From the NCBI GenBank assembly GCA_017544525.1, contig JAFYEA010000018.1:1-64000 (forward strand): a stretch of 64,000 nt of DNA, read 5' to 3'. Positions 1 to 64,000 of this stretch are shown one piece after another (the stretch's first letter is position 1; each line of letters opens with the position of its first letter). Source of the DNA: Bacilli bacterium (GTDB lineage Bacteria > Bacillota_I > Bacilli_A > RF39 > UBA660). Made by a program: the position numbers and the translations under genes. The notes beneath the pieces are model-generated. The model had not been told where the DNA came from and did not search any database. It worked only from the letters and a program-made list of their open reading frames with translations.

Positions 1-1083
1 AATGGAACAACAAGTACAGTAGGATTATCAAGTTGTGATACGTCTTGTAATAAGTCAAATGTTGGAGAATGGGAAACACAAGAATGGACAAATAATAAAA
101 CTGAACCTATCTGTCAAATTAAATCATGCGCAACAGGATATTCATTAAATACTATGACAAATACATGTGATTCAGCTAAACTTCCTGATCCACCAATATA
201 TGTTAGCGATTGTGTTAATTTCAAGAGATATACAGGTTCGAATCCAAGCAATTATATTTGTTTTGGAACAAGTGATTTAAATACTTGTTTAAATAATAAA
301 GATAACTATTTATATAGAATAATTGGTATGGATTCAAATGAAATCAAATTATTAAAATGGCTTCCTATAGGAAAAATGTCAAACGATAATAATATATGGA
401 ATAACAATACAATTAAAAATAAGATAAACGATTCATCTTATCTTACTAATACAACATATGTTCCTTCTGGATGGAGTAATGTTATTTTGAAACATCAGTG
501 GCAATATAGAACATATGGTATGCAATATGGAGTGCTAAAATTAGTAGACAGTACCGGAACAACTAATAATACGACAACAAATCTTAGTGATTCAAAAGCA
601 ATTTATTATTCCGCCGCTAATATGTGCTTATATGAACATGGAACAACAAGTGAAATATCATTATTGTCTGCAAAAGTAGGATTATTAAACGCTTCAGATA
701 TTTTCTATTCTAGAGGAGGTACAGTATGTACTGACAATAGTCCATGTGCTAGAGGATGGATGAGTTTAGGAAATACATATACTATGGAATATGGAGGATA
801 TGATGATATGGGATCATCATCATATGATTTGTTCAATTGTGCATATAAAAGAGGACCTGCTGAATGGACAATGGCACATAGAGGTTATTGTAATAACGGT
901 TGCTATCAAATGTCCCATCAATTTATTAGAGCCGGAACACCAAATAATAAGGATAGATTTACAGATAGTTGCTCTATACAATCAACTAAAATGTGGGTAA
1001 GACCAGTTATTTATATTTCAAGAAACACTTCAATGATAGGTGGAGACGGTAGTGCTTCAAATCCTTATTTAATAACACCATAA
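1..1083 (+). CDS. C-terminal part of a large cell-surface protein (5'-truncated by window edge)
   Basis: The frame is open from base 1, so the gene begins outside the window; about 360 residues are visible. The protein is rich in Asn, Thr and Ser with many cysteines, including an EGF-like spaced stretch (CATGYSLN..TNTC, around residues 44-57). The rest looks like the extracellular C-terminal module seen in large adhesin-like proteins of gut Bacillota, with EWTM, WVRPVIYIS and a closing GGDGSASNPYLI turn. No C-terminal membrane anchor or LPXTG motif is visible, so it is probably secreted or anchored through its missing N-terminus. It is followed by a strong terminator. Function beyond surface exposure is unknown. 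Confidence 0.6.
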   Translation, partial: NGTTSTVGLSSCDTSCNKSNVGEWETQEWTNNKTEPICQIKSCATGYSLNTMTNTCDSAKLPDPPIYVSDCVNFKRYTGSNPSNYICFGTSDLNTCLNNKDNYLYRIIGMDSNEIKLLKWLPIGKMSNDNNIWNNNTIKNKINDSSYLTNTTYVPSGWSNVILKHQWQYRTYGMQYGVLKLVDSTGTTNNTTTNLSDSKAIYYSAANMCLYEHGTTSEISLLSAKVGLLNASDIFYSRGGTVCTDNSPCARGWMSLGNTYTMEYGGYDDMGSSSYDLFNCAYKRGPAEWTMAHRGYCNNGCYQMSHQFIRAGTPNNKDRFTDSCSIQSTKMWVRPVIYISRNTSMIGGDGSASNPYLITP

Positions 1084-1110
1084 AAATCACTTTTTAAAAG
1101 TGATTTTTTA
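1083..1110 (+). terminator. Rho-independent terminator of the surface protein gene
   Basis: Inverted repeat AATCACTT/AAGTGATT directly after the stop codon, followed by a run of T. Confidence 0.8.
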
Positions 1111-1134
1111 TGTATAATTATTAGTAAATATTAT

Positions 1135-1163
1135 TGTCTTTTTATGTAAATATATGTTAAAAT
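1135..1163 (+). promoter_or_regulatory. Probable sigma-A promoter for the DUF1292 gene
   Basis: TTGTCT (1135-1140), 17 bases, TAAAAT (1158-1163). A TATAAT at 1171-1176 also exists but lies too close to the Shine-Dalgarno site to serve well. Confidence 0.4.
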
Positions 1164-1189
1164 TATTATATATAATAGGGAGGCATATT

Positions 1190-1462
1190 ATGGAAGAAAA
1201 AATGGATAACAAACTATTAATAACAGTAGAGGATGGAAGTAAGGCTGTAATAAATGTTCTTGATATAATTGATTCTTATGCTTATAACAAAACTTTTATG
1301 ATTTATACTTTTGAAAATGAAAATAAAACTGTTTTTGCATCTATTTTAAATGAAGATACATATTCATATTCATTAGATACTATTACTAATCAAGATGAGA
1401 TTAATTATATTAATAATGAAATTGATAGAGTTGTTAATGAAATAGTTGGAGCATCTGCATAG
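1190..1462 (+). CDS. DUF1292 family protein
   Basis: Small acidic protein (90 aa) of the DUF1292 (YrzB/UPF0473-like) family: an alternating beta pattern around LLITVEDGSKAVINVLDII and YIYTFENENKTVFASIL, which in this family forms a compact all-beta domain. Biochemical role unknown. The start is ATG 1190, preceded by GGGAGG at 1178-1183; an upstream in-frame ATG at 1154 would put the Shine-Dalgarno inside the gene. A second DUF1292 gene lies at 10863, in the conserved ireB-ruvX context. The coiled-coil gene follows 15 bases downstream, probably in one operon. Confidence 0.7.
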   Translation: MEEKMDNKLLITVEDGSKAVINVLDIIDSYAYNKTFMIYTFENENKTVFASILNEDTYSYSLDTITNQDEINYINNEIDRVVNEIVGASA

Positions 1463-1477
1463 TTGAGGTATTAAACA

Positions 1478-3313
1478 ATGGATGATTTAATAAAAGACTT
1501 AGATAAATTATATGCAATAATTGGTGATGCTACTGATTTATTTGATGCAACAAAGATGATGTTTAAGAAGAATGAAACTCCAGAAGCACAATCAATTATC
1601 GATAGTATTAATTCTTTCTTAGGAGAGGGTTCTTTTCAGTTTGTTGAAGAGAAAGAAAAGAAACTTACTGAATTAAAAAACGAACTTGAAAAAACAAATG
1701 AAAAGTTAAAAGAAATAGATGCTAATATTGCTGCTGAAGAAAGCGCTATAAATGCTTATAAAGCATTAGCGGATTCAGAAGAAAAAGAAAGGTTATTAAA
1801 TAGATCTAATAATCGTTTAGAATCATTTAGGGAAGAGAGAGAAGAAATATTAGAAACAAAAGAATCTCTTGAAACTAAAATAGCAAGATTAACAGAGTTA
1901 CATGAGAGGATGAAAGCAAGACTTGCAAGAAATAAAAAATATAAAATTCAATCACCAGTGTTAAAGGCATTAACAAGTTTTCTTGGTGTTGAAAATTTAG
2001 ATTTAACATCTACGCTTATTTCTTTAGAAGGAAAAGAAATAAACGAAGAACAATTTGATGAAATATTTGATAAGTTTGCTACTGCTTTAAATAAAGATAT
2101 GTCTAGTGAAAAGAAAGCAAAATTAAAGAGTAAATTATTTCCTTATGTAACAAGTGTAATGGGTGATAGAGAATTATCATCAGAAGATATTGATAAATTA
2201 AAAGCAATTCTTGCTGGTTATAAATCAGGCAAAGAGATTGAAGAAGAATTACATTCTGAAAAACCCGAAAGAGATGGAGTGCCACTAAAACCAATTGCTG
2301 AATCAAGGGAAGAAGGTCATAAAGCATCTACTTCTGAAAAAACAAGAAAGCCAGAAAGAACTGAAGGAACAGCTATGGAAGAAGAAATGAGTCCAAGGGA
2401 AATAGCTGAGGAACAAACAATTGCAGTTCTTATGTCTTCTGGGGTATTACCTCAAATAGAGTTAAAAGAGTTAGAGAATATATGTAAGCAAGTACGTGTT
2501 GATATCTCTGAAAAAGGATTGAATACTATATTAGATGAAGAACAATTACATAGATTATTATTCCATAAAGATATTAGAGAATTATTATTAAAAAATTCTT
2601 TAAGTGATAAGACAGATGAAATATTGAATGAATATAATTCAATGATCGATAAGTATGATAAATTAATTAAAGATATAGAAGATAATCAAATATCATTCTC
2701 TCCAGAATCTTTAGCAAAAGTAAAAGACATTAGAGAAAAATTAGTAGCAGCTAGAGATCAATATATTTCTAAATCTAATAAACATGTAGATAATGTTAAA
2801 TTTAAGGGAAATAAATTAAATGATGTCAACTCAAAACTTAGTAGAAAATATGCCGAATATGAAAAATTTAAAAAAGCAGGTAAAGAAAAGAAAATGAAAA
2901 AAGTTTATCAACAAATCGATAAACTTAGAGAAAAAGAAATTAAGTTAATGAGTAAGCAAGTTAGAATTGCTAATAAGAATTGTGATAGATTTGTTGCCAT
3001 AGCTAATCATCAACATATGCAGTATCAAAGAAGGCAAGAAGAGGTTCTTGAAACTGCACGTCAAATTCTTGATTACAAGAGTGAAATTGATGAAAGAATT
3101 GCAAGTAATAATGATATAAGAGATAATGTGTTACTTGGTGGATTCAATGAAGGATTATCTAGAAGAGATATACGACAAGCAAATAGAGATATTAGAAGAA
3201 ACAATAGAGAAATTCAACAATTGATGAATAAGCAAGGTAGGGTTGATAGAAAATTCCAACACACTAAGATATGCGAAAGACTTGAAGAATATTATGCTAA
3301 GTTCTCTAGATAA
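1478..3313 (+). CDS. Long coiled-coil protein of unknown function
   Basis: 611 residues, almost entirely Glu/Lys/Arg-rich helix. Visible parts are a short N-terminal globular stretch (1-50), a first coiled coil (about 55-155), a mixed helical region (165-250), a charged Pro/Glu-rich linker (255-300), and a second long coiled coil (about 370-611) ending in a basic Arg/Asn-rich tail. There is no signal peptide, membrane segment or recognisable enzyme motif, so it is probably a cytoplasmic scaffold. It shares a transcript with the DUF1292 gene upstream. I do not recognise a family. Confidence 0.6.
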   Translation: MDDLIKDLDKLYAIIGDATDLFDATKMMFKKNETPEAQSIIDSINSFLGEGSFQFVEEKEKKLTELKNELEKTNEKLKEIDANIAAEESAINAYKALADSEEKERLLNRSNNRLESFREEREEILETKESLETKIARLTELHERMKARLARNKKYKIQSPVLKALTSFLGVENLDLTSTLISLEGKEINEEQFDEIFDKFATALNKDMSSEKKAKLKSKLFPYVTSVMGDRELSSEDIDKLKAILAGYKSGKEIEEELHSEKPERDGVPLKPIAESREEGHKASTSEKTRKPERTEGTAMEEEMSPREIAEEQTIAVLMSSGVLPQIELKELENICKQVRVDISEKGLNTILDEEQLHRLLFHKDIRELLLKNSLSDKTDEILNEYNSMIDKYDKLIKDIEDNQISFSPESLAKVKDIREKLVAARDQYISKSNKHVDNVKFKGNKLNDVNSKLSRKYAEYEKFKKAGKEKKMKKVYQQIDKLREKEIKLMSKQVRIANKNCDRFVAIANHQHMQYQRRQEEVLETARQILDYKSEIDERIASNNDIRDNVLLGGFNEGLSRRDIRQANRDIRRNNREIQQLMNKQGRVDRKFQHTKICERLEEYYAKFSR

Positions 3314-3316
3314 AAT

Positions 3317-3345
3317 AAAAATGTTTCAGTAATGAAACATTTTTT
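3317..3345. terminator. Bidirectional terminator between convergent genes
   Basis: Perfect stem ATGTTTCA (3321-3328), loop GTAA, TGAAACAT (3333-3340), with A-run and T-run on either side; it can serve both the coiled-coil gene and mgtE on the opposite strand. Confidence 0.8.
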
Positions 3346-4678
3346 ATATGTGTAATAATGAAACTGCAATTCTAAAATATATTATTAATGAAACTGCATC
3401 AACAATTGTTGTTATAAATGGACTTGCCATAACTGCTGGGTCAAATCCGATTTTTTTAGCAAGAATTGGAAGTGAACATCCAATAATTTTTGCGACACAT
3501 ACAGTAAATACTAGTGTTATACAAACAACAAATGCAACTGTAGTAGTAACTCCATCAATAAATATTAGTTTTAAGAAATTAGCAGCTGCTAATGTAATAC
3601 CAATTAATAGGGCAACTCTTACTTCTTTCCATATTACTTTTAATATATCAGTAAACTCAATATCATTTAATGATAAACCACGAATTATTGTTGCTGATGC
3701 TTGTCCTCCTGCATTACCACCAGTATCCATAATCATTGGTATAAATGATGTAAGGATAACCATTGTTGCTAAACTTTCCTCATAATGTTGTATTATTTTA
3801 CCTGTAAACGTAGCCGATACCATAAGTAATAATAACCATGGAATTCTACTTTTCCATATATCTATTAATGATAGTTTTAAATATGATTTTTCTGTTGGTA
3901 AGATAGCTGCCATTTTTTCAATATCTTCTGTTGTTTCTTCTTCAATAATATCTATGATATCATCAATTGTAATGATTCCAACTAATTTATTTTCTGAATC
4001 AACAACTGGTACAGATGTAAGATCATAATCTTTTATTACTTCTGCTACTTTTTCTTGATCCATTAGTGTATTAACTGAAATAACATCGTCATTCATTATT
4101 TCACTTAGTGTTCTTTCGTCATTATTAACAACCAAATCTTTTAATGTAACACTTCCTACTAATTTTCTGCTTTTATCTGTAACAAAACATGTATTAATTG
4201 TTTCCATTTCATCATACTCTTGTCTTATTTTTCTAAGAGCATCTTTTATTGTATTATATTCTTTAAAATCTAAGTATTCGACAGTCATTACACTACCTGC
4301 TGAATTTTCAGGATATTTAAGTAATTGGTTAATATCTCTTCTTGTTTCTTTATCTACTTTTGATAGTAATTTACCAACTACATTTGCTGGCATTTCATCA
4401 ATTAAGTCAGTAGCGTCATCAGCAGCCATCTCATTAATAATATCAACTGCTTCTGCATCAGAAAGTGATGTAATAACATCAGCTTGAGTATCAGTCTCTA
4501 AATAGCTAAAAACATCAGCAGCTATATCCTTTGGTAATAGTCTAAATAATTTAACAACCTCTTTTTTCGGTAATTCTTCAAGTATTTCTGCTATATCATG
4601 CTCGTTCATTTCAATAAGCATTTCTCTAATTTTTTGATATTTTTTTTCTTCTATTAACTCTTGAATTTTTTCTAACAT
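3344..4678 (-). CDS. mgtE: Magnesium transporter MgtE
   Basis: 444 aa, the usual MgtE length. The N-terminal superhelical domain (about 1-130) carries the family pattern of EILEELPKKE, LLPKDIAADVFSYL and DDATDLIDEMP; two CBS repeats follow (about 130-250, ending VGIITIDDIIDIIEEE), then a five-helix membrane domain (about 270-444). The membrane part contains the pore-lining stretch with PMIMDTGGNAGGQ and a second conserved stretch ending DPAVMASPFITTIVD. In this family the cytosolic part senses Mg2+ and gates the channel. Start chosen after AGGTGG. Monocistronic; no Mg-sensing riboswitch is visible in the 130-base gap upstream. Confidence 0.95.
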   Translation of the reverse strand: MLEKIQELIEEKKYQKIREMLIEMNEHDIAEILEELPKKEVVKLFRLLPKDIAADVFSYLETDTQADVITSLSDAEAVDIINEMAADDATDLIDEMPANVVGKLLSKVDKETRRDINQLLKYPENSAGSVMTVEYLDFKEYNTIKDALRKIRQEYDEMETINTCFVTDKSRKLVGSVTLKDLVVNNDERTLSEIMNDDVISVNTLMDQEKVAEVIKDYDLTSVPVVDSENKLVGIITIDDIIDIIEEETTEDIEKMAAILPTEKSYLKLSLIDIWKSRIPWLLLLMVSATFTGKIIQHYEESLATMVILTSFIPMIMDTGGNAGGQASATIIRGLSLNDIEFTDILKVIWKEVRVALLIGITLAAANFLKLIFIDGVTTTVAFVVCITLVFTVCVAKIIGCSLPILAKKIGFDPAVMASPFITTIVDAVSLIIYFRIAVSLLHI

Positions 4679-4773
4679 TTATTCCACCACCTTTTTTCGT
4701 TTAAATTATACTATATTTTAGTATAAAAGTGTAAAAAAAAAATAAATTTATATAAAAAAATTATTATTTTTTG

Positions 4774-4779
4774 TATAAT
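4774..4779 (+). promoter_or_regulatory. -10 box for uppS
   Basis: TATAAT 39 bases before the start codon in a TTGTATAAT context; no good -35 is visible. A 19-base palindrome (TATACTA...TAGTATA) lies further upstream, between mgtE and uppS. Confidence 0.4.
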
Positions 4780-4812
4780 ACAATTATTATTTTAGTAAAA
4801 AGAGGAGATATA

Positions 4813-5517
4813 ATGAAAAATAAAATACCAGAACATGTTGCGATTATTATGGATGGAAATGGTAGATGGGCAACAAGACAAGGATTAAAAAGAACAGATG
4901 GCCATTATGCTGGATATAAAAGACTAAAAAAGACAGCATTACATATATTAGATCTAGGTGTTAAATATTTAAGTGTATTTGCTTTTTCTACAGAGAATTT
5001 TGGTAGAAGTCAAGAAGAAGTAGATTATTTAATGGGATTGTTTGTTAAAGCATTTAAAAGTGATAAAAAATTCTTTATAAAAAATGATATCAAAGTTGTA
5101 TTTTCTGGAAGACATGAACCTTTAAGTGATGAAGTATGGAACACAATGAAAGAGATTGAAGAGTCTACTAAAGACTGCAAAAAAGGAGTTTTTAATTTTT
5201 GTATAAATTATGGTGGGCAATATGAAATAGTAGATGCTACTAAAAAGATAGTTAAATTAGTTAATGAAGGGAAACTTGATATAGATAAATTAACTCCTGA
5301 AACATATTATAAATATCTTTATAATGATTTACCACCAGTTGATTTATTAATTAGAACTAGTGGTGAAATAAGAATTAGTAATTTTATGCTATATAGTATT
5401 AGTTATTCTGAAATATATTTTACTAGTACATGTTTCCCCGATTTTGATGAAAAAGAGTTTGATAAAGCTTTAGCAGATTATCAAAATAGAAATATTACTA
5501 AAGGTAAAATAAAATAA
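4813..5517 (+). CDS. uppS: Undecaprenyl diphosphate synthase UppS
   Basis: Cis-prenyltransferase that extends farnesyl diphosphate with isopentenyl diphosphate to C55-PP, the lipid carrier precursor for cell wall synthesis. 234 aa. It shows all family motifs: HVAIIMDGNGRWA with the catalytic Asp (residues 8-20), FAFSTENF, and DLLIRTSGEIRISNF followed by SYSEIYF near the C-terminus. Start is ATG 4813 behind AGAGGAGA; the in-frame upstream start at 4771 lacks a Shine-Dalgarno. The usual partner cdsA is not adjacent: a terminator follows. The prenyl-synthase fusion at 8225 may supply its allylic substrate. Confidence 0.95.
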   Translation: MKNKIPEHVAIIMDGNGRWATRQGLKRTDGHYAGYKRLKKTALHILDLGVKYLSVFAFSTENFGRSQEEVDYLMGLFVKAFKSDKKFFIKNDIKVVFSGRHEPLSDEVWNTMKEIEESTKDCKKGVFNFCINYGGQYEIVDATKKIVKLVNEGKLDIDKLTPETYYKYLYNDLPPVDLLIRTSGEIRISNFMLYSISYSEIYFTSTCFPDFDEKEFDKALADYQNRNITKGKIK

Positions 5518-5547
5518 GTATATTTATTAATTAATATACTTTTTTAT
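5516..5547 (+). terminator. Terminator after uppS
   Basis: Stem AAGTATATT (5516-5524) and AATATACTT (5533-5541), then a T-run. The stem overlaps the uppS stop codon. Confidence 0.75.
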
Positions 5548-5562
5548 TTGGTATCAATTTGT

Positions 5563-5568
5563 TATAAT
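5563..5568 (+). promoter_or_regulatory. Extended -10 of the radical SAM/WXG100 cassette
   Basis: TTGTTATAAT with TATAAT at 5563-5568, 17 bases before the ATG; probably the cassette's first promoter. Confidence 0.45.
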
Positions 5569-5585
5569 TATTATGAGGGAATAAT

Positions 5586-5831
5586 ATGAATGGAAATGTA
5601 GATAATAAAATTACTAAATTAAAAAATATTCAAAGCAAATTATCTTCTATATCTGATACAATGAAAAATGACGATAAAGAATCAATAAATGAAGTATGGA
5701 AAGATAGAAATAGTGAATTGTTTTTGGAAGAATTAGATAGTGTTCGTGCTAATATTGATAGTCTTATTGCTAAGATTGATGAGACTATTAAAGAATTAGC
5801 CAAAACTTCTAATGACGGGGGGGTATTATGA
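5586..5831 (+). CDS. Small WXG100-like helical-hairpin protein (cassette member A1)
   Basis: 81 aa predicted as two helices around a turn with Trp38 (NEVWKDRN), the layout of WXG100/Esx proteins, although WxG is degenerate here (WKD). It aligns by eye with the C-terminal helical domain of the protein at 7334: a leading LK-rich helix, W followed by D, then a second helix with LIxKIDETIKEL. No signal peptide or enzyme motif. Its last bases overlap the next gene by 4, indicating translational coupling. In known systems such proteins are secreted by a type VII machinery; none of that machinery is in this window. Function inferred only from fold and context. Confidence 0.55.
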   Translation: MNGNVDNKITKLKNIQSKLSSISDTMKNDDKESINEVWKDRNSELFLEELDSVRANIDSLIAKIDETIKELAKTSNDGGVL

Positions 5832-6145
5832 ATGAATATGTTAGTATAAAAGGTATTAAGAATCTATCTAATATTTTAGATGCAAGAAGAGAAAGCATAA
5901 AAAAAATATATGAAAATGAATTAATAGTATTACTTGAAGAGTGTAATGAATTATATGGGATTAGTTTAGCCGGTTATGATGAATTATATTCAAATATTAA
6001 TAGTAAATTAATAATGTTATCTAATCTATTAGAAGGTGGTATTTCTCATGATTATGAAGAATTAGTAGATAATCTAAAAAGTATATTTACTAATGATTTT
6101 AATAGTAAATTTAATGAATTAATGAATGATAAAACGGAAGAGTAG
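5828..6145 (+). CDS. Small helical partner protein (cassette member B1)
   Basis: 105 aa, mainly helical. It is a paralogue of the protein at 7812: both begin with YVSI..(I/L)K, continue with an R-x(3-4)-I-Y-x-x-Y/E-N helix, have a central stretch ISLAGYDELYSNINSKL here against VAGLSTKEIISNFNTIF there, and close on F-x-x-DFxSxxxEL(M/L). No known domain is recognised; length and helicity suit a type VII-type partner or chaperone. It starts at an ATG overlapping the A1 stop and is followed after 9 bases by the radical SAM gene. Confidence 0.55.
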   Translation: MNEYVSIKGIKNLSNILDARRESIKKIYENELIVLLEECNELYGISLAGYDELYSNINSKLIMLSNLLEGGISHDYEELVDNLKSIFTNDFNSKFNELMNDKTEE

Positions 6146-6154
6146 GATATTATA

Positions 6155-7276
6155 ATGGATGAAGTAGATTTGTTTATACAAAAAACAATAAGAGAATTAA
6201 AATGCAACAGTATGGATGGCATCTCAAGGTATAGAAAAGAACTAGCTGTGAAACCAAAATTAATTGATTTGTTTTTGGAAGTTACATCTAGGTGTAATGC
6301 TAAATGTGAGCATTGTGGCAGTAGTTGTGGAGAAAAAATGCCTAAGGATGAAATATCTATTGATTATTTAAAAAAAGCATTAAAAGAAATAGCTGATGCA
6401 TATAATGCAAAAAAGATTTTTATATATGTTACTGGTGGAGAACCATTAATGAGAAAAGATATCTTTGATTTAATGAAATATGCTAAAAAGCTTGGGTTTA
6501 ATTGGGGAATAACTACTAATGGAATGCTATTTAATGATAGAATATTTAAAGGTTTTAAAGATAGTAAAGTATCATCAATATCCATTAGTTTAGATGGTAT
6601 GAAAGAGACTCATGAAAAATTTAGAAAAGTACCTGGTTGTTTTAATATAATAGTTGATAACATTAAGAAAATATTAGAAAATGATGTTTGCGAATTATTA
6701 CAAATTACAACTGTTGCTAATAAAAAGAATTTGAAGGAACTGGATCAAATATATGAATTATTATTATCATTAGGTGTAAAATATTGGAGAGTAGTAACGG
6801 TTGATCCTATTGGTAGAGCTAAAAAGAATGATGGAATATTATTAGATAAAAAAGAATTCAAATACGTTCTTGATTATATAGAAAAGAAGAGAAAAGAAGG
6901 TAAAATGGTAGTTGATTATGGATGTAGTCACTATTTAGGTGTTGATAGAGAAAAAGAGATTAGAGATTACTATTTCAATTGTGGAGCAGGATTATTTATA
7001 GCTAGTATACTTAGTAATGGTGATATTTATGTGTGCCCAAATGTTGAAAGAAGAAAGGAATTAATACAAGGAAATATTAAAACCGATAGTTTTGTGGATG
7101 TTTGGGAGAATAAATTTAAAGAATTTAGAAGTGAAAGAATTACAGAAAAATGTTCTAAATGTAAGAAATGTAAAAGTTTTAAATACTGTAGAGGGGATTC
7201 ATTTCATACATTTAATTTTGATGACAACAAACCAAATATATGTATGAAAGAAATACTTGGTAAAGAGTTTAAATAG
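6155..7276 (+). CDS. Radical SAM/SPASM peptide-modifying enzyme
   Basis: 373 aa. The [4Fe-4S]/SAM motif CxxxCxxC is at Cys47, Cys51 and Cys54 (SRCNAKCEHCG); YVTGGEPL supplies the GGE motif that contacts the SAM methionyl group. The C-terminal third (about 255-373) has the SPASM pattern for auxiliary Fe-S clusters: Cys in DYGCSHY, NCGAG...LSNGDIYVCPN, then KCSKCKKCKSFKYC and a final NIC. SPASM enzymes of this type modify peptides or proteins, typically ribosomally made precursors. No separate recognition (RRE/PqqD) domain is seen at the N-terminus. Flanked on both sides by small helical proteins; the likely substrate is the hybrid protein encoded next. Confidence 0.85.
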   Translation: MDEVDLFIQKTIRELKCNSMDGISRYRKELAVKPKLIDLFLEVTSRCNAKCEHCGSSCGEKMPKDEISIDYLKKALKEIADAYNAKKIFIYVTGGEPLMRKDIFDLMKYAKKLGFNWGITTNGMLFNDRIFKGFKDSKVSSISISLDGMKETHEKFRKVPGCFNIIVDNIKKILENDVCELLQITTVANKKNLKELDQIYELLLSLGVKYWRVVTVDPIGRAKKNDGILLDKKEFKYVLDYIEKKRKEGKMVVDYGCSHYLGVDREKEIRDYYFNCGAGLFIASILSNGDIYVCPNVERRKELIQGNIKTDSFVDVWENKFKEFRSERITEKCSKCKKCKSFKYCRGDSFHTFNFDDNKPNICMKEILGKEFK

Positions 7277-7279
7277 TTA

Positions 7280-7308
7280 TTTACTTTTATAATAAAAGAA
7301 TATATAAT
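7280..7308 (+). promoter_or_regulatory. Internal promoter before the hybrid WXG100/precursor gene
   Basis: TTTACT (7280-7285), 17 bases, TATAAT (7303-7308). It would let the putative substrate and its partner be expressed more strongly than the enzyme. Confidence 0.55.
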
Positions 7309-7333
7309 TATTATAGAATAAGGAGTGTGTAAT

Positions 7334-7801
7334 ATGAGCGAAGCAAAAAGCGTAGATGCTGATACAATGGGAAGTTATATCGTCGGTGGTCAAGAAAACG
7401 CTGGTGATGCTGTAGCATTATATGGGGTTGCAAGACCTCCAATTGGTGAAGAACGAGAAGTTGTAGCATTGTATGGGGTTAGACCTCCAGTGGTATATCC
7501 TATTGTTGATATTGATATTACTTATAGTGAACTAGAAAGCAATATAGCAACATTAAAAGCTGCAGTTAAAACAATAAAAACAAACTGGGAAGGAGTTAAT
7601 AAGACAAATCTTACAAAATTAACAAATTCTTGGGTTGGGGATGATTGTGCAGCATATATTAAGAAAGTTAAAGATATGGATGGTCAAGTAGGAAATGCAG
7701 TAGAAGCATTGAATTTATTAATAGAAACTTATGAAAAGGCGAGAGATCAAATTGCAGAACAACAAAGTAAGATTACTAGCAAGATCACTAGCATAGATTA
7801 G
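7334..7801 (+). CDS. Hybrid protein: peptide-precursor-like N-terminus fused to a WXG100 domain (A2)
   Basis: 155 aa from ATG 7334, behind AGGAG at 7321-7325; a GTG at 7325 overlaps that site. Residues 1-26 look like a leader (acidic, with a GG at 18-19). Residues 27-36 (VALYGVARPP) and 44-52 (VALYGVRPP) are a direct repeat, resembling repeated core segments of radical-SAM-modified peptides. Residues 60-155 form a WXG100-like helical hairpin with NWEG (84-87) and SWVGDD (99-104). The gene directly follows a radical SAM/SPASM enzyme. Modification of the repeats (Tyr, Arg or Pro are plausible sites) and export by a type VII system are inferences. Confidence 0.6.
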   Translation: MSEAKSVDADTMGSYIVGGQENAGDAVALYGVARPPIGEEREVVALYGVRPPVVYPIVDIDITYSELESNIATLKAAVKTIKTNWEGVNKTNLTKLTNSWVGDDCAAYIKKVKDMDGQVGNAVEALNLLIETYEKARDQIAEQQSKITSKITSID

Positions 7802-7811
7802 GAGGATTAAT

Positions 7812-8198
7812 ATGGCAAGTAATAAAACATATGTATCAATTTCCGAATTAAAATCAATAGCTAAATCTTTAGAAACTCAAAGAGAGCAAATTTATAATAC
7901 TTATAAAAATAAAGTTGTTCCTGTTCTTGAATCAAGTGATAAATGTTTCTATGTTGCAGGATTAAGTACAAAAGAAATAATCAGTAATTTTAATACAATA
8001 TTTGGAAATGTTAACACTAGATTAACAAGTCTTATAAATGTACTTAATAATGATGTAATAGCTCAATATAATGAAATATCAGCAGCTATAGCTCAGATGT
8101 TTAATAAAGATTTTGCTTCTAGACTAAGAGAATTATTAAACTTAAATATGTATATAAAAACACCAGTTTCAAATGGTGAAGTAGTAAAAGATAAATAA
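7812..8198 (+). CDS. Small helical partner protein (cassette member B2)
   Basis: 128 aa, a paralogue of the protein at 5828 (shared YVSI start, central VAG(L) segment, terminal NKDFASRLREL). Mostly amphipathic helix, no signal peptide. A good Shine-Dalgarno (TTAGGAGG) sits 10 bases after the A2 stop, so A2 and B2 are co-translated, as A1 and B1 are. A 16-residue extension after the conserved core (KTPVSNGEVV) is absent from B1. Function unknown. Confidence 0.55.
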   Translation: MASNKTYVSISELKSIAKSLETQREQIYNTYKNKVVPVLESSDKCFYVAGLSTKEIISNFNTIFGNVNTRLTSLINVLNNDVIAQYNEISAAIAQMFNKDFASRLRELLNLNMYIKTPVSNGEVVKDK

Positions 8199-8200
8199 TA

Positions 8201-8227
8201 AAAAAGAATCAATCGATTCTTTTTTTA
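8201..8227. terminator. Terminator closing the cassette (bidirectional)
   Basis: GAATC (8206-8210), loop AATC, GATTC (8215-8219), flanked by A5 and T7; it also serves the convergent gene ending at 8225. Confidence 0.8.
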
Positions 8228-10096
8228 TTTGTTTCTTAATTCTAAATATGATATAAAACCTAATAATATATTTTTAATATCTTTTTTAATACTTATTTTT
8301 GATATATTATTTTTGACTTCAGTAAACATTTTATTCATTAATTTATTAGCATATTCAAGTGATCCGGATTCTTTAATGATATTTTGTACTTCTAATAGTT
8401 CATGTTTATTTATCTTTTTACCATAGTATTTAATTAATTCATCATAATATTTTTTGTTGTTAAGTTTTATATATGAATATAGAATTGTTTGCTTAAATTC
8501 TTCTATGTCTGAAACAACAGGTTTACCCAACACTTTATTATTACTAAATATACCTAATATATCATCTTTTATTTGAAATGCTATTCCAAGTGGTAATAGT
8601 ATTTCTTTAAAAAGATTAATATCTTTTTGTTTTGAATTTCCAAGAATCATTCCCAATATAAAAGGACCAACTATTGTATATAGAGATGTTTTTAATCTAT
8701 ATATTTCTAATATATCATTTTCATTTAATATATGTTTTTTATCATTCTTTTCTATGAATGGTAAAAATACATCAAGTATTTCTCCTTTAATAGTATTAAT
8801 TACTATATTATTGTATTCATTTAATAATTTATTAAGATTTTTATCATTTTTATAATTCTTTATTATGTAATTATTTATTAAATAGAAACCTAAGTCGCCA
8901 GCACATAAAGCTAGATTATTATGAGTGTTATCTTTAATGTCATATTCATCTTTATATTCTTTAGATATTGTTTTCTTACCTCTTCTTAAATCGGAATTAT
9001 CTATGATGTCATCATGTATCAATATAGATGTTTCAAATGTTTCATAAGCAGCAGACAATTTAAGAGAGTAGTCATCATTTTTATTTAGTTTGTAACCTAA
9101 GTCAATCATTATTCCTCTTATGCATTTACCATCACTATTCATATTAATAAATTTATTTATTAAGTCATTAACAATTGTATTATCATTTTGGATTAATGAT
9201 TTATTAAATTTTATAATTTCTTTTTCAATATCTTTTTTCCTATTATTATAGTAAGAAAAGAATTCTATTAAATTTGCTATTTCTGATATTTGTTTTTTAG
9301 AGGTAGAAGCCCCACCAGTAATTCCAATTTTTATGTTCTTTTTAAATTTGCTTGTTTTTAAAAAATTAAACACTTCATTAATATCATTAAAAAAATAACT
9401 CTTACAAATTTTATTACATACATTATATAATTCTTTTGTGTTTGAACTACTTTTACCACCAACAACTATCATTAAATCCACGTTATTAGCTAGTTCAACA
9501 GCAGAAGTTTGAATTTGTTTTTGATAATTACATATTGTATTATCCAAACTATAATAATAATGATTTTTAGCTAGATAATCTGTTAATTCATCAACTTTAT
9601 TTTGTGATATAGTTGTTTGACTTACAACATAATAATAATCTCTAGGATTGAATGTATAATCACTTTTATTCTCAACAATTATTGCTTCATTATTACACCA
9701 TCCATTGGTTCCAATTACTTCAGGATGATTCTTTTTACCAACAATTATTATTTTATAATTATCATTATATTTTTCTTCAACTAGCTCATGTATTCTTTCT
9801 ACTTTTTTACATGTAGCATCATAGTATGTAATATTATTTTTATTTAGATATTCATATGTTTCTTTTGGTTCACCATGAGCTCTTATAACAAGAATATCAT
9901 CTTTTTTTAATTCATTTAAATCATTGATAATATCAATACCATCATTTTTTAATTCATCAATAACATATTCATTATGTAGTATTTCTTTAAAGATTACTAT
10001 ATGTTTGTCTTTAAATTCTTCTTTTAATTTATATGCTATATTAATTGCTCTATTAGCGCCAATGCATGTTCCATATATTTTTGGATAGTATATCAT
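8225..10096 (-). CDS. ispH: Fusion of HMBPP reductase (IspH) and trans-polyprenyl diphosphate synthase
   Basis: 623 aa, about twice the size of either family. Residues 1-280 are IspH/LytB, the last MEP-pathway enzyme: three cluster cysteines at Cys11 (YGTCIGA), Cys96 (DATCKKV) and Cys189 (NTICNYQ), plus His41, RAHG (72-75) and NHPEVIGT with the catalytic Glu. Residues about 300-623 are an all-helical prenyl synthase: first Asp-rich motif DDIID (362-366) followed by RRG, a KT pair (469-470), and second motif FQIKDDILG (507-515), the DDxxG form common in geranylgeranyl-type synthases. One chain could thus make IPP/DMAPP and condense them. Start is ATG 10096 after GAGGTG. Frame continuity is clear in the sequence; the chain length of the product is unknown. 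Confidence 0.88.
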   Translation of the reverse strand: MIYYPKIYGTCIGANRAINIAYKLKEEFKDKHIVIFKEILHNEYVIDELKNDGIDIINDLNELKKDDILVIRAHGEPKETYEYLNKNNITYYDATCKKVERIHELVEEKYNDNYKIIIVGKKNHPEVIGTNGWCNNEAIIVENKSDYTFNPRDYYYVVSQTTISQNKVDELTDYLAKNHYYYSLDNTICNYQKQIQTSAVELANNVDLMIVVGGKSSSNTKELYNVCNKICKSYFFNDINEVFNFLKTSKFKKNIKIGITGGASTSKKQISEIANLIEFFSYYNNRKKDIEKEIIKFNKSLIQNDNTIVNDLINKFINMNSDGKCIRGIMIDLGYKLNKNDDYSLKLSAAYETFETSILIHDDIIDNSDLRRGKKTISKEYKDEYDIKDNTHNNLALCAGDLGFYLINNYIIKNYKNDKNLNKLLNEYNNIVINTIKGEILDVFLPFIEKNDKKHILNENDILEIYRLKTSLYTIVGPFILGMILGNSKQKDINLFKEILLPLGIAFQIKDDILGIFSNNKVLGKPVVSDIEEFKQTILYSYIKLNNKKYYDELIKYYGKKINKHELLEVQNIIKESGSLEYANKLMNKMFTEVKNNISKISIKKDIKNILLGFISYLELRNK

Positions 10097-10205
10097 ATTA
10101 CACCTCACTAAAAAGATTATATCATATTTATGTTATGTTTTTGAGTTAATATTATTGTTAATAAATCAATAATTTGATAAAATAAGATAGAAGGAAGTGA
10201 ATAGT

Positions 10206-10451
10206 ATGGAATCAGATAATACTTCAGTGGTTGATACAAAAACTATTGTAAGTGAAAAAACAAGGAAAGATTTATCTAGTATTTGTGAAGATTTAAAAGA
10301 GCATGGATATGAACCAACTAAACAATTAGTGGCATATCTAATAAGCGGAGATCCTGGATATATTTCAAGTTATAAAGAATGTAGAAATAGGTTAATGAAA
10401 TATAAAAGGGAAGAAATAATTGAAACTTTACTAGTTAATTTTATTGATTAG
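10206..10451 (+). CDS. ireB: IreB family regulatory phosphoprotein
   Basis: 81 aa with the UPF0297/IreB signature YLISGDPGYISSYKECRNRL and a C-terminal helix. In Enterococcus IreB is a substrate of the Ser/Thr kinase IreK and affects cephalosporin resistance. Start is ATG 10206 (Shine-Dalgarno AGGAAG at 10192-10197); the GTG at 10197 overlaps that site. First gene of the conserved ireB-ruvX-DUF1292 trio, with the next gene overlapping by one base. Confidence 0.85.
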   Translation: MESDNTSVVDTKTIVSEKTRKDLSSICEDLKEHGYEPTKQLVAYLISGDPGYISSYKECRNRLMKYKREEIIETLLVNFID

Positions 10452-10873
10452 TGACATATTTAGGACTTGATTTGGGTAGTAAAACATTAGGTTTAGCTAT
10501 TAGTGACAAATTAGGTATAATTGCTTCTTCATTAGAAGTAATAAGATATAATGATTATGAAGAATTACTAAATAGGTTAGATTCTATTGTTTATACAAAA
10601 AAAATTGATGTTTTTGTACTAGGAAATCCTTTAAATTTAGATGGTAGTTTTTCTAAAAGAAGTGAAGAAACTATTGAATTTAAAAAAATACTTGAAAGTA
10701 GGTATCCTACTAAAAAAGTAGTGCTTCAAGATGAAAGATTATCTACTGTAGAAGCTGAGAGATTGCTTATAAGTAATGATACTAAAAGAAAAAATAGAAA
10801 GAAAGTAATTGATAAGATTGCTGCAAGTATAATATTGCAAGCATATTTAGATAAGAGGTCGCATGAAAGATAA
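10451..10873 (+). CDS. ruvX: RuvX/YqgF family putative nuclease
   Basis: 140 aa RNase H-like protein: LGLDLGSKTLGLAISD at the N-terminus (first catalytic Asp), FVLGNPLNLDGS in the middle and LQDERLSTVEAE near the C-terminus, all YqgF hallmarks. The family acts in pre-16S rRNA 5'-end maturation and possibly in Holliday junction processing. It starts at GTG 10451, overlapping the ireB stop TAG, with no Shine-Dalgarno of its own, so translation is probably coupled. Confidence 0.9.
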   Translation: MTYLGLDLGSKTLGLAISDKLGIIASSLEVIRYNDYEELLNRLDSIVYTKKIDVFVLGNPLNLDGSFSKRSEETIEFKKILESRYPTKKVVLQDERLSTVEAERLLISNDTKRKNRKKVIDKIAASIILQAYLDKRSHER

Positions 10874-11123
10874 TATTTTAACTCTTAAGAATAAAAAAGG
10901 GAAAAAGTGTGAATATAGAATATTATTTGATGTAGAAGATACTACTAAGAAAGTAAATTATGTTATATATACTGATGATAAAAAAGATAAGAATGGAAGT
11001 ATAAAAGCATATGCATCCTCTTATATATTAAGTGATAAAGGTAATATGACTAAACTAAAACCTGTTGAAACAGAAGAAGAATTTGATTTTTTATCTAGAA
11101 TATTAGATTCATTAAATAATTAA
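10863..11123 (+). CDS. DUF1292 family protein (YrzB-like)
   Basis: 86 aa with the DUF1292 beta pattern (ILTLKNKKGKKCEYRILFDVE, VNYVIYTDD, AYASSYIL) and an acidic C-terminal helix (EEEFDFLSRILDSL). Function unknown, but the position after ireB and ruvX is conserved across Bacillota. Overlaps the end of ruvX by 11 bases. Confidence 0.8.
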   Translation: MKDNILTLKNKKGKKCEYRILFDVEDTTKKVNYVIYTDDKKDKNGSIKAYASSYILSDKGNMTKLKPVETEEEFDFLSRILDSLNN

Positions 11124-11151
11124 AATTAAGAATAATTTTAATTCTTTTTTT
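11118..11151 (+). terminator. Terminator after the ireB-ruvX-DUF1292 operon
   Basis: Perfect 11-bp stem AATTAAAATTA (11118-11128) and TAATTTTAATT (11133-11143) with a T7 run; the stem contains the stop codon. Confidence 0.75.
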
Positions 11152-11171
11152 GAAAATATAAGGAGTAAAAT

Positions 11172-12239
11172 ATGAAAAAAGTAATTATAGTATTATTAAT
11201 ATTAATAGTATTGGGATGTGCTCTTGCTTATTTTGGATATAATTATTTAATAAGTGCGCCATCTAATGAAAAAGAAACTGTTAATGTTTATGTCAATGAA
11301 GGTTCATCATATGGAACTATTGCTAAAATGTTAAAAGAAAATAATGTTATTAGAAATGAACTCGCATATAAAATTTATTTAAAATTAAACCCAGTAGAAG
11401 AAAAGTTAGAATATGGAGATTATATTTTAAGTACAGATTTAAGTGTTAAAGAAGTAATAGATGTATTAAAAAAAGGTAGTGTTACACTAGCAACTACTAA
11501 GAGAGTTACTTTTGTTGAAGGTAAAAATATGAGATATATTATTAAAACTATAACAAGTAACTTTGAAATAACTGAAAAAGAAGTGTTAGATAAACTTAGT
11601 GATAATGATTATTTGGATGAATTAATTGAAGATTATTGGTTCTTAACAAAAGATATTAAAAATAAAAAAATATATTATTCATTAGAAGGTTATTTATATC
11701 CTGATACATATGAATTTTATACAAATAGTGATGTTGATGATATATTTAGAAAAATGTTAAATAATATGGAAGAAAAATTAAAACCATATAAAGATGAAAT
11801 AACTAAGAGTAAGTATAGTATTCATCAAATCTTAACACTTGCATCTATTATTGAATTGGAAGCAGGTAAAGCAAATGATAGAGCCGGAGTAGCAGGAGTA
11901 TTCTATAATAGACTTAAGAGTGGCTGGGCTCTTGGAAGCGATGTTACTACTTATTATGCTGTGAAGATTGATTTAAGTGATAGAGATTTGAAAATGAGTG
12001 AAATTAGAGATTGTAATTCATATAATACAAGAGCATCTTGTATGGCCGGTAAACTTCCAGTCGGGCCTATATGTAATCCTAGTAAAGGATCTTTAGTTGC
12101 CACTATAGAACCAAAGAATCATAAATATTATTATTTTGTAGCAGATAAAAATGGTAAAACATATTTTAATAAAACAGATGCAGAACATACAAGTACAGTG
12201 GCTAGATTAAAAAGAGAAGGATTATGGTTCGAGTATTAA
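11172..12239 (+). CDS. mltG: Endolytic murein transglycosylase MltG
   Basis: 355 aa membrane-anchored enzyme that cleaves nascent glycan strands and so sets glycan chain termination. One N-terminal transmembrane helix (about 4-24), then a LysM-like region (about 36-105) and the YceG catalytic domain: LEGYLYPDTYEF (171-182), LASIIELEAG with Glu228 matching the catalytic Glu of E. coli MltG, GVAGVFYNRL (238-248), and a closing NHKYYYFVAD. Good Shine-Dalgarno AGGAGT. It corresponds to Bacillus yrrL and begins a transcript running into the tRNA-modification genes. Confidence 0.93.
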   Translation: MKKVIIVLLILIVLGCALAYFGYNYLISAPSNEKETVNVYVNEGSSYGTIAKMLKENNVIRNELAYKIYLKLNPVEEKLEYGDYILSTDLSVKEVIDVLKKGSVTLATTKRVTFVEGKNMRYIIKTITSNFEITEKEVLDKLSDNDYLDELIEDYWFLTKDIKNKKIYYSLEGYLYPDTYEFYTNSDVDDIFRKMLNNMEEKLKPYKDEITKSKYSIHQILTLASIIELEAGKANDRAGVAGVFYNRLKSGWALGSDVTTYYAVKIDLSDRDLKMSEIRDCNSYNTRASCMAGKLPVGPICNPSKGSLVATIEPKNHKYYYFVADKNGKTYFNKTDAEHTSTVARLKREGLWFEY

Positions 12240-12811
12240 TAGAAGAAATAAAAAAGTATGGTATAGATAATAATATTCCTATTATGAGTGTAGAATCTAT
12301 TGATACAATAAAAAAGATAATAGATGATAATAATATAAAAACTATTCTTGAAATAGGAACAGCTATAGCTTACTCAACAATTAATTTTGCTACTTGTAAA
12401 AGTGTTAAAAAGATTACTAGTATTGAAAGAGATAAAGAAAGATATAATATAGCTAAAAATAATGTTTTAAAGAGCAAACTTAATAATATTGAATTAATAC
12501 TAGATGATGCTTTAAATACTACAATAAATGATAGATTTGATTTAATAATTATTGATGCTGCAAAGAGTCAAAACAGAAGGTTTTTAGATAAATATAAAAA
12601 TAATTTAAATAAAAATGGAATAATTATAATAGATAATTTAGATTTTCATGGTTATGTAGGGAAAAGCAATGAAATTAAGAGTAGAAATCTAAGACAAATG
12701 GTTAGAAAAATAGAGAAGTTTATAGATTATCTTGACAATAATGATGAATTTGATGTTAAATACATAGAAGTAGGTGACAGATTAGGAGTATGCAAAAGAA
12801 AGAATTTATAA
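12224..12811 (+). CDS. trmR: tRNA 5-hydroxyuridine O-methyltransferase TrmR
   Basis: 195 aa class I SAM-dependent O-methyltransferase: glycine motif LEIGTAIAYST, acidic SIERD, and FDLIIIDAAKSQ metal-binding region followed by IIIDNLDFHGYV. In Bacillus this protein (YrrM) methylates ho5U34 to mo5U in tRNAs. The ATG overlaps the last 16 bases of mltG, with AGAAGG only 3 bases upstream. The following two genes encode the matching hydroxylation proteins, which supports the tRNA assignment over a generic catechol methyltransferase. Confidence 0.85.
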   Translation: MVRVLIEEIKKYGIDNNIPIMSVESIDTIKKIIDDNNIKTILEIGTAIAYSTINFATCKSVKKITSIERDKERYNIAKNNVLKSKLNNIELILDDALNTTINDRFDLIIIDAAKSQNRRFLDKYKNNLNKNGIIIIDNLDFHGYVGKSNEIKSRNLRQMVRKIEKFIDYLDNNDEFDVKYIEVGDRLGVCKRKNL

Positions 12812-13596
12812 TTTTACCTAATAATAAGAATTTGGAATTATATACTAAATATAATTTCAAGTCTTTTATTTTGCCTTTAAAAGATTTTAGCATTGGATAT
12901 GATGTATATTTTGATATAGATGAGATTAATAAATTGTCTAATGATTATGAAATATATGTAATTATGAATAAATTTTTACATATGAATATATATGAATTTG
13001 AAAAGATATATAATAAATTTAATAAAAGTATTAAGTTTATAGTTGAAGATATTGGTTTAGTAAATATAATTGATAAAGATAGATTAATATTATATGAAAA
13101 TCATATATTATCCAATTATAAAGCTATTAATTATTTAAATAGTTTAGATATTAAAAATGTAGTTATTAATAATGATTTAACTATTGATGAGTTAAAGGAA
13201 ATAATTGATAAAACCAAATCAAATATATATTATTTTTATACATGTAAGAATATATTAATGTATTCTAGAAGAAATTTGGTAAGTAATTTTAATAAATATT
13301 ATGATTTAGAGGATAAAGATAATTATTTATTAAGTGAAATAGTAACTCATAAAGAGTTAGAAATAAAAGAAGAAAAAGATGGAAGTATAGTTAGAAATCA
13401 TAGAATATTTTGTGCTTCTAAATATTTAAAAGAATTAAATATATTTAATTTAATAGTGGATCTTACTGATATAAATGAAGTTAATACTGAAATGATATTA
13501 AATAATATAAAAGAAGAAAATTTGTGTGATTTAATAGATAGTGATTATTATTTCTTAGAAAATCCTATTAAGTATAAGGTAGGTGATTTAAAATGA
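12790..13596 (+). CDS. trhP1: Peptidase U32-like protein, TrhP1 type
   Basis: 268 aa divergent U32-like protein sitting where Bacillus has yrrN/trhP1. The paired U32 proteins use prephenate-dependent chemistry to hydroxylate tRNA U34. Similarity is weak in sequence (TIM-barrel-like pattern, few cysteines, no clear four-Cys cluster), so the call leans on its position between trmR and trhP2. It overlaps trmR by 22 bases and trhP2 by 4 (ATGA). Confidence 0.65.
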   Translation: MQKKEFIILPNNKNLELYTKYNFKSFILPLKDFSIGYDVYFDIDEINKLSNDYEIYVIMNKFLHMNIYEFEKIYNKFNKSIKFIVEDIGLVNIIDKDRLILYENHILSNYKAINYLNSLDIKNVVINNDLTIDELKEIIDKTKSNIYYFYTCKNILMYSRRNLVSNFNKYYDLEDKDNYLLSEIVTHKELEIKEEKDGSIVRNHRIFCASKYLKELNIFNLIVDLTDINEVNTEMILNNIKEENLCDLIDSDYYFLENPIKYKVGDLK

Positions 13597-14768
13597 AATA
13601 TGAATTATTACTACCTGCTGGAGATTTAGGAAGACTTAAAACCGCTATTGATTATGGAGCAGATGCTGTATATATTGGAGGAGTTGATTATAGTTTAAGA
13701 GCTAATGCTAATAATTTCATTCTTGAAGATATAAAAGAAGCAGTTAAATATGCTCATGAAAGGAATAAAAGAGTATATGTTACTGTTAATATGATATTCC
13801 ATAATGAAGATTTAGATGGTTTAGATGATTATTTAAAGAATTTAGATAAACTAAATGTAGATTCACTAATAGTAAGTGATTTTGCAGTAATTGAGGCTAT
13901 AAAAAGACTTAATATAAAAGTACCATTTATGATATCTACTCAAAAGTCAATAACTAACTTAGAAGCAATAAAATTTTATAAATCTTTAGGTGCTTATAAA
14001 GTAGTAATGGCTAGAGAATGTAGTCGAAAAGATATTGAATTTATTAAGAAGAATATTGATACTCAAATAGAAGTGTTTATACATGGCGCTATGTGCACTA
14101 GTTATAGTGGTAGATGTGTTATGTCTAATTATGTAACACTTAGAGATTCTAATAGAGGTGGTTGTTCTCAAGTTTGTAGATTTACTTTTGATAACAATAC
14201 TAATAAAGATTATGCATTTTCTTCAAAAGATTTGAATATGATTGATTATATATCTGATATGATGGATTTGGGAATTGAATCATATAAAATAGAAGGTAGA
14301 ATGAAAAGTATGTATTATATAGCAACAGTAGCTAATGCATATAGAACTATAATGGATAAAAAAATAAATGGCACATTAACTAAAAAGGACATAGAATATT
14401 ATAGAAAAGTTTTAGCTAGGGTATCTAATAGAGATAATACTAGTCAATTTTATGATAAAGTTCCTGGTGTTGAAGGACAATATTATAATGGAAGACAAGA
14501 AAACAGTAACCAAGATTTTTTGGGTTTAGTACTGTCTTATAATAAAAAAACTAAAGAAGCTATTATAGAACAAAGAAATAGATTTAGTGTTGGGGATAAA
14601 GTGGAAGTATTTGGGCCTAATACTAAAGTACAAAGATTTAAAATAGAATCTATAATAGACGAAGATGGAGAAAAGCAAGAATCTGCTTGTCATCCACAAG
14701 AAAAATTAAAAATTAAGATTCCATTTGCTGTTAATGAAAATGATATTGTAAGAGTAATAATATCTTGA
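13593..14768 (+). CDS. trhP2: Peptidase U32 family tRNA hydroxylation protein, TrhP2 type
   Basis: 391 aa with the full U32 signature: ELLLPAGDLGRLKTAIDYGADAVYIGG split over residues 4-29, then the cluster region CTSYSGRCVMSNY...GGCSQVCR with four cysteines for an Fe-S cluster, and SYKIEGRMKS. A beta-barrel C-terminal domain (about 310-391) follows. With TrmR and TrhP1 it would make 5-methoxyuridine at tRNA position 34. Terminates at TGA, direct evidence that TGA is a stop here. The udk gene that follows in Bacillus is absent; greA comes next. Confidence 0.88.
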   Translation: MKYELLLPAGDLGRLKTAIDYGADAVYIGGVDYSLRANANNFILEDIKEAVKYAHERNKRVYVTVNMIFHNEDLDGLDDYLKNLDKLNVDSLIVSDFAVIEAIKRLNIKVPFMISTQKSITNLEAIKFYKSLGAYKVVMARECSRKDIEFIKKNIDTQIEVFIHGAMCTSYSGRCVMSNYVTLRDSNRGGCSQVCRFTFDNNTNKDYAFSSKDLNMIDYISDMMDLGIESYKIEGRMKSMYYIATVANAYRTIMDKKINGTLTKKDIEYYRKVLARVSNRDNTSQFYDKVPGVEGQYYNGRQENSNQDFLGLVLSYNKKTKEAIIEQRNRFSVGDKVEVFGPNTKVQRFKIESIIDEDGEKQESACHPQEKLKIKIPFAVNENDIVRVIIS

Positions 14769-14793
14769 CAAAAATTGCAATTTATAGTATCAT
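14765..14793 (+). promoter_or_regulatory. greA promoter
   Basis: TTGACA (14765-14770) overlapping the trhP2 stop codon, 17 bases, TATCAT (14788-14793). TAGTATC occurs twice around the -10. Confidence 0.6.
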
Positions 14794-14827
14794 TTTTTAG
14801 TATCGTGAAAGAGGTGGCTAAAAAGGC

Positions 14828-15298
14828 ATGAAAAAGAAAGAAATTTTTTTAACTAGTGAGGGTTATTTAGAATTAGAAAATGAATTACATTATTTAAAAA
14901 CTGTCAAAAGAGCAGAAGTAACTCAAACATTAAAAGAAGCAAGAGCTCTTGGTGATTTATCAGAAAACTCTGAATATGAACAAGCAAGAGAAGATCAAGC
15001 AAATCTAGAAAAGAGAATAGTAGAAGTTGAATATGCTTTAGAGCATGCAACTGTTATAGATGAAAAAGAAAACGATGGAAAAGTTGGTATTGGATGCCAA
15101 GTAGAACTTAGATATGAAGATGATGATGATACAGAAAGTTATAAAATAGTTGGTAGTCAAGAAGCTGATCCATTTAATAATAAAATATCTAACGAGAGTC
15201 CAATAGCAGCAGCTATAATGGGTAAAAAAGTTGGAGACACTGTTGAAGTTTCATCACCAGATGGTGTTTATTCAGTTAAAATAGTAGCAATAGGATAG
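14828..15298 (+). CDS. greA: Transcription elongation factor GreA
   Basis: 156 aa, the standard length. N-terminal antiparallel coiled coil (1-75) with the acidic tip motif LGDLSENSEYEQAREDQ that activates transcript cleavage in backtracked RNA polymerase, and an FKBP-like C-terminal domain (80-156: SPIAAAIMGKKVGDTVEVSSPDG). Shine-Dalgarno GAGGTGG. Own promoter and terminator, though read-through from trhP2 is possible. Confidence 0.96.
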   Translation: MKKKEIFLTSEGYLELENELHYLKTVKRAEVTQTLKEARALGDLSENSEYEQAREDQANLEKRIVEVEYALEHATVIDEKENDGKVGIGCQVELRYEDDDDTESYKIVGSQEADPFNNKISNESPIAAAIMGKKVGDTVEVSSPDGVYSVKIVAIG

Positions 15299-15314
15299 TA
15301 AAATATCCTTTTTT
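15292..15314 (+). terminator. Terminator after greA
   Basis: AGGATA (15292-15297), loop GTAAAA, TATCCT (15304-15309), T6; overlaps the stop codon. Confidence 0.8.
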
Positions 15315-15344
15315 GTCATATAATAAAAAATTATGGGAGGAAAT

Positions 15345-16589
15345 ATGAAAAAGAGTTATACATTAAAATTAGAAGGAAAAGAATGGAAAGAGTGTTTAAA
15401 AGAAGCATATAATAAAAAGAAAAAAGATATCAAAATGGATGGTTTTAGAAAAGGACAAGTTCCATATGATATTTATGTAAAGAAAACAGGTGTTGAATCT
15501 TTATATATGGATGCTGTTGATAACGCAGTAGATACATTATATGCTAAATTATTAAGCGATAAAGAAACAATAACACCAGCAGCAACTCCTAGCATTGATA
15601 TTAAAAATATTAGTCATGATGAAATTGAAGTTGAATTTACATTAGTGTCTAGTCCAGAGGTAAAACTAGGTAAATATAAAAAACTAGGTATTAAGAAGGC
15701 AAAAGTTGAAGTAACTGATGAAGAAATTGAACATGAACTTGGCCATTTAAAAGAACAATTTGCTGAAATGAGAACAGTAGATGATAAAACTAAAATTAAA
15801 GAAGGAATGATTGCTGTAATTGATTTTGAAGGATTCAAAGATGGAGAAGCATTCAAAGGTGGTAAAGGAGAAAACTATAGTTTAGAAATAGGATCTCATA
15901 CATTTATTCCTGGATTTGAAGAAGCATTAGTTGGTCTTAAAAAAGGTGATAAAAGAGATGTTAAATTAACATTCCCAGAAAATTATCATTCTAAAGAATT
16001 AAAAGGGCAACCAGTTGTATTCAAAGTTGAAATTAAAGAAGTTAAAGAAAGAGTATTTCCAGAATTTAATAAAGAATTTTTTGAAGATTTAAATGTAGGT
16101 GGAGTAGAAAGTTTAGATGGACTTAAGAATTATATTAAAGAAAATATGATTGCTGAAAAAGAACATAGAGGAGAAGATGAATATCTATTTAAATGTTTAG
16201 ATAAAATAGTAGAAACATCTAAATTTGAAATTCCAGAAGAAATGACTAATGATGAAGTTAATAGATTAGTTAAAGAATTTTCACAAAAATTAAGTTATCA
16301 AGGTTTAAATTACCAAGACTATTTAAAATTTACTAATTCTAATGAAGAAGACTTTAAGAAAACATTGGTTCCAGAAGCTAATAAGAGAATAGGATATAGA
16401 TTAGTAATGGACGCTATTATTGAAAAAGAAAAATTAGAAGTAACTGAAGAAGAAGTAGAAGAAGGATTAAAGAAATCTGCTGAAGAATATGGAATGAGTA
16501 AAGAAGATTTCGAAAAAGAAGTAGGAAATAAGGAACTATTTAAGTATGATTTGCTTATGAGAAAAGCAATGAAAATCATTACTGAATAA
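15345..16589 (+). CDS. tig: Trigger factor (ribosome-associated chaperone, PPIase)
   Basis: 414 aa in three parts: ribosome-binding N-terminal domain with the signature GFRKGQVPYDIY (about 32-43), FKBP-type prolyl isomerase domain (about 145-235, GMIAVIDFEGF and FIPGFEEALVGLKKGD), and the helical substrate-holding C-terminal domain. Start is ATG 15345 after GGGAGG; the in-frame ATG at 15333 lies upstream of that site and has no Shine-Dalgarno. The usual downstream partner clpX is not here. Confidence 0.96.
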   Translation: MKKSYTLKLEGKEWKECLKEAYNKKKKDIKMDGFRKGQVPYDIYVKKTGVESLYMDAVDNAVDTLYAKLLSDKETITPAATPSIDIKNISHDEIEVEFTLVSSPEVKLGKYKKLGIKKAKVEVTDEEIEHELGHLKEQFAEMRTVDDKTKIKEGMIAVIDFEGFKDGEAFKGGKGENYSLEIGSHTFIPGFEEALVGLKKGDKRDVKLTFPENYHSKELKGQPVVFKVEIKEVKERVFPEFNKEFFEDLNVGGVESLDGLKNYIKENMIAEKEHRGEDEYLFKCLDKIVETSKFEIPEEMTNDEVNRLVKEFSQKLSYQGLNYQDYLKFTNSNEEDFKKTLVPEANKRIGYRLVMDAIIEKEKLEVTEEEVEEGLKKSAEEYGMSKEDFEKEVGNKELFKYDLLMRKAMKIITE

Positions 16590-16599
16590 TTAATAAAAT

Positions 16600-16622
16600 A
16601 CAGGTTTACACGACCTGTTTTT
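16600..16622 (+). terminator. Terminator after tig
   Basis: ACAGGT (16600-16605), 7-base loop, ACCTGT (16613-16618), T-run. TATAAT for the next gene follows at 16629-16634. Confidence 0.8.
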
Positions 16623-16653
16623 ATTTGCTATAATTATACTTGAAAGGAGTAAT

Positions 16654-17898
16654 ATGAAAAAAATAGGAGATTCATTTAAGGGGATTTTAGGTGGTTTTGT
16701 TTTTATCATTATTGCGGTTGTTTTACTTTGGTGGAATGAAGGAAATAATGTTAAAAATATAAAAACAACTTCTGAAATGGAAAATATTGTAATTGATGTT
16801 ACTAGTGATGTAGTTGATAAAAATAATGAAGGAAAATTAATTGCTACTCATGGAAAACTAATTAATGAAGATACTTTAACTGATGAAGTATTTAAAGTTT
16901 CAATTAAAACTCCAAAATTAGTTAGAACAGTAGAAATGTATCAATGGAAAGAGGAAGAACATACAGATGATGATGACAATACAACATATACTTATGAAAA
17001 AGTTTGGTCTGAATCACTAATAGATTCATCTTCATTTCATCAATCAGGACATGATAATCCAGCATCTATGCAATATGTTAGTAATACTCTATTAGCAGGA
17101 TATGTTAAAGTTGGTGCGTTTGTTTTGAATGGTTCTCAAGTAGAACAATTAAGTACTAACGGAACTTATACTGAATTAAGTGAAGAAGTTGCTACTAGCT
17201 TGGATTATAGAATAAGTGGTAATTATTATATTAATTCTGCAGATTTAAATACTCCTGCAATTGGAGATATGAGAGTATCATTTAGTTATAATAATTCTAC
17301 AGATATTAGTGTTTTAGCTGTTCAAATTGGGGAATCATTTACTGATTATGTATCAAGTGTAGGTAAAACTGAAAGTAAATTAATGGATGGAATTCATTCT
17401 GGTAAAGAAATGATAGAAGTTATTAAAAAAGAAAATAACATTTTAAAATGGATTTTAAGAGGAGTAGGAGTAATAATGATGAGTATAGGATTTGCTACTA
17501 TCTTAAAACCAATTAGCACTATTAGTGGATATGTTCCAATTTTAGGAAGTATTGTTCAAGGTGCTGTAGGACTTGTATCATTTGTTTTAGGACTTGCTAT
17601 TTCACTAGTAGTTATTGCAATAGCATGGATTAGATTTAGACCATTAATAGGAATTGGATTATTAGTTGTAGTTGTGGCATTGATTGTGTTCTTAAAGAAA
17701 AGATCAAAAGATAAAAAAGCAGCAATGCAAACTACTGAGCAACCAACTGTTGAAACTTCACAACAAGTACCAACTGAAACACAAACAATGACAGAAACTC
17801 CACAACCAATCGTTAATGATGGTAATCCTGAAGTAACACAAACTCCAAGTGTTCCTGAAGAACCACCAGCAAATAATGACAATAATCAAACAATGTAA
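16654..17898 (+). CDS. TMEM43 family membrane protein
   Basis: 414 aa resembling the TMEM43/LUMA family (DUF1625), which is known from animals and scattered bacteria. One N-terminal membrane helix ends in the hallmark LLWWNEG (residues 24-30); a large extracytoplasmic domain follows (about 35-250), then three to four hydrophobic helices (about 268-350), and a Pro/Thr/Gln-rich C-terminal tail (355-414). Bacterial function is unknown. Own TATAAT (16629-16634), Shine-Dalgarno AAAGGAG and strong terminator, so a single-gene unit. Confidence 0.75.
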   Translation: MKKIGDSFKGILGGFVFIIIAVVLLWWNEGNNVKNIKTTSEMENIVIDVTSDVVDKNNEGKLIATHGKLINEDTLTDEVFKVSIKTPKLVRTVEMYQWKEEEHTDDDDNTTYTYEKVWSESLIDSSSFHQSGHDNPASMQYVSNTLLAGYVKVGAFVLNGSQVEQLSTNGTYTELSEEVATSLDYRISGNYYINSADLNTPAIGDMRVSFSYNNSTDISVLAVQIGESFTDYVSSVGKTESKLMDGIHSGKEMIEVIKKENNILKWILRGVGVIMMSIGFATILKPISTISGYVPILGSIVQGAVGLVSFVLGLAISLVVIAIAWIRFRPLIGIGLLVVVVALIVFLKKRSKDKKAAMQTTEQPTVETSQQVPTETQTMTETPQPIVNDGNPEVTQTPSVPEEPPANNDNNQTM

Positions 17899-17926
17899 AA
17901 GATCTAGATAAACTAGATCTTTTTAA
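17896..17926. terminator. Bidirectional terminator between TMEM43-like gene and tex
   Basis: Stem AAAGATCTAG and CTAGATCTTT around loop ATAAA, with A- and T-runs on the two sides. Confidence 0.85.
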
Positions 17927-20067
17927 TTGTTTGGATCAATAAGAGTAAGTGATACTTTCTCTTTTTCTTTATTTATATCAAGTACGTAACATGTAACAAT
18001 ATCTCCAACACTAAGTACTTCACTAGGATGTTTAATATATTTATTAGTTATTTTAGATATGTGTACGAGACCATCTCCATGAAGCCCTATATCAATAAAT
18101 GCACCAAAATCTACTACATTTCTAACTGTTCCTTCAAGTTTCATACCAACTTTTAAATTATCTATTGTTAATATATCGCTTTTAAGTAGTGGCATTTCAT
18201 AATCATCTCTAAAGTCTCTATTAGGTCTACTTAATGAATCAATAATATCATTTAAAGTATATAAATCTATATCTAATTCTTTTGATACTTCATTTTTATC
18301 AATTTTATTTAATTCATTAATTAATTCCTTTGAACCCAAATCTTTAGTAGTCATGTTAATATATTTTAATAATTTTAATGTTTTATCATAACTTTCTGTA
18401 TGTATATTAGTTTTATCTAGAGGATTATCTCCATCTATTACTCTCATAAAACCAATTGATTGTTCATATGCTTTATCATTTAGTAATTTTTTCTTTTTTA
18501 ATTCTTCTCTTGAATTAATCTTTCCATGTTCTTCTCTATATTTAATTATTTTATCTATTGCTAACTTAGTTAAGCCAGATATATATTTTAAAATAGAAGG
18601 ACTTGCTGTATTAATATTTACTCCAACATTATTAACACATTTAGAAACAGTAAAATCTAGTGATTCACCAAGTTTCTTTTGTGAAACATCATGTTGATAT
18701 TGACCAACACCTATACTTTTAGGATCTATTTTAACAAGTTCATTTAAAGGATCTTGTAAACGCCTTGCAATAGATACAGCGCTTCTTTGTTCAACATGTA
18801 GAGTAGGGAACTCTTGAATTGCAAGTGGGGATGCACTATATACACTAGCACCTGCTTCAGATACAATTGCATACTTACAATTACTAACATCTTTTAATGT
18901 TTCACTCACTAGTTTTTCACTTTCTCTTGAAGCTGTTCCATTACCAATAGCAATAATATCTACATTATATTTTTTTATTAAATCTTTTAATGTTTCTTTA
19001 GATTTATCCCATTCATTTTTAGGTTCATGTGGGTATATAACAGATATATTTAATACTTTAGAGGTGGGATCTACTATTGCTAGTTTGCATCCTGTTCTAA
19101 AAGCTGGGTCAAAGCCTAATACTGTTTTTTCTTTCATAGGTGCGATTAATAATAGATTTTCTAAATTATCTTTAAATACCTCTATAGACTGGTCTTCACT
19201 TTTTTCTGTAAGCTCACTTCTTACTTCTCTTTCAATAGAAGGAGCAATTAATCTTTTATAACTATCTTTAATTGCATCAATTACATATTCTTTAACGGGA
19301 CTTTCTTTTTTTATTATCTTACTTTCTAAAAAAGATAATATTTCATCATTATTAACTTCAATATTAACGCTTAATACTTTTTCATTTTCGCCTCTATTAA
19401 TAGCTAATACCCTATGAGGTTTAATATATTTAATACTTTCATTAAAGTCATAGTACATTTCATATACTTTGTTTTCATCTTCAGCATTCTTTTTAATCTT
19501 AGATACTAAAATACCATTCTTATAAAAATAACTTCTAATCCATTTTCTATAATAAGCATTATCACTAATCCATTCAGCGATAATGTATTTAGCTCCTTGA
19601 ATGGCATCTTCTTCTGTTTTAACGTTTTCATTTAAATATTTTTTTACTATTTCCATATTAAAGTTATCTGGAAAACTCATTATTATTTTTGCTAAAGGTT
19701 CAAGCCCATTTTTAATAGCTTCAGTTGCTTTAGTCTTCTTCTTTTCTTTAAAAGGAGCATATATATCTTCAACTTCAACTAGCTTTTTAGCCTTCATAAT
19801 ATTATTTTTTATTTCATCAGTAAGTAAACCTTTCTCATCTATTAATCTAATAACATCTTCTTTTCTTTTTAATAGATTTACCTCGTATTCATAATATTCA
19901 TTTATCTTTCTAATTTGTTCTTCATCTAAAGCACCAGTTGCTTCTTTTCTATATCTTGCTATAAAAGGTATTGTATTACCATCTTCAAGTAGTTTTAATA
20001 CACTTTCTATTTGATTATTTTTAACATTTAATTCTTCAGCTATTTGTTTAATAATATCTTCATTCAT
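17923..20067 (-). CDS. tex: Tex family RNA-binding transcriptional accessory protein
   Basis: 714 aa, standard Tex length. Order of parts: N-terminal helical/HTH region with TIPFIARYRKEATG, a YqgF/RNase H-like domain (about 315-450, VLGFDPAFRTGCKLAIVD), helix-hairpin-helix motifs (VGVNINTASPSILKYISGL), and a C-terminal S1 RNA-binding domain (about 638-714, LEGTVRNVVDFGAFIDIG). The family binds RNA and influences transcription and rRNA processing. Shine-Dalgarno AAGGAG. Single-gene unit. Confidence 0.95.
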   Translation of the reverse strand: MNEDIIKQIAEELNVKNNQIESVLKLLEDGNTIPFIARYRKEATGALDEEQIRKINEYYEYEVNLLKRKEDVIRLIDEKGLLTDEIKNNIMKAKKLVEVEDIYAPFKEKKKTKATEAIKNGLEPLAKIIMSFPDNFNMEIVKKYLNENVKTEEDAIQGAKYIIAEWISDNAYYRKWIRSYFYKNGILVSKIKKNAEDENKVYEMYYDFNESIKYIKPHRVLAINRGENEKVLSVNIEVNNDEILSFLESKIIKKESPVKEYVIDAIKDSYKRLIAPSIEREVRSELTEKSEDQSIEVFKDNLENLLLIAPMKEKTVLGFDPAFRTGCKLAIVDPTSKVLNISVIYPHEPKNEWDKSKETLKDLIKKYNVDIIAIGNGTASRESEKLVSETLKDVSNCKYAIVSEAGASVYSASPLAIQEFPTLHVEQRSAVSIARRLQDPLNELVKIDPKSIGVGQYQHDVSQKKLGESLDFTVSKCVNNVGVNINTASPSILKYISGLTKLAIDKIIKYREEHGKINSREELKKKKLLNDKAYEQSIGFMRVIDGDNPLDKTNIHTESYDKTLKLLKYINMTTKDLGSKELINELNKIDKNEVSKELDIDLYTLNDIIDSLSRPNRDFRDDYEMPLLKSDILTIDNLKVGMKLEGTVRNVVDFGAFIDIGLHGDGLVHISKITNKYIKHPSEVLSVGDIVTCYVLDINKEKEKVSLTLIDPNN

Positions 20068-20149
20068 AATTATCTCCTTAACATACTTATTTATTGTATC
20101 AAATTATTATTTTTAGTTCTATTACTATAACAAATTATTTACATTATGT

Positions 20150-20155
20150 TATAAT
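20150..20155 (+). promoter_or_regulatory. Extended -10 before the metalloprotease gene
   Basis: ATGTTATAAT with TATAAT at 20150-20155, 19 bases before the start; no clear -35. Confidence 0.4.
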
Positions 20156-20174
20156 ACTATTTAGGTGTTTTACT

Positions 20175-20636
20175 ATGGGACTATGGAAGAGTTTTGAAAA
20201 AGGTAATTGTAAACTAAATAATTCAAAGATAAATGTTAAGTTTTCGAAGGGCATTGATAAAGAATTAAAGCGTTATTATTTATCTTTTATTAATTATTTA
20301 AGAGATAAATATATTTTTCCATATCCATTAAATGTTTATATTAAAAACGAATATAAAATTAAATTAATGAATGGAACAGAAGCGTATGGCAAATTTCATT
20401 GGTATGAAGATAATAATACTTACATAGTTGTTGCATCTAGAATTGAAGAATGGTTGTTAGATGAGTATACACTAGAAGAAGAGTATAAGATGATTATGGG
20501 TTCTTTTGTTCATGAATTGACTCATTATTTTCAAAGAATAATTTATACAAATCAAGATGATAAAATAAGTGAAAGACAAGCAAATTATTATAGATATAGA
20601 ATATTAGATGAGTGGGGTGGTTTTGATAATGTCTAA
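20175..20636 (+). CDS. Small HExxH metalloprotease-like protein
   Basis: 153 aa cytoplasmic protein with one clear motif, VHELTHYFQ, a zincin HExxH zinc site, followed by an ERQANYYRYRILDE helix that could supply the third ligand (Glu). No signal peptide once the start is placed at ATG 20175; a longer frame from 20094 would run through the promoter. Substrate unknown. It overlaps the downstream WYL regulator by 8 bases, so the two are co-expressed. It could equally be a non-proteolytic member of this fold. Confidence 0.55.
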   Translation: MGLWKSFEKGNCKLNNSKINVKFSKGIDKELKRYYLSFINYLRDKYIFPYPLNVYIKNEYKIKLMNGTEAYGKFHWYEDNNTYIVVASRIEEWLLDEYTLEEEYKMIMGSFVHELTHYFQRIIYTNQDDKISERQANYYRYRILDEWGGFDNV

Positions 20637-21105
20637 ATTAAGCAACACTTTATTAATGATTGAATACTTAAGTAGTGGTAAAAAGTATAGTATTAAAGAA
20701 TTAAGTGAATTATTAGAAGTAAGTCCTAGAATGATTAGAGTATATAAAGATGAACTCGAGAAAGCAGGTATATATGTAGATACTATAAAAGGTCCATATG
20801 GTGGATATGTATTAAATCAAAATATTAATATACCTAAAAGATTTATAATTCCTAAAGAAATAAATATTAAAGATAAAGAAATATATAATATAGTAAATAA
20901 AAGCATTAAAGATAAAAATAAATGTTTAATAGATTATTACTCTAAAACTGATAAAAAGTATTCTAAAAGGGTTATTCATCCTTATGAATTAATATTATAC
21001 GGAAATGAATGGGGAGTAGCTGCTTATTGTGAATTAAAAGGTGATATGAGACATTTTTATTTAAATAGAATTAAAAGTATAAAAGAATTAAATGAAAAAT
21101 ATTAA
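20629..21105 (+). CDS. HTH-WYL transcriptional regulator
   Basis: 158 aa. N-terminal winged helix-turn-helix of the DeoR/HTH_11 type (KYSIKELSELLEVSPRMIRVYKDEL, about residues 17-44), then a short WYL-type ligand-binding domain (about 85-155: LIDYYSK, RVIHPYELILYGNEWGVAAYCE, HFYLNRIKSI). Shorter than usual (about 300 aa): only one WYL unit and no WCX extension. Start is ATG 20629 with GGGGTGG ahead. Coupled to the HExxH gene. WYL regulators often sense nucleic-acid ligands; the target here is unknown. Confidence 0.75.
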   Translation: MSKLSNTLLMIEYLSSGKKYSIKELSELLEVSPRMIRVYKDELEKAGIYVDTIKGPYGGYVLNQNINIPKRFIIPKEINIKDKEIYNIVNKSIKDKNKCLIDYYSKTDKKYSKRVIHPYELILYGNEWGVAAYCELKGDMRHFYLNRIKSIKELNEKY

Positions 21106-21163
21106 GTGACATATATATTTCCACTTTATTTGATAATATAAAGTTATCACAAGGGAGGTTTAT

Positions 21164-21775
21164 ATGAGTGATTTAGTATATGTAACTGGTAATAAAGGTA
21201 AATATTATTCAATTAAAGAATTATTTGAAAGTGAAGGAATAGATGTAGATTTTTATACTTATGATTTTGATGAACCCGATATTAATAATATAGAAGAAAT
21301 ATCAAAACAAAAGGTATTAAAAGCATATGAATTGGTTGGCAAACCATGCTTTGTAGCAGATGCAGGTTTTTATATTGAAGATTATCCAAGTAATCCAGGA
21401 TATCCGGGAGCGTTTGTTAAAAGAAGTGGTATTGCAGATGACATTGATGGATTGCTTGAAACAATGAAGAATGTTGATAATAGAAGATGCAAATTTTTAG
21501 ATTGTTTAACATTTTATGATGGGGAAAACTTTTACAGATTTTATGGATATAGCGAAGGTTATTTAGCTTATAGAAAAAGGGGAGATAATATGAAGAAGGC
21601 AAAATCAAACCTATGGTATGTTTTTGTACCTATTAATTCTTTAAAAACATTAGCCGAAATGACTGATTATGAAATACATCATAGAAATGATAATCATGTT
21701 TCTGCTGGTGAAGAATTTGTTAAATGGTATAAAAATGTTTATTTAAAAGATAGTACTAAATTAGTACTTAAATAG
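21164..21775 (+). CDS. Non-canonical purine NTP pyrophosphatase family protein (first of three)
   Basis: 203 aa of the HAM1/RdgB/ITPase superfamily: start LVYVTGNKGKYYSIKELF, then FVADAGFYIEDYP...GYPGAFVKR in place of the usual ADDSG...PGVYSAR segment. Canonical enzymes hydrolyse ITP, XTP and dITP to monophosphates. The departure from consensus at the substrate-binding segments makes the exact substrate uncertain. Two more relatives lie at 28913 and 53826 and are closer to each other than to this one. Shine-Dalgarno GGGAGG. Confidence 0.7.
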   Translation: MSDLVYVTGNKGKYYSIKELFESEGIDVDFYTYDFDEPDINNIEEISKQKVLKAYELVGKPCFVADAGFYIEDYPSNPGYPGAFVKRSGIADDIDGLLETMKNVDNRRCKFLDCLTFYDGENFYRFYGYSEGYLAYRKRGDNMKKAKSNLWYVFVPINSLKTLAEMTDYEIHHRNDNHVSAGEEFVKWYKNVYLKDSTKLVLK

Positions 21776-21785
21776 TGTGTTTTTC

Positions 21786-21814
21786 TTGACTTATTTTTAA
21801 TAATAATGTATTAT
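21786..21814 (+). promoter_or_regulatory. Promoter of tRNA-Ser
   Basis: TTGACT (21786-21791), 17 bases, TATTAT (21809-21814), 14 bases before the mature tRNA. Confidence 0.7.
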
Positions 21815-21827
21815 TTATATAGCGCTT

Positions 21828-21918
21828 GGAGACATACTCAAGAGGCTGAAGAGGCGCCCCTGCTAAGGGTGTAGGTCGGGAAACTGGCGCGAGAGTTCAA
21901 ATCTCTCTGTCTCCGCCA
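21828..21918 (+). tRNA. tRNA-Ser (GCU)
   Basis: Acceptor GGAGACA pairs with TGTCTCC; discriminator G and an encoded CCA end. Anticodon loop CTGCTAA with anticodon GCT at 21862-21864 (reads AGC/AGU). The long variable arm (GTAGGTCGGGAAACTGGC) is typical of serine tRNAs. Confidence 0.96.
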
Positions 21919-21929
21919 TATATAAATAA

Positions 21930-21949
21930 AACTCAGAAATGAGTTTTTT
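21930..21949 (+). terminator. Terminator after tRNA-Ser
   Basis: AACTCA, loop GAAA, TGAGTT, T-run. Confidence 0.8.
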
Positions 21950-22029
21950 AATTATAAAAAACTTGTATATTTTAATAATTTTTGGTATTATGTATATAAG
22001 AACATGATAACAAGGAAGTGTGTATAAAA

Positions 22030-22269
22030 ATGACTGAAGAAACAATGTATCAAACAACAGCAATTATTGATATAGATGAAGAAATAAGAAAGCAAGAAGA
22101 ATTATTAAATACAATTAAAATGGAACCTATTCTTGAAACTACTGAAATTGAAGAAGAGGAAAGTGTAACTAAGAAAAGAAGAAGAGTAAGAGTAACAGAT
22201 TATTTTTTAGTTTCTATGATTGTAATACTTAGTGTAGTTTTTGCTATGGTGGTATTTAAAGTAATGTAA
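22030..22269 (+). CDS. Small single-pass membrane protein
   Basis: 79 aa: acidic N-terminal two thirds (helix EEIRKQEELLNTI), a basic KKRRRVRV patch at about 53-60, then one hydrophobic helix ending the protein (YFLVSMIVILSVVFAMVVF). The positive patch before the helix predicts a cytoplasmic N-terminus. Start taken as ATG 22030, 12 bases after AAGGAAG; GTG 22018 abuts that site. Not recognised. Confidence 0.5.
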   Translation: MTEETMYQTTAIIDIDEEIRKQEELLNTIKMEPILETTEIEEEESVTKKRRRVRVTDYFLVSMIVILSVVFAMVVFKVM

Positions 22270-22270
22270 G

Positions 22271-22297
22271 CAACTATTAATTTAGTTGTTTTTTTTT
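22271..22297 (+). terminator. Terminator after the small membrane protein
   Basis: CAACTA, loop TTAATT, TAGTTG, T9. Confidence 0.85.
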
Positions 22298-22339
22298 GGT
22301 TTTTATTATATAATCTTATGTGTTAAAAAGAGGTGCAAT

Positions 22340-23992
22340 ATGACAAATAAAGATTTGGCTGAGTTTATATTTCCTAATATAAAAAAGACTATTAAAGATT
22401 ATGAAGAAATATATCCAGATAGAAATTTAGGTGAAGGATCTTGTGTTACAAGATATGCTCCTAGTCCTACTGGTTTTATGCATATAGGTAATTTTTATTC
22501 TGTAGTTGTTGATTATGTAATAGCTAAGAATAAAAACGGAGTTTTCTTCTTGAGAAATGAAGATACTGATCAAGCAAGAGAAGTAGAAGGCGCTGTTGAA
22601 TATATAAGACATGTACTTGAACATTATAAATTAATACCTGATGAATATGAATATAGAGATACAAAAGAAATCAAAGGTAATTATGGACCTTATATTCAAT
22701 CAGAAAGAAAAGAAATATATCAAGCATTTGTTAAAGAATTAATTGCTATGGGAAAAGCATACCCATGTTTCTTAACTCAAGAAGAAATGGATGTTATTAG
22801 AGATAATCAATCTAAGAACAAATCTAGAATAGGTATATATGGCAAATATGCTAAATATAGAAATTTATCTCCTGAAGAAGCAATGGAAAGAATTAAAAAT
22901 GGAGAAAACTATACTATTAGATTAAAAAGTGAAGGAGACTTTGATGAAAAGTTTAAATTCAATGATTTAGCTAATGGAGAAATGGAATTACATGAAAATG
23001 ATTTAGATACTATTATATATAAATCATCTACTGAACTTCCAACATATCACTTTGCACATTTAGTTGATGATCATTTAATGCATACAACACATGTTATAAG
23101 AGGCCAAGAATGGATGAGTAGTATTCCAGTTCATTATGAATTATTTAAAACATTTGGATTTAAATTACCTAAATATATTCATACACCATTAATATTAAAG
23201 AAAGATGGAGATAAGATTAGAAAAATATCTAAAAGATTAGATCCGGAAGCTAGAATGGAATATTATGAAGAAAAAGGATATCCAATATATGCTGTTATTG
23301 AAGCAATTATGACTATTGCTAATTCTAACTATGAAGCATGGAGAGAAGGTCATCCAGACGCTGAGTTTACTGAATTTGAATTTTCTCCTAAGAAAATGAG
23401 TCCATCAGGAGCATTATTTGATTTAGACAAATTAGATAATATATCAAAGAATTATATTAGTAAATTAAAAGCAACAGAAGTATTTGATTTATTAAATGAT
23501 TGGTCTAAAGTATATGACAAAGAATTTAATGAATTAATTAATAAATATAAAGAATATACAATTAATATTCTAAATATTGAAAGAGAACAAAAGAAACCAA
23601 GAAAAGATTATGCATCTATGAGTGATGTTAAACCAGCTATATGGTATATGTATGATGAATTATATAAACCAGAAAACTATGAGTGGGGTAACATTAATGA
23701 TATGAAAGAAATAAAAAATATCTTAAATAATTATTTTACTAATTATTTTGATGAAAAAGATGATAAAGAAACTTGGTTTAATAAAGTAAAAGAATTAACA
23801 GATTCAATGGTTGGATATACTAGTAACATGAAAGAGTATAAAGAAAATCCGGATAATTATAAGGGTAATGTAGCTGATATTAGTACGGTAATAAGAGTAG
23901 CTGTTACTTCTAAATCAAATACACCAGATTTATATGAATTAATGAATTTACTTGGTAAAGAAAGAATAAATAATAGAATTAATATGTTATAA
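22340..23992 (+). CDS. gltX: Glutamyl-tRNA synthetase
   Basis: 550 aa class I aminoacyl-tRNA synthetase. RYAPSPTGFMHIGN (about 38-51) carries the HIGH motif, EDTDQAREVEGAVE follows, and KIRKISKRLDP (around residue 295) is the KMSKS loop. The region after the catalytic fold is helical, with a somewhat divergent anticodon-binding part. Lys/Glu content is high, as elsewhere in the window. Start ATG 22340 with AGAGGTG. Whether it is discriminating or also charges tRNA-Gln cannot be told. Its preceding gap has no T-box. Confidence 0.92.
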   Translation: MTNKDLAEFIFPNIKKTIKDYEEIYPDRNLGEGSCVTRYAPSPTGFMHIGNFYSVVVDYVIAKNKNGVFFLRNEDTDQAREVEGAVEYIRHVLEHYKLIPDEYEYRDTKEIKGNYGPYIQSERKEIYQAFVKELIAMGKAYPCFLTQEEMDVIRDNQSKNKSRIGIYGKYAKYRNLSPEEAMERIKNGENYTIRLKSEGDFDEKFKFNDLANGEMELHENDLDTIIYKSSTELPTYHFAHLVDDHLMHTTHVIRGQEWMSSIPVHYELFKTFGFKLPKYIHTPLILKKDGDKIRKISKRLDPEARMEYYEEKGYPIYAVIEAIMTIANSNYEAWREGHPDAEFTEFEFSPKKMSPSGALFDLDKLDNISKNYISKLKATEVFDLLNDWSKVYDKEFNELINKYKEYTINILNIEREQKKPRKDYASMSDVKPAIWYMYDELYKPENYEWGNINDMKEIKNILNNYFTNYFDEKDDKETWFNKVKELTDSMVGYTSNMKEYKENPDNYKGNVADISTVIRVAVTSKSNTPDLYELMNLLGKERINNRINML

Positions 23993-24017
23993 AAAGACTT
24001 AATAATTAAGTCTTTTT
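23991..24017 (+). terminator. Terminator after gltX
   Basis: Stem AAAAAGACTTA (23991-24001) and TAAGTCTTTTT (24007-24017) around a 5-base loop, overlapping the stop codon. Confidence 0.85.
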
Positions 24018-24033
24018 GTCTATGGAGGTATAT

Positions 24034-24369
24034 ATGAATACAAAAGATTATATTGGAAAGAATGTTGAAGTGGTAGTAGATAGACCACTTGGATCAAAAC
24101 ATCCTAAACATGGGTTCATTTATATGTTAAATTATGGATATGTTCCAAATACTATAAGTGGAGATGGAGAAGAATTAGATGTTTATTTATTAGGATATTT
24201 CGAACCAATAGAAAAAACAAATGGTAAAGTAATTGCAGTTATTCATAGAACAAATGATAATGATGATAAACTAGTTGTAAGCAAAGATGGTAAAGAATAT
24301 ACAGATGATCAAATAAGAGCGTTAACTGAATTTCAAGAAAGATTTTTTGAATCAGTTATAATTAGGTAG
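24034..24369 (+). CDS. Inorganic pyrophosphatase-like protein
   Basis: 111 aa, related to the soluble family I pyrophosphatase core: EVVVDRPLGSKHPKH, LNYGYVPNTISGDGEELDVYLLG (the DGEELD stretch corresponds to the metal-binding DGDPLD-type segment), then IAVIHRTNDNDDKLVV. Shorter than true PPases (about 175 aa), so it is a compact relative that may or may not hydrolyse PPi. Start ATG 24034 behind GGAGG. No promoter fits between the gltX terminator and this gene, so it probably depends on read-through. Confidence 0.7.
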   Translation: MNTKDYIGKNVEVVVDRPLGSKHPKHGFIYMLNYGYVPNTISGDGEELDVYLLGYFEPIEKTNGKVIAVIHRTNDNDDKLVVSKDGKEYTDDQIRALTEFQERFFESVIIR

Positions 24370-24373
24370 ATTC

Positions 24374-24402
24374 TTGACAAAACCCCTAAAATGTAATATA
24401 TT
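24374..24402 (+). promoter_or_regulatory. Promoter of tRNA-Trp
   Basis: TTGACA (24374-24379), 17 bases, TATATT (24397-24402). Confidence 0.7.
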
Positions 24403-24413
24403 TATTATGCCAT

Positions 24414-24488
24414 AGGGGTATGGTGTCAATGGTAGCATGCCGGTCTCCAAAACCGTTTGTGTGGGTTCGAATCCTACTACCCCTGCCA
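24414..24488 (+). tRNA. tRNA-Trp (CCA)
   Basis: Acceptor AGGGGTA pairs with TACCCCT; discriminator G (24485) and encoded CCA. Anticodon loop CTCCAAA, anticodon CCA at 24447-24449. Its GCCA end is complementary to the TGGC of the trpS T-box at 41376-41379. Confidence 0.96.
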
Positions 24489-24503
24489 TATAGTTAGTTA
24501 TTG

Positions 24504-24532
24504 CGGACAAATGAATATTTTGTCCGTTTTTT
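24504..24532 (+). terminator. Terminator after tRNA-Trp
   Basis: CGGACAAA (24504-24511), 7-base loop, TTTGTCCG (24519-24526), T6. Confidence 0.85.
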
Positions 24533-24543
24533 ATTTAAAATAA

Positions 24544-24564
24544 AAAAGTCATTATGACTTTTTT
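24544..24564 (-). terminator. Terminator of the ASCH gene on the minus strand
   Basis: AAAAGTCA, loop TTA, TGACTTTT; the A-run at its left becomes the T-run on the minus strand. Confidence 0.7.
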
Positions 24565-24976
24565 AAGGAACTAACTTTCTTTGTAAATTTTGAACTCTTC
24601 TAACTTTGATAGCAACAGCTCCGCGTTCTTTTTCCATTTCTGGTGTATAGAACTTTCTTATTTCTGTTTGAACTATTTCATCAGTTTCTCTTCCTTCAAA
24701 ACCAGTATCTCTTTTAGGCAATGAATCATATAAATGAGTAAAATCTTCAAATTCAATTTTTTCTTCTATTTCTAACATAATACTATCATCTGGAACTATG
24801 CCTGCTTCTTTTTCTTCAGGTGTTGCCTCTCTTCTTAAGCAAATAAGATCTCCAACTTTCATAGCCTTTCTTCTAGCATCATTAGTTCTAGCTTCATATA
24901 TCTTTGTTCCTTCAACCACTAAATTATAATATTCTGGTCTAATAGTCATATCATGAACAACTTTTTCTTCTTCCAT
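24563..24976 (-). CDS. ASCH domain protein
   Basis: 137 aa. The ASCH fold (PUA-like, RNA-binding) is seen in the N-terminal VHDMTIRPEYYNLVVEGTKIYEARTND, where the G-x-K-x-x-E/xxR core is typical, then VGDLICLRRE and an acidic C-terminal half with YTPEMEKERGAVAIKVRRV. Such proteins are thought to bind RNA or modified nucleosides. Strong Shine-Dalgarno AAGGAGG. Single gene between two terminators. Confidence 0.7.
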   Translation of the reverse strand: MEEEKVVHDMTIRPEYYNLVVEGTKIYEARTNDARRKAMKVGDLICLRREATPEEKEAGIVPDDSIMLEIEEKIEFEDFTHLYDSLPKRDTGFEGRETDEIVQTEIRKFYTPEMEKERGAVAIKVRRVQNLQRKLVP

Positions 24977-25232
24977 TTACCTTTACCTCCTTAGTGATTT
25001 ATTATAAATGAATTAAAGAATATATGCAATAAGAATAATAATTATGATTTTGACTTTTTATAAAAATGTGTTATATTGAGTGTGGAATCGAATTTCTTTT
25101 TATGTGACACCTAATCAAATATTAAAATAGTGTGTCAAATAGAAAGTTACTATGGACAAATAATTATTGTTCATTTTTGTTTGAATAATGATTAGTAGTA
25201 GTGTATAATAATAAATTACTTTGGAGGGTTTT
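24977..25232. other. Intergenic region with an inverted repeat
   Basis: 256 bases without a gene. TGACAC (25105-25110) and GTGTCA (25132-25137) form an inverted repeat that could be an operator or the ends of a structured leader. A weak terminator-like hairpin (GGACAAATAATTATTGTTC) follows around 25154, and TATAAT at 25204-25209 is the likely -10 of the next gene. No small ORF with a Shine-Dalgarno is visible. Confidence 0.4.
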
Positions 25233-26657
25233 ATGAGAAAAATAAATGATTTATTAAAAGATGATGTATATAATAGATTACTAGCCAAATTTGAAGAAAA
25301 CGGACCTTTTTCTTTTGGTAAGGAATATGATACTACAATTTATTGGTATGAGGGAAATGATATTCCTATGGATTATATGGCATTTGGAAGATATATTTAT
25401 GCCATTAGATATCAAAAAAAGAAATTGTATGAAGTACCTAGATCATTTAGAACAGAAGAGTTTTATATTAATACTTTTTATTATACATATGATTATATTA
25501 AAGATAATATTTATGAATTTAACAGAAATTTTTTTAAAGATTTAATAATGAATAATGAAGGTTGTTTAGAATTTAAAAAGAATTGCTTTTCTATTATGCC
25601 TTTAAAATATATAGATGAAGAGATGGTTAGCTTAGCTATTTTGTGTGGTAATGATTGGGCTGATCAAGAATGGTTATTAACTGTTTTGGAAAGAAAACCA
25701 GAAGTAATTACTGAAGATGTCTGGAAACTAGCGGCTAGATTATATGGAAGACGAACATTTGAAAAAATAATAAGTATTACTCCTAATGAATATAAAGATG
25801 AAGAATGGTATTTAGAATTATTTAAATGTACATATCATTTAGGAGTTAGATTAGATGGAAGAGATACTTATCATGGATGTGATGATAGAACTGTATTAAT
25901 GGATTATGTTGATCAAGAAGTATTAACAAAAGAATTTTTAACTAAATTACTTTTAGATGATATTAGAAATATTGCAAGATTTAATGAATATGCTCTTGAA
26001 ACAAAAATCGTTACTGGGTTAGATGTAATGGGAAATCCTATTGAGAAAAAAATATGGCAAGTTGCTTTAGAAGCAGATGGAAAAACAATTGAATATATTG
26101 ATTTAAATGAAGAAAGAATTAAGTACTTTAAATCATTATATGATAGAGATTCTATTGAATATATTACATTTAAATACAAATATAGAGATTATAAAAGGTC
26201 TAAGAAGCCGATAGTTGAGAATGATGATTTAACTTTAGTAGCACTTGATGCATTACTATATGCAAGAGAAGGTGATGATCCAACAAAGGCCATCGATAAT
26301 GAAATAAAAAGAAATAGGGATAATATGAAAAAAAGTGTTGATAAGTTACCTGTGTTCTATTATGGAGATGTTCCAGAAGAATATTCTAAAGAATATGATT
26401 CAGAAGAATATCTAGATATGATTTATGAAAAATTAGGTATTAAAATAATTGATGATAGCGATTATCTTTTATATAAAGTTTCATTGCCAGATAATTGTAG
26501 TATTGAATATAAAGATTACTATGGAGTTTTAAAAGATAATGATGGTAATGAATTAATACACTTTTTTCGAGATGATAAGTTTTATGATAGACAAGCATAT
26601 GTTTCTTATATAAATCCTATGATTGAAGAAGAAACATATCAATTAATAAAAAAATAA
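25233..26657 (+). CDS. Uncharacterised protein, 474 aa
   Basis: Acidic, Tyr/Asp-rich soluble protein with no signal peptide, membrane helix or motif I recognise. The middle (about 125-250) has short helical repeats (EEMVSLAILCGNDWADQEWLLTVLERKPEVI...EDVWKLAARLYGRRTFEKIISITPNEYKDEEWYLELF split across the segment) resembling Leu/Trp helical repeats of ankyrin-like or DUF4116-type proteins. Start is ATG 25233 behind GGAGGG. The next gene follows after 24 bases and is probably in the same operon. Confidence 0.5.
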   Translation: MRKINDLLKDDVYNRLLAKFEENGPFSFGKEYDTTIYWYEGNDIPMDYMAFGRYIYAIRYQKKKLYEVPRSFRTEEFYINTFYYTYDYIKDNIYEFNRNFFKDLIMNNEGCLEFKKNCFSIMPLKYIDEEMVSLAILCGNDWADQEWLLTVLERKPEVITEDVWKLAARLYGRRTFEKIISITPNEYKDEEWYLELFKCTYHLGVRLDGRDTYHGCDDRTVLMDYVDQEVLTKEFLTKLLLDDIRNIARFNEYALETKIVTGLDVMGNPIEKKIWQVALEADGKTIEYIDLNEERIKYFKSLYDRDSIEYITFKYKYRDYKRSKKPIVENDDLTLVALDALLYAREGDDPTKAIDNEIKRNRDNMKKSVDKLPVFYYGDVPEEYSKEYDSEEYLDMIYEKLGIKIIDDSDYLLYKVSLPDNCSIEYKDYYGVLKDNDGNELIHFFRDDKFYDRQAYVSYINPMIEEETYQLIKK

Positions 26658-26681
26658 TTATTAAAAACACGGGAGTATAAT

Positions 26682-27359
26682 ATGAATAATGATTATTACA
26701 AAAACCTTAATGACATGATTAAAAAATATTGTATTGATTTTGAAGAAGTGGGTAAAGAAGCCACTACCGAAAGCAATTTAATGAAAGAAGATTTATTTGA
26801 AGAGCATTATAAAGAATTTTTTATTGATAGGTTATTAAAAGATTTAATTGAGAATTATATTAAAGGTATAAATATTAATAATGCTTCTACTGCTAAAAAT
26901 GTTAAAACATTTGAAATTAGATTCATTGAGGAAATACAAGGACATCTTGATTTTTTTCAAGATTATTTAACATATAGAAAATGTTTATATGCTAAAACAA
27001 ATCAATATATGATTGGTTATAATTTTGATTTAGAAGATGAAAAAGGAAATGTATGCTTTAATAAAGAAGATGTAATTAATTATATATTAGGTGTTTTAAA
27101 TACAAAAGAATATGAGATTCAAGATATACATCAATCAGAATGGGAAGATATTGTTCCTAAAAGAGTTAGTTATGGCGGACCATATAATAAACCAAAATCA
27201 TCATTTGAAAAGAAAGAAATGAGAATCTCTTTCAATTGTACTATAGAACAATTAATAAACATGTATAATATGGAAACAATGAGATATTCATATATATATG
27301 ATGCTGATAATTATAGAAAAGAGTCAGATGCTTTTCAAGAAAGAATAAAAAAAATATAA
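26682..27359 (+). CDS. Uncharacterised protein, 225 aa
   Basis: Mixed helical, acidic protein lacking signal peptide or known motif. A basic segment (VPKRVSYGGPYNKPKSSFEKKEMRIS, about 160-190) is set between acidic helices. Co-transcribed with the 474-aa unknown; spacing of 24 bases with GGGAG ahead. No function proposed. Confidence 0.45.
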   Translation: MNNDYYKNLNDMIKKYCIDFEEVGKEATTESNLMKEDLFEEHYKEFFIDRLLKDLIENYIKGININNASTAKNVKTFEIRFIEEIQGHLDFFQDYLTYRKCLYAKTNQYMIGYNFDLEDEKGNVCFNKEDVINYILGVLNTKEYEIQDIHQSEWEDIVPKRVSYGGPYNKPKSSFEKKEMRISFNCTIEQLINMYNMETMRYSYIYDADNYRKESDAFQERIKKI

Positions 27360-27388
27360 TTGTTATATTTTCAACAATATATTTTTTT
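27359..27388. terminator. Weak terminator between convergent genes
   Basis: ATTGTT (27359-27364), 8-base loop, AACAAT (27373-27378), with a T7 run for the plus strand. Confidence 0.5.
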
Positions 27389-28345
27389 ATTAGTTTTTCT
27401 ATAATCTAATATGTAGTATATTAGTCCTGATAGTATAAAAGAAACAATAGTTATGCATACAAATCCTTTTATATGAGTTATTTTTAACAACGAATTAAAT
27501 ACATAAATAATATATACATGAATTATATAAACATAATCACATATTTTTCGCATCATTTTCAAATCTATATTTTTAATGTTTATATTAATTTTAAGTGATA
27601 ATATAAAAAGAATTATAGGAAATGCCATATTAAAAACTGTAATATCTAAATGTATACCATAACCTAATTTTTTATATAAAAAATAACTCTCAATAAAAGA
27701 TACTATTGCAAAAACAATTAAATATGATATATATTTTGTTGTTTTTATAGCTATAGTTTTTTTGTTGTATTTATAAATTAACCCACCAATCATTAATAAT
27801 GGAAGTGCAAAAAATAGTGAATTTCTCGCTGTACCAATGTATTTTAAATAATGATGGACTACTATTAATGATTCACAATTAAATAATTTATAATACTCAG
27901 TAAATAATATAGATATCATTAGTAAAGGAATAATTAGAAAATATTTTTTACTATTATTAATTCTATCAAAAAAGTAATATATTAATAATCCAAATAATAA
28001 TGCAGATAAATACCATAGATGACGATATCCAAATAGTAATTGATAAATTATATTATTTATGGATTCATTTGCATATAAAATAAGTGGAATATATACAATT
28101 GTAGACAACACATATAAGATGCATATCCTTTTAATATATGATTTCTTTTGAATATAATCCATTTTAGTGAAATAATAACCACTTGATAAAAAGAATAGCG
28201 GTACACAAAACCTAAATAGATATTGACCATAGTAATAGTTATATGTTTTATTTACAAACAATGGTAAACAATGTGACCCAATGATAAGTATTGTTGCTAT
28301 TACTTTTAAAATATCTAAAGTGTTATTATAATTTTTATTTTTCAT
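27371..28345 (-). CDS. Acyltransferase family 3 membrane protein
   Basis: About 324 aa with some ten hydrophobic helices. The N-terminal signature LDILKVIATILIIGSHCLPL has the conserved His of the family (OafA/Acyl_transf_3), and FRFCVPLFFLSSGYYFTK follows. These enzymes O-acylate surface glycans or lipids. GGAG lies 8 bases before ATG 28345 and only 2 before ATG 28351, so the inner start is preferred. Ends with TGA. Not adjacent to glycan genes, so the acceptor is unknown. Confidence 0.8.
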   Translation of the reverse strand: MKNKNYNNTLDILKVIATILIIGSHCLPLFVNKTYNYYYGQYLFRFCVPLFFLSSGYYFTKMDYIQKKSYIKRICILYVLSTIVYIPLILYANESINNIIYQLLFGYRHLWYLSALLFGLLIYYFFDRINNSKKYFLIIPLLMISILFTEYYKLFNCESLIVVHHYLKYIGTARNSLFFALPLLMIGGLIYKYNKKTIAIKTTKYISYLIVFAIVSFIESYFLYKKLGYGIHLDITVFNMAFPIILFILSLKININIKNIDLKMMRKICDYVYIIHVYIIYVFNSLLKITHIKGFVCITIVSFILSGLIYYILDYRKTNKKIYC

Positions 28346-28462
28346 ATGCATAACTCCATTAATTAATTATATCATTCATATAAAAAAATCAAAATATTAA
28401 ATGATTTTTATTATTTGAAATTATTAAACAATTATGATATATTTTGTATAGGAGGATTATAT

Positions 28463-28870
28463 ATGATAAAAAAGTTTATGAAAAGAGAAAGCGATAGTGT
28501 CGAGTTGCGTGTAAAAATAAATGAATTTTTAAAATTATCTAGTGAAATATGCCAAATTGAAAATATAGAGAATATGGATATTCAAGAATTAAATGATCTA
28601 AAAATTAAAACAATTGCTTATATAAATAGTTATTTGCGTAAATGTATGGGAACAAATTTGGATCGTTTATATGTTTATCTAGACTCAGAAAGACCTGATT
28701 TTTCAGCATATCTTGCATTAAGAAATGATAAAGCCACACTTGTATTTAGGCAAGATGAAGTAGGTCAGGCACACCATTCTTATTTTGATACTGCTGCTGA
28801 TGTATTAAAAGGAATGCAATTTGTAGAAAATCTTATACAAAAGGATAAAAAAGAGGGAAAAAGTTTATAA
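28463..28870 (+). CDS. Uncharacterised small protein, 135 aa
   Basis: Start ATG 28463 after TAGGAGG. Helical N-terminus (VELRVKINEFLKLSSEI) and a mixed C-terminal half with LYVYLDSERPDFSAYLALRNDKATLVFRQDE. No known domain. Own terminator, so probably monocistronic. Confidence 0.45.
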   Translation: MIKKFMKRESDSVELRVKINEFLKLSSEICQIENIENMDIQELNDLKIKTIAYINSYLRKCMGTNLDRLYVYLDSERPDFSAYLALRNDKATLVFRQDEVGQAHHSYFDTAADVLKGMQFVENLIQKDKKEGKSL

Positions 28871-28896
28871 TTCTAACTTCAAAGTTAGAATTTTTA
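28870..28896 (+). terminator. Terminator
   Basis: TTCTAACT, loop TCAA, AGTTAGAA, T-run; starts at the stop codon of the 135-aa gene. Confidence 0.75.
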
Positions 28897-28912
28897 TATT
28901 AAGGAGATTAAC

Positions 28913-29473
28913 ATGAAAAAGATAGTATTAGTAACTGGTAATATGAAAAAATTAATAAGTGCTAGACAATTCTTAGAACCATATGGTTTTATAGTGGATA
29001 ATGAGAAAATGGATACAACTGAAATACAATCTAATTCCATTGAAGATATAGCAGCATTTTCTGCTAAAGAAGCTAGCGATAAATTAAAATGTACAGTTTT
29101 AAAAAATGATACTGGATTCTTTATAGAAGCTTTGGGTGGTTTTCCTGGACCATATACTCATTATGTGATGGAAAGAATAGGTACTGATGGAATACTTAAG
29201 TTAATGAAAGGAATAGAAAATAGAAAAGCATATTATAAAGAAGCATTTGCTTATTGTGAATATGGTAAAGAACCTGTAGTATTTGTATCTATTACAGGTG
29301 GGAAACTAGCAAAAAGAAAAAGTGGTAAATATGGTCTTAGAATAGATCCAATATTTATACCAGGCGGACATAATAAAACAATGGCACATTTTAATGATGA
29401 TGAAAGATTTAAAACATGGAATACTTCTGCTTATGATAAACTTGCTAAATATGTATTAAATAAAAAGCACTAA
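28913..29473 (+). CDS. Non-canonical purine NTP pyrophosphatase family protein (second of three)
   Basis: 186 aa HAM1/ITPase-type protein: IVLVTGNMKKLISARQFLEPYG, then MDTTEIQ, VLKNDTGFFIEALGGFPGPYTHYVMER (the segment matching ADDSGL...PGxYSAR) and KRKSGKYG...DPIFIPGG with the conserved late DPIF. A close paralogue of the gene at 53826 (shared MDTxEIQ, ALGGFP, YTHY, CEYGKEPVVF, KRKSGK). The Tyr-Thr-His in place of Ser-Ala-Arg suggests altered substrate choice. Shine-Dalgarno AAGGAG. Confidence 0.75.
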   Translation: MKKIVLVTGNMKKLISARQFLEPYGFIVDNEKMDTTEIQSNSIEDIAAFSAKEASDKLKCTVLKNDTGFFIEALGGFPGPYTHYVMERIGTDGILKLMKGIENRKAYYKEAFAYCEYGKEPVVFVSITGGKLAKRKSGKYGLRIDPIFIPGGHNKTMAHFNDDERFKTWNTSAYDKLAKYVLNKKH

Positions 29474-29490
29474 CAAAAGTTAGTGTTTTT
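29468..29490 (+). terminator. Terminator
   Basis: CACTAAC, loop AAAA, GTTAGTG, T5; the stem contains the stop codon. Confidence 0.8.
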
Positions 29491-29598
29491 ATATATTATG
29501 AAAATCAATATGTATATATGTAAATAATAAAGTTGATATAAAGACTATTAAATAAATTATCAATATGTTAAAATAGTATCATAATAGAGGTCGATAGT

Positions 29599-31422
29599 AT
29601 GAATGAAAGTGTTGCAAAATTGATTAAAAAAAATAAAATCACAAATAATGCATTACTAGATATATACATTTATGATGTTAAGGAATTTACATATGAAAAA
29701 AAGAAATATGTTATAATTTATCTATACTCAGAAGGAGAGTATAGTTCCGTTGAAATCAATAATAAAAAACCGATTTATGAATCTATTTTAATTACGGTTG
29801 CAGCTAGAACAGCAAGACCAAATACATTTTTTGTCTGTTATGAAAAAGATGATGTTAAAGATGGTATGAAAATAACATCATATACATTAGATCTTAAGAC
29901 AAGAGATTATAGTAAACATAAAGTAAATGAATATGAAGCTTTAAATTATGATATATTTGAAAGTGATGATAATCATTTGAATATGATTACTTATTTGAAT
30001 GAAATTGAAAATGAGAATATATCATTTTTGCCAAAAAAATTTGAAAAATACTATTTATGTGTATGTGGTGAAATAAATCCTATAGATGGAAAAGCATGTA
30101 AAAAATGTGGCATTAAAAAACAACTGATTGAAAAGTTATCAACTATTGAGGGTGTTGAAAAAGCATATGTAACTCAAAAATTTAAAGAATATAAATTCAA
30201 TTCAAAAAATAAAGAGGATGAATTTGATAATTTTAAAGGTGAATTGTTTGATAAAGATTCTGAATATAAAATTAACAAAAAAAATATACCAGATGAATTT
30301 ATAGAAGAATTATTTAAGGATTCATCTCACAAAATAAAAGATTATGATAATAGGAAAAAAAGAAATAAAATAATACTAGCTATATGCATTGCTATTATAC
30401 TAATTATTATTGGTGTTATAATTGGTAGTGCTATTAATTCTGAAAATATAAGAGTAAATTTTATTGCAAAGTATTGTGACGAATCAAATTATAAAAAAAT
30501 TTATAATGTGAATGATTTGCTTGATAATGCAACATGTCCAAATATTGTTAATTACCTATATAACAAAAAAAATATGGGAATACCTAAAGATGATATAGAA
30601 GAATTAATTGAATCTAATAACAAGACAATATATGAAATCTATAACAAAGTAATGGGTGAGGAATTATATATAAGTTTGAATGTTGATCCATATAAAGATA
30701 ATTATAACATTACAAATAAAGAGTATATTAGGTATTTAGGTGATAATGATGTTGAAGTTGAACCAAAATGGGTTAATAAAACTATGTCTAATTCAATTAA
30801 AAACGATGATAAAGAACTATTTGAATTAACTTCAAGATTATATAAGAATTCTAATATGATTGGAGCGAGTGGCATTTTTACTCCATCAGATAAATCTGCT
30901 GAAGAATTAACAAAATTAAGTTCTTATAGTTTAATATATCATCAAAATACCAAAAATAAAGATTGTTACTTATCTGATTTATATAGTATAGAAAACATTA
31001 ATTATTTAAATCAATTTAATGAAAACGCTTGTAGTAGCAATATGATATGCCATGATTCTAAAACTTTAGATAATTTTATTAAATCTGGTGGAACTATTAA
31101 AAAATGCGATTTAATTGGTATGTTTAATTATTGGAATTTTACCAAGTTTAAACAAGAAGAATATAATTCTTTTGAAAAACTATTAAAGTTATATAAAAAA
31201 TCTAAGTGCAATATTAATGAAAAAGTGGGTAGAGAAACCCCATTAGATATATTTCTAGACAAAAAAGCAGGGTCATCTTATAATTATATTATTTGCGAGT
31301 TTTCTAAAGATTTAAATATGTATAAAAAAGAATGTAATAGTTTAAAAAAATATTATAAATTATTGAAAAAATATGGTGCTAAGTGTAGTTACAACTGTGA
31401 TGATGAAAAGTATTTTAAATAA
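29599..31422 (+). CDS. Zinc-ribbon single-pass membrane protein of unknown function
   Basis: 607 aa. N-terminal cytoplasmic part (1-145), then a zinc ribbon CVCGEINPIDGKACKKCG (C-x-C-x11-C-x2-C, about 154-171), a charged linker, one transmembrane helix (about 254-275, LAICIAIILIIIGVIIGSAI) and an extracytoplasmic C-terminal domain with 10 or so cysteines. Toward the end there are ankyrin-like units (KLLKLYKKSKCNINEKVGRETPLDIFL; YYKLLKKYGAKC). Domain architecture resembles membrane sensors, but no family is recognised. Followed after 9 bases by the SHOCT protein. Confidence 0.5.
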   Translation: MNESVAKLIKKNKITNNALLDIYIYDVKEFTYEKKKYVIIYLYSEGEYSSVEINNKKPIYESILITVAARTARPNTFFVCYEKDDVKDGMKITSYTLDLKTRDYSKHKVNEYEALNYDIFESDDNHLNMITYLNEIENENISFLPKKFEKYYLCVCGEINPIDGKACKKCGIKKQLIEKLSTIEGVEKAYVTQKFKEYKFNSKNKEDEFDNFKGELFDKDSEYKINKKNIPDEFIEELFKDSSHKIKDYDNRKKRNKIILAICIAIILIIIGVIIGSAINSENIRVNFIAKYCDESNYKKIYNVNDLLDNATCPNIVNYLYNKKNMGIPKDDIEELIESNNKTIYEIYNKVMGEELYISLNVDPYKDNYNITNKEYIRYLGDNDVEVEPKWVNKTMSNSIKNDDKELFELTSRLYKNSNMIGASGIFTPSDKSAEELTKLSSYSLIYHQNTKNKDCYLSDLYSIENINYLNQFNENACSSNMICHDSKTLDNFIKSGGTIKKCDLIGMFNYWNFTKFKQEEYNSFEKLLKLYKKSKCNINEKVGRETPLDIFLDKKAGSSYNYIICEFSKDLNMYKKECNSLKKYYKLLKKYGAKCSYNCDDEKYFK

Positions 31423-31431
31423 GGAGTTATT

Positions 31432-32106
31432 ATGGATTATTATGATTATAGTTATGATATTTTAAGTTCTTTAGAAGCTATTGATGGATTAGGAGAATCA
31501 AAACCTGTATTAAACAATATGAATTACATGAAATATAGTAAAGTCAAGATAACTAAGGATTGTATAATTTTATATCCTTATAAGATTGACAATGCTAATG
31601 AATTTTATGTTCAAAAAATAAAAATTGATAATGTTGAGTATTTTAAAGAAGAAGGAGAAATGTATCGTGAGCAAGTAGTTAGTGGTGGTGGTTCAACTGG
31701 AATCAATATCCCCGGAGCTATAATAGGGGATATGATTGCGGGTCCAGCAGGAATGGTTCTTGGAGGATCAAGAAAAGTTGAAGAAATAAAGACTGAAACA
31801 GTTACGCATGATGATAGAATAGTTATCTTATCTTATTACTATGATAAAGAATATAGTGATACTAAAACCACATTAATGTTTGATTATGATTTTTATAGTT
31901 TCTTTTTAGATAACATTCCCGAAAAAGAATACAAATATGTTATTGAAAATAGAAGAAATAAAAAATCAAAGGAAAAAAGCGAACCAAAAGAAGTCAAAAT
32001 AAATAGTAAGGATAAACTAAAAGAAATAAAACAGTTATTTGATGAAGGACTGATAACAGAAGAAGAATATAAAGAGAAAAGAAAAAATATTATTAATAGT
32101 ATTTAA
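31432..32106 (+). CDS. SHOCT domain protein
   Basis: 224 aa. An N-terminal PH-like or beta-rich region (35-70), a Gly-rich hydrophobic stretch (GSTGINIPGAIIGDMIAG..., about 83-108) that may be a membrane-associated glycine zipper, and a C-terminal SHOCT domain (about 193-224: LKEIKQLFDEGLITEEEYKEKR). SHOCT domains are short oligomerisation or targeting helices. Probably works with the zinc-ribbon membrane protein encoded just upstream. Confidence 0.65.
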   Translation: MDYYDYSYDILSSLEAIDGLGESKPVLNNMNYMKYSKVKITKDCIILYPYKIDNANEFYVQKIKIDNVEYFKEEGEMYREQVVSGGGSTGINIPGAIIGDMIAGPAGMVLGGSRKVEEIKTETVTHDDRIVILSYYYDKEYSDTKTTLMFDYDFYSFFLDNIPEKEYKYVIENRRNKKSKEKSEPKEVKINSKDKLKEIKQLFDEGLITEEEYKEKRKNIINSI

Positions 32107-32134
32107 AAAACACTAATAATTGTTAGTGTTTTTT
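32105..32134. terminator. Bidirectional terminator
   Basis: AAAAAACACTAA, 6-base loop, TTAGTGTTTTTT between two convergent genes. Confidence 0.8.
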
Positions 32135-32791
32135 AATTAATACATACATTATTTTATCAAAGTGATTATCTATTTGAGTTATACCATATTCTATTATTTC
32201 AAAATTATTATTTTTTAATTCTTTGAATAAAGTATCAAAATTAACAATTTTACAACTGGTAGTTGCCACATTTAACTCTTTATTTGATTCTTGATGTGTT
32301 CTTTTAATATTATTAAAAGCTTTTGATATATCACTTTCACATTCTTTTATACCATCTCCCATAGTTAGTATTAATGAATATCCATTTTCATTTAAATGAT
32401 TATATATGAATTGATAGAATTTGTTTCTATCTTCTTTTAGAACAAGCATATGAAGACAGGCAACTGAAAATATAAAACCAAAAGTATTATCTAATTTATC
32501 TTTTGTTACATCTAATACTTTGTAGTTGTTTTTATGTTTTTGGTCTTGATTAATACAATATTTAATTGCTTCTTTAGATATATCAGTGGCTAGAACATTA
32601 TAGTTTATATTTAATAAATATCTAGCATCTCTACCTTCACCACAACCTATTTCTAATAAATTTGTATCTTTTAGATTGTATTTAACAATAATATCTTCTA
32701 CTATTTTGGTATTATTATTTGTTGACCAAACTAAACCTTTATTATGAACTTGTTTATATCTTTTATCATATGCTTCATAATATTTTTTCAT
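32123..32791 (-). CDS. Class I SAM-dependent methyltransferase
   Basis: 222 aa. Motif I LLEIGCGEGRDARYLL (about 45-60), motif II VLATDIS, then FGFIFSVACLHML at the motif IV position, as in the Methyltransf_25/11 group. Substrate unknown; the acidic-free active site gives no hint. Weak Shine-Dalgarno (ATGGTGAA). Probably monocistronic. Confidence 0.8.
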   Translation of the reverse strand: MKKYYEAYDKRYKQVHNKGLVWSTNNNTKIVEDIIVKYNLKDTNLLEIGCGEGRDARYLLNINYNVLATDISKEAIKYCINQDQKHKNNYKVLDVTKDKLDNTFGFIFSVACLHMLVLKEDRNKFYQFIYNHLNENGYSLILTMGDGIKECESDISKAFNNIKRTHQESNKELNVATTSCKIVNFDTLFKELKNNNFEIIEYGITQIDNHFDKIMYVLIKKH

Positions 32792-32824
32792 ATATATTTC
32801 ACCATTTCAATTATAACATATATA

Positions 32825-33352
32825 TTATTTGTTACATGCATTAATTGCTTTTTCTAATGCTTCTTTAGGATTATTAGCGCTTATACATTTAATTCTTTTT
32901 CTATCATCAAAGTATTTGTTAGACAGTTGTTTTGACCAACCACTAAAAGATTCAACAGTAATGATAGGGATACCTGCTTGATATGCGATTGCCATTTCCG
33001 TTAGCGTTCCACTTCCTCCAGATATTGCTATTATAACATCACATGATAAAACCAAAGTAAACTCTCGACCTCCGCCAATATCTAATCCCGAATTAATTAA
33101 TATTGTTGGTCTAAATTTACCAAATAATTTTTTAGATTTACATCCTGCAACTCCAACTGTAATTCCATCATTTTTACTTGCTTCTTTTGCTGCTTCAGTT
33201 GATAATGAAGTGTATTCTTTTTCCGCTCCATATACTAGTATATTTCCAGATTTAGCAATTAATTTACCCAATTCTTTTGCAAACATCATTGCTTCATTAC
33301 TATAGTTTAAATCTACTGCCGATCCCATTATTCCAATTTGTATTTTTTTCAT
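32825..33352 (-). CDS. SLOG/LOG-like nucleotide-binding Rossmann protein (TIGR00725-type)
   Basis: 175 aa. It opens with KIQIGIMGSAVDLN (nucleotide-binding loop), then GKLIAKSGNILVYGA and the family core SGGSGTLTEMAIAYQAGIPII (a GGxGTxxE motif), as in LOG/TIGR00725 proteins, whose members include nucleotide-sugar-type hydrolases and cofactor carriers. Start is ATG 33352 after AAAGGAGG; a longer frame to 33442 runs through a terminator. Expression is apparently controlled by the histidine leader peptide and attenuator upstream, so a role in histidine or purine-linked metabolism is worth considering, but that is inference. Confidence 0.7.
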   Translation of the reverse strand: MKKIQIGIMGSAVDLNYSNEAMMFAKELGKLIAKSGNILVYGAEKEYTSLSTEAAKEASKNDGITVGVAGCKSKKLFGKFRPTILINSGLDIGGGREFTLVLSCDVIIAISGGSGTLTEMAIAYQAGIPIITVESFSGWSKQLSNKYFDDRKRIKCISANNPKEALEKAINACNK

Positions 33353-33378
33353 ATTATTTCCTCCTTTTAAATTAAAAA

Positions 33379-33477
33379 CCATACAAGTAGTACTTGTATG
33401 GTATGTATTCTTAATACTAGATACAAGCACTACAAATAGCACTTGTAACTACAATAAATTAATGCAGTAACAAGTGC
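33379..33477 (-). promoter_or_regulatory. Five-segment transcription attenuator of the SLOG gene
   Basis: On the minus strand, five segments can pair in two ways. Segment 1 (33477-33470, GCACTTGT, inside the leader ORF) pairs with 2 (33446-33439, ACAAGTGC); 2 can instead pair with 3 (33430-33421, GTGCTTGTAT); 3 with 4 (ATACAAG within 33401-33393); 4 with 5. The 4:5 hairpin (CCATACAAG, loop TACTA, CTTGTATGG, T5) is an intrinsic terminator. 1:2 plus 3:4 prevents it, 2:3 allows it. Confidence 0.75.
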
Positions 33478-33521
33478 GGATTATTATGGTGGAATAAATT
33501 ATTAATTATTAGCTTTGACAT
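33459..33521 (-). CDS. Histidine-rich leader peptide (20 codons) of the SLOG gene
   Basis: ATG at 33521, Shine-Dalgarno AAGGAGTGAG 8 bases before, stop TAA at 33461-33459. Four of 20 residues are His (an adjacent HH pair at positions 11-12, further His at 16 and 20). A ribosome waiting on the HH codons leaves attenuator segment 1 free; one at the stop codon covers it. Followed by the attenuator, so its role is regulatory. Confidence 0.75.
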   Translation of the reverse strand: MSKLIINNLFHHNNPHLLLH

Positions 33522-33550
33522 AGCAATCTCACTCCTTTTTAATTAAATTA

Positions 33551-33578
33551 ATACTATCATATATATTTTTTGTGTCAA
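33551..33578 (-). promoter_or_regulatory. Promoter of the leader/SLOG transcript
   Basis: Minus strand TTGACA (33578-33573), 16 bases, TAGTAT (33556-33551). Confidence 0.7.
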
Positions 33579-33593
33579 ATATAAGATTTGACA
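33573..33593. promoter_or_regulatory. Palindrome joining two divergent -35 boxes
   Basis: TGTCAAAT, ATAAG, ATTTGACA: a perfect 8-bp inverted repeat in which each arm contains one of the two TTGACA boxes. A shared operator is possible. Confidence 0.5.
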
Positions 33594-33616
33594 TAAATAA
33601 TCAAGTGTGTTAATAT
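33588..33616 (+). promoter_or_regulatory. Promoter of the leader/M20 peptidase transcript
   Basis: TTGACA (33588-33593), 17 bases, TAATAT (33611-33616) with a TGT extension. A small hairpin ATCAGA/TCTGAT (33623-33639) lies in the 5' leader. Confidence 0.75.
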
Positions 33617-33657
33617 TATGCCATCAGAAATAATCTGATAGAAAGGATGTTATTTAT

Positions 33658-33717
33658 ATGAAAAATAATTTATTTAGTTGGCATCATCATATAGGTAACA
33701 CTTATACAAATAGATAA
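33658..33717 (+). CDS. Histidine leader peptide (19 codons) of the M20 peptidase gene
   Basis: Peptide MKNNLFSWHHHIGNTYTNR from ATG 33658, with GAAAGGATG about 10 bases upstream. Three consecutive His codons (33682-33690) follow one Trp codon, just as in hisL-type leader peptides. It ends at TAA 33715-33717, directly before an attenuator whose first segment lies inside the ORF. The peptide itself probably has no function; its translation is the sensor. Confidence 0.8.
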   Translation: MKNNLFSWHHHIGNTYTNR

Positions 33718-33828
33718 TTAATTCTATATAGGTATAAGTGTATTTTGTAATGCTTATACCTGTATGAATAAATAAATTTTGTTACTAATTATACAGGTTT
33801 AATATTAAATCTGTATTTTTTTATTTTT
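33698..33828 (+). promoter_or_regulatory. Five-segment transcription attenuator of the M20 peptidase gene
   Basis: Segments: A ACACTTATAC (33698-33707), B GTATAAGTGT (33732-33741, perfect complement of A), C CTTATACC then ACCTGTAT (33753-33765), D ATACAGGT (33791-33798), E TTAAATCTGT (33805-33814). B pairs perfectly with C over 8 bases, C with D over 8. D:E is a terminator followed by TATTTTTTTATTTTT. A:B plus C:D is the read-through form; B:C plus D:E terminates. Confidence 0.82.
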
Positions 33829-33869
33829 ATGGTATAGGCATAGTTTTTGAATAAGAAAGGAGATTAGTA

Positions 33870-34901
33870 ATGAAAGTAGAAAAAATATTATCTGATTTAG
33901 TAAGTTTTAATACTATAAAAGATAAACAGAATAAAGAAATAATGGATTATATTGAAATTTATTTAAATAAATATAATTTTAAAACTAAAAGAATTAAAAA
34001 ATGTTTAATTGCTTATAATGATGAAAATCCTAATATTGGATTTATAGGACACACAGATACAGTTGATTATGAATCTTGGGATGGTAATCCTCTTGAATTA
34101 AAAAAAGAAGGAGACAAATTAATAGGACTTGGTTCTTGTGATATGAAAGGTGGAATAGCAAGTGTTTTATCTACTATATCTAAATTAGATTTAAATAAAA
34201 ATAAAATTAGTTTATATTTTACTAATGATGAAGAAATAGGATTTGAAGGAATTAAAACTATTAAAGATATGATAGTTCCGAAAAATATAATAATAGGTGA
34301 ACCAACTAATAACGTTCCAATATATGGAACAAAAGGAGTTTTGGAATTAGAAATAGAATTATATGGAGTTAAATGTCACTCATCAACACCTGATAAAGGA
34401 GTTAATGCTATATATGAATGTGTTGACTTTATAAATAAAATAAAAAGATTTTATGAAAAAGATATTAAGAAAAATATTAACAATAATTTTGAAATTCCTT
34501 ATACTACTATGAATATAGGTATGATTAATGGCGGGGAGACAGTTAATTCTGTACCTGGTAAATGTAATATAACAATAGACTTTAGAATAGCTAATAATAG
34601 TGATGTTGAACTAATTATAAATAAAATAAATAAGCTATTAAAAAAATATAATTCAAAATTAAAAATTAAACAATCTATTTATCCTAAAATTAATAATAAT
34701 GACATTAGTTTTTTGGAGAATATTTCTAGTAAAAAACAAACAAAATGTTATATGACTGAAGGGTCGTATATTAATAAGAATTTTATAATATTAGGGCCTG
34801 GTCCAGATACTTCTCACCAAAAAAATGAATACATATATTTAAGTACTATTAATAAAACAGTAGAATTATATAAAAAAATAATTGAATATTATAATAAATA
34901 A
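33870..34901 (+). CDS. M20 family metallopeptidase (ArgE/DapE/dipeptidase type)
   Basis: 343 aa. Metal-binding pattern GHTDTVDYESWDGNPLELKKEGDKLIGLGSCDMKGG split over about residues 57-92 (His and Asp ligands), catalytic NDEEIGFEG (Glu pair), then GEPT, and a dimerisation domain with the His of CHSSTPDKGVNAI. A late GPDTSHQKNEYI supplies the last His. Such enzymes remove acyl groups from amino acids or split dipeptides. Because its transcript starts with a triple-His leader, cleavage of a histidine-containing peptide or acyl-histidine is a reasonable guess. Shine-Dalgarno AAAGGAG. Confidence 0.85.
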   Translation: MKVEKILSDLVSFNTIKDKQNKEIMDYIEIYLNKYNFKTKRIKKCLIAYNDENPNIGFIGHTDTVDYESWDGNPLELKKEGDKLIGLGSCDMKGGIASVLSTISKLDLNKNKISLYFTNDEEIGFEGIKTIKDMIVPKNIIIGEPTNNVPIYGTKGVLELEIELYGVKCHSSTPDKGVNAIYECVDFINKIKRFYEKDIKKNINNNFEIPYTTMNIGMINGGETVNSVPGKCNITIDFRIANNSDVELIINKINKLLKKYNSKLKIKQSIYPKINNNDISFLENISSKKQTKCYMTEGSYINKNFIILGPGPDTSHQKNEYIYLSTINKTVELYKKIIEYYNK

Positions 34902-34930
34902 AAAGATTTAGTTTTAACTAAATCTTTTTT
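34901..34930. terminator. Bidirectional terminator
   Basis: AGATTTAGTT, TT, AACTAAATCT with flanking A- and T-runs. Confidence 0.8.
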
Positions 34931-35265
34931 ATAAGTTTAAACGTTTCAAATACAACTATTGTATCATCGTTAAATGTCGGATCATATAATTTGAAGAATT
35001 TAATGTGATTTTCTCTCCACGAATTATAATCTCCTTCACCTTCTAGATCTGATAATGTATGGTCAATTTCCTTAAATTTTAATATTTTAAAATCTTTTGT
35101 TTCAACAATACAAGCATCTTTTCCATTATCATATTGGATAATTGTTTGTTCTCCAATTACTGGTAATTCATTAGGGTCATAATTGCTTGTTGTTGCTTTT
35201 TTCTTTCCTTCTAGTACTAGTTTTATTAATATATCATTATCTATTCCAAATGACCATTTTTTCAT
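34918..35265 (-). CDS. ASCH domain protein (second)
   Basis: 115 aa from ATG 35265 (TAGGTG 6 bases upstream; GTG 35274 overlaps it). ASCH signature: WSFGIDNDILIKLVLEGKKKATTS with the G-K-K-x-T-T-S core, then PVIGEQTIIQYDNGKDACIVET and W..NHIKFF. This subgroup (RNA-binding PUA-like) includes amidohydrolases of acetylated cytidine. Unrelated in detail to the ASCH protein at 24563. Confidence 0.8.
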   Translation of the reverse strand: MKKWSFGIDNDILIKLVLEGKKKATTSNYDPNELPVIGEQTIIQYDNGKDACIVETKDFKILKFKEIDHTLSDLEGEGDYNSWRENHIKFFKLYDPTFNDDTIVVFETFKLIKKI

Positions 35266-35332
35266 GTTTTTCACCTAATTTAATTATATCATAAATGATT
35301 AATTGTGCTATAATACATTTGGAGATGAAAAA

Positions 35333-36592
35333 ATGAATATACCTTTTAAAGCTGGGAATATATTAATTCCTAAAAATATTGACATGAGTAAGTGGAGTGT
35401 AGTTGCTTGTGATCAATATACTTCTGAACCTGAATATTGGAAAGAAGTAAATGAAATAGTAGGAGATAATCCATCTACACTTAATTTAACATTACCTGAA
35501 ATCTATTTAGAAGATAGTGATGTTGAAGATAGAATCAAAAGTATTAATGAAAATATGAAAAATATGTTAGATAAAGATATTTTCAATGAATATAAAGATT
35601 CTATGATTTATTTAGAAAGAACACAAAACGATGGAAAAGTTAGAGAAGGATTAATTGGAATAGTTGATTTAGAAGATTATTCTTATGAAAAAGGTTCTCA
35701 AACATTAATTAGAGCAACTGAGAAAACTGTTATTGAGAGAATACCACCTAGAATGAAAGTAAGAGAAAATGCGCTATTAGAGTTGCCACATATTATGATA
35801 TTAATAGATGATAATAAGAAAGATATTATTGAATCATTAAAGAATAAAGTAAGCGAATCTGATAAAGTATATGATTTTGATTTGATGATGAAGGGTGGTC
35901 ATATTAAAGGTTATAGATTAGATAGCAAAACTATTAATGAAGTTATTAATAAATTAGAATTATTAGCTGACAAATCTAATTTTGAAAAGAAATATGATGT
36001 TCATGACAAGGGTGTATTATTGTTTGCTATGGGAGATGGTAATCACTCACTTGCTACTGCTAAAGCATGTTATGAAAAATTAAAGGAAACTATGAGTGAA
36101 AAAGAATACTTAAATCACCCAGGTAGATATGCTTTGGTTGAATTAGTTAATTTGCATAGTGAAGCTTTAGAATTTGAAGCAATACACAGAGTTATATTTG
36201 ATGTAGATGTTGAAAATATGGTTGATGAGTTATATAAGTATTATGATATCAACGAAGATGGAAATGGTCAAAAGTTTGAATTAATAACTAAAGAATATGA
36301 TAAGACTTTATACATAAGTAATCCTAAATCAAATATAGCAGTTGGTTCTATTCAAATGTTTTTAGATGAATATTTAAAGAATAACAAGGGTAAAATTGAT
36401 TATGTTCATGGAGAAGATGTTACTAAAGAATTAGGAAGTAAAGATAATAACATTGGAATTATATTTGATGCTATGTCTAAAGGAGACTTGTTTAAAACAG
36501 TAATATTAGATGGAGCTCTTCCTAGAAAAACATTCTCTATGGGTCATGCTAATGATAAGAGATTTTATTTGGAAGCAAGAAAAATAAAATAA
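35333..36592 (+). CDS. DUF1015 family protein
   Basis: 419 aa of the DUF1015 family, conserved but functionally undefined. Signatures: KWSVVACDQYTSEPEYW (about 16-32), LIGIVDLEDYSY, IRATEKTVIERIPPRM, then LLFAMGDGNHSLATAKACYE (about 228-247) and HPGRYALVELVN. Start ATG 35333 after TTGGAGATG; a TATAAT lies at about 35310-35315. Monocistronic. Confidence 0.85.
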   Translation: MNIPFKAGNILIPKNIDMSKWSVVACDQYTSEPEYWKEVNEIVGDNPSTLNLTLPEIYLEDSDVEDRIKSINENMKNMLDKDIFNEYKDSMIYLERTQNDGKVREGLIGIVDLEDYSYEKGSQTLIRATEKTVIERIPPRMKVRENALLELPHIMILIDDNKKDIIESLKNKVSESDKVYDFDLMMKGGHIKGYRLDSKTINEVINKLELLADKSNFEKKYDVHDKGVLLFAMGDGNHSLATAKACYEKLKETMSEKEYLNHPGRYALVELVNLHSEALEFEAIHRVIFDVDVENMVDELYKYYDINEDGNGQKFELITKEYDKTLYISNPKSNIAVGSIQMFLDEYLKNNKGKIDYVHGEDVTKELGSKDNNIGIIFDAMSKGDLFKTVILDGALPRKTFSMGHANDKRFYLEARKIK

Positions 36593-36616
36593 AGAAGATG
36601 ACAATCTTCTTTTTTG
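36592..36616 (+). terminator. Terminator after the DUF1015 gene
   Basis: AAGAAGAT, loop GACA, ATCTTCTT, T-run; TGTTATAAT for the next gene follows immediately. Confidence 0.8.
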
Positions 36617-36644
36617 TTATAATGATTATATGTGAGGTGTTTAT

Positions 36645-37151
36645 ATGATTACATTAGATGAATATAAAAAACATCTAGTTGGTGTATATAAGTATGAAAT
36701 AGATAATACAAAAGCTAAAATATATAATAGAAAAGATATATTAGGTAAAACTTTAAATGATTTTCAATTGCAAAGAATTATTAATGATACATATGATTTT
36801 ATTAAAGATGTTTTAAGTTGTGATACGATAAATCGTGACTATTGCAAGTTTGAATTAGAAGATGATACAACATCATATATATACTTGAATCTAGTGGGTG
36901 GATATAATTCTGATACATTATATAAAGACTTTAAAAATAGAACAATAAGTAAGTATATTGTTAAACATGTTTTAGGAGATAGATTATATATTGGAATAGA
37001 AGAAGAAGAAATTGAAAGAATAGATGATGATTTAATATATTTTGATTATAGATATTATTTATATATGCAAGGTTTCCCAGATGATATAGATGATTTAAAA
37101 AATAAATTATTTGGAAAAACTAAATCTTTAACTTTAGAAGATAGGAAATAA
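36645..37151 (+). CDS. Uncharacterised protein, 168 aa
   Basis: Acidic, Tyr- and Asp-rich soluble protein (LIYFDYRYYLYMQGFPDDIDDL). Shine-Dalgarno GTGAGGTG and an extended -10 (TGTTATAAT, TATAAT at about 36618). I do not recognise it. Confidence 0.45.
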   Translation: MITLDEYKKHLVGVYKYEIDNTKAKIYNRKDILGKTLNDFQLQRIINDTYDFIKDVLSCDTINRDYCKFELEDDTTSYIYLNLVGGYNSDTLYKDFKNRTISKYIVKHVLGDRLYIGIEEEEIERIDDDLIYFDYRYYLYMQGFPDDIDDLKNKLFGKTKSLTLEDRK

Positions 37152-37212
37152 AAAACAAATATAGTTGTTTTAGTTTTAATAAAAGAGTAAAATATTTATG
37201 GGTTGTGAGTGT

Positions 37213-37824
37213 ATGAGAAAGAAAAAAGTATTAATAATTGTTGCATTTTTAATATTAATAATGCCTAGTTTTGTAAGTGCCAATATCACTTGTAAAGATG
37301 GCACTACGAGTCCTACTTGTACTACCTGTTCAAGAGGGTGTTGTTCTCGTCATGGTGGTTGTGCTACAACTAAAAAGAAAACAACATCCAAGAAAAAGAA
37401 AAAGAGTAGTTCATCAACAAAAAAGAGTACTACAAAAAGTCAAACAAATCCTGAAACTAATTCTATTGTTGAATCCGAGAATGTTTTAACTGAACCTATA
37501 GATACTATTGATGAAACAACAATAGCTGAAGAAGTAAAAGAAGAAACAATAGAAGAAGTAATACCAGAAGAAACTGCTGAAGAAACACAAATAGAAGAAA
37601 TCCCTGAAGAAAAAGTAGAAGCAGAAATAAAAGATGAAACTGAAACTGCTGAAGATACAAGTAATAAAGAAGAAAAAAAAGATAATTCATTATTAAGTGA
37701 AAGATTAGTAAATGCAAGTGAAACTGAGGATGATAGTGATGATATTGGGCCTACAATTATAGGTTTAGGTACTCTTGGAGCTGGAGGATATTTAGCTATT
37801 AAGAAAGTTAAAAAGAAACACTAA
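37213..37824 (+). CDS. Secreted, membrane-tethered Lys/Glu-rich protein with a Cys/His-rich N-terminal motif
   Basis: 203 aa. Signal peptide MRKKKVLIIVAFLILIM..FVSA (1-24), then DGTTSPTC..CSRGCCSRHGGC (about 29-50), a short Cys/His motif known from small secreted bacterial proteins of the CSRHGGV type. A Lys/Ser linker and a long Glu-rich low-complexity stretch (about 90-170) come next, then a C-terminal hydrophobic helix (TIIGLGTLGAGGYLAI) and basic tail. The ATG at 37198 lacks a Shine-Dalgarno; ATG 37213 follows GTGAG. Function unknown, probably a wall-spanning surface protein. Confidence 0.55.
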   Translation: MRKKKVLIIVAFLILIMPSFVSANITCKDGTTSPTCTTCSRGCCSRHGGCATTKKKTTSKKKKKSSSSTKKSTTKSQTNPETNSIVESENVLTEPIDTIDETTIAEEVKEETIEEVIPEETAEETQIEEIPEEKVEAEIKDETETAEDTSNKEEKKDNSLLSERLVNASETEDDSDDIGPTIIGLGTLGAGGYLAIKKVKKKH

Positions 37825-37841
37825 TATTATTAGTGTTTTTT
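37816..37841 (+). terminator. Terminator
   Basis: AAACACTAAT, ATT, ATTAGTGTTT, T-run, overlapping the stop codon. Confidence 0.8.
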
Positions 37842-37925
37842 GTTAAAAATAATTTTGAAAAAAATATATTATTTGTTATAATATATTAGTAGTAGAATAT
37901 TAAATCTATTATGAGGTGAAAAAGA

Positions 37926-39359
37926 ATGAAAAGGTTAAGAGCAAAAAATGTCAAAGAATTTTTTGAAGAATTAGAAAAATATGTTGAGTTTTGTTTCAAA
38001 GAAAATTTACCAAATTTAAATAAAGATGAACTTGAAGAAAGAGGAAAAATATATTACATGAATGATAAAGATGATACTATTTTTAATGTATCGATGAATC
38101 AACATTTGTGTTATTTTATGTGTTTCTATAATAATGGTATGGGGGCAATTAAAGTTGGAGTATATTTAGATGGTAATATTGAAGCGTATTTATATAAGAA
38201 AAAAGAGAATAAACCTTTTGTAACTGAAAAGGCTAAAATAGATTGTAATATTCTTGATGTTGCACTTGCGTTATACGTAGGAGCAGATAAAAGAAACCTT
38301 TTTGGTAAGTCTATCAAAGAGATTAAAATTGTTTCAAGTATTAGTAAATTAGATAAAAAAACATTTTATGAATCATGTGGCATATTAGATATTGATAATG
38401 AAACTGCTAAAAGATATATTGAATCTTTAGAAAGAAGATATATAGAATGTAATAGAAAAGAAGAATGGTATAAATTTAAAAATAATAGAAAGAGTGCAAA
38501 TATAAAAGAACTATTAAACAAATATCCAAAAACTCCAGCATCTTTACTCTCATTACTTGAATTTAGTGATGGTACTGATATTTATTTCTTAGGATCTGAT
38601 GTGGATAAAGGAACGTATCCTTATTATTTATTACCTGTAAAAGATATGTTTGAGTCAGAAGATATGATTAGAAAAAATTATAGTGATTTTATTGATAGCT
38701 CTGTTAAGGAATTTAAAGTTGATGATAGAATTACTGATGATTTAAAAAATGTAAAATGGATTCATTTTGCGGATTGTATGAATAATGGTGGAACATCACA
38801 ATTATTTATAGATTTAACACCGTCTAATAAAGGAGTTAAAGGTCAAATAATAAGATATTTGCATGACCCTGATAGTTTAGAAGTTATAGCTAATAGTTTT
38901 GATGAGTATTTAAACAGACAAGTAAAGATGGGATTAAAATTCATTAGTGAGAATCAAATATTAGAATCAAAAGAAACTAAAAAAGAAGAAATAAAACAAG
39001 AAGAACAAGAAGAAATAGATATTAAGACAAAACCCCCAAAATTAATGTTGTTATGCATTGGTCTTATAATTATGTCTTTTATTAATATGATAATGATATT
39101 TTTTAGAGATTATAGTAATGTATTAACTTCTATTGTATTATTTATAGCATTACTTGGTATATTAACTTTATTTGTATATTCGTTTATAAGACTTTTAAAA
39201 AATAGATTTAGCAAAGAAGTATTTAATATTTTATTAATTATTAATATGTTATTTAGTTTACAATATATTGGTAATATTTCAGTTCTAAATATAGTTTTAA
39301 TTCTTATAAATCTTGGATTATCTGCTTATGGAATGAATATGATTGAAAAGTTAAAATAA
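37926..39359 (+). CDS. SUKH (SMI1/KNR4)-domain protein with C-terminal membrane helices
   Basis: 477 aa. An N-terminal alpha/beta region (1-185) resembles a second SUKH-like or DUF unit. A SUKH domain follows (about 195-340: IKELLNKYPKTPASLLSLLEFSDGTDIYF..., LLPVKDMF, WIHFADCMNNGGTSQLFIDL), then a charged Glu/Lys linker (345-370) and four hydrophobic helices (about 377-470). SUKH proteins are often immunity proteins against secreted toxins; no toxin gene is adjacent, so this is only a possibility. Preceded by TGTTATAAT. Confidence 0.6.
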   Translation: MKRLRAKNVKEFFEELEKYVEFCFKENLPNLNKDELEERGKIYYMNDKDDTIFNVSMNQHLCYFMCFYNNGMGAIKVGVYLDGNIEAYLYKKKENKPFVTEKAKIDCNILDVALALYVGADKRNLFGKSIKEIKIVSSISKLDKKTFYESCGILDIDNETAKRYIESLERRYIECNRKEEWYKFKNNRKSANIKELLNKYPKTPASLLSLLEFSDGTDIYFLGSDVDKGTYPYYLLPVKDMFESEDMIRKNYSDFIDSSVKEFKVDDRITDDLKNVKWIHFADCMNNGGTSQLFIDLTPSNKGVKGQIIRYLHDPDSLEVIANSFDEYLNRQVKMGLKFISENQILESKETKKEEIKQEEQEEIDIKTKPPKLMLLCIGLIIMSFINMIMIFFRDYSNVLTSIVLFIALLGILTLFVYSFIRLLKNRFSKEVFNILLIINMLFSLQYIGNISVLNIVLILINLGLSAYGMNMIEKLK

Positions 39360-39395
39360 ATATGTTAATATAAGCAATTGTCAGGGGTGAATATA

Positions 39396-40052
39396 ATGGA
39401 ATTTGATGAAAAATTAAAAAAATATTATGATAGGTTAAGAGAAAATCCAGAGTTACTTGAAAATATAATGAAGAATTCTAAGAATCAAAATTCTTTGGAT
39501 ATAATGCTTTTGCCTAATAATGAAAAAGAATTAAGAGTTGCTGAAGCAGCCTTTAATTTAATGGAAGATATACTAAAAGTTATAGAAGATGCATATTATG
39601 GAGAACTAAAAACTATAGATATTGAAGATTGCACTTTTGCAAATATGTTTGTTAATATTATTAATGCTTTAAAAAATAAAGATAAAGAAAAATTAAACGA
39701 AATAGAAGAATGGTTAACAAAAAATGTAGATATGAAAACCTCAGCTAAATTAATATATGAAATGGTTGTTGTTTTTGCTCAAAATCCGGAAGAATTTGCC
39801 GAAAGTATTGCAAGCAAATGTGGGTTTGATTTAGAAGATGAATTATCAATGTTACAATTTCAATTATATATGTCAAAAGCAAGTGAATATTCAAACAAAG
39901 CAAATAAAAATGTTGATTTAAGTAATTTAGATAATTTAACTGATAAGAAAGTAGATAGTATTGTTGAATTTACAAATGAATTTCATAATGCGTATTTAGA
40001 AGGATTAAAAGAAGGAAAGAATTCAAGTTTAACATTAGAACCTAACAATTAG
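39396..40052 (+). CDS. Uncharacterised helical protein, 218 aa
   Basis: All-helical acidic cytoplasmic protein; start ATG 39396 after AGGGGTG. No recognised motif. It follows the SUKH protein after 36 bases and ends in a terminator, so the two probably form an operon. Confidence 0.45.
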   Translation: MEFDEKLKKYYDRLRENPELLENIMKNSKNQNSLDIMLLPNNEKELRVAEAAFNLMEDILKVIEDAYYGELKTIDIEDCTFANMFVNIINALKNKDKEKLNEIEEWLTKNVDMKTSAKLIYEMVVVFAQNPEEFAESIASKCGFDLEDELSMLQFQLYMSKASEYSNKANKNVDLSNLDNLTDKKVDSIVEFTNEFHNAYLEGLKEGKNSSLTLEPNN

Positions 40053-40063
40053 TTAGGTTTTTA
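40039..40063 (+). terminator. Terminator
   Basis: AACCTAAC, loop AATTA, GTTAGGTT, T5; contains the stop codon. Confidence 0.85.
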
Positions 40064-40103
40064 TTTTGAAAAAATGTTATAATGTTTATAGTAGGTGAAG
40101 TGT

Positions 40104-41153
40104 ATGAAGGACAATACAGAAAAGAAAAAAAGATTAATATTATTAGATGTTCTTAAAATACTATTTGCATTGTTTGTTTTCTTAAGACATTCTAGTACAA
40201 TGGGTGGATGTACTTATGGTGCGATGAATTCGGAATTTTTACGATCAATTAATAATGTTATGATGAGTGGTTTTTTTATATTATCTGGTTTTTCATTGTT
40301 TTATGTTTATAGTGATATTGACATGAAAAATATGAAAACAACATTTGAATTTTATAAAAAAAGAGCTATTGCTATATTACCGATATATTTTTTAGTAATA
40401 GTATTACACCTTATATTTTTAGAAAGTGATTTATTAATGAATTTAAAACTATTACCAATAGAAGTAACTGGTATTCATACTTATTTTAATGGAACATTCT
40501 TTCTCTTACATAATGGTACAACATGGTTTGTTAGCATTATAATTCTTGCTTATTTTATATATCCACATATACAAGAGATCATCAAATTTTTTGATAAGAG
40601 AAAGAAATTTATTCTATTATTAATACTATTTAGTTTTTTAACATATTTTCCTTTTTTGTTTAAATGGTTTAATATTTCAGGAACATATGCTAACCCATTA
40701 TTTAGATGTATAGAATTTATATTTGGTATGAGTCTTTGCTCTGTAATTGATTTTAAGAAACAAAGAAAAGGTTCATATGAATATTTAACTTTATTCATAA
40801 TATTATTAATAATAGAGTTTGTTGGTGTTTATAATGGATTTAAAGTTGTTGATATTGCAATGTATGTTGTGCTTGGCTTATTATTATATACTGGTTCATT
40901 ATTCATACCTAAGAAGGATCGAAAATTTAAAGTTATTAATTTCTTAGCACACATCACTTATCCGTTTTATATATTTCAAGATTTATTATGGATAAAGAGT
41001 AAAACATTAAATCCATATATACAATCATTTGATTCAAATATATTAAGAATATTAATGTTTTTTATAATATTATTTACAATATCAGTCGCATCAATATACT
41101 TATACCAAAACCCAATAGCTAATTATTTAAAAAGCAGATTAAAGAAGGAATAG
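40104..41153 (+). CDS. Acyltransferase family 3 membrane protein (second)
   Basis: 349 aa with about ten membrane helices. LLDVLKILFALFVFLRHSS carries the family's conserved Arg-His, and SGFFILSGFSLFYVY follows. This arrangement is typical of O-acetyltransferases for surface polymers. Start ATG 40104 with TAGGTGAAG; extended -10 TGTTATAAT upstream. A loose A/T-rich hairpin (AAAAGCA..TGCTTTT, long loop) at the end may terminate it. Similar in type, not in close sequence, to the gene at 27371. Confidence 0.8.
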   Translation: MKDNTEKKKRLILLDVLKILFALFVFLRHSSTMGGCTYGAMNSEFLRSINNVMMSGFFILSGFSLFYVYSDIDMKNMKTTFEFYKKRAIAILPIYFLVIVLHLIFLESDLLMNLKLLPIEVTGIHTYFNGTFFLLHNGTTWFVSIIILAYFIYPHIQEIIKFFDKRKKFILLLILFSFLTYFPFLFKWFNISGTYANPLFRCIEFIFGMSLCSVIDFKKQRKGSYEYLTLFIILLIIEFVGVYNGFKVVDIAMYVVLGLLLYTGSLFIPKKDRKFKVINFLAHITYPFYIFQDLLWIKSKTLNPYIQSFDSNILRILMFFIILFTISVASIYLYQNPIANYLKSRLKKE

Positions 41154-41182
41154 TTGCTTTTTTAAGAAAAATATGTTAATAT
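41154..41182 (+). promoter_or_regulatory. Promoter of the trpS T-box transcript
   Basis: TTGCTT (41154-41159), 17 bases, TAATAT (41177-41182) with TGT extension. Confidence 0.5.
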
Positions 41183-41199
41183 ATTATCGTTATTTAAAT

Positions 41200-41429
41200 T
41201 GTTGATTTGGAGTAGTAGTTATCAAATAGACTATCGTAGAGAGAAATGATTAGGTGAAAAATTTCATAGTTTATGATAATGAATGGACCAATGAGAGGAC
41301 TTCTGAATTAAGTATGGAGTCACGGAAATCCTTACCGTTACATTAGGACATATATGATGGTATATGAAATTTAGGTGGCAAAATAAGAATATAATGGTCT
41401 TATCCTATTTTTTAGGATAAGATTTTTTT
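41200..41429 (+). promoter_or_regulatory. T-box riboswitch, tryptophan-specific
   Basis: Stem I with GAGTAG bulge region, an apical GGTG loop (GATTAGGTGAAAAATTTC), and specifier codon TGG (41284-41286) in the context GAA-TGG-ACC. The T-box sequence GGTGGCA (41374-41380) has TGGC, complementary to the GCCA end of the tRNA-Trp at 24414. It ends in a terminator: TCTTATCCTA (41398-41407), loop, TAGGATAAGA (41413-41422), T7. Uncharged tRNA-Trp should favour read-through into trpS. The usual ACCGCG after the bulge is diverged here. Confidence 0.85.
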
Positions 41430-41448
41430 ATTAAAGGAAGTGAAAAAT

Positions 41449-41484
41449 ATGAAAATGAAACGATGGTGCGATTGTTTATATTAA
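41449..41484 (+). CDS. Possible 11-codon leader peptide between T-box and trpS
   Basis: MKMKRWCDCLY, with AAAGGAAG spaced 8 bases before its ATG and a stop at 41482-41484. It holds a Trp codon and two Cys codons. The 41 bases up to trpS show no alternative hairpin. It could be chance, or a translated leader that adds control. Confidence 0.4.
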   Translation: MKMKRWCDCLY

Positions 41485-41525
41485 TAAAAACAAATAAAAA
41501 TATAAATAATTAAAGGAGAAAAAAT

Positions 41526-42620
41526 ATGGAAAATATTATATTAACAGGTGATAGACCAACTGGTAGACTACATTTGGGCCATTATGTTGGATCACTTAAA
41601 AGAAGAGTTGAACTTCAAAATAAAGGAGACTATAAAGAATTAATTATATTAATAGCTGATGCTCAAGCATTAACTGATAATGCAGGAAATCCACAAAAAG
41701 TAAGAGATAACATTATTGAAGTAATGTTAGATTATTTGGCAGTAGGATTAGATCCTAAAAAGACTACTTTTTGTATTCAATCTGAAATACCGGCGTTACC
41801 AGAATTAACACAATATTATATGAATCTTGTATCTTTACCAAGAGTTCTTAGAAATCCTACTGTTAAAAGTGAAATTAAATTAAGAGAATTTAGCGAAAAT
41901 GATGAAGCAGGAGTACCTATTGGATTTGTTAATTATCCAATTAGTCAAGCAGCTGATATTACTGCATTTAAAGCTAATTTAATACCTGTTGGTGATGATC
42001 AAGAACCAATGATTGAACAAACTAGAGAAATAGTAAGAAGTTTTAATAGAATATATAATACTAACACCTTAGTAGAATGCAAATCTATTTTACCTGAAAA
42101 TGAAGTTTGTTTAAGATTACCTGGTACTGATGGTGATGCTAAGATGAGTAAATCTTTAGGCAATTGTATTTACTTATCTGATGAAAGTGATGTAATTAAG
42201 AAAAAAGTGAATAGTATTGCTAGTTTTCCTAGAGAAATACAAGAACCTGGAATTCTTGAAAACAATATTATGTTTATATATTTAAGTGCTTTTTGTAAGG
42301 ATAGTCATTTTAAAAAATATTATCCCGAATTTAATAATCTAAAGGAATTAGAAGAAGCTTATCAAAAGGGCGGTATTGGAGATGGAAGAATAAAGAAATT
42401 CCTATATGAAGTAATAAATGAAGAAATAACTCCTATTAGAGAAAGAAGAAAAGAGTTATCTAAGAATATTAAATATATAATTAATGTATTAAAAGATGGT
42501 ACTAGACACGCTAATGAACTTGCCAATAAAACATTAGATGAAGTAAAACATGATATGGGAATTGACTATTTTAGTGGCGTAGAGTTTGAAAAAGAACAAA
42601 TAAAAAAATATAATAATTAA
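41526..42620 (+). CDS. trpS: Tryptophanyl-tRNA synthetase
   Basis: 364 aa class I synthetase. ILTGDRPTGRLHLGHYVGSL has the HLGH form of HIGH (residues 16-19); DAKMSKSLGNCIYLSD is the KMSKS loop (around 200). Substrate pocket segment PISQAADITAF and PVGDDQEPMIE match the family. Shine-Dalgarno AAAGGAG. Controlled by the T-box upstream. Confidence 0.96.
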   Translation: MENIILTGDRPTGRLHLGHYVGSLKRRVELQNKGDYKELIILIADAQALTDNAGNPQKVRDNIIEVMLDYLAVGLDPKKTTFCIQSEIPALPELTQYYMNLVSLPRVLRNPTVKSEIKLREFSENDEAGVPIGFVNYPISQAADITAFKANLIPVGDDQEPMIEQTREIVRSFNRIYNTNTLVECKSILPENEVCLRLPGTDGDAKMSKSLGNCIYLSDESDVIKKKVNSIASFPREIQEPGILENNIMFIYLSAFCKDSHFKKYYPEFNNLKELEEAYQKGGIGDGRIKKFLYEVINEEITPIRERRKELSKNIKYIINVLKDGTRHANELANKTLDEVKHDMGIDYFSGVEFEKEQIKKYNN

Positions 42621-42632
42621 TTCAAAAAAGTG

Positions 42633-42661
42633 TTGACATTTACCCAAAATAGGAGTAAATT
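42633..42661 (+). promoter_or_regulatory. Promoter of the small-ORF unit upstream of rel
   Basis: TTGACA (42633-42638), 17 bases, TAAATT (42656-42661). Confidence 0.65.
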
Positions 42662-42688
42662 GGTTTTATTATTTATTTTGGAGGGTAT

Positions 42689-42757
42689 ATGGCAAAGTTA
42701 AGAAATAAATATTATATAAAACACATAACTAACTTTGTTTGTATGTCTAAAATATAA
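42689..42757 (+). CDS. Possible small protein or leader peptide, 22 codons
   Basis: Begins MAKLRNKYYIKH and ends CMSKI; basic, with Tyr, Lys, Asn and one His. TTTTGGAGGG lies just before the ATG (42689), and a consensus promoter starts 56 bases upstream. Directly followed by a strong hairpin. It is either a tiny stand-alone gene or a leader controlling rel. Confidence 0.5.
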   Translation: MAKLRNKYYIKHITNFVCMSKI

Positions 42758-42762
42758 AAATG

Positions 42763-42800
42763 ACGTCTTTAAAGTGTTACTTTAAAGGCGTTTTAATTTA
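42763..42800 (+). terminator. Terminator or attenuator between the small ORF and rel
   Basis: 13-bp stem ACGTCTTTAAAGT (42763-42775), loop GTT, ACTTTAAAGGCGT (42779-42791, one G-U pair), then TTTAATTTA, an imperfect T-run. No promoter fits between it and rel. Confidence 0.65.
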
Positions 42801-42813
42801 GGAGAGTGAGAGT

Positions 42814-44259
42814 ATGAATATTTTTACTTTAGAACAATTAATTGATAATGTAAAAGAATATAATCCTGATGCTGTTGAAAATGTTAAGAAAGCATATTAT
42901 TATGCAGAACAATATCACAGAGGACAAAAAAGAGAAAGTGGAGAAGATTATATTGTTCACCCCTTAAATGTTTGCTATATTCTATCGGAAATGCATGCTG
43001 ATGAAGATACTCTATGCGCTGGACTTTTACATGATGTTATTGAAGATACCCCATGCACTAAAGAAGACATTGCCCATGAATTTAATTCTACAGTGGCTAG
43101 ATTAGTTGATGGGGTTACTAAAATAAGTAAATTAAACTTTTCTTCTAAAGAAGATGAAAACTGTGCTAATACGAGAAAACTAATTAATGGTTTTACTGAA
43201 GACGTAAGGGTTATTCTTATAAAAATAGCTGATAGACTTAATAATATGAGAACACTTGAATATAAGAAAAGTGAATTTAAGAAAAAGGAAAATGCATTAG
43301 AAACTATGGAGATATATGTTCCTTTCTCATATAATTTAGGACTTTATAGAATAAAAAGTGAGTTAGAAGACTTATCATTTAAATATTTAAAACCTAATCT
43401 TTATGAAGACCTTCTTGCAAAAAAAGAAATTATTGATAGAGAAAGTCAAGATATGTTGCTTGAAATGAAATATAAAATATCATCTATATTAAAATCTGAA
43501 AATATACCTAATGAGATAAAAATTAGAACTAAGAATATTTATGGTATTTATAAAAGATTACAAGAAGGATATAAATTATCAACTATACATGATTTAAGAT
43601 CACTAAAAATTATGGTTGATAGTGTATATGATTGCTATATTGGATTATGCTTAGTTCATAGGACATATAAACCTATAAATGCTAAATTTAAAGATTATAT
43701 ATGTAATCCTAAAACGAATATGTATAGTTCATTACACACAACTGTATTTGCTAATGATAATAAACTAGTTCAAATGCAAATCAGAACATTTGATATGGAT
43801 AAAGTAGCATCATTCGGATTACCTGCTTTATGGGATATTGAAAAAGGAAATGCAAGAATTGAGATGCAAAGAGAGTTAAGAAATAAATATCAGTTTTATA
43901 AATCATTAGTTGAAATTGATAAAGCATTTGAAGATAACAAAGAGTTTGTTGAAGAAGTTAAAAAGAGTTTATCTGAAAAAGTATATATTCATTTATCTAA
44001 TGGTGATAGAGTAGAATTACCCAAGGGTTCAACAATTACTGATTTAGCATATATTTTAGGACAAGAAACTTTTAATAATTTATCAGGAGCAGTTGTTAAT
44101 AATGAAAATGTTGCCTTGGATTATATATTACAAAATAAAGATAGAGTTTATTTATTAACCGATATTATGTCATATGGACCTAAAAAAGGTATCGAAGAAA
44201 ATGCTCATATGCAAATAGTTAGAAAGAAAATAATAGAACAAAAAAATGATTGGAGTTAA
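42814..44259 (+). CDS. rel: RelA/SpoT family (p)ppGpp protein, short form
   Basis: 481 aa, against about 730 for full Rel. HD hydrolase domain complete: HPLNV with His49, LLHDVIEDT with His73-Asp74, IADRLNNMRTL with Asp140 and Asn144. The synthetase domain is present (HDLRSLKIM, FKDYICNPKTNMYSSLHTT), but the catalytic Glu of the ExQIRT motif is Gln320 (VQMQIRT). The AAHW motif reads PALW. A TGS domain (about 390-453) follows and the protein stops there: no ZBD/CC or ACT domain. This suggests a hydrolase-biased enzyme with reduced or no synthesis. Confidence 0.9.
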   Translation: MNIFTLEQLIDNVKEYNPDAVENVKKAYYYAEQYHRGQKRESGEDYIVHPLNVCYILSEMHADEDTLCAGLLHDVIEDTPCTKEDIAHEFNSTVARLVDGVTKISKLNFSSKEDENCANTRKLINGFTEDVRVILIKIADRLNNMRTLEYKKSEFKKKENALETMEIYVPFSYNLGLYRIKSELEDLSFKYLKPNLYEDLLAKKEIIDRESQDMLLEMKYKISSILKSENIPNEIKIRTKNIYGIYKRLQEGYKLSTIHDLRSLKIMVDSVYDCYIGLCLVHRTYKPINAKFKDYICNPKTNMYSSLHTTVFANDNKLVQMQIRTFDMDKVASFGLPALWDIEKGNARIEMQRELRNKYQFYKSLVEIDKAFEDNKEFVEEVKKSLSEKVYIHLSNGDRVELPKGSTITDLAYILGQETFNNLSGAVVNNENVALDYILQNKDRVYLLTDIMSYGPKKGIEENAHMQIVRKKIIEQKNDWS

Positions 44260-44272
44260 TACCAATCATTTT
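44244..44272. terminator. Bidirectional terminator between rel and the XRE gene
   Basis: AAATGATTGG (44244-44253), 8-base loop, CCAATCATTT (44262-44271). Both stop codons lie inside it. Confidence 0.8.
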
Positions 44273-44543
44273 TATTTAATTTATTCTTTTTAACTTTTTC
44301 AATTTTAATAGTATATCCTAGAGGGCCTAATATTTGAAGTAAATTCTTAACCGTTGGAGAATGCATACCAGCTTCTATTCTAGATATCTTAACTCTATTT
44401 ACCTTTGAATATAAAGCTAGTAATTCTTGTGTCAAATTATTTTCCTTTCTAAAAGAAATGAAATCATTAATGAATTCTTGTTCTAATTCTTCAGGTGTTT
44501 TATCAGTAGCAATATAATTTATATACTCATACATCTTTTTCAT
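44256..44543 (-). CDS. XRE-type helix-turn-helix protein (HigA-like)
   Basis: 95 aa. Helical N-terminus with TPEELEQEFINDFISFRKE, then an HTH (LTQELLALYSKVNRVKISRIEAG, about 40-62), SPTVKNLLQILGPLGYTIKI. It resembles antitoxin-type or phage-repressor XRE proteins; no toxin gene is adjacent. The start ATG 44543 lies about 6 bases after a -10 box, so the mRNA is probably leaderless; ATG 44534 is an alternative. Confidence 0.75.
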   Translation of the reverse strand: MKKMYEYINYIATDKTPEELEQEFINDFISFRKENNLTQELLALYSKVNRVKISRIEAGMHSPTVKNLLQILGPLGYTIKIEKVKKNKLNKNDWY

Positions 44544-44549
44544 AATTCT

Positions 44550-44577
44550 ATTGTAACACATTTGATACCAAAGTCAA
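44550..44577 (-). promoter_or_regulatory. Promoter giving a leaderless XRE mRNA
   Basis: Minus strand TTGACT (44577-44572), 16 bases, TACAAT (44555-44550); the start codon follows 6 bases later. Confidence 0.6.
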
Positions 44578-44659
44578 ATAATATATTAAAATTATATTTT
44601 GTTTATGCTATAATTGTTTTATAAATATAATAGATGCAATTGAAATGGAGAAGAGAATT

Positions 44660-45898
44660 ATGAAAGATGTAAATATTCTAATAAATGCAGGTGTTAATGT
44701 ACAAGCAAGTTTAGAATTGCTTGGCGATATGGAGATGTATGATGAAACACTATCTGATTTTTTAGATATGGTTGATGAAAAAAAGAGCAAGTTGGAAAAG
44801 TTTTTAGCTGATAACGATATGCCAAATTACGCTATTGAAATTCATGCTTTAAAAAGTGATGCTAGATATTTAGGTTTCTTAGAATTAGGAGACTTAGCAT
44901 ATGATTCAGAGATGAAAAGTAAAGCAGGTGATTCAGCAGGAGTTAATGCAAATCATCCTACTATAATGGAAAAATTACAAAATATGATAAGTATAGCTAG
45001 CACTTATTTAGGAAGAGCAACTGCAGCACCAGCTGAGGCACCAGCTCAAGTAGCAGCGCAACCAGAAGCAACGGTTGCACCACAACCTGTTATTCAACCA
45101 CAAATGCAACAACCAATGAGTCAACCTCAACAAATAGTTCAACCACAACAGATGCCTGCTCAACAAATAGTTCAACCACAAATGCAACAACCAATGACTC
45201 AACCAATGGCACAGGGATATGCAATGCCACAACAACCAATGATGCAATCACAAATGCAACAAATGACAACTCCAAATATGATGAATCAAGGTTATATGTC
45301 TCAACCACAGCTGCAACAACCAATGGCACAAGGATATGGTATGCCAGTGACTCAACCAGTTCAAACTGAAGCAATATATGATTTAGCAACTGGAACTATT
45401 CAACAACAACCAGTTAGTAATCCTGTTATGCAACAACCAATGGATCCAATGAGTCAAGCATTATATAATCAACAGCAAACTGCTCAACATCAAATGCCAA
45501 CAAATCTTATGCCAAAAGCTGGAACTATTCTTGTAGTCGATGATTCTAACTTAGTAGCAAATTTTGTTAAGAAAATATTTGATGCAAGATATGATGTTGT
45601 AATTGCTAATGATGGAGCTAAAGCTATAGAATTATGTGCTGATGATGCATTTAGATCAAAAATAAAGGCTTGTTTATTAGATCTAAACATGCCAAATGTT
45701 GATGGATATCAAGTATTAGAAGATTTTTATGGTAAAGGATACTTTGTAAAAATGCCTATTGCAGTTATTAGTGGAGTGGAAGATATGGAATCTATTGATA
45801 AAGTTAATAAGTATCCTATTATTGATATTCTTGCTAAACCATTTAATGAAAGAGATGTACAAAGAGTAGTAGAAAAATGTTTAGCTGCTTATTTCTAG
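44660..45898 (+). CDS. Hpt - Gln/Met/Pro-rich linker - response regulator receiver protein
   Basis: 412 aa. N-terminal histidine phosphotransfer-type helical domain (about 1-120) with IHALKSDARYLG, where His62 is the likely phospho-accepting residue. A low-complexity linker (about 125-285) is made of repeats such as QPQMQQPM and PMAQGYAM. A receiver domain (about 290-412) has ILVVDDSN, the phosphorylation site in LLDLNMPNVDG, and LAKPFNERD with the conserved Lys. No kinase or output domain. Start ATG 44660 with GGAG 9 bases upstream. No partner kinase in the window. Confidence 0.8.
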   Translation: MKDVNILINAGVNVQASLELLGDMEMYDETLSDFLDMVDEKKSKLEKFLADNDMPNYAIEIHALKSDARYLGFLELGDLAYDSEMKSKAGDSAGVNANHPTIMEKLQNMISIASTYLGRATAAPAEAPAQVAAQPEATVAPQPVIQPQMQQPMSQPQQIVQPQQMPAQQIVQPQMQQPMTQPMAQGYAMPQQPMMQSQMQQMTTPNMMNQGYMSQPQLQQPMAQGYGMPVTQPVQTEAIYDLATGTIQQQPVSNPVMQQPMDPMSQALYNQQQTAQHQMPTNLMPKAGTILVVDDSNLVANFVKKIFDARYDVVIANDGAKAIELCADDAFRSKIKACLLDLNMPNVDGYQVLEDFYGKGYFVKMPIAVISGVEDMESIDKVNKYPIIDILAKPFNERDVQRVVEKCLAAYF

Positions 45899-45923
45899 GA
45901 GTTTAATAAACTCCTTTTTTTAT
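45897..45923 (+). terminator. Terminator
   Basis: AGGAGTT, loop TAATA, AACTCCT, T7; includes the stop codon. Confidence 0.85.
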
Positions 45924-45967
45924 GAATAAAAAAAATAATTAATAATATAATGTATTAGAGGTGAAAC

Positions 45968-46453
45968 ATGAACAAACAAAATTTATGGTTTTTGACTTTG
46001 TTTTCTTTAATACTTATATTGGGAGTATATTACATTACATTACCAAGTGATATTTTTAAAAGAGAAAGTACTGAGCAAGTATCTAAAGATGTAGATGTTA
46101 GTGTAAGTGAAAATAATAAATTAATAGCAAGAAGAGTAGAAAGAGATGAAAAGATAACAACTGTTATGAGTGAATTGAAGGATAAGATTATTTCTTCTAA
46201 TACACCTGAAGAAAAGAATAGTGCTTTTGAAGAATTGCAGGTATTAAATTTATCTAAAGGAAAAGAAACATATTTAGAAGATAAAATAAATGAAGTGTTT
46301 AAGATAAATTCTTTTGTTGAAATTAATGGTGACAATATATCTGTTACTGTTGCATCTAAAGAACATAATAGTAGCGTTGCTAATGATTTAATGAGATGCG
46401 TTCAAGAAGAATTCACCGAAGAAAAAAACATTACTATAAAATTTGAATCATAA
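45968..46453 (+). CDS. spoIIIAH: SpoIIIAH-like protein
   Basis: 161 aa. One N-terminal membrane helix (WFLTLFSLILILGVYYI, about 7-23), then a Ser/Val/Glu-rich stalk and a small alpha/beta domain (about 55-161) of the YscJ/SpoIIIAH type: RRVERDEKITTVMSELKDKI, EEKNSAFEELQVL, then a closing beta part. In spore formers it bridges mother cell and forespore with SpoIIQ. The other spoIIIA genes are not beside it. Assigned by length, topology and neighbourhood (gerE, gerM), with moderate sequence support. Confidence 0.7.
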   Translation: MNKQNLWFLTLFSLILILGVYYITLPSDIFKRESTEQVSKDVDVSVSENNKLIARRVERDEKITTVMSELKDKIISSNTPEEKNSAFEELQVLNLSKGKETYLEDKINEVFKINSFVEINGDNISVTVASKEHNSSVANDLMRCVQEEFTEEKNITIKFES

Positions 46454-46519
46454 TGGGCCAATTTAATCACAATTTTTAAATTTATATCATAAACTACTTT
46501 AGAAATGGAGAAGGAGTTT

Positions 46520-46726
46520 ATGACAGGAAATATTTTAACAAAAAGAGAAAAAGATGTATTTTTACTTCTTATTCAAAATAAAACTACAAAAGAAATAGCG
46601 GAGCAATTAAATATTAGTGAGAAAACAGTTAGAAATCATGTATCAAATGCAATGCAAAAACTAGGATGTAAAGGAAGAGCTGGAGCAGTAATTGAATTAT
46701 TAAAGTTAGGTGAAATATCTTTATAA
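46520..46726 (+). CDS. gerE: GerE-type LuxR-family regulator
   Basis: 68 aa consisting of just a LuxR/GerE helix-turn-helix: LTKREKDVFLLLIQNKTTKEIAEQLNISEKTVRNHVSNAMQKLGCKGRAGAVIELLKLG split across the protein. The close likeness to Bacillus GerE, the last mother-cell regulator of sporulation, extends over nearly the whole length. Start ATG 46520 follows GGAGAAGGAG; an alternative ATG at 46505 (73 aa) lacks a Shine-Dalgarno, but its extra residues MEKEF resemble the GerE N-terminus, so it remains possible. Confidence 0.85.
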   Translation: MTGNILTKREKDVFLLLIQNKTTKEIAEQLNISEKTVRNHVSNAMQKLGCKGRAGAVIELLKLGEISL

Positions 46727-46748
46727 AAATGACTTGTGTCATTTTTTT
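46725..46748 (+). terminator. Terminator after gerE
   Basis: AAAAATGAC, TTGT, GTCATTTTT, T-run. Confidence 0.85.
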
Positions 46749-46769
46749 ATTTTGACAGCATATTATTAA

Positions 46770-47669
46770 ATGATAATTATGATAAAAAAATTTCTAGTTA
46801 ATAAAATTGCAGTTACAACATTATGTTTAATCTTGTTGTTATTATTCTATTTTTTGCCAACACAGGAAACGATTGATATTGAAACAATAAATAATAGTGA
46901 ATTAAAAAAAGAAAATAATATTTATTTATTAGATGAAGATAATTATGTTTCTAAAGTAACTCTTTATTTTAATTCTAATTCTTTAGAAGATGAGGTAAGA
47001 AAAAGAGTTGATTATTTAATAGAAGGATGTGTTGAATTAAACAATTTTTATCCGCTTATACCTAAAAACACTAAATTAAATAGCATAAAAATAGATAAAG
47101 AGAGTGTTTATTTAGATTTTAATGATGAATTAAAAAAAGTTAATAATTCTTTGGAAGAAAAAATGATTGAAAGTATTGTATTTACTATTACTGAGATTAA
47201 TGGCATCAATAATATATATATTAGTGTTAATAATAAAGAATATAAGATAGATAAATATAATTATCCATTAACTAGGAATATAGGTATAAATAAAAAATAT
47301 GATTTGAACAGTTTTGATAACATTAATAAAACCACTGTGTTTTTTATGAAAGATATAGATGATTTAGAATACTTGGTGCCTGTAACTAATATAGTGAACA
47401 GTGAAGAAGATAGTATAGAAATAATAATAAAAGAATTAAAAAGTTCGATTAATTCTCAGGATAATTTAAAGAGTTATTTTGATGATAATATTAAATTATT
47501 AAAATATAGTATTGATAATAAAAAAATGATATTAGTTTTTAATGATAGTAATAATATAAGTGAAAAAGTAGAAACAATACTAGCAAATTCTATTTTTGAA
47601 AACTATGATGTTAATGAAATAGAAATAAGCTTTAATGACAAAAATGAATCTAAAACTATTAAAAGATAA
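46770..47669 (+). CDS. gerM: GerM-like sporulation protein
   Basis: 299 aa. N-terminal membrane helix or lipoprotein-like anchor (about 9-28, AVTTLCLILLLLFYFLP), then two copies of the GerMN fold: first about 50-155 (VTLYFNSNSLEDEVRKRV, LIEGCVEL, VYLDFNDELKKV), second about 185-290 (VFFMKDI, IVNSEEDSIEIIIKELK, KMILVFNDSN). GerM is a forespore-engulfment lipoprotein in Bacillus. No Shine-Dalgarno precedes either ATG 46770 or ATG 46779, so the start is uncertain. The gerE-gerM adjacency fits known spore-former gene order. Confidence 0.8.
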   Translation: MIIMIKKFLVNKIAVTTLCLILLLLFYFLPTQETIDIETINNSELKKENNIYLLDEDNYVSKVTLYFNSNSLEDEVRKRVDYLIEGCVELNNFYPLIPKNTKLNSIKIDKESVYLDFNDELKKVNNSLEEKMIESIVFTITEINGINNIYISVNNKEYKIDKYNYPLTRNIGINKKYDLNSFDNINKTTVFFMKDIDDLEYLVPVTNIVNSEEDSIEIIIKELKSSINSQDNLKSYFDDNIKLLKYSIDNKKMILVFNDSNNISEKVETILANSIFENYDVNEIEISFNDKNESKTIKR

Positions 47670-47672
47670 ATC

Positions 47673-47701
47673 TTGATTTTTATTATTAATAGTAATATAA
47701 T
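47673..47701 (+). promoter_or_regulatory. Promoter of the aspS T-box transcript
   Basis: TTGATT (47673-47678), 17 bases, TATAAT (47696-47701). Confidence 0.7.
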
Positions 47702-47707
47702 TTGTTT

Positions 47708-47930
47708 ATAAACGTTGATTGGAAAAGTATATTTAATAATTATTTTAGAGAGTTAACATTTGGTGAAAGTTAATATAAGTATTAAATAGAAAGACACCAT
47801 GAGTGCTTAAAGAAGTTTAGTAGACTAAGCCGGTTAATACCGTTATTTATAAAGAGAGACTTTAGTTAGTAATTAAGGTGGTACCGCGGATTTAACAGTG
47901 ATTCGTCCTTTGGATAATCGCTGTTTTTAT
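47708..47930 (+). promoter_or_regulatory. T-box riboswitch, aspartate-specific
   Basis: Stem I with AGAGAG and an apical hairpin GTTAACATTTGGTGAAAGTTAAT (GGTG loop); specifier GAC (47793-47795) in the context GAAA-GAC-ACC. Consensus T-box AAGGTGGTACCGCGG at 47875-47889, then terminator AACAGTGATT (47894-47903) / AATCGCTGTT (47916-47925) with a T5 run. The bulge reads TGGT, implying G-U pairing if tRNA-Asp has the usual G73. Confidence 0.92.
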
Positions 47931-47946
47931 TTTGAAGGAGGAAAAT

Positions 47947-49686
47947 ATGAAAGGAAATATTTACAGAAATGTCTACTGTGGGAATGTAGATAAAAGTTAT
48001 GTTGGAAAAACTGTAAGATTAGCAGGTTGGGTAAACTCAATTAGAAATTTAGGAGGACTTCTATTCGTCACTTTAAGAGATGAAAGTGGAATAGTACAAT
48101 TAATAAGTGAAGATGCTGATAAATATATTAATGTTACTAGAGAGAGTACTGTAACAGTAGAAGGTGTTGTTCAAAATAGAACTCCAGATATGGTAAATAA
48201 AAATATGAAAACTGGAGAAGTAGAGGTAAAAATAAATTCTTTAGAAGTATTAGGTGAATGTCAAAATGTATTACCATTTGAAATATCTAGAAGTAAAGAA
48301 TCTACTGAAGATACAAGACTTAAATATAGATATTTAGATTTAAGAAATGAGAGTGTACATGATAATATATTGTTTAGAAGTAAAGTAATTGATTTTATTA
48401 GACAAACAATGAAGAGTATGGATTTTGTAGAAATACAAACACCAATTATTACAGCAACTAGTCCTGAAGGAGCAAGAGACTTCATAGTACCATCAAGAAA
48501 GTTTAAAGGAAAATTCTATGCATTACCTCAAGCACCTCAAATTTTTAAACAATTATTAATGGTATCTGGATTTAATAAATATTTTCAAATTGCACCTTGT
48601 TTTAGAGATGAAGATCCAAGAAGTGATAGATTATATGGAGAATTTTATCAGTTAGACTTTGAAATGAGTTTTGTTACTGAAGAAGATGTATATGATGTAG
48701 GGCAAAAAGTATTCTATGATGTATTTACTAAATTTGGTAATAAAAAAGTAAGTCCAATTCCATTTAAAAGAATTCCATATACAGAAGCAATGCTTAAATA
48801 TGGTAGTGATAAACCAGATTTAAGAAATCCATTAATAATTGAAGAATTAACTGATATATTATCTAAAACTGATTTTGAACCATTTAAAAATACAATTATT
48901 AGAGGTATTAAAGTTGATAGTATTGATAAATCTAATTCATGGTTTAAGTCTATGGAAGAATATGTTAAGTCAATAGGTGGAGTTTTAGGATATATTAAAG
49001 TAAATGAAGACATGACATTTAAGTCTACACTAGATAAATTTATGAATGATGAAATAAGGGAAGAATTAAAGAGTAGATTAAATCTTAAGAGTGGAAATGT
49101 TATATTCATAATTGCCGACAAAAAGAAATGTGCTAAGATAATTGGTCAATTAAGAAACAAATTAGGACAAGAATTAGATTTAATTGATAAAGATAAATTT
49201 GAATTCTGTATTGTTAATGACTTTCCATTCTATGAAGAAAATGAAGAAGAGGGTGGTATTGAATTTTCACACAACCCATTCTCAATGCCTCAAGGTGGAT
49301 TAGAAGCATTAAATACTATGAATCCTTTAGATATTAAGGCATATCAGTATGACTTTGTATGTAATGGATATGAAATGGCTAGTGGTGGAGTAAGAAATCA
49401 TAGTACTGAAATTCTTAAGAAAGCATTTGAACTTGCTGGTTATAATGAAGAAGTTGTTAAATCTAAATTCCCATCTTTGTATGAAGCATTTAAATATGGA
49501 GCACCTCCTCATGCTGGCATGGCGCCAGGTATTGATAGAATCCTAATGCTTTTAAAAGATGAAGAAAATATTAGAGAAGTAGTACCATTCCCATTAGGTG
49601 CTAATGGAGCAGATGCTATGATGGGATGTCCTGGAGAAGTTTTTGAAAAGCAATTAAGAGAAACTCATATAAAAATTAGAGATTAA
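47947..49686 (+). CDS. aspS: Aspartyl-tRNA synthetase
   Basis: 579 aa bacterial-type class II synthetase: OB-fold anticodon domain (1-105, VRLAGWVNSIRNLGGLLFVTLRD), motif 2 CFRDEDPRSDR, the bacterial GAD insertion (about 285-410), and motif 3 GMAPGIDRILMLL near the C-terminus. Start ATG 47947 after GAAGGAGG. Expression governed by the T-box upstream. Confidence 0.97.
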   Translation: MKGNIYRNVYCGNVDKSYVGKTVRLAGWVNSIRNLGGLLFVTLRDESGIVQLISEDADKYINVTRESTVTVEGVVQNRTPDMVNKNMKTGEVEVKINSLEVLGECQNVLPFEISRSKESTEDTRLKYRYLDLRNESVHDNILFRSKVIDFIRQTMKSMDFVEIQTPIITATSPEGARDFIVPSRKFKGKFYALPQAPQIFKQLLMVSGFNKYFQIAPCFRDEDPRSDRLYGEFYQLDFEMSFVTEEDVYDVGQKVFYDVFTKFGNKKVSPIPFKRIPYTEAMLKYGSDKPDLRNPLIIEELTDILSKTDFEPFKNTIIRGIKVDSIDKSNSWFKSMEEYVKSIGGVLGYIKVNEDMTFKSTLDKFMNDEIREELKSRLNLKSGNVIFIIADKKKCAKIIGQLRNKLGQELDLIDKDKFEFCIVNDFPFYEENEEEGGIEFSHNPFSMPQGGLEALNTMNPLDIKAYQYDFVCNGYEMASGGVRNHSTEILKKAFELAGYNEEVVKSKFPSLYEAFKYGAPPHAGMAPGIDRILMLLKDEENIREVVPFPLGANGADAMMGCPGEVFEKQLRETHIKIRD

Positions 49687-49696
49687 ATAAAAATAC

Positions 49697-49725
49697 TTGC
49701 AAATTACTTAAAAGTATTGTATACT
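49697..49725 (+). promoter_or_regulatory. Promoter of tRNA-Arg
   Basis: TTGCAA (49697-49702), 17 bases, TATACT (49720-49725). Confidence 0.75.
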
Positions 49726-49744
49726 TTACTAGTAATTTCGAGTT

Positions 49745-49821
<77 letters not shown>

Positions 49822-49831
49822 CTTAGATAAT

Positions 49832-49856
49832 AAATACCTAGAAATAGGTATTTTTT
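49832..49856 (+). terminator. Terminator after tRNA-Arg
   Basis: AAATACCTA, loop GAAA, TAGGTATTT, T-run. Confidence 0.85.
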
Positions 49857-49865
49857 AATGCATTA

Positions 49866-49894
49866 TTGACAAAAAAGTAAGCATTTGATAGTAT
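49866..49894 (+). promoter_or_regulatory. Promoter of the 198-aa unknown gene
   Basis: TTGACA (49866-49871), 17 bases, TAGTAT (49889-49894). Confidence 0.65.
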
Positions 49895-49921
49895 ATTAAC
49901 CACTTAAATGGTGATGAAAAA

Positions 49922-50518
49922 ATGGATGAATTCATGAATAAGTTATTAAATGATAGTTTTTTAGTAGCTATACAAGTAAATAATAGTGATGCAGATTTAA
50001 AAAGTCATTCTTATGGGTTTAAAAGGAAAAATACAATGATTTATGATGATTGTGTTGTGGCACTACCAAATTATCAAACTAAAAATGAAAAAACTTTTTT
50101 AAAGTTAATAAGAGATATTTATAAATATAAGCCATTTTATAGTATATCTGTTGCTGCAATTAGTAATGATTTATATTGTAAAATATTTAATTTAAGTGAG
50201 AAAGATTTAAAAGCAATTTTAAATTATAATGGTCATGAATTATGTGCTCAGGAAGAATTTGGCTGGTTTATATATGGATTAAATTATATGTATTATAGAA
50301 TTCCAAAAGAATTGATTGTTGGTTCATATAAATATGATGAGAATAGTGATAATATTTCATTTGTATATAATAATAATTATTATATGAATTTAAGTGATAA
50401 AGATAGAGAAACTTTTGTTAAAACTTATAAAGAATTAATAATAAATGAAGTTCAAAATGATGATTATAATGATGAGTATCCTTATGCAAATATTATGGAA
50501 CTAAGAAAAAAACTATGA
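49922..50518 (+). CDS. Uncharacterised protein, 198 aa
   Basis: Soluble alpha/beta protein, Tyr/Asn-rich, with no known motif (VVALPNYQTKNEKTFLKLIRDIY; GHELCAQEEFGWFIYGLNY). Weak Shine-Dalgarno (GGTGATG) but a good promoter upstream. Single-gene unit. Confidence 0.45.
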   Translation: MDEFMNKLLNDSFLVAIQVNNSDADLKSHSYGFKRKNTMIYDDCVVALPNYQTKNEKTFLKLIRDIYKYKPFYSISVAAISNDLYCKIFNLSEKDLKAILNYNGHELCAQEEFGWFIYGLNYMYYRIPKELIVGSYKYDENSDNISFVYNNNYYMNLSDKDRETFVKTYKELIINEVQNDDYNDEYPYANIMELRKKL

Positions 50519-50561
50519 TTATTATATTTTGATTTATAACTATTACAACTTTAGATGATTA

Positions 50562-50589
50562 AAATGTCTTAGTTAATAAGACATTTTTT
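50562..50589. terminator. Bidirectional terminator
   Basis: AAATGTCTTA, loop GTTAA, TAAGACATTT between convergent genes. Confidence 0.85.
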
Positions 50590-51524
50590 TATTTGAAATC
50601 ATTTAATATATTCTTTTTATAATCCCATTCATTTGATAAGTTACCATTTGGATATAGTTTTAAAGTTGGAATTACTGTATCTAAATCATACATATCTTCA
50701 ATTTGTTCATATTTTAATATTACATGTTCATCAAATACAGTTAAATCTGCGTAATTTATAAATCCAAATACTTTACTATTATGATAATTTTTTATATGTT
50801 TATTTGCAAATTTATCAAATAATTCTTTTATTTCTTCTTTGCTCATAGCATATTCATGAGTATATTGTAATACTGAGTCTACTGTATCAAACATATCTGT
50901 TTTCATAAGAGGTGTAAACTTAATAGCATCAAAACATCCCTTAAAATATTTAATATAGTTTTCCATCTCTTCTATGCTGTTTAAGTTGTTCTTAGCAACA
51001 TTTGTATTGAATCTAATAGTTTTACCATGAGAATGAAAAACATCATATATATGTTTTAAATCATCTCTTGTAAGTGTATTTGCTCCCATTAAATAATTAT
51101 TTATATCATGATTATAATTCATAACAGATATATTAATACTATCTATAGATGAAGAAGCAACTTTTTGAAGAAAGTCTTCATTTTTTAGCATATATCCATT
51201 TGTTGTTAAAATAGTAAAAATATGTTTATCTTTTGTTTCATTATCTATATGTTTTAATTTAGCAAAGAAGTTAGGATCTATTGTTGATTCTCCACCTAAA
51301 ATAATAATGCTTTCTATATATCCTTTAAAAACTCTTAATGTTTTTGATAAAGATCTTTTCCATTTCTCAAAATCATCTTTTCCATATGTTTTAGTTCTTG
51401 CTATACAAAACTTACAATTATGATTACATTTGTTATTAAATACTAAATCTAAAAATAGTTTATTGCTTACTGAATATTTTCCAATTTTAATAAAATCAAA
51501 CTTTTTTGTTATTTCATTTTTCAC
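50589..51524 (-). CDS. Radical SAM protein without SPASM domain
   Basis: 311 aa. KCNHNCKFC (Cys33, Cys37, Cys40) is the CxxxCxxC motif; SIIILGGEST is the GGE motif; TTNGYML follows. Only isolated cysteines occur after it, so there is no auxiliary cluster. The C-terminus ends TLKLYPNGNLSNEWDYKKN. Start is GTG 51524, 8 bases after GAGGGG; an ATG frame from 51554 would put that site inside the gene. Substrate unknown; no small precursor-like gene is adjacent. Confidence 0.8.
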   Translation of the reverse strand: MKNEITKKFDFIKIGKYSVSNKLFLDLVFNNKCNHNCKFCIARTKTYGKDDFEKWKRSLSKTLRVFKGYIESIIILGGESTIDPNFFAKLKHIDNETKDKHIFTILTTNGYMLKNEDFLQKVASSSIDSINISVMNYNHDINNYLMGANTLTRDDLKHIYDVFHSHGKTIRFNTNVAKNNLNSIEEMENYIKYFKGCFDAIKFTPLMKTDMFDTVDSVLQYTHEYAMSKEEIKELFDKFANKHIKNYHNSKVFGFINYADLTVFDEHVILKYEQIEDMYDLDTVIPTLKLYPNGNLSNEWDYKKNILNDFK

Positions 51525-51638
51525 ATTTAAAACCCCTCTTTTTAAAGCACGCATATTATATCATAATATCACTATTCAGTCAATTATAACTATTGATAAA
51601 CATAGTTTTTTCTTGTTATAATCTAAATGGTGAAAAGT

Positions 51639-52433
51639 ATGAAAGAAAGGTTAGATAAAGAACTTGTTAATAGGAATCTAGTACCATCTAGAAGTAAAGC
51701 ACAAGAATTAATTAAATCTTCTTTAGTAAAATGTGATGGTAAGATAATTAATAAGTCAAATTATTTGGTTAATTCTAATACTCTAATAGAAATAATAGAT
51801 AATAATAAACTAAAATATGTATCGCGTGGTGGTTTAAAATTAGAAAAAGCAATTAACGATTTTGAGATAGATGTAAGTGGTAAGAATGCTATGGATATAG
51901 GAAGTTCTACTGGTGGATTTTGTGATTGTTTATTACAAAATGGAATTAATCATATTATAGCTGTTGATGTAGGTACTAATTTATTACATGAAAGTTTAAG
52001 AAACAATTCTAAAATTGAATTATATGAAAAAACTAATTTTAAAGATTTAGATTCTAAATTTTTTAAAGATATAGATATTATTACATGTGATGTATCGTTT
52101 ATATCTTTATCTAAAATAATAGATAAGATTTATAAAGAGGATATTAAAGTTGATATGATATGTCTAATAAAACCTCAATTTGAATGTGGAAAGGAAACAG
52201 CAAATAAATACAAAGGAATAATACTAAATAAGGGAATTCATATAGATATTATTAATAATATGATTGATATGTTTAATAAATATAAGTTTTATATTAAAAG
52301 TATTAGTTGGTCTCCAATTAAAGGTGGAGATGGTAATATAGAATATATTACATATATATCTAATAAGAATAATAAAAATTCTATTTTTAATATAAACAGA
52401 CTTGTAAATGATGCTTTTAATGCCTATAAATAG
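51639..52433 (+). CDS. tlyA: TlyA family rRNA methyltransferase / hemolysin-like protein
   Basis: 264 aa. An N-terminal S4 RNA-binding domain (1-60, RLDKELVNRNLVPSRSKAQELI) is fused to a FtsJ-like methyltransferase: SRGGLKLEKAI, AMDIGSSTGGFCDCLL (SAM site, about 90-105), VDVGTNLLHESLR, ITCDVSFISL and LIKPQFECGKE. Members 2'-O-methylate rRNA; the hemolysin label is historical. In many Bacillota tlyA lies near recN or argR; here a sigma factor follows. TTGTTATAAT lies upstream. Confidence 0.9.
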   Translation: MKERLDKELVNRNLVPSRSKAQELIKSSLVKCDGKIINKSNYLVNSNTLIEIIDNNKLKYVSRGGLKLEKAINDFEIDVSGKNAMDIGSSTGGFCDCLLQNGINHIIAVDVGTNLLHESLRNNSKIELYEKTNFKDLDSKFFKDIDIITCDVSFISLSKIIDKIYKEDIKVDMICLIKPQFECGKETANKYKGIILNKGIHIDIINNMIDMFNKYKFYIKSISWSPIKGGDGNIEYITYISNKNNKNSIFNINRLVNDAFNAYK

Positions 52434-52443
52434 GCATTTTTGT
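52419..52443 (+). terminator. Terminator after tlyA
   Basis: AATGCCTA, loop TAAA, TAGGCATT, T5; ends on the stop codon. Confidence 0.85.
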
Positions 52444-52472
52444 TTGACTTTTTATATTGAATATGGTATAAT
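52444..52472 (+). promoter_or_regulatory. Strong promoter of the sigma factor gene
   Basis: TTGACT (52444-52449), 17 bases, TATAAT (52467-52472) with a TGG extension. Confidence 0.8.
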
Positions 52473-52501
52473 CTATACGTTTTCAAAAAGGGGGTTTTCT
52501 T

Positions 52502-53743
52502 ATGGAAAGAGAAAAATTAGATGCTATAGTAGTATATATTAATAAAAATTTTATAGATGGAGCAGAAAAACAACACTATTCTAATTTAAGGGGATTAATT
52601 AAATATCTTAATACAAGAGAAATAAATGATATTGAATTAGAAGAATGTAATTATATTTTAGAAAATGCTCCTAAGATTAATTTCTTACTAGATTTTATAT
52701 TAAAATGTAATGAAAGAGATTTTTATATGGGACATGGAGTAATAGGAAGTTTAGTTTATTCATATATGAATCTTAATAATATTGATATAGATTTAGATGA
52801 TAAGAAATCAGAAGAAAAAGAAGAAGAAATTGGCGCTATTGATCATAGAACAAAAGATTTAGATATTATGAAGATTTATAATAATGAATTAAATGGAATT
52901 AGGCCTTATACTTCTGAACAAGAAAAAGAAATATTTGAAAAATATAGTAATTCAACTGGATATAAAAGGGAATTTCTTAGAAATGATATTGTAGAACATA
53001 ATTTAAGGCTTGTTAGAAAAATGGCTGGTAAGAAGACTGGGAAAGGTTTATCTAAAGAAGACTTAATACAAGAAGGTAACCTAGGATTAATGAAAGCAAT
53101 AGAAAAATTTGATGTTAGTATGGGATATAAGTTTTCCACTTATGCTACTTGGTGGATAAACCAAGCAATGGATAGAGCAATAGCTGATCAAGCTAGAACT
53201 ATTAGAATTCCAGTTCATTCTGTTGATTTATTAAATAAAATAATAGGCGTTATTCGTAATTATGAAGCGATGTATGATGAAACACCAGACGAATACTATA
53301 TAGCTTATGAATTAGGTGTTAATCCTAATAGAGTAAAAGAATTATTACTTATGAGTCAAACTGTTTCATTAAATGAAAAAGTAAATAATGATGATGGTAG
53401 AGAAGAAAGCGAATTAGGAGATTTTATACCAGCTGAAGAAGAAGATAATGGAATATTTGAAGATTCAATATCAAGAATGGAATTTAGAGATGCTGTTATG
53501 AGTTCTACTCGTATAAGTGATAGAGATAAAAAGATTTTAGCTCTTAGATTTGGTTTAACTCCTAGTGGAAAAATAGAAACATTAGAAAATGTTGGTAAAG
53601 AATATAATGTTACTCGTGAAAGAATAAGACAAATAGAAGGTAAAGCAATTAGAAGATTAAGATTGGATCCTAAAGTAAGAAAATACAATCCAAGAGGAGA
53701 ATATTATTCAGATGATATTTATAAGAAAGGTCCAAGGTTTTAA
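52502..53743 (+). CDS. rpoD: RNA polymerase sigma-70 factor, RpoD/SigA type
   Basis: 413 aa. Short N-terminal region 1.1-like helices (1-115), region 1.2 ([14 protein letters not shown]), region 2 with [18 protein letters not shown] and the -10 recognition helix [26 protein letters not shown] (split around residues 215-240), region 3, and region 4 with [23 protein letters not shown] for the -35. Probably the housekeeping factor; not next to dnaG, so a group 2 paralogue is not excluded. Strong promoter. Confidence 0.9.
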
Positions 53744-53746
53744 TAA

Positions 53747-53772
53747 AAGTCACTAAAAATAGTGATTTTTAT
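53747..53772 (+). terminator. Terminator after the sigma factor gene
   Basis: AAGTCACTA, loop AAAA, TAGTGATTT (one G-U pair), T-run. Confidence 0.75.
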
Positions 53773-53825
53773 TTGACTTTAAAAATAAAAATTATTATTA
53801 TATTTTTAGAAAGAGGTAGGTAAAA

Positions 53826-54386
53826 ATGAAAATAACATTGGTAACTGGCAATTGGGCTAAAATTGTACAAGCAAAAGAAGTATTAGAACCACTTGGAATA
53901 GTAGTTGATAACGTTAAAATGGATACTGTTGAAATTCAAGCTGACAGTGTTAAAGAAGTTGCTGCATATTCTGCTAAATGGGCAAGCGATAAATTAAAAG
54001 CAAATGTAGTTAAAAATGATACTGGGATTATGATAGATGCTTTAGGTGGTTTTCCATGCGCATATACTCATTATATAAGTGATACTATTGATGTAGATGG
54101 TATTCTTAAATTAATGAAAGGCGTAGAGAATAGAAAAGCATCATTTGTTCAAGCTCTATCTTTTTGCGAATATGGAAAAGAACCAGTAGTATTTGAATCT
54201 ATAACTAAAGGAACTATTGCTAAAAGAAAAAGCGGTAAACATGGTTGGAGTTGGGATTTCATATTTATTCCTGATGGTCAAACAAAAACCTTAGCAAACT
54301 TTCCAGATTCTAAGAGATTTAAGTTATGGAATGATACAGGGTATAAACAATTAACTAAGTATTTAAAGGATAATAAACTTATATAA
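53826..54386 (+). CDS. Non-canonical purine NTP pyrophosphatase family protein (third of three)
   Basis: 186 aa, a close paralogue of the gene at 28913: ITLVTGNWAKIVQAKEVLEPLG, MDTVEIQ, VVKNDTGIMIDALGGFPCAYTHYISD, FCEYGKEPVVF, KRKSGKHGWSWDFIFIP. Same departures from the RdgB consensus (NDTG for DDSG, YTHY for YSAR), so the pair forms its own subfamily. TTGACT lies at about 53772 and GAGGTAGG before the ATG. Single-gene unit. Confidence 0.75.
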   Translation: MKITLVTGNWAKIVQAKEVLEPLGIVVDNVKMDTVEIQADSVKEVAAYSAKWASDKLKANVVKNDTGIMIDALGGFPCAYTHYISDTIDVDGILKLMKGVENRKASFVQALSFCEYGKEPVVFESITKGTIAKRKSGKHGWSWDFIFIPDGQTKTLANFPDSKRFKLWNDTGYKQLTKYLKDNKLI

Positions 54387-54402
54387 ACTATTATCCTTTT
54401 TA
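54366..54402 (+). terminator. Terminator
   Basis: AAGGATAATA (54366-54375), 13-base loop, TATTATCCTT (54389-54398), T-run; contains the stop codon. Confidence 0.65.
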
Positions 54403-54449
54403 ATTGAAAATATCTACGTATTTTTGTATAATTATTGTGAGGTAATGAT

Positions 54450-55532
54450 ATGAGAAGTGTTTATATACATATACCATTTTGTAATAGTATTTGTTCTTAT
54501 TGTGACTTTTGCAAGTTCTTGCACAATGATAAATGGGCTAGTTTTTATTTAGATGTTCTTGAGAGTGAAATAGATGAATATTATGAAGACGATATTGTTA
54601 AAACAATTTATATTGGGGGAGGAACGCCTTCAGTTTTAAGTACAGCTAATTTAATTAAATTATTTAAAATAATTAAGAAATTCAAATTAGATAAAGATTA
54701 TGAATTTACATTTGAATGTAACGTTAATGATATAAGAGATGATTTATTAACATTATTAAAAGAAAATGGTGTTAATAGAATTAGTATTGGTGTTGAAAGT
54801 TTTAACAAATACAAATTAAAATTTTTAAACCGTAAACATAATAAAGACGATATTTTTAAAAATATTAAATTATGTAAGAAATTTGGCTTTAATAATATAA
54901 ATGTAGATTTGATTTATGCATTACCCATAGAAAACATGTTTGTTTTAAAAAATGATATCTCAAATTTATTGAAACTAAATGTTGATCATATTAGTACATA
55001 TTCATTAATAATTGAAGAGCATACAGTTTTGTATAATAAAAAGATTAAACCAATTGCTGAAGAATTAGATTATAAAATGTATAAATACATTTGCGGAAAA
55101 CTTAAAAGAAAAGGTTATAATCACTATGAAGTTAGTAATTTTGCAAGAAACAATAAAGAGAGTATTCATAATTTAACATATTGGAATAATGAAGAATATT
55201 ATGGTTTTGGATTAGGTGCTCACGGTTATATAAATAATGTTAGGTATGAGAATACAAGAAATTTTAATAAATATTTAAAAAGTGAATATAGATTTAATGA
55301 ATTAATGGTTTCAATACAAGAAGAAATGGAAAATGAATTAATGCTTGGCCTTCGCAAATTAAAAGGTGTTAGTATAGAAGAATTTTATAATAGATTTGAT
55401 AAAGATATATTTAAAGTTTTTAATTTAGATGAAGCTATTAAGAACAAATATTTAGTTAATAAAGATGGATATATTTATATTCCAGAAGATAAAATATATG
55501 TTATGAATGAAATAATTAATATGATAATGTAA
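54450..55532 (+). CDS. hemW: HemW-type radical SAM protein
   Basis: 360 aa. YIHIPFCNSICSYCDFCKF gives Cys11, Cys15, Cys18 plus Cys21, the CxxxCxxCxC form of HemW/HemN. TIYIGGGTPSVLS follows, then ISIGVESFN and a HemN_C-type C-terminus (LMLGLRKLKGVSIEEF). HemW is a haem chaperone often misannotated as coproporphyrinogen oxidase; the residues typical of true HemN are not seen. Shine-Dalgarno GTGAGGTAATG; TATAAT upstream in TTGTATAATT. Confidence 0.9.
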   Translation: MRSVYIHIPFCNSICSYCDFCKFLHNDKWASFYLDVLESEIDEYYEDDIVKTIYIGGGTPSVLSTANLIKLFKIIKKFKLDKDYEFTFECNVNDIRDDLLTLLKENGVNRISIGVESFNKYKLKFLNRKHNKDDIFKNIKLCKKFGFNNINVDLIYALPIENMFVLKNDISNLLKLNVDHISTYSLIIEEHTVLYNKKIKPIAEELDYKMYKYICGKLKRKGYNHYEVSNFARNNKESIHNLTYWNNEEYYGFGLGAHGYINNVRYENTRNFNKYLKSEYRFNELMVSIQEEMENELMLGLRKLKGVSIEEFYNRFDKDIFKVFNLDEAIKNKYLVNKDGYIYIPEDKIYVMNEIINMIM

Positions 55533-55597
55533 TTATTGTTGATAATTATCGATTGACGTGTTATAATAAGGCTCATTAAAAACGAGGGGGACATAAT

Positions 55598-56047
55598 ATG
55601 AATGATGATTTATTAGTAGGAATAGATGAATATAGAGTTCTAAATGAAGAAAATCCAATCGCATATACTAGAGATGTTACCACATGTGTTGTCTGTTTAA
55701 TACATAGACAAAACGATTCTGTTTTAATGCATATTGAAGCGTTTGATTATTCTATGGATTTAGATAACTTTTTAGAAATAGTTGGGGACTATAAAGAGAA
55801 TCCTATTACTTTAGTTGAAATATTTAAAGGACAACATACATCATTAGGTAGTCTTAGTATATTAAAATTTATGTTGCACAAAATTAATGTTCCATATGAA
55901 ATACATGATGTATTTAAAAATACATCTAATGAAACAAGTGTAGGCTATAATTATGAAACAAAAGATTATTATATAGCTAGAATGAATAAAGGTGTTCCTA
56001 AATTAACCAAAAAAAGACTTTATAGTGAAACAAGTAAACATGCATAA
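55598..56047 (+). CDS. Uncharacterised protein, possibly CheD-like
   Basis: 149 aa. TTCVVCLIHRQNDSVLMHIEAFDYSMDLDNF (residues 26-56) has a Thr-Cys then His spacing reminiscent of the CheD/CNF-type deamidase fold, with a central SLSILKFMLHKIN helix. The similarity is a pattern only. No chemotaxis genes are near, but an Hpt-REC protein lies 10 kb upstream. Excellent Shine-Dalgarno GAGGGGG. Confidence 0.4.
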   Translation: MNDDLLVGIDEYRVLNEENPIAYTRDVTTCVVCLIHRQNDSVLMHIEAFDYSMDLDNFLEIVGDYKENPITLVEIFKGQHTSLGSLSILKFMLHKINVPYEIHDVFKNTSNETSVGYNYETKDYYIARMNKGVPKLTKKRLYSETSKHA

Positions 56048-56060
56048 TGCATGTTTTTAA
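56036..56060 (+). terminator. Terminator
   Basis: AAACATGCA, loop TAA (the stop codon itself), TGCATGTTT, T-run. Confidence 0.8.
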
Positions 56061-56098
56061 TTTTATCAACAAATGATATAATATGTTTGAGGTGTAAA

Positions 56099-57142
56099 AT
56101 GAAAAAGAAAAAAATTATAATAATAATTAGTATTATTTTAGCTTTTGTAGTATCAATCATTTGTTATTTATTATTTAAAATGGGATATATTAATTATTTT
56201 TATAAATCAAGTAATGAATTTATATTGCTAAAAAATAATATGGTTCAAGGAGAATCTAAAGTACAATTAGGATATGTGTTTAAAGATTATGAAGATTTTA
56301 AGAATAAAATTGATAGTGATACATTAAGCAAATCTGATTTTAAACATAATAATTATGTATATGTTAAATACAGTTATGATGAGTGCTTTGAAAAGAATAT
56401 TAAAATAACAAATTATGAATTAAATGGTAATGATTTAAAAGTAAAAATTAAATATACAGAAGATTGTGTTGGATATTGTATTACATTAAAAGAAAGTGCA
56501 TATCTATTCAAAGTAAATAAGAATGTAGATAATATGAATGTTACTTTTGATTATGATATAGTTGAAAATCCAAAATGTAGATTGCATTTTAATCAAACCG
56601 AAAAGAAACCTGTTATATATCTTTATCCTAAAGAAACAACTAAAGTTACTGTTAAATTGCTAAATAAAAAATTAATAACAACTTCTTATCCTAAGTATAG
56701 TAATAGTTGGGTAGTAACTGCCAAGAGTGATGGGACATTAATTGATGAAAATAATAAAGAATATTATGGGCTTTATTGGGAAGGCAAAAACCATTATAGT
56801 GAAATAAAAGAAGATGGTTTCGTAGTTAAAGGAGTAGACACAATAAAATTCTTAGAAGATAAATTATCTTATTTAGGGCTTAATGATAAAGAAAGAAATG
56901 AATTTATTATTTATTGGTTAAAACATTTAGAAAATAATAAATATAATTATATAAGATTTGAAACAGAAGAAGAGATTAATTCTTATATGCCTATAGAAGT
57001 TACTCCAAAACCAGATACAATTATTAGAGTTTGGATGACATATAAACCTTTAAAAGAAAGAATAAGTGTAAAGGAACAAAAACTAAAAAAAGGAACAAGA
57101 AATGGATTTGTCCTAGTAGAATGGGGCGGTAGTGAGATATAA
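56099..57142 (+). CDS. Membrane-anchored extracellular protein with a KPVIYLYP domain
   Basis: 347 aa. N-terminal signal anchor (KKKKIIIIISIILAFVVSIICYLLF, split by the Lys run; about 1-26), a first domain with five cysteines (about 45-165), then the recurring uncharacterised module KPVIYLYPKETTKVTVKL...YPKYSNSWVVTAKSDGTLID...YYGLYWEG (about 178-255) and a closing helical/beta part. This module occurs in many unrelated bacteria and has no assigned function. Start ATG 56099 after GAGGTG. Confidence 0.6.
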   Translation: MKKKKIIIIISIILAFVVSIICYLLFKMGYINYFYKSSNEFILLKNNMVQGESKVQLGYVFKDYEDFKNKIDSDTLSKSDFKHNNYVYVKYSYDECFEKNIKITNYELNGNDLKVKIKYTEDCVGYCITLKESAYLFKVNKNVDNMNVTFDYDIVENPKCRLHFNQTEKKPVIYLYPKETTKVTVKLLNKKLITTSYPKYSNSWVVTAKSDGTLIDENNKEYYGLYWEGKNHYSEIKEDGFVVKGVDTIKFLEDKLSYLGLNDKERNEFIIYWLKHLENNKYNYIRFETEEEINSYMPIEVTPKPDTIIRVWMTYKPLKERISVKEQKLKKGTRNGFVLVEWGGSEI

Positions 57143-57156
57143 TTAATTTTTAAAAT

Positions 57157-57185
57157 AACAAGTTGGTTTACAACTTGTTTTTTAT
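57157..57185 (+). terminator. Terminator
   Basis: AACAAGTTG, loop GTTTA, CAACTTGTT, T-run. Confidence 0.85.
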
Positions 57186-57220
57186 TTGACAAAATTTTAC
57201 AAAAAAAGTGTTAAAAGGTA

Positions 57221-57249
57221 TTTACAAATAAATATAAAAATAGTAATAT
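57221..57249 (+). promoter_or_regulatory. mraZ promoter
   Basis: TTTACA (57221-57226), 17 bases, TAATAT (57244-57249). A second TTGACA at 57186-57191 lies further upstream. Confidence 0.55.
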
Positions 57250-57287
57250 AGTGGTAGGAAGTGAAACAAAGTGGTAGAAAGTGGGGT
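57248..57287 (+). promoter_or_regulatory. MraZ operator: four AAGTG-type boxes at exact 10-bp spacing
   Basis: ATAGTGGTAG (57248), GAAGTGAAAC (57258), AAAGTGGTAG (57268), AAAGTGGGGT (57278). MraZ is known to bind tandem AAAGTG-like repeats in front of its own gene in Mollicutes and other bacteria. The first box overlaps the -10, so binding should repress or retune the division operon. Confidence 0.75.
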
Positions 57288-57296
57288 GTCTCCGAT

Positions 57297-57734
57297 ATGT
57301 TAATGGGTGAATATCATCATAACATTGATGAAAAGAATCGATTAATTATTCCTTCTAAATTTAGAAGTGAATTAGGAGAAAAGTTCATAATCACTAAAGG
57401 TTTTGACAAATGTTTATTTGTTTATTCACTAGCTGAATGGAACAAAATGATCCAAAGAGTTGGGACTCTACAATTTACCAGAAAAAACGTAAGAGCGTTT
57501 GAAAGAGCTCTTATTGGTGGAGCTTCTGAAACCGAATTCGATAAACAAGGTCGAATTAATATTACCTCACCGTTAGTTCATTACGCCGGTATTAATAAAG
57601 AATGTGTTATTATCGGCGTAAATGAACGACTAGAAATTTGGAGTCTAGAAGAATTTGATAAATACATGAAAGAGAACGAAGAATCATTTGAAGAAATGAT
57701 TGAAGATATATTCGATAATAGATATGAAGCATAA
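57297..57734 (+). CDS. mraZ: Transcriptional regulator MraZ
   Basis: 145 aa with two AbrB-like SpoVT folds. It begins LMGEYHHNIDEKNRLIIPSKFR (DxxxR-type motif of the first repeat) and repeats with FDKQGRINITSPL. It controls the dcw cluster through the operator just upstream. Start ATG 57297 after GGGGTG; the longer reading from 57261 would translate through the operator. Confidence 0.95.
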   Translation: MLMGEYHHNIDEKNRLIIPSKFRSELGEKFIITKGFDKCLFVYSLAEWNKMIQRVGTLQFTRKNVRAFERALIGGASETEFDKQGRINITSPLVHYAGINKECVIIGVNERLEIWSLEEFDKYMKENEESFEEMIEDIFDNRYEA

Positions 57735-58626
57735 AAGTGTATTATTAGAAGAGGTAATAAAGTACTTAAATGTATCAGAGGGTAAAATTTATATAGATGC
57801 GACTGTAGGATATGCAGGGCATTCAGGCGTTATATTAAAGAAATTGAATAAAAAGGGGTTTCTTTTCGCCTTTGATCAAGATGAGGATGCCATAAAATAT
57901 TCGAATAATAAATTATCTAAGATAGGAAACAACTACAAGATCATTAAAAGTAATTTTGTAAATATGAAAAATTACATTGATGAAGGAGTTGATGGAATAC
58001 TTTTTGATTTAGGTGTTTCCAGTCCTCAATTAGATGAACAGGATCGCGGTTTTAGTTTTCATAAGGATGCTAGATTAGATATGAGAATGGATAAGTCAAA
58101 TCCTTTAGATGCTCATAAAGTTGTTAATGAGTATCCCTATGAAAAACTAATAGATATTTTTTTTAAATACGGAGAAGAGAAATATTCCAAAAGCATAGCT
58201 CAAGCTATTATAAAGAACAGACCTATTAATACAACATTGGAATTAGCAGAAATAATTAAAAATAGTGTTCCGATTAGTTATAGGAATAAATCTCATCCCG
58301 CTAGAAAAGTATTTCAAGCTATAAGAATTGAAGTAAATCATGAACTTGAAATATTAGAAAGTTCAATAAGGGATGCTTTTGAATTATTGAATGTCGGAGG
58401 AAGACTTTGCGTTATTAGTTTTCATTCGCTTGAAGATAAGATTGTAGCAAATGTTTTCAAGGATTTATGTAGTGATGATGAGAGTGCAAGAAAACTTCCA
58501 ATTGTTCCAGAACATTTAAAAGCAAGAGCAAAAAAAATTGTAAAAATAACACCTAGTTTGGAAGAATTAGATGATAATAATAGAAGTAGAAGTTCAAAAT
58601 TAAGAGTAATTGAGAGGATAAGATGA
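57724..58626 (+). CDS. rsmH: 16S rRNA (cytosine1402-N4)-methyltransferase RsmH
   Basis: 300 aa. It opens KHKSVLLEEVIKYL, SAM site YIDATVGYAGHSGVILKK (about 24-41), DGILFDLGVSSPQLD (about 95-109), RGFSFHKDARLDMRMD, and FQAIRIEVNHELEILE with FHSLED. It methylates C1402 in the ribosomal P site. It overlaps mraZ by 11 bases (ATG 57724) and ends in TGA overlapping ftsL. Confidence 0.96.
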   Translation: MKHKSVLLEEVIKYLNVSEGKIYIDATVGYAGHSGVILKKLNKKGFLFAFDQDEDAIKYSNNKLSKIGNNYKIIKSNFVNMKNYIDEGVDGILFDLGVSSPQLDEQDRGFSFHKDARLDMRMDKSNPLDAHKVVNEYPYEKLIDIFFKYGEEKYSKSIAQAIIKNRPINTTLELAEIIKNSVPISYRNKSHPARKVFQAIRIEVNHELEILESSIRDAFELLNVGGRLCVISFHSLEDKIVANVFKDLCSDDESARKLPIVPEHLKARAKKIVKITPSLEELDDNNRSRSSKLRVIERIR

Positions 58627-58910
58627 AAAAGAAAAAGTACGTAAAATTAAGAATAGAAAACACATTAACAGTATTTATAATTATGTTTATAGTTTTTACT
58701 GTAGTTTTTAGTTTCATTGGAAAAGCAAAAATTCAATCATATAATTCTGAACTTCAAAGACTAAAAAGTAAAATACAAACACAAGAACAAATGAATGCAA
58801 GTATTCAAATGAAAATAAATGAATTATCATCTTTAGATAATGCTTTAGAAGTTGCAGATACCTTTGGTTTAGAGTATAATAATAGTAATATTAGAGTTGT
58901 ATCTAAATAA
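58623..58910 (+). CDS. ftsL: Cell division protein FtsL-like
   Basis: 95 aa single-pass protein: short basic cytoplasmic tail, one transmembrane helix (about 15-33), and a coiled coil (about 38-70). Sequence alone is weak, as is usual for FtsL; its place between rsmH and ftsI, size and topology decide the call. ATGA overlap with rsmH. Confidence 0.8.
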   Translation: MKKKKYVKLRIENTLTVFIIMFIVFTVVFSFIGKAKIQSYNSELQRLKSKIQTQEQMNASIQMKINELSSLDNALEVADTFGLEYNNSNIRVVSK

Positions 58911-58922
58911 GAGGTGTAAAAC

Positions 58923-61127
58923 ATGAAAAAAATAAAAACGATTAGAATAAGTAAAATATTTTATTTTATAATTGTTTTTGTTTTTTTATGTCTAATTTAT
59001 AAACTAATATATGTAGGTACTGGTCACATATATGTTAAAGGAAGAACATTATCTGATTTTGCTAAGGATAGAGACACGACTAAAAAGACTTTAGTTGCTA
59101 GACGTGGTACGATTTATTCGAGTGGTAGAGAAGTATTAGCTAAAGATGTAAATAGTTATACTGTTATTGCATATTTAGAGCCTTCTAGAACTAAAGACCC
59201 GAAAAGACCTTATCATGTTGTAGATAAAGAATATACTGCTGAAAAATTAGCTCCGCTTATTAATATGAAGAAAGAAACAATAATTGGATTACTAAATTCA
59301 AATATAAAGACCTGTGATGAGAATGGAAAAAACTGTAAATCAACTGTACCATATCAAGTAGAATTAGGTCCTGGTGGAAGGGGAATAACCGAATTATTAA
59401 AAGACGAGATTGATGCTTTAGATTTACCTGGTATTGATTTTATAGCCAGTTCTAAAAGATATTATCCTAATGGTGAATTTTTATCATATTCTCTTGGTTA
59501 TGCTAGACGAAATGATTCTGGTGATTATGTTGGTGAAATGGGTATTGAACAATATTATAATGATGAATTAACAGGAACTAATGGATATATTGAATATCAA
59601 AGAGATTTATATGGTTATCAAATTACCAGTACACCAACTATTGAAAAGAAGGCTATTTCCGGGAATGATATTTATTTAACTATTGATAATAATATTCAAA
59701 TGTTTGCAGAACAAGCAAGAGAAAAATTAGAAGAATCAGGATTAGAGTGGGCCACTGTATCAGTAATGGATGCTAAAACAGGAGCTATTTTAGGTGTTTC
59801 ATCTAGTCCAAGTTTTAATAACAACACTTTAAATATTAAATCATATTATGATCCTTTTGTAGCTAGTACTTATGAACCAGGATCTACCATGAAAATTTTT
59901 AGTTTTATGTCGGCTATGGAAGCAGGTATATATAATGGAAAAGATAAATATAAAAGTGGTAGATTAAAAGTTGATGATGCTTTAATTAAGGATTGGAATT
60001 ATTATGGTTGGGGAACAATTACATTTGATGAAGGTTTTATGGGTTCTTCAAATGTAGCTGCATCTAAACTTGGTTTAAAGTTAGGTAGAGCTAAATTAAA
60101 AGATTATTATAATTCTTTAGGATTTGGAACTAAAACAGATATAGGTTTACCAAATGAAAGCTACGGAATAATTAACTTTAGATATAATACAGAAGTCGCA
60201 TCTGCATCTTTTGGTCAAGGTATTACTGTAACTGCAGTTCAAATGCTACAAGCACTTACAACATTATCTAATGATGGAGTTATGATTAAACCATATATAG
60301 TTAAAAAAATTGTAGATAGTGAAGGAAATGTAATACTTGAAAATGAAAGAACAGAAGTAAGGAAAGTATTTAGTAAAGAAACAACAAATGCCATGAGAAA
60401 ATTAATGAGAGGCGTTGTTGATGGTAGTGCAAGAATGTCTACTGGTACTGGATACTATATAAAAGGATATGATTTAATTGGTAAAACCGGAACAGCTCAA
60501 ATAGCTTCTAAAAAGGGAGGTTATTTGAAAGGTAGTACAAATTATGTTAAGAGTTTTGCTGGTCTATTTCCTGGTAATGATCCACAAGTAATAGTTTATA
60601 TAGCTGTTTCTAAACTTAAAAAATCTAATGATTTAAAAAAAGCAACAAAGAATTTAGTAAGAAATGTTGGTACATATTTAAATTTATATGATAAATCAAA
60701 TAATAAGGGTGAAACAGCAGTTTATACTACTAAAATGTATATTAATAAAAATACTCAAGAAGTAAAAGAAGAAATTACTAATTCTAAATTAAAACCAATA
60801 GTTTTAGGGGATGGTTCTAAAGTAATAAAACAATATCCTGAAAGTAATAAAACTTTAAATGTTGGTAATAAAATATTTTTAAAGACAAACTCTAATGAAT
60901 ACAAAATGCCTGATATAAAAGGTTGGAGTAGGAATGAAGTAGAAACAATGTGTAAATTACTTGATTTAGATGTTGCTTTTGATGGATATGGGTATGTAAC
61001 TAAATATTCTATAGAAAAAGATACTATTATTGATTTTAGTGATACTTTAGAAGTTACATTGGAAACTAAATATAAAGAAGAAACAAAAGAAAAGGATACA
61101 AAAAAAGAAACTAATAAAAAGAATTAG
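58923..61127 (+). CDS. ftsI: Division-specific transpeptidase FtsI / PBP2B type with PASTA domain
   Basis: 734 aa class B penicillin-binding protein. Membrane helix (about 13-31), dimerisation domain with RRGTIYSSGREVLA, then the transpeptidase: STMK (active Ser, in EPGSTMKIF), SSN (MGSSNVAAS) and KTGTA (DLIGKTGTAQ). PASTA-type units (about 600-705, KMPDIKGWSRNEV) follow, then a Lys/Glu tail. It crosslinks septal peptidoglycan with FtsW. Shine-Dalgarno AGAGGTG. A terminator ends the operon here. Confidence 0.95.
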   Translation: MKKIKTIRISKIFYFIIVFVFLCLIYKLIYVGTGHIYVKGRTLSDFAKDRDTTKKTLVARRGTIYSSGREVLAKDVNSYTVIAYLEPSRTKDPKRPYHVVDKEYTAEKLAPLINMKKETIIGLLNSNIKTCDENGKNCKSTVPYQVELGPGGRGITELLKDEIDALDLPGIDFIASSKRYYPNGEFLSYSLGYARRNDSGDYVGEMGIEQYYNDELTGTNGYIEYQRDLYGYQITSTPTIEKKAISGNDIYLTIDNNIQMFAEQAREKLEESGLEWATVSVMDAKTGAILGVSSSPSFNNNTLNIKSYYDPFVASTYEPGSTMKIFSFMSAMEAGIYNGKDKYKSGRLKVDDALIKDWNYYGWGTITFDEGFMGSSNVAASKLGLKLGRAKLKDYYNSLGFGTKTDIGLPNESYGIINFRYNTEVASASFGQGITVTAVQMLQALTTLSNDGVMIKPYIVKKIVDSEGNVILENERTEVRKVFSKETTNAMRKLMRGVVDGSARMSTGTGYYIKGYDLIGKTGTAQIASKKGGYLKGSTNYVKSFAGLFPGNDPQVIVYIAVSKLKKSNDLKKATKNLVRNVGTYLNLYDKSNNKGETAVYTTKMYINKNTQEVKEEITNSKLKPIVLGDGSKVIKQYPESNKTLNVGNKIFLKTNSNEYKMPDIKGWSRNEVETMCKLLDLDVAFDGYGYVTKYSIEKDTIIDFSDTLEVTLETKYKEETKEKDTKKETNKKN

Positions 61128-61137
61128 TTTCTTTTTA
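61102..61137 (+). terminator. Terminator after ftsI
   Basis: AAAGAAACTAAT, 7-base loop, ATTAGTTTCTTT; overlaps the last codons. Confidence 0.8.
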
Positions 61138-61192
61138 TTAGTTGCAATAATATTTATATTTATGATAGAATTAACTTTAGGAGGAATAGACT

Positions 61193-61402
61193 ATGTGGCA
61201 TGATATATTATATGTAAGTATTGGTTTAATAATAGGTTTAATAGCAGGTTTTCTAATTGCTAAAAAAGTATTTCAAAAGCAATTAAAAGAGAATCCACCT
61301 ATTAATGAAGATATGATTAAAACATTAATGAGAGGTATGGGTAGAAATCCTAGTCAAAAACAAGTAAATCAATTAATGAAACAAATGCAAAAATATCAAT
61401 AA
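61193..61402 (+). CDS. yneF: UPF0154 (YneF) family protein
   Basis: 69 aa. One N-terminal transmembrane helix (ILYVSIGLIIGLIAGFLIA), then the family signature NPPINEDMIKTLMRGMGRNPSQKQVNQLM. Conserved small membrane protein of Bacillota and Mollicutes; function not known. Shine-Dalgarno AGGAGG. Confidence 0.9.
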   Translation: MWHDILYVSIGLIIGLIAGFLIAKKVFQKQLKENPPINEDMIKTLMRGMGRNPSQKQVNQLMKQMQKYQ

Positions 61403-61420
61403 TTATTTATTGATTTTTTA
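61395..61420 (+). terminator. Terminator after yneF
   Basis: ATCAATAA, loop TTAT, TTATTGAT, T-run; too little space for a promoter before the next gene, so read-through is likely. Confidence 0.7.
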
Positions 61421-61434
61421 ATGGAGAAGATGAT

Positions 61435-61980
61435 ATGAAGTATTTTTTTAAACATCTGCATACTGTTAATGTACATAGATGGGAAGTATTTAAATTAAGT
61501 GTTAAAGTTGGAATTCCTTTTAGAGGTCTATTACATGATTTATCTAAGTATTCTCCAACAGAGTTTTTTGAATCTGTTAAATATTATAGAATATCTCAAG
61601 GTAAATTAAGTCCTTTAAGGGTTTGTAAAGAAAAGCAAGGTTATTCTAAAGCTTGGTTGCATCACAAAGGGAGAAACAAACATCATTATGAATATTGGTA
61701 TGATCCAGCTGCGCCTGTATCAATGCCTATAATTCCTTTTAAATATATGTTAGAAATGATATGTGATAGAATTGCTGCTTCTAAAACTTATAATAGAGGA
61801 CACTATAAAGATGAAGCATCTCTTAATTATTTTTATAGAGAAAAGCCTCATATGACATTAAATAAAAAATTAATGAATTATTTAGAAGAAGTTTTTAAAG
61901 AATTAAAAAAAGATGGTGAAAAAATACTTAATAAAAAACATTTATATGATTTATATTTAAAATATATTAAAGATAACTAA
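61435..61980 (+). CDS. DUF5662 family protein (HD-like metal site)
   Basis: 181 aa. GLLHDLSKYSPTEFFESVKYY (about 30-50) contains an HD pair, and LHHKGRNKHHYEYW (about 76-89) a His cluster, together resembling a small HD-type metalloprotein. DUF5662 proteins occur in phages and gut Bacillota; catalytic activity unknown. Confidence 0.8.
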   Translation: MKYFFKHLHTVNVHRWEVFKLSVKVGIPFRGLLHDLSKYSPTEFFESVKYYRISQGKLSPLRVCKEKQGYSKAWLHHKGRNKHHYEYWYDPAAPVSMPIIPFKYMLEMICDRIAASKTYNRGHYKDEASLNYFYREKPHMTLNKKLMNYLEEVFKELKKDGEKILNKKHLYDLYLKYIKDN

Positions 61981-61994
61981 AAAGTTATCTTTTT
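61971..61994 (+). terminator. Terminator
   Basis: AGATAACT, AAA, AGTTATCT, T-run, containing the stop codon. Confidence 0.8.
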
Positions 61995-62045
61995 TCTTTT
62001 AAAAAATTATAATATAATATATAATTATTAGTGAGGAAGTATAAG

Positions 62046-62909
62046 ATGAAAAAAGCACAAGAATATATAACTTATTTAACACCAGAATTTATATATATAC
62101 CATTTGATAATCAAGCATTATTAAATCTTAGCAAAAATGGAGAAGTGTTACATAATGGTTATTTAGGAACCAAGAATGATGGTAGTAAAATATTTAGTCC
62201 AGTTAGTGGTAAAATATTAGGAATAAAAGATACTTATTATAATGGTTATACTAGTAAATCACTAGTAGTTGAAAATAATTTTATGGATAAGAGAGAAAAA
62301 CTAAATCCTCTTAGAAATATGAATAAAGTTAAGAAAAGTGATATAATTGAATCTTTAGAAAAATATGGTCTTAACAAGAAAATTAATAGTAAAACTACTT
62401 TAGTAGTTAATTCTTTATATAATAAAAAAACTGATTTAAAAGATGTAGTTATAAATTATGAATCATATGAAGAAATATTAGAAGCTATTGATGAATTTAT
62501 GGATATTTTTGGTATGAAAACATGTTATATATGTCTTGATAGAAATGATTTATATTCTATTTCTGCATATGAAAAATATATAAATGCATTTTTAAATATT
62601 TGTATTGTTCATTCTACTAAGAAATTTAAAGATGATAAGTGTGTTTTTTATGGAGTAGAAGATATTTTAAAAATACATAAAGCTATACATTTAGATTATA
62701 TGTATGATAACACAATTGTTACTATTTATGATGGTAATAATACGACAGTAGTCAAAGTTAAATTATATTCATCTTTATCTGAATTATTTAAAGCATTAAA
62801 AATCACATATAAGGGTAAAAATGTATATATTAATGGTAATCAAATATCAAATATTAGTGATTTTGCTATTGATGAAACTATTAGAAGTATTGTAATAAAG
62901 GATAAATAA
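62046..62909 (+). CDS. RnfC-like barrel-domain protein without iron-sulfur motifs
   Basis: 287 aa. Residues 1-80 resemble the barrel-sandwich-hybrid N-terminus of RnfC (FIYIPFDNQAL, KIFSPVSGKILGIKD). Residues 95-200 resemble the NADH-binding alpha/beta part in outline (TTLVVNSLYNKK, VVINYESYEEILEAID). No ferredoxin-type CxxCxxC motif and no rnf operon nearby. Lone RnfC-like proteins are uncharacterised. Start ATG 62046 after GAGGAAG. Confidence 0.5.
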   Translation: MKKAQEYITYLTPEFIYIPFDNQALLNLSKNGEVLHNGYLGTKNDGSKIFSPVSGKILGIKDTYYNGYTSKSLVVENNFMDKREKLNPLRNMNKVKKSDIIESLEKYGLNKKINSKTTLVVNSLYNKKTDLKDVVINYESYEEILEAIDEFMDIFGMKTCYICLDRNDLYSISAYEKYINAFLNICIVHSTKKFKDDKCVFYGVEDILKIHKAIHLDYMYDNTIVTIYDGNNTTVVKVKLYSSLSELFKALKITYKGKNVYINGNQISNISDFAIDETIRSIVIKDK

Positions 62910-62910
62910 T

Positions 62911-63846
62911 ATGATATATGTATTTTTAGGAAAAGATTTTAATATAGTAAAAAATAAAATAGATAATTTAATTTCTAGATTGAATATATCAAATATTATT
63001 AGATATGATGATCCTGGAATCGATTTTGATGAAGTTTTAGACGAAGTAAATTATGTAGATTTATTTAATGAAAAAAAATTAGTTGTTGTATCTAATTTTT
63101 CTTTTAAGTCTTTAAGTGAAAAAACTGAAAAAAGGTTTATTAAATACATTGATAATATGAGTGACGATGTAATCATAATAAGATGTATTGATGAAACAAT
63201 AGATGAAAGAAAGAGTTTAACAAAAGCATTAAAAAGTAAATGTAAAGTTGAAAAAATTGAGTCTTTAGATTATAAAAATTTACATGAATATGTTAATAAT
63301 ATGTTTGTTGATGCTGGAATATATGTAGATTTTAACAAAATAAAAAGAATATTAGATTTATGTGAATATGATCCAGATTATACAATAAGTGAAGTTGAAA
63401 AATTATTATTGTATAAAATAGGAGAAACTGAACTCACAGATAAGGATATTGATGAAGTAATTAGTAAGAACAATGAAAAAGAAATGTATACATTTGTAGA
63501 GAATGTTATTAAAAAAGATATTAAGGGATCTTTAAATTCATATAAGATTCTTAATAGTAGTAAAATAGATGAAACTGTTTTGATAGAAATGCTAGCAAGA
63601 CAATTTAGATTGTTAGGTTATATTAAAAAGTTAAAGATTTCGATGGACGTAAACGAAATAGAAAAACAATTAGGAGTTAGAAATTATATTATTAATAGGT
63701 TAATTCCATATACAAACTTATATAGTGATGATGAAATATTAGATGTTTTATATAAATTAAGTGATTGTGATATTGATATTAAAGTAAATGGAAAAGATGG
63801 ATCCTATGTTTTAGAAAACTTTATTATGACATATACTTTACGTTAA
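62911..63846 (+). CDS. holA: DNA polymerase III delta subunit
   Basis: 311 aa clamp-loader subunit: begins MIYVFLGKDFNIVKNKI, has KKLVVVSNFSF, the AAA+-like middle (YTISEVEKLLLYKI) and the C-terminal collar helices with VLIEMLARQFRLLGYIKKLK and NYIINRLIPYTNLY. It lacks a Walker A, as expected for delta. ATG is 1 base past the previous stop, with AAAGGA inside the preceding gene. Confidence 0.88.
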   Translation: MIYVFLGKDFNIVKNKIDNLISRLNISNIIRYDDPGIDFDEVLDEVNYVDLFNEKKLVVVSNFSFKSLSEKTEKRFIKYIDNMSDDVIIIRCIDETIDERKSLTKALKSKCKVEKIESLDYKNLHEYVNNMFVDAGIYVDFNKIKRILDLCEYDPDYTISEVEKLLLYKIGETELTDKDIDEVISKNNEKEMYTFVENVIKKDIKGSLNSYKILNSSKIDETVLIEMLARQFRLLGYIKKLKISMDVNEIEKQLGVRNYIINRLIPYTNLYSDDEILDVLYKLSDCDIDIKVNGKDGSYVLENFIMTYTLR

Positions 63847-63910
63847 AATAGTAAAATTATAATGTAAGAATTAATTTAATAAAGTATAATTATATATGAG
63901 GAGTGATACT

Positions 63911-64000
63911 ATGTTAATATTAGCTAAAAGTATATTAGGTTTAACTTTAGGTTTTTTTGTATCAATAATATTTGGATGGTTATTAATTCCAAATCTTAAA
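63911..64000 (+). CDS. mraY: Probable MraY (phospho-MurNAc-pentapeptide transferase), N-terminus only
   Basis: 30 residues before the window ends. LILAKSILGLTLGFFVSIIFGWLLIPNLK reads like the first transmembrane helix of MraY and its following LIPxLxK stretch. GAGGAGTGA precedes the ATG and TATAAT lies near 63885. The nearby division cluster, where mraY normally follows ftsI, supports the call; the fragment is too short to be certain. Confidence 0.55.
   Translation, partial: MLILAKSILGLTLGFFVSIIFGWLLIPNLK

Follow-up and report, generated by a model that had tools for sequence, protein, structure and literature searches.

The window considered here is the whole 64-kb stretch of DNA that was analysed, from a gut-type bacterium, and its intergenic region 33353-33869 contains the starts of two divergent transcription units. 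The plus-strand unit leads to a putatively regulated M20 peptidase gene (ArgE/DapE-like, 33870..34901, plus), and the minus-strand unit to a putatively regulated SLOG cluster-4 gene (32825..33352, minus), which is related to TIGR00725 with a score below the cut-off of that model. A SAM methyltransferase-like gene (32123..32791, minus) comes next after the SLOG gene in the same direction and is probably co-transcribed with it. According to the initial annotation, each strand carries a leader ORF with histidine codons, a five-segment RNA and a terminator; all of these elements were recovered, including the leader lengths of 19 codons with HHH (plus) and 20 codons with HH (minus). The plus leader, MKNNLFSWHHHIGNTYTNR (33658..33717, plus), has related leaders in close relatives and belongs to a subfamily referred to below as W-type. 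The minus leader, MSKLIINNLFHHNNPHLLLH (33459..33521, minus), belongs to an H-type subfamily and is matched by a covariance model of 17 plus-type leaders (E=1.5e-6). The 64-kb window has 42 ORFs that are 12-26 codons long and have a Shine-Dalgarno-like sequence; HH occurs in two of them, which are exactly these leaders.

Each leader is preceded by a Shine-Dalgarno region, at 33640..33649 on the plus strand (AAAGGA.GTTATTTATATG-like in relatives) and at 33530..33540 on the minus strand, as the annotation had stated. It had also given each leader a promoter, and promoter-like sites do exist (TTGACA-17-TAATAT with TG, 33588..33616, plus, for the M20 transcript; TTGACA-16-TAGTAT, 33551..33578, minus, for the SLOG transcript), but the consensus scan found six such patterns in the window against 6.4 expected from shuffles. 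Promoter patterns no commoner than this would suit an origin of the whole arrangement by chance, as AT-rich hairpins and short ORFs without function. Such an origin is extremely improbable, as it is contradicted by the comparative data given below, namely conservation, covariation, a fixed register and the matching of cargo to codons.

In the plus leader, the putative stall codons are one Trp codon (33679-33681) and the three His codons that adjoin it (33682-33690). They are followed by segment 1 (33698..33707), which forms 10 bp with segment 2 (p=0.03 against shuffles); by segment 2 (33725..33741), which pairs with 1 or 3 according to helix statistics and covariation; by segment 3 (33750..33766), which forms 17 bp with segment 2 (p=0.01) or pairs with segment 4; and by segment 4 (33790..33802), which forms either the antiterminator 3:4 or the terminator 4:5. 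Segment 5 (33805-33815) and the terminator T run extend over 33805..33828, and the hairpin folds at -9.7 kcal/mol. Besides the Trp codon, two features noticed by eye go beyond the initial annotation: a possible segment 0 (CATATAGGTA, 33688..33697), which by its complementarity may compete for segment 3 when free of ribosomes, and segment 6 (GGTATAGGCAT, 33831-33841), which is located 3' of the terminator and is complementary to segment 3. Most W-type relatives carry a AAGCAATG-like stretch after the terminator, with the same complementarity to segment 3. Segment 6 would occur in the read-through RNA only.

The minus leader repeats this layout. Its putative stall codons are two His codons (CAC CAT, 33486..33491, minus) placed 11 nt 5' of segment 1 (33470..33477), which forms 8 bp with segment 2 (33439..33451; p=0.05). 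Segment 3 (33418..33430) forms 9 bp with segment 2 (p=0.03), or an extended helix with one mismatch, and segments 4 (33402-33390) and 5 (33389-33378) make up an intrinsic terminator (33378..33402) followed by a T run. This was the only stem returned by the terminator scan of the window (counted on both strands; 0.1 expected), and the M20-side terminator was missed by that scan.

At the locus, neither RF00514 nor any other Rfam family attains its gathering score, and no T-box covariance match lies there. The sole T-box match of the window is at 47706-47913, before aspS, in agreement with the earlier statement that this genome has T-boxes; thus, the genome uses T-boxes alongside leader-peptide attenuators.

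Related leaders and their operons

An alignment of M20 proteins was scanned once against the species genomes, which gave 73 loci, and up to 450 nt of upstream DNA were read in 23 of them. The leader and its segments were found before all 16 close relatives of the M20 gene with upstream DNA (67-76% identity), the one at locus L007 being the most diverged; L014 is a further close relative, whose leader lies off the contig. The leader was absent before all seven distant relatives read (40-49% identity), and one scan of viral contigs returned no M20 relative.

Covariance models were then applied to 385 genomes sampled from the order to which one relative belongs. Of these, 10 were matched by the plus-type model (six with W-type leaders, three with H-type leaders only and one by chance), and 35 by a model of five His-type leaders (E<=0.01), W-type and R-type leaders included. 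A mixed model (R3), built on the 21-row alignment A5 (21 of the 27 rows of A4), matched 49 genomes (E<=0.05), a number that includes chance matches, matches of the ABC-F type discussed below and three unread ones at E~0.04 (G047, G093 and G184); its matches are not independent of the W, H and R types, since A5 has rows of all three. Matches L272-L275 of the mixed model, without a codon-run leader, were taken as chance, as were matches L104 (at the start of a ylqF-like gene) and L091 of the plus-type model. In all, 17 W-type, 34 H-type (33 of them scored) and 10 R-type leaders were read, together with seven leaders before ABC-F-like genes. Leaders that can be translated and that repeat the regulatory codon were found across the family, and the sensing codons are exchanged as a set (HHH or RRR), the Arg codons varying synonymously.

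The operons behind H-type leaders encode HisRS paralogues in 15 cases, of which 14 fall into one BLAST cluster with the L157 protein. The latter scores over the TIGR00442 cut-off, and its best family is PRK12420, where it stays below the cut-off; the fifteenth paralogue (L263) is cut by a contig end and is just under the cut-off. Two His leaders are followed by hisG (over its cut-off). Five H-type operons encode S51-like and S66 peptidases, one of them with hisS as the third gene, and M20 peptidases and acetyltransferases are also encountered. Operons of an S51-like and an MccF-like S66 gene under HHH leaders are located at 1540-5264 of L157, 3047-5480 of L162 and 1681-4114 of L158; hisS is third in L157, and in genome G015 only an hisS remnant with stop codons lies nearby. 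Two members of the family are degraded (L210 and L214). By eye, the L214 leader misses part of its segments and precedes an hisS paralogue whose frame enters transposase-like sequence.

A phosphoribosyltransferase-like and SLOG group is present in four H-type operons besides the window. The search with the SLOG protein in 146 genomes gave seven matches, two of them strong orthologues and five weak (29-34% identity). Each strong orthologue is the third gene of an operon opened by an HHH leader. Two further SLOG operons have HH leaders and are not independent evidence, since they were found through the leader models; at L096, the one weak match read of the five, no leader with two His codons was found.

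R-type leaders precede an M20 gene and then a further gene, which is acetyltransferase-like in four operons. At L269, under an Arg leader, argS is the third gene, and the first gene of this operon (384-1103) encodes a stand-alone B3/4-domain protein. An Arg-rich leader (RRRRLRRHLRTR) stands before a row of mutually similar genes at L260.

A class-wide search matched 9 of 296 genomes: two already known, two by chance (G038 and G680) and five, from other Bacilli, with HHH leaders before hisZ-hisG. The E values of these five with the mixed model (5.7e-6 to 0.009) overlap those of the chance matches G680 and G038 in the same search (0.003 and 0.007). Downstream of the five leaders, hisG is over its cut-off in every case, and hisZ is the best family of its product while remaining under the cut-off.

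Alternative helices, register and predicted switching

Covariation, which the initial annotation had named as a check, was detected in the mixed alignment for both of the mutually exclusive helices 1:2 and 2:3. In A5, 97.0% of the cells of helix 1:2 are paired and 14 cells are changed on both sides (2.7 in shuffles), and the corresponding values of helix 2:3 are 91.3% and 24 (7.3 in shuffles). None of 500 shuffles reaches the value of either helix, and slid versions score lower. At least as many pair types as in helix 1:2 occur in 356 of 500 shuffles, and the two-sided pair number of helix 2:3, a structure derived from the same alignment, is reached by 17 of 500. Covariation is weak within the M20 family alone, where the sequence hardly varies. 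In single leaders, helices with p<=0.05 were found in 17 (1:2) and 20 (2:3) of 33 H-type leaders, and in 6 (1:2) and 9 (2:3) of 10 R-type leaders. Mutually exclusive helices that include an intrinsic terminator are thus a property of the family.

The position of the codons is equally regular. Irrespective of the amino acid, 51 of 60 leaders have a distance of 10-13 nt between the last sensing codon and segment 1 (17/17 W-type, 27/33 H-type and 7/10 R-type, segment 1 being sought 8-31 nt away).

From the sequences, covariation, register and cargo observed we infer stalling, termination and the physiological signal, and ribosome-mediated attenuation is very likely the mechanism, His being sensed on the SLOG side and Trp and/or His on the M20 side, by one scaffold that carries His, Arg or Trp/His codons. 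RNA polymerase would synthesise a further ~150 nt during translation of the leader by a ribosome. Poor charging of the tRNA that reads the test codons would stall this ribosome, its leading edge stopping immediately before segment 1; segment 1 would then pair with 2 and segment 3 with 4, the terminator 4:5 would not form in time, and the gene would be transcribed. With good charging, the ribosome at the stop codon would cover segment 1, helix 2:3 would form, and 4:5 would end transcription. This is the geometry proposed by the initial annotation, and the comparison of genomes supports it strongly.

Folding calculations agree with this mechanism to a degree that depends on the leader type. When the full-length RNA is folded at equilibrium, the terminator prevails in most leaders, including the plus leader, almost wherever the ribosome is placed, and since no switch appears there in most of them, the model needs co-transcriptional kinetics. 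The RNA ahead of the ribosome was therefore also folded up to, but without, segment 5, with a standard ribosome edge of 13 nt; 30 of 34 H-type and 4 of 10 R-type leaders entered these counts, those left out including L210 (no terminator found), L214 and L221. The largest loss of segment 4 sequestration is predicted no more than one codon away from the last sensing codon in 12/17 W-type, 17/30 H-type and 4/4 R-type leaders (2.6, 4.8 and 0.9 expected). With edges of 11, 12, 13, 14 and 15 nt the counts are 13, 11, 12, 14 and 7 of 17 for W-type, 15, 15, 17, 17 and 16 of 30 for H-type, and 2, 2, 4, 2 and 3 of 4 for R-type leaders; in 12-13 of the 30 H-type leaders the largest drop is delayed by three to five codons (edges 11-14). 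In the cut RNA, the stalled and stop states differ by at least 0.2 in 12/17 W-type leaders, in only 10/30 H-type leaders, where mean sequestration is 0.75 stalled and 0.60 at the stop, and in 2/4 R-type leaders. The computed switching is thus clear in the W-type and weak in most H-type leaders.

In W-type leaders, the predicted sequestration of segment 4 is 0.45-0.46 with the ribosome five codons before the last His, against 0.62-0.64 at a distance of two to three codons (edges 12-14). The lower upstream value fits competition of segment 0 for segment 3 unless a ribosome covers it, and the absence of translation would then be a state of lower expression.

Amino acids sensed by the leaders

An aminoacyl-tRNA synthetase (aaRS) gene is found among the first three genes behind 18 of the 60 leaders (15 HisRS, 2 TrpRS and 1 ArgRS), and in 18/18 cases the enzyme is cognate to the leader codon. 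None of 200,000 label permutations reaches this match, a test that is optimistic, the counts not being independent since the leaders are related. The gene lists behind it were made by eye and by clustering, and some contigs end early. In three operons a non-cognate aaRS gene lies further along (that of ProRS in fourth place in L204 and L205, that of GluRS in sixth place in L207), perhaps in a separate unit. Amino-acid-linked cargo is thus present in relatives' operons for the H, R and W subfamilies, as distinct from the M20 and SLOG genes of the window itself. Some of the same genomes also have T-boxes directly before hisS (e.g. G007, G011 and G264) and trpS (e.g. G007 and G008).

The initial annotation had assigned histidine as the signal on both strands. 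For the SLOG side this holds well: judged by its sequence family, the minus leader very probably senses the charging of His-tRNA, and His is its best-supported signal because HisRS, hisG and, via the mixed model, hisZ-hisG accompany the H-type subfamily. For the M20 side the assignment to His is less certain, and the plus leader may sense Trp, His or both. A typical W-type leader reads W[RH]H[IM]GNTYT or near it, with one or two Trp and one to three His codons. Among the 17, window included, Trp is present in 16 and the last His in all; Arg or His is kept beside this invariant His, and a CGT Arg codon lies between Trp and the last His in 10. The Trp codon precedes the last His by two codons in 13 leaders and by three in the window, L010 and L013, and L009, one of the 13, has a second Trp three codons before. 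That Trp is kept while its distance varies favours selection on the codon.

The cargo of the W-type leaders bears on the same question. The gene next after M20 is acetyltransferase-like in 9 of 15 loci read (by eye; one checked by Pfam), and trpS is the second gene in L001 and L012 and, in L014, the third, after an acetyltransferase gene. The leader is visible in two of these trpS operons, and genomes G001 and G012 have two TrpRS genes each over the cut-off. No hisS was found in the 15 M20 operons read, yet at L003, under a WHH leader, a histidine-racemase-like gene follows M20. Similar genes occur behind two H-type leaders (L267, and L189/L215, the latter by eye). These genes had been called DapF-like by eye; in the two of three that were checked the best matches are histidine-racemase models, below their cut-offs.

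It is therefore possible, though we hold this only tentatively, that the plus leader is a tryptophan sensor, its His codons being bystanders fixed by the pairing of CATATAGGTA with segment 3, and that only the minus leader senses His. The persistence of Trp, the trpS genes with their second TrpRS and the lack of hisS all suit this, and the last His becomes a borderline stall site at edges of at least 13 nt. It is opposed by HHH in the window itself, by the last His in 17/17 leaders, by the racemase-like gene of L003, and by L007, which lost both Trp and the segment-0 match and retained KHH. A general sensor of slow translation, in which a stall at any W, R or H codon would induce and the plus strand would have no single target, is rather unlikely. 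Trp, Arg and His occur together in 10/17 W-type leaders and any stall before segment 1 would free the same RNA, but H-type and R-type leaders have runs of one amino acid, and their aaRS genes among the first three are cognate in 16/16. In the window, Trp and HHH both lie inside the permissive stretch of the plus leader, and the family evidence points to Trp at least as much as to His.

The mixed model also matches another kind of leader, before ABC-F-like genes (L195/L221, L264, L265, L266, L268, L270 and L271). These leaders share a similar RNA scaffold, with peptides such as MYINKVIGYTK, and look drug-type; two of the seven genes were tested, and both are ribosomal-protection-like ABC-F over the cut-off. 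Together with the conservation of H[IM]GNTYT in most W-type leaders, these seven loci raise the question of an arrest peptide, whose sequence would sense a drug or metabolite in the ribosome tunnel. However, the codons for NTYT lie in segment 1 and those for HIG in segment 0, where RNA pairing explains their conservation, and the exchange of His, Arg and Trp codons on one scaffold, with cognate aaRS cargo, also speaks against an arrest peptide, which we regard as improbable.

Known attenuators and a possible role in defence

The likeness to the enterobacterial hisL leader (RF00514), drawn by the initial annotation, stands in its logic, a ribosome stalled at His codons favouring antitermination, and fails at the level of an Rfam match at the gathering score. 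In contrast to the hisL layout as we presume it to be, the stall here lies before segment 1, and 1:2 with 3:4 forms the read-through state. T-box leaders likewise sense tRNA charging and do so without a leader peptide. Vecchione and Sello (2010) reportedly described a leader attenuator of an auxiliary, antibiotic-resistant TrpRS gene in Streptomyces, which by its description resembles the present family in leader attenuation of an auxiliary TrpRS and differs in phylum and cargo.

The earlier statement that Bacillota normally use T-boxes needs qualification. A 2010 study predicted His leader peptides before hisS* and hisZ in bacilli/Bacillus (PMC2965389), and a 2022 study (PMC9413887) did so for the his operons of three Firmicutes lineages, namely Erysipelotrichales, Peptostreptococcaceae/Lutispora and the B. 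cereus group. Thus, His leader attenuation in bacilli is not new, even on a HisRS paralogue. These published systems share with the present family a His-run leader, a terminator and antiterminator, and cargo of a HisRS paralogue or of his biosynthesis. The present family differs in also including operons of M20, SLOG, S51-like, S66 and acetyltransferase genes, codon versions for Arg and Trp/His that come with the cognate aaRS, a register that has been measured, and two divergent leaders within a single intergenic region. Amino-acid leader attenuation in Bacillota is also reported for the ilv leader peptides of S. aureus and Listeria (PMC5794164, PMC5864092), where it concerns branched-chain amino acids. 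The matches listed from the open-licence literature included neither Arg or Trp codon versions from bacilli nor such leaders on M20, SLOG, S51 or S66 genes, and this literature returned no paper on a leader peptide in RF39.

The cargo suggests a possible role, which we put forward tentatively: the leaders might act as alarms for charging stress, as part of an inducible defence against naturally occurring antibiotics that each inhibit a single synthetase, such as peptide-nucleotide, microcin-C-like or amino-acid-analogue inhibitors. An inhibitor would leave the cognate tRNA uncharged, the leader ribosome would stall, and the operon would make a spare synthetase (HisRS, TrpRS or ArgRS); various operons would add enzymes of the microcin-C-immunity kind (S51-fold and MccF-like S66 peptidases, acetyltransferases), M20 peptidases and LOG-type hydrolases, and a change of the test codons would direct the alarm to a different synthetase. 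In the microcin C system, MccE is an acetyltransferase. The spare TrpRS of the family is nearest to one named TrpRS II in PDB, and the L157 S66 product (Pfam Peptidase_S66) matches PDB sequences of the MccF-like 4e5s (2.7e-69) and of MccF (3.3e-40). For the S51-like protein, neither a Pfam family nor a PDB sequence-profile match was found, and its assignment, made by eye, draws on the predicted fold, a confident model of which matches peptidase E (E=8.4e-8, TM by target 0.61). The toxic part of microcin C is inactivated by S51 peptidases (PMC9239234), and among duplicated aaRS genes some are antibiotic-resistant targets (PMC9437257, PMC6804068). The peptidase cargo and these aaRS facts may hint at a defence against inhibitors of synthetases; simple scavenging of amino acids by starved cells would account for the M20 and S51-like peptidases equally.

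The family suggests that, in bacteria that use T-boxes as well, one attenuator scaffold has been re-addressed by codon swapping to His, Arg and probably Trp. Its cargo of extra synthetases and, in some operons, of MccF-like and S51-fold peptidases hints that starvation for a single charged tRNA, possibly caused by inhibitors of charging, is a natural stress for these bacteria, and it provides functional leads for M20, SLOG, S51-like and acetyltransferase genes that are otherwise unassigned.
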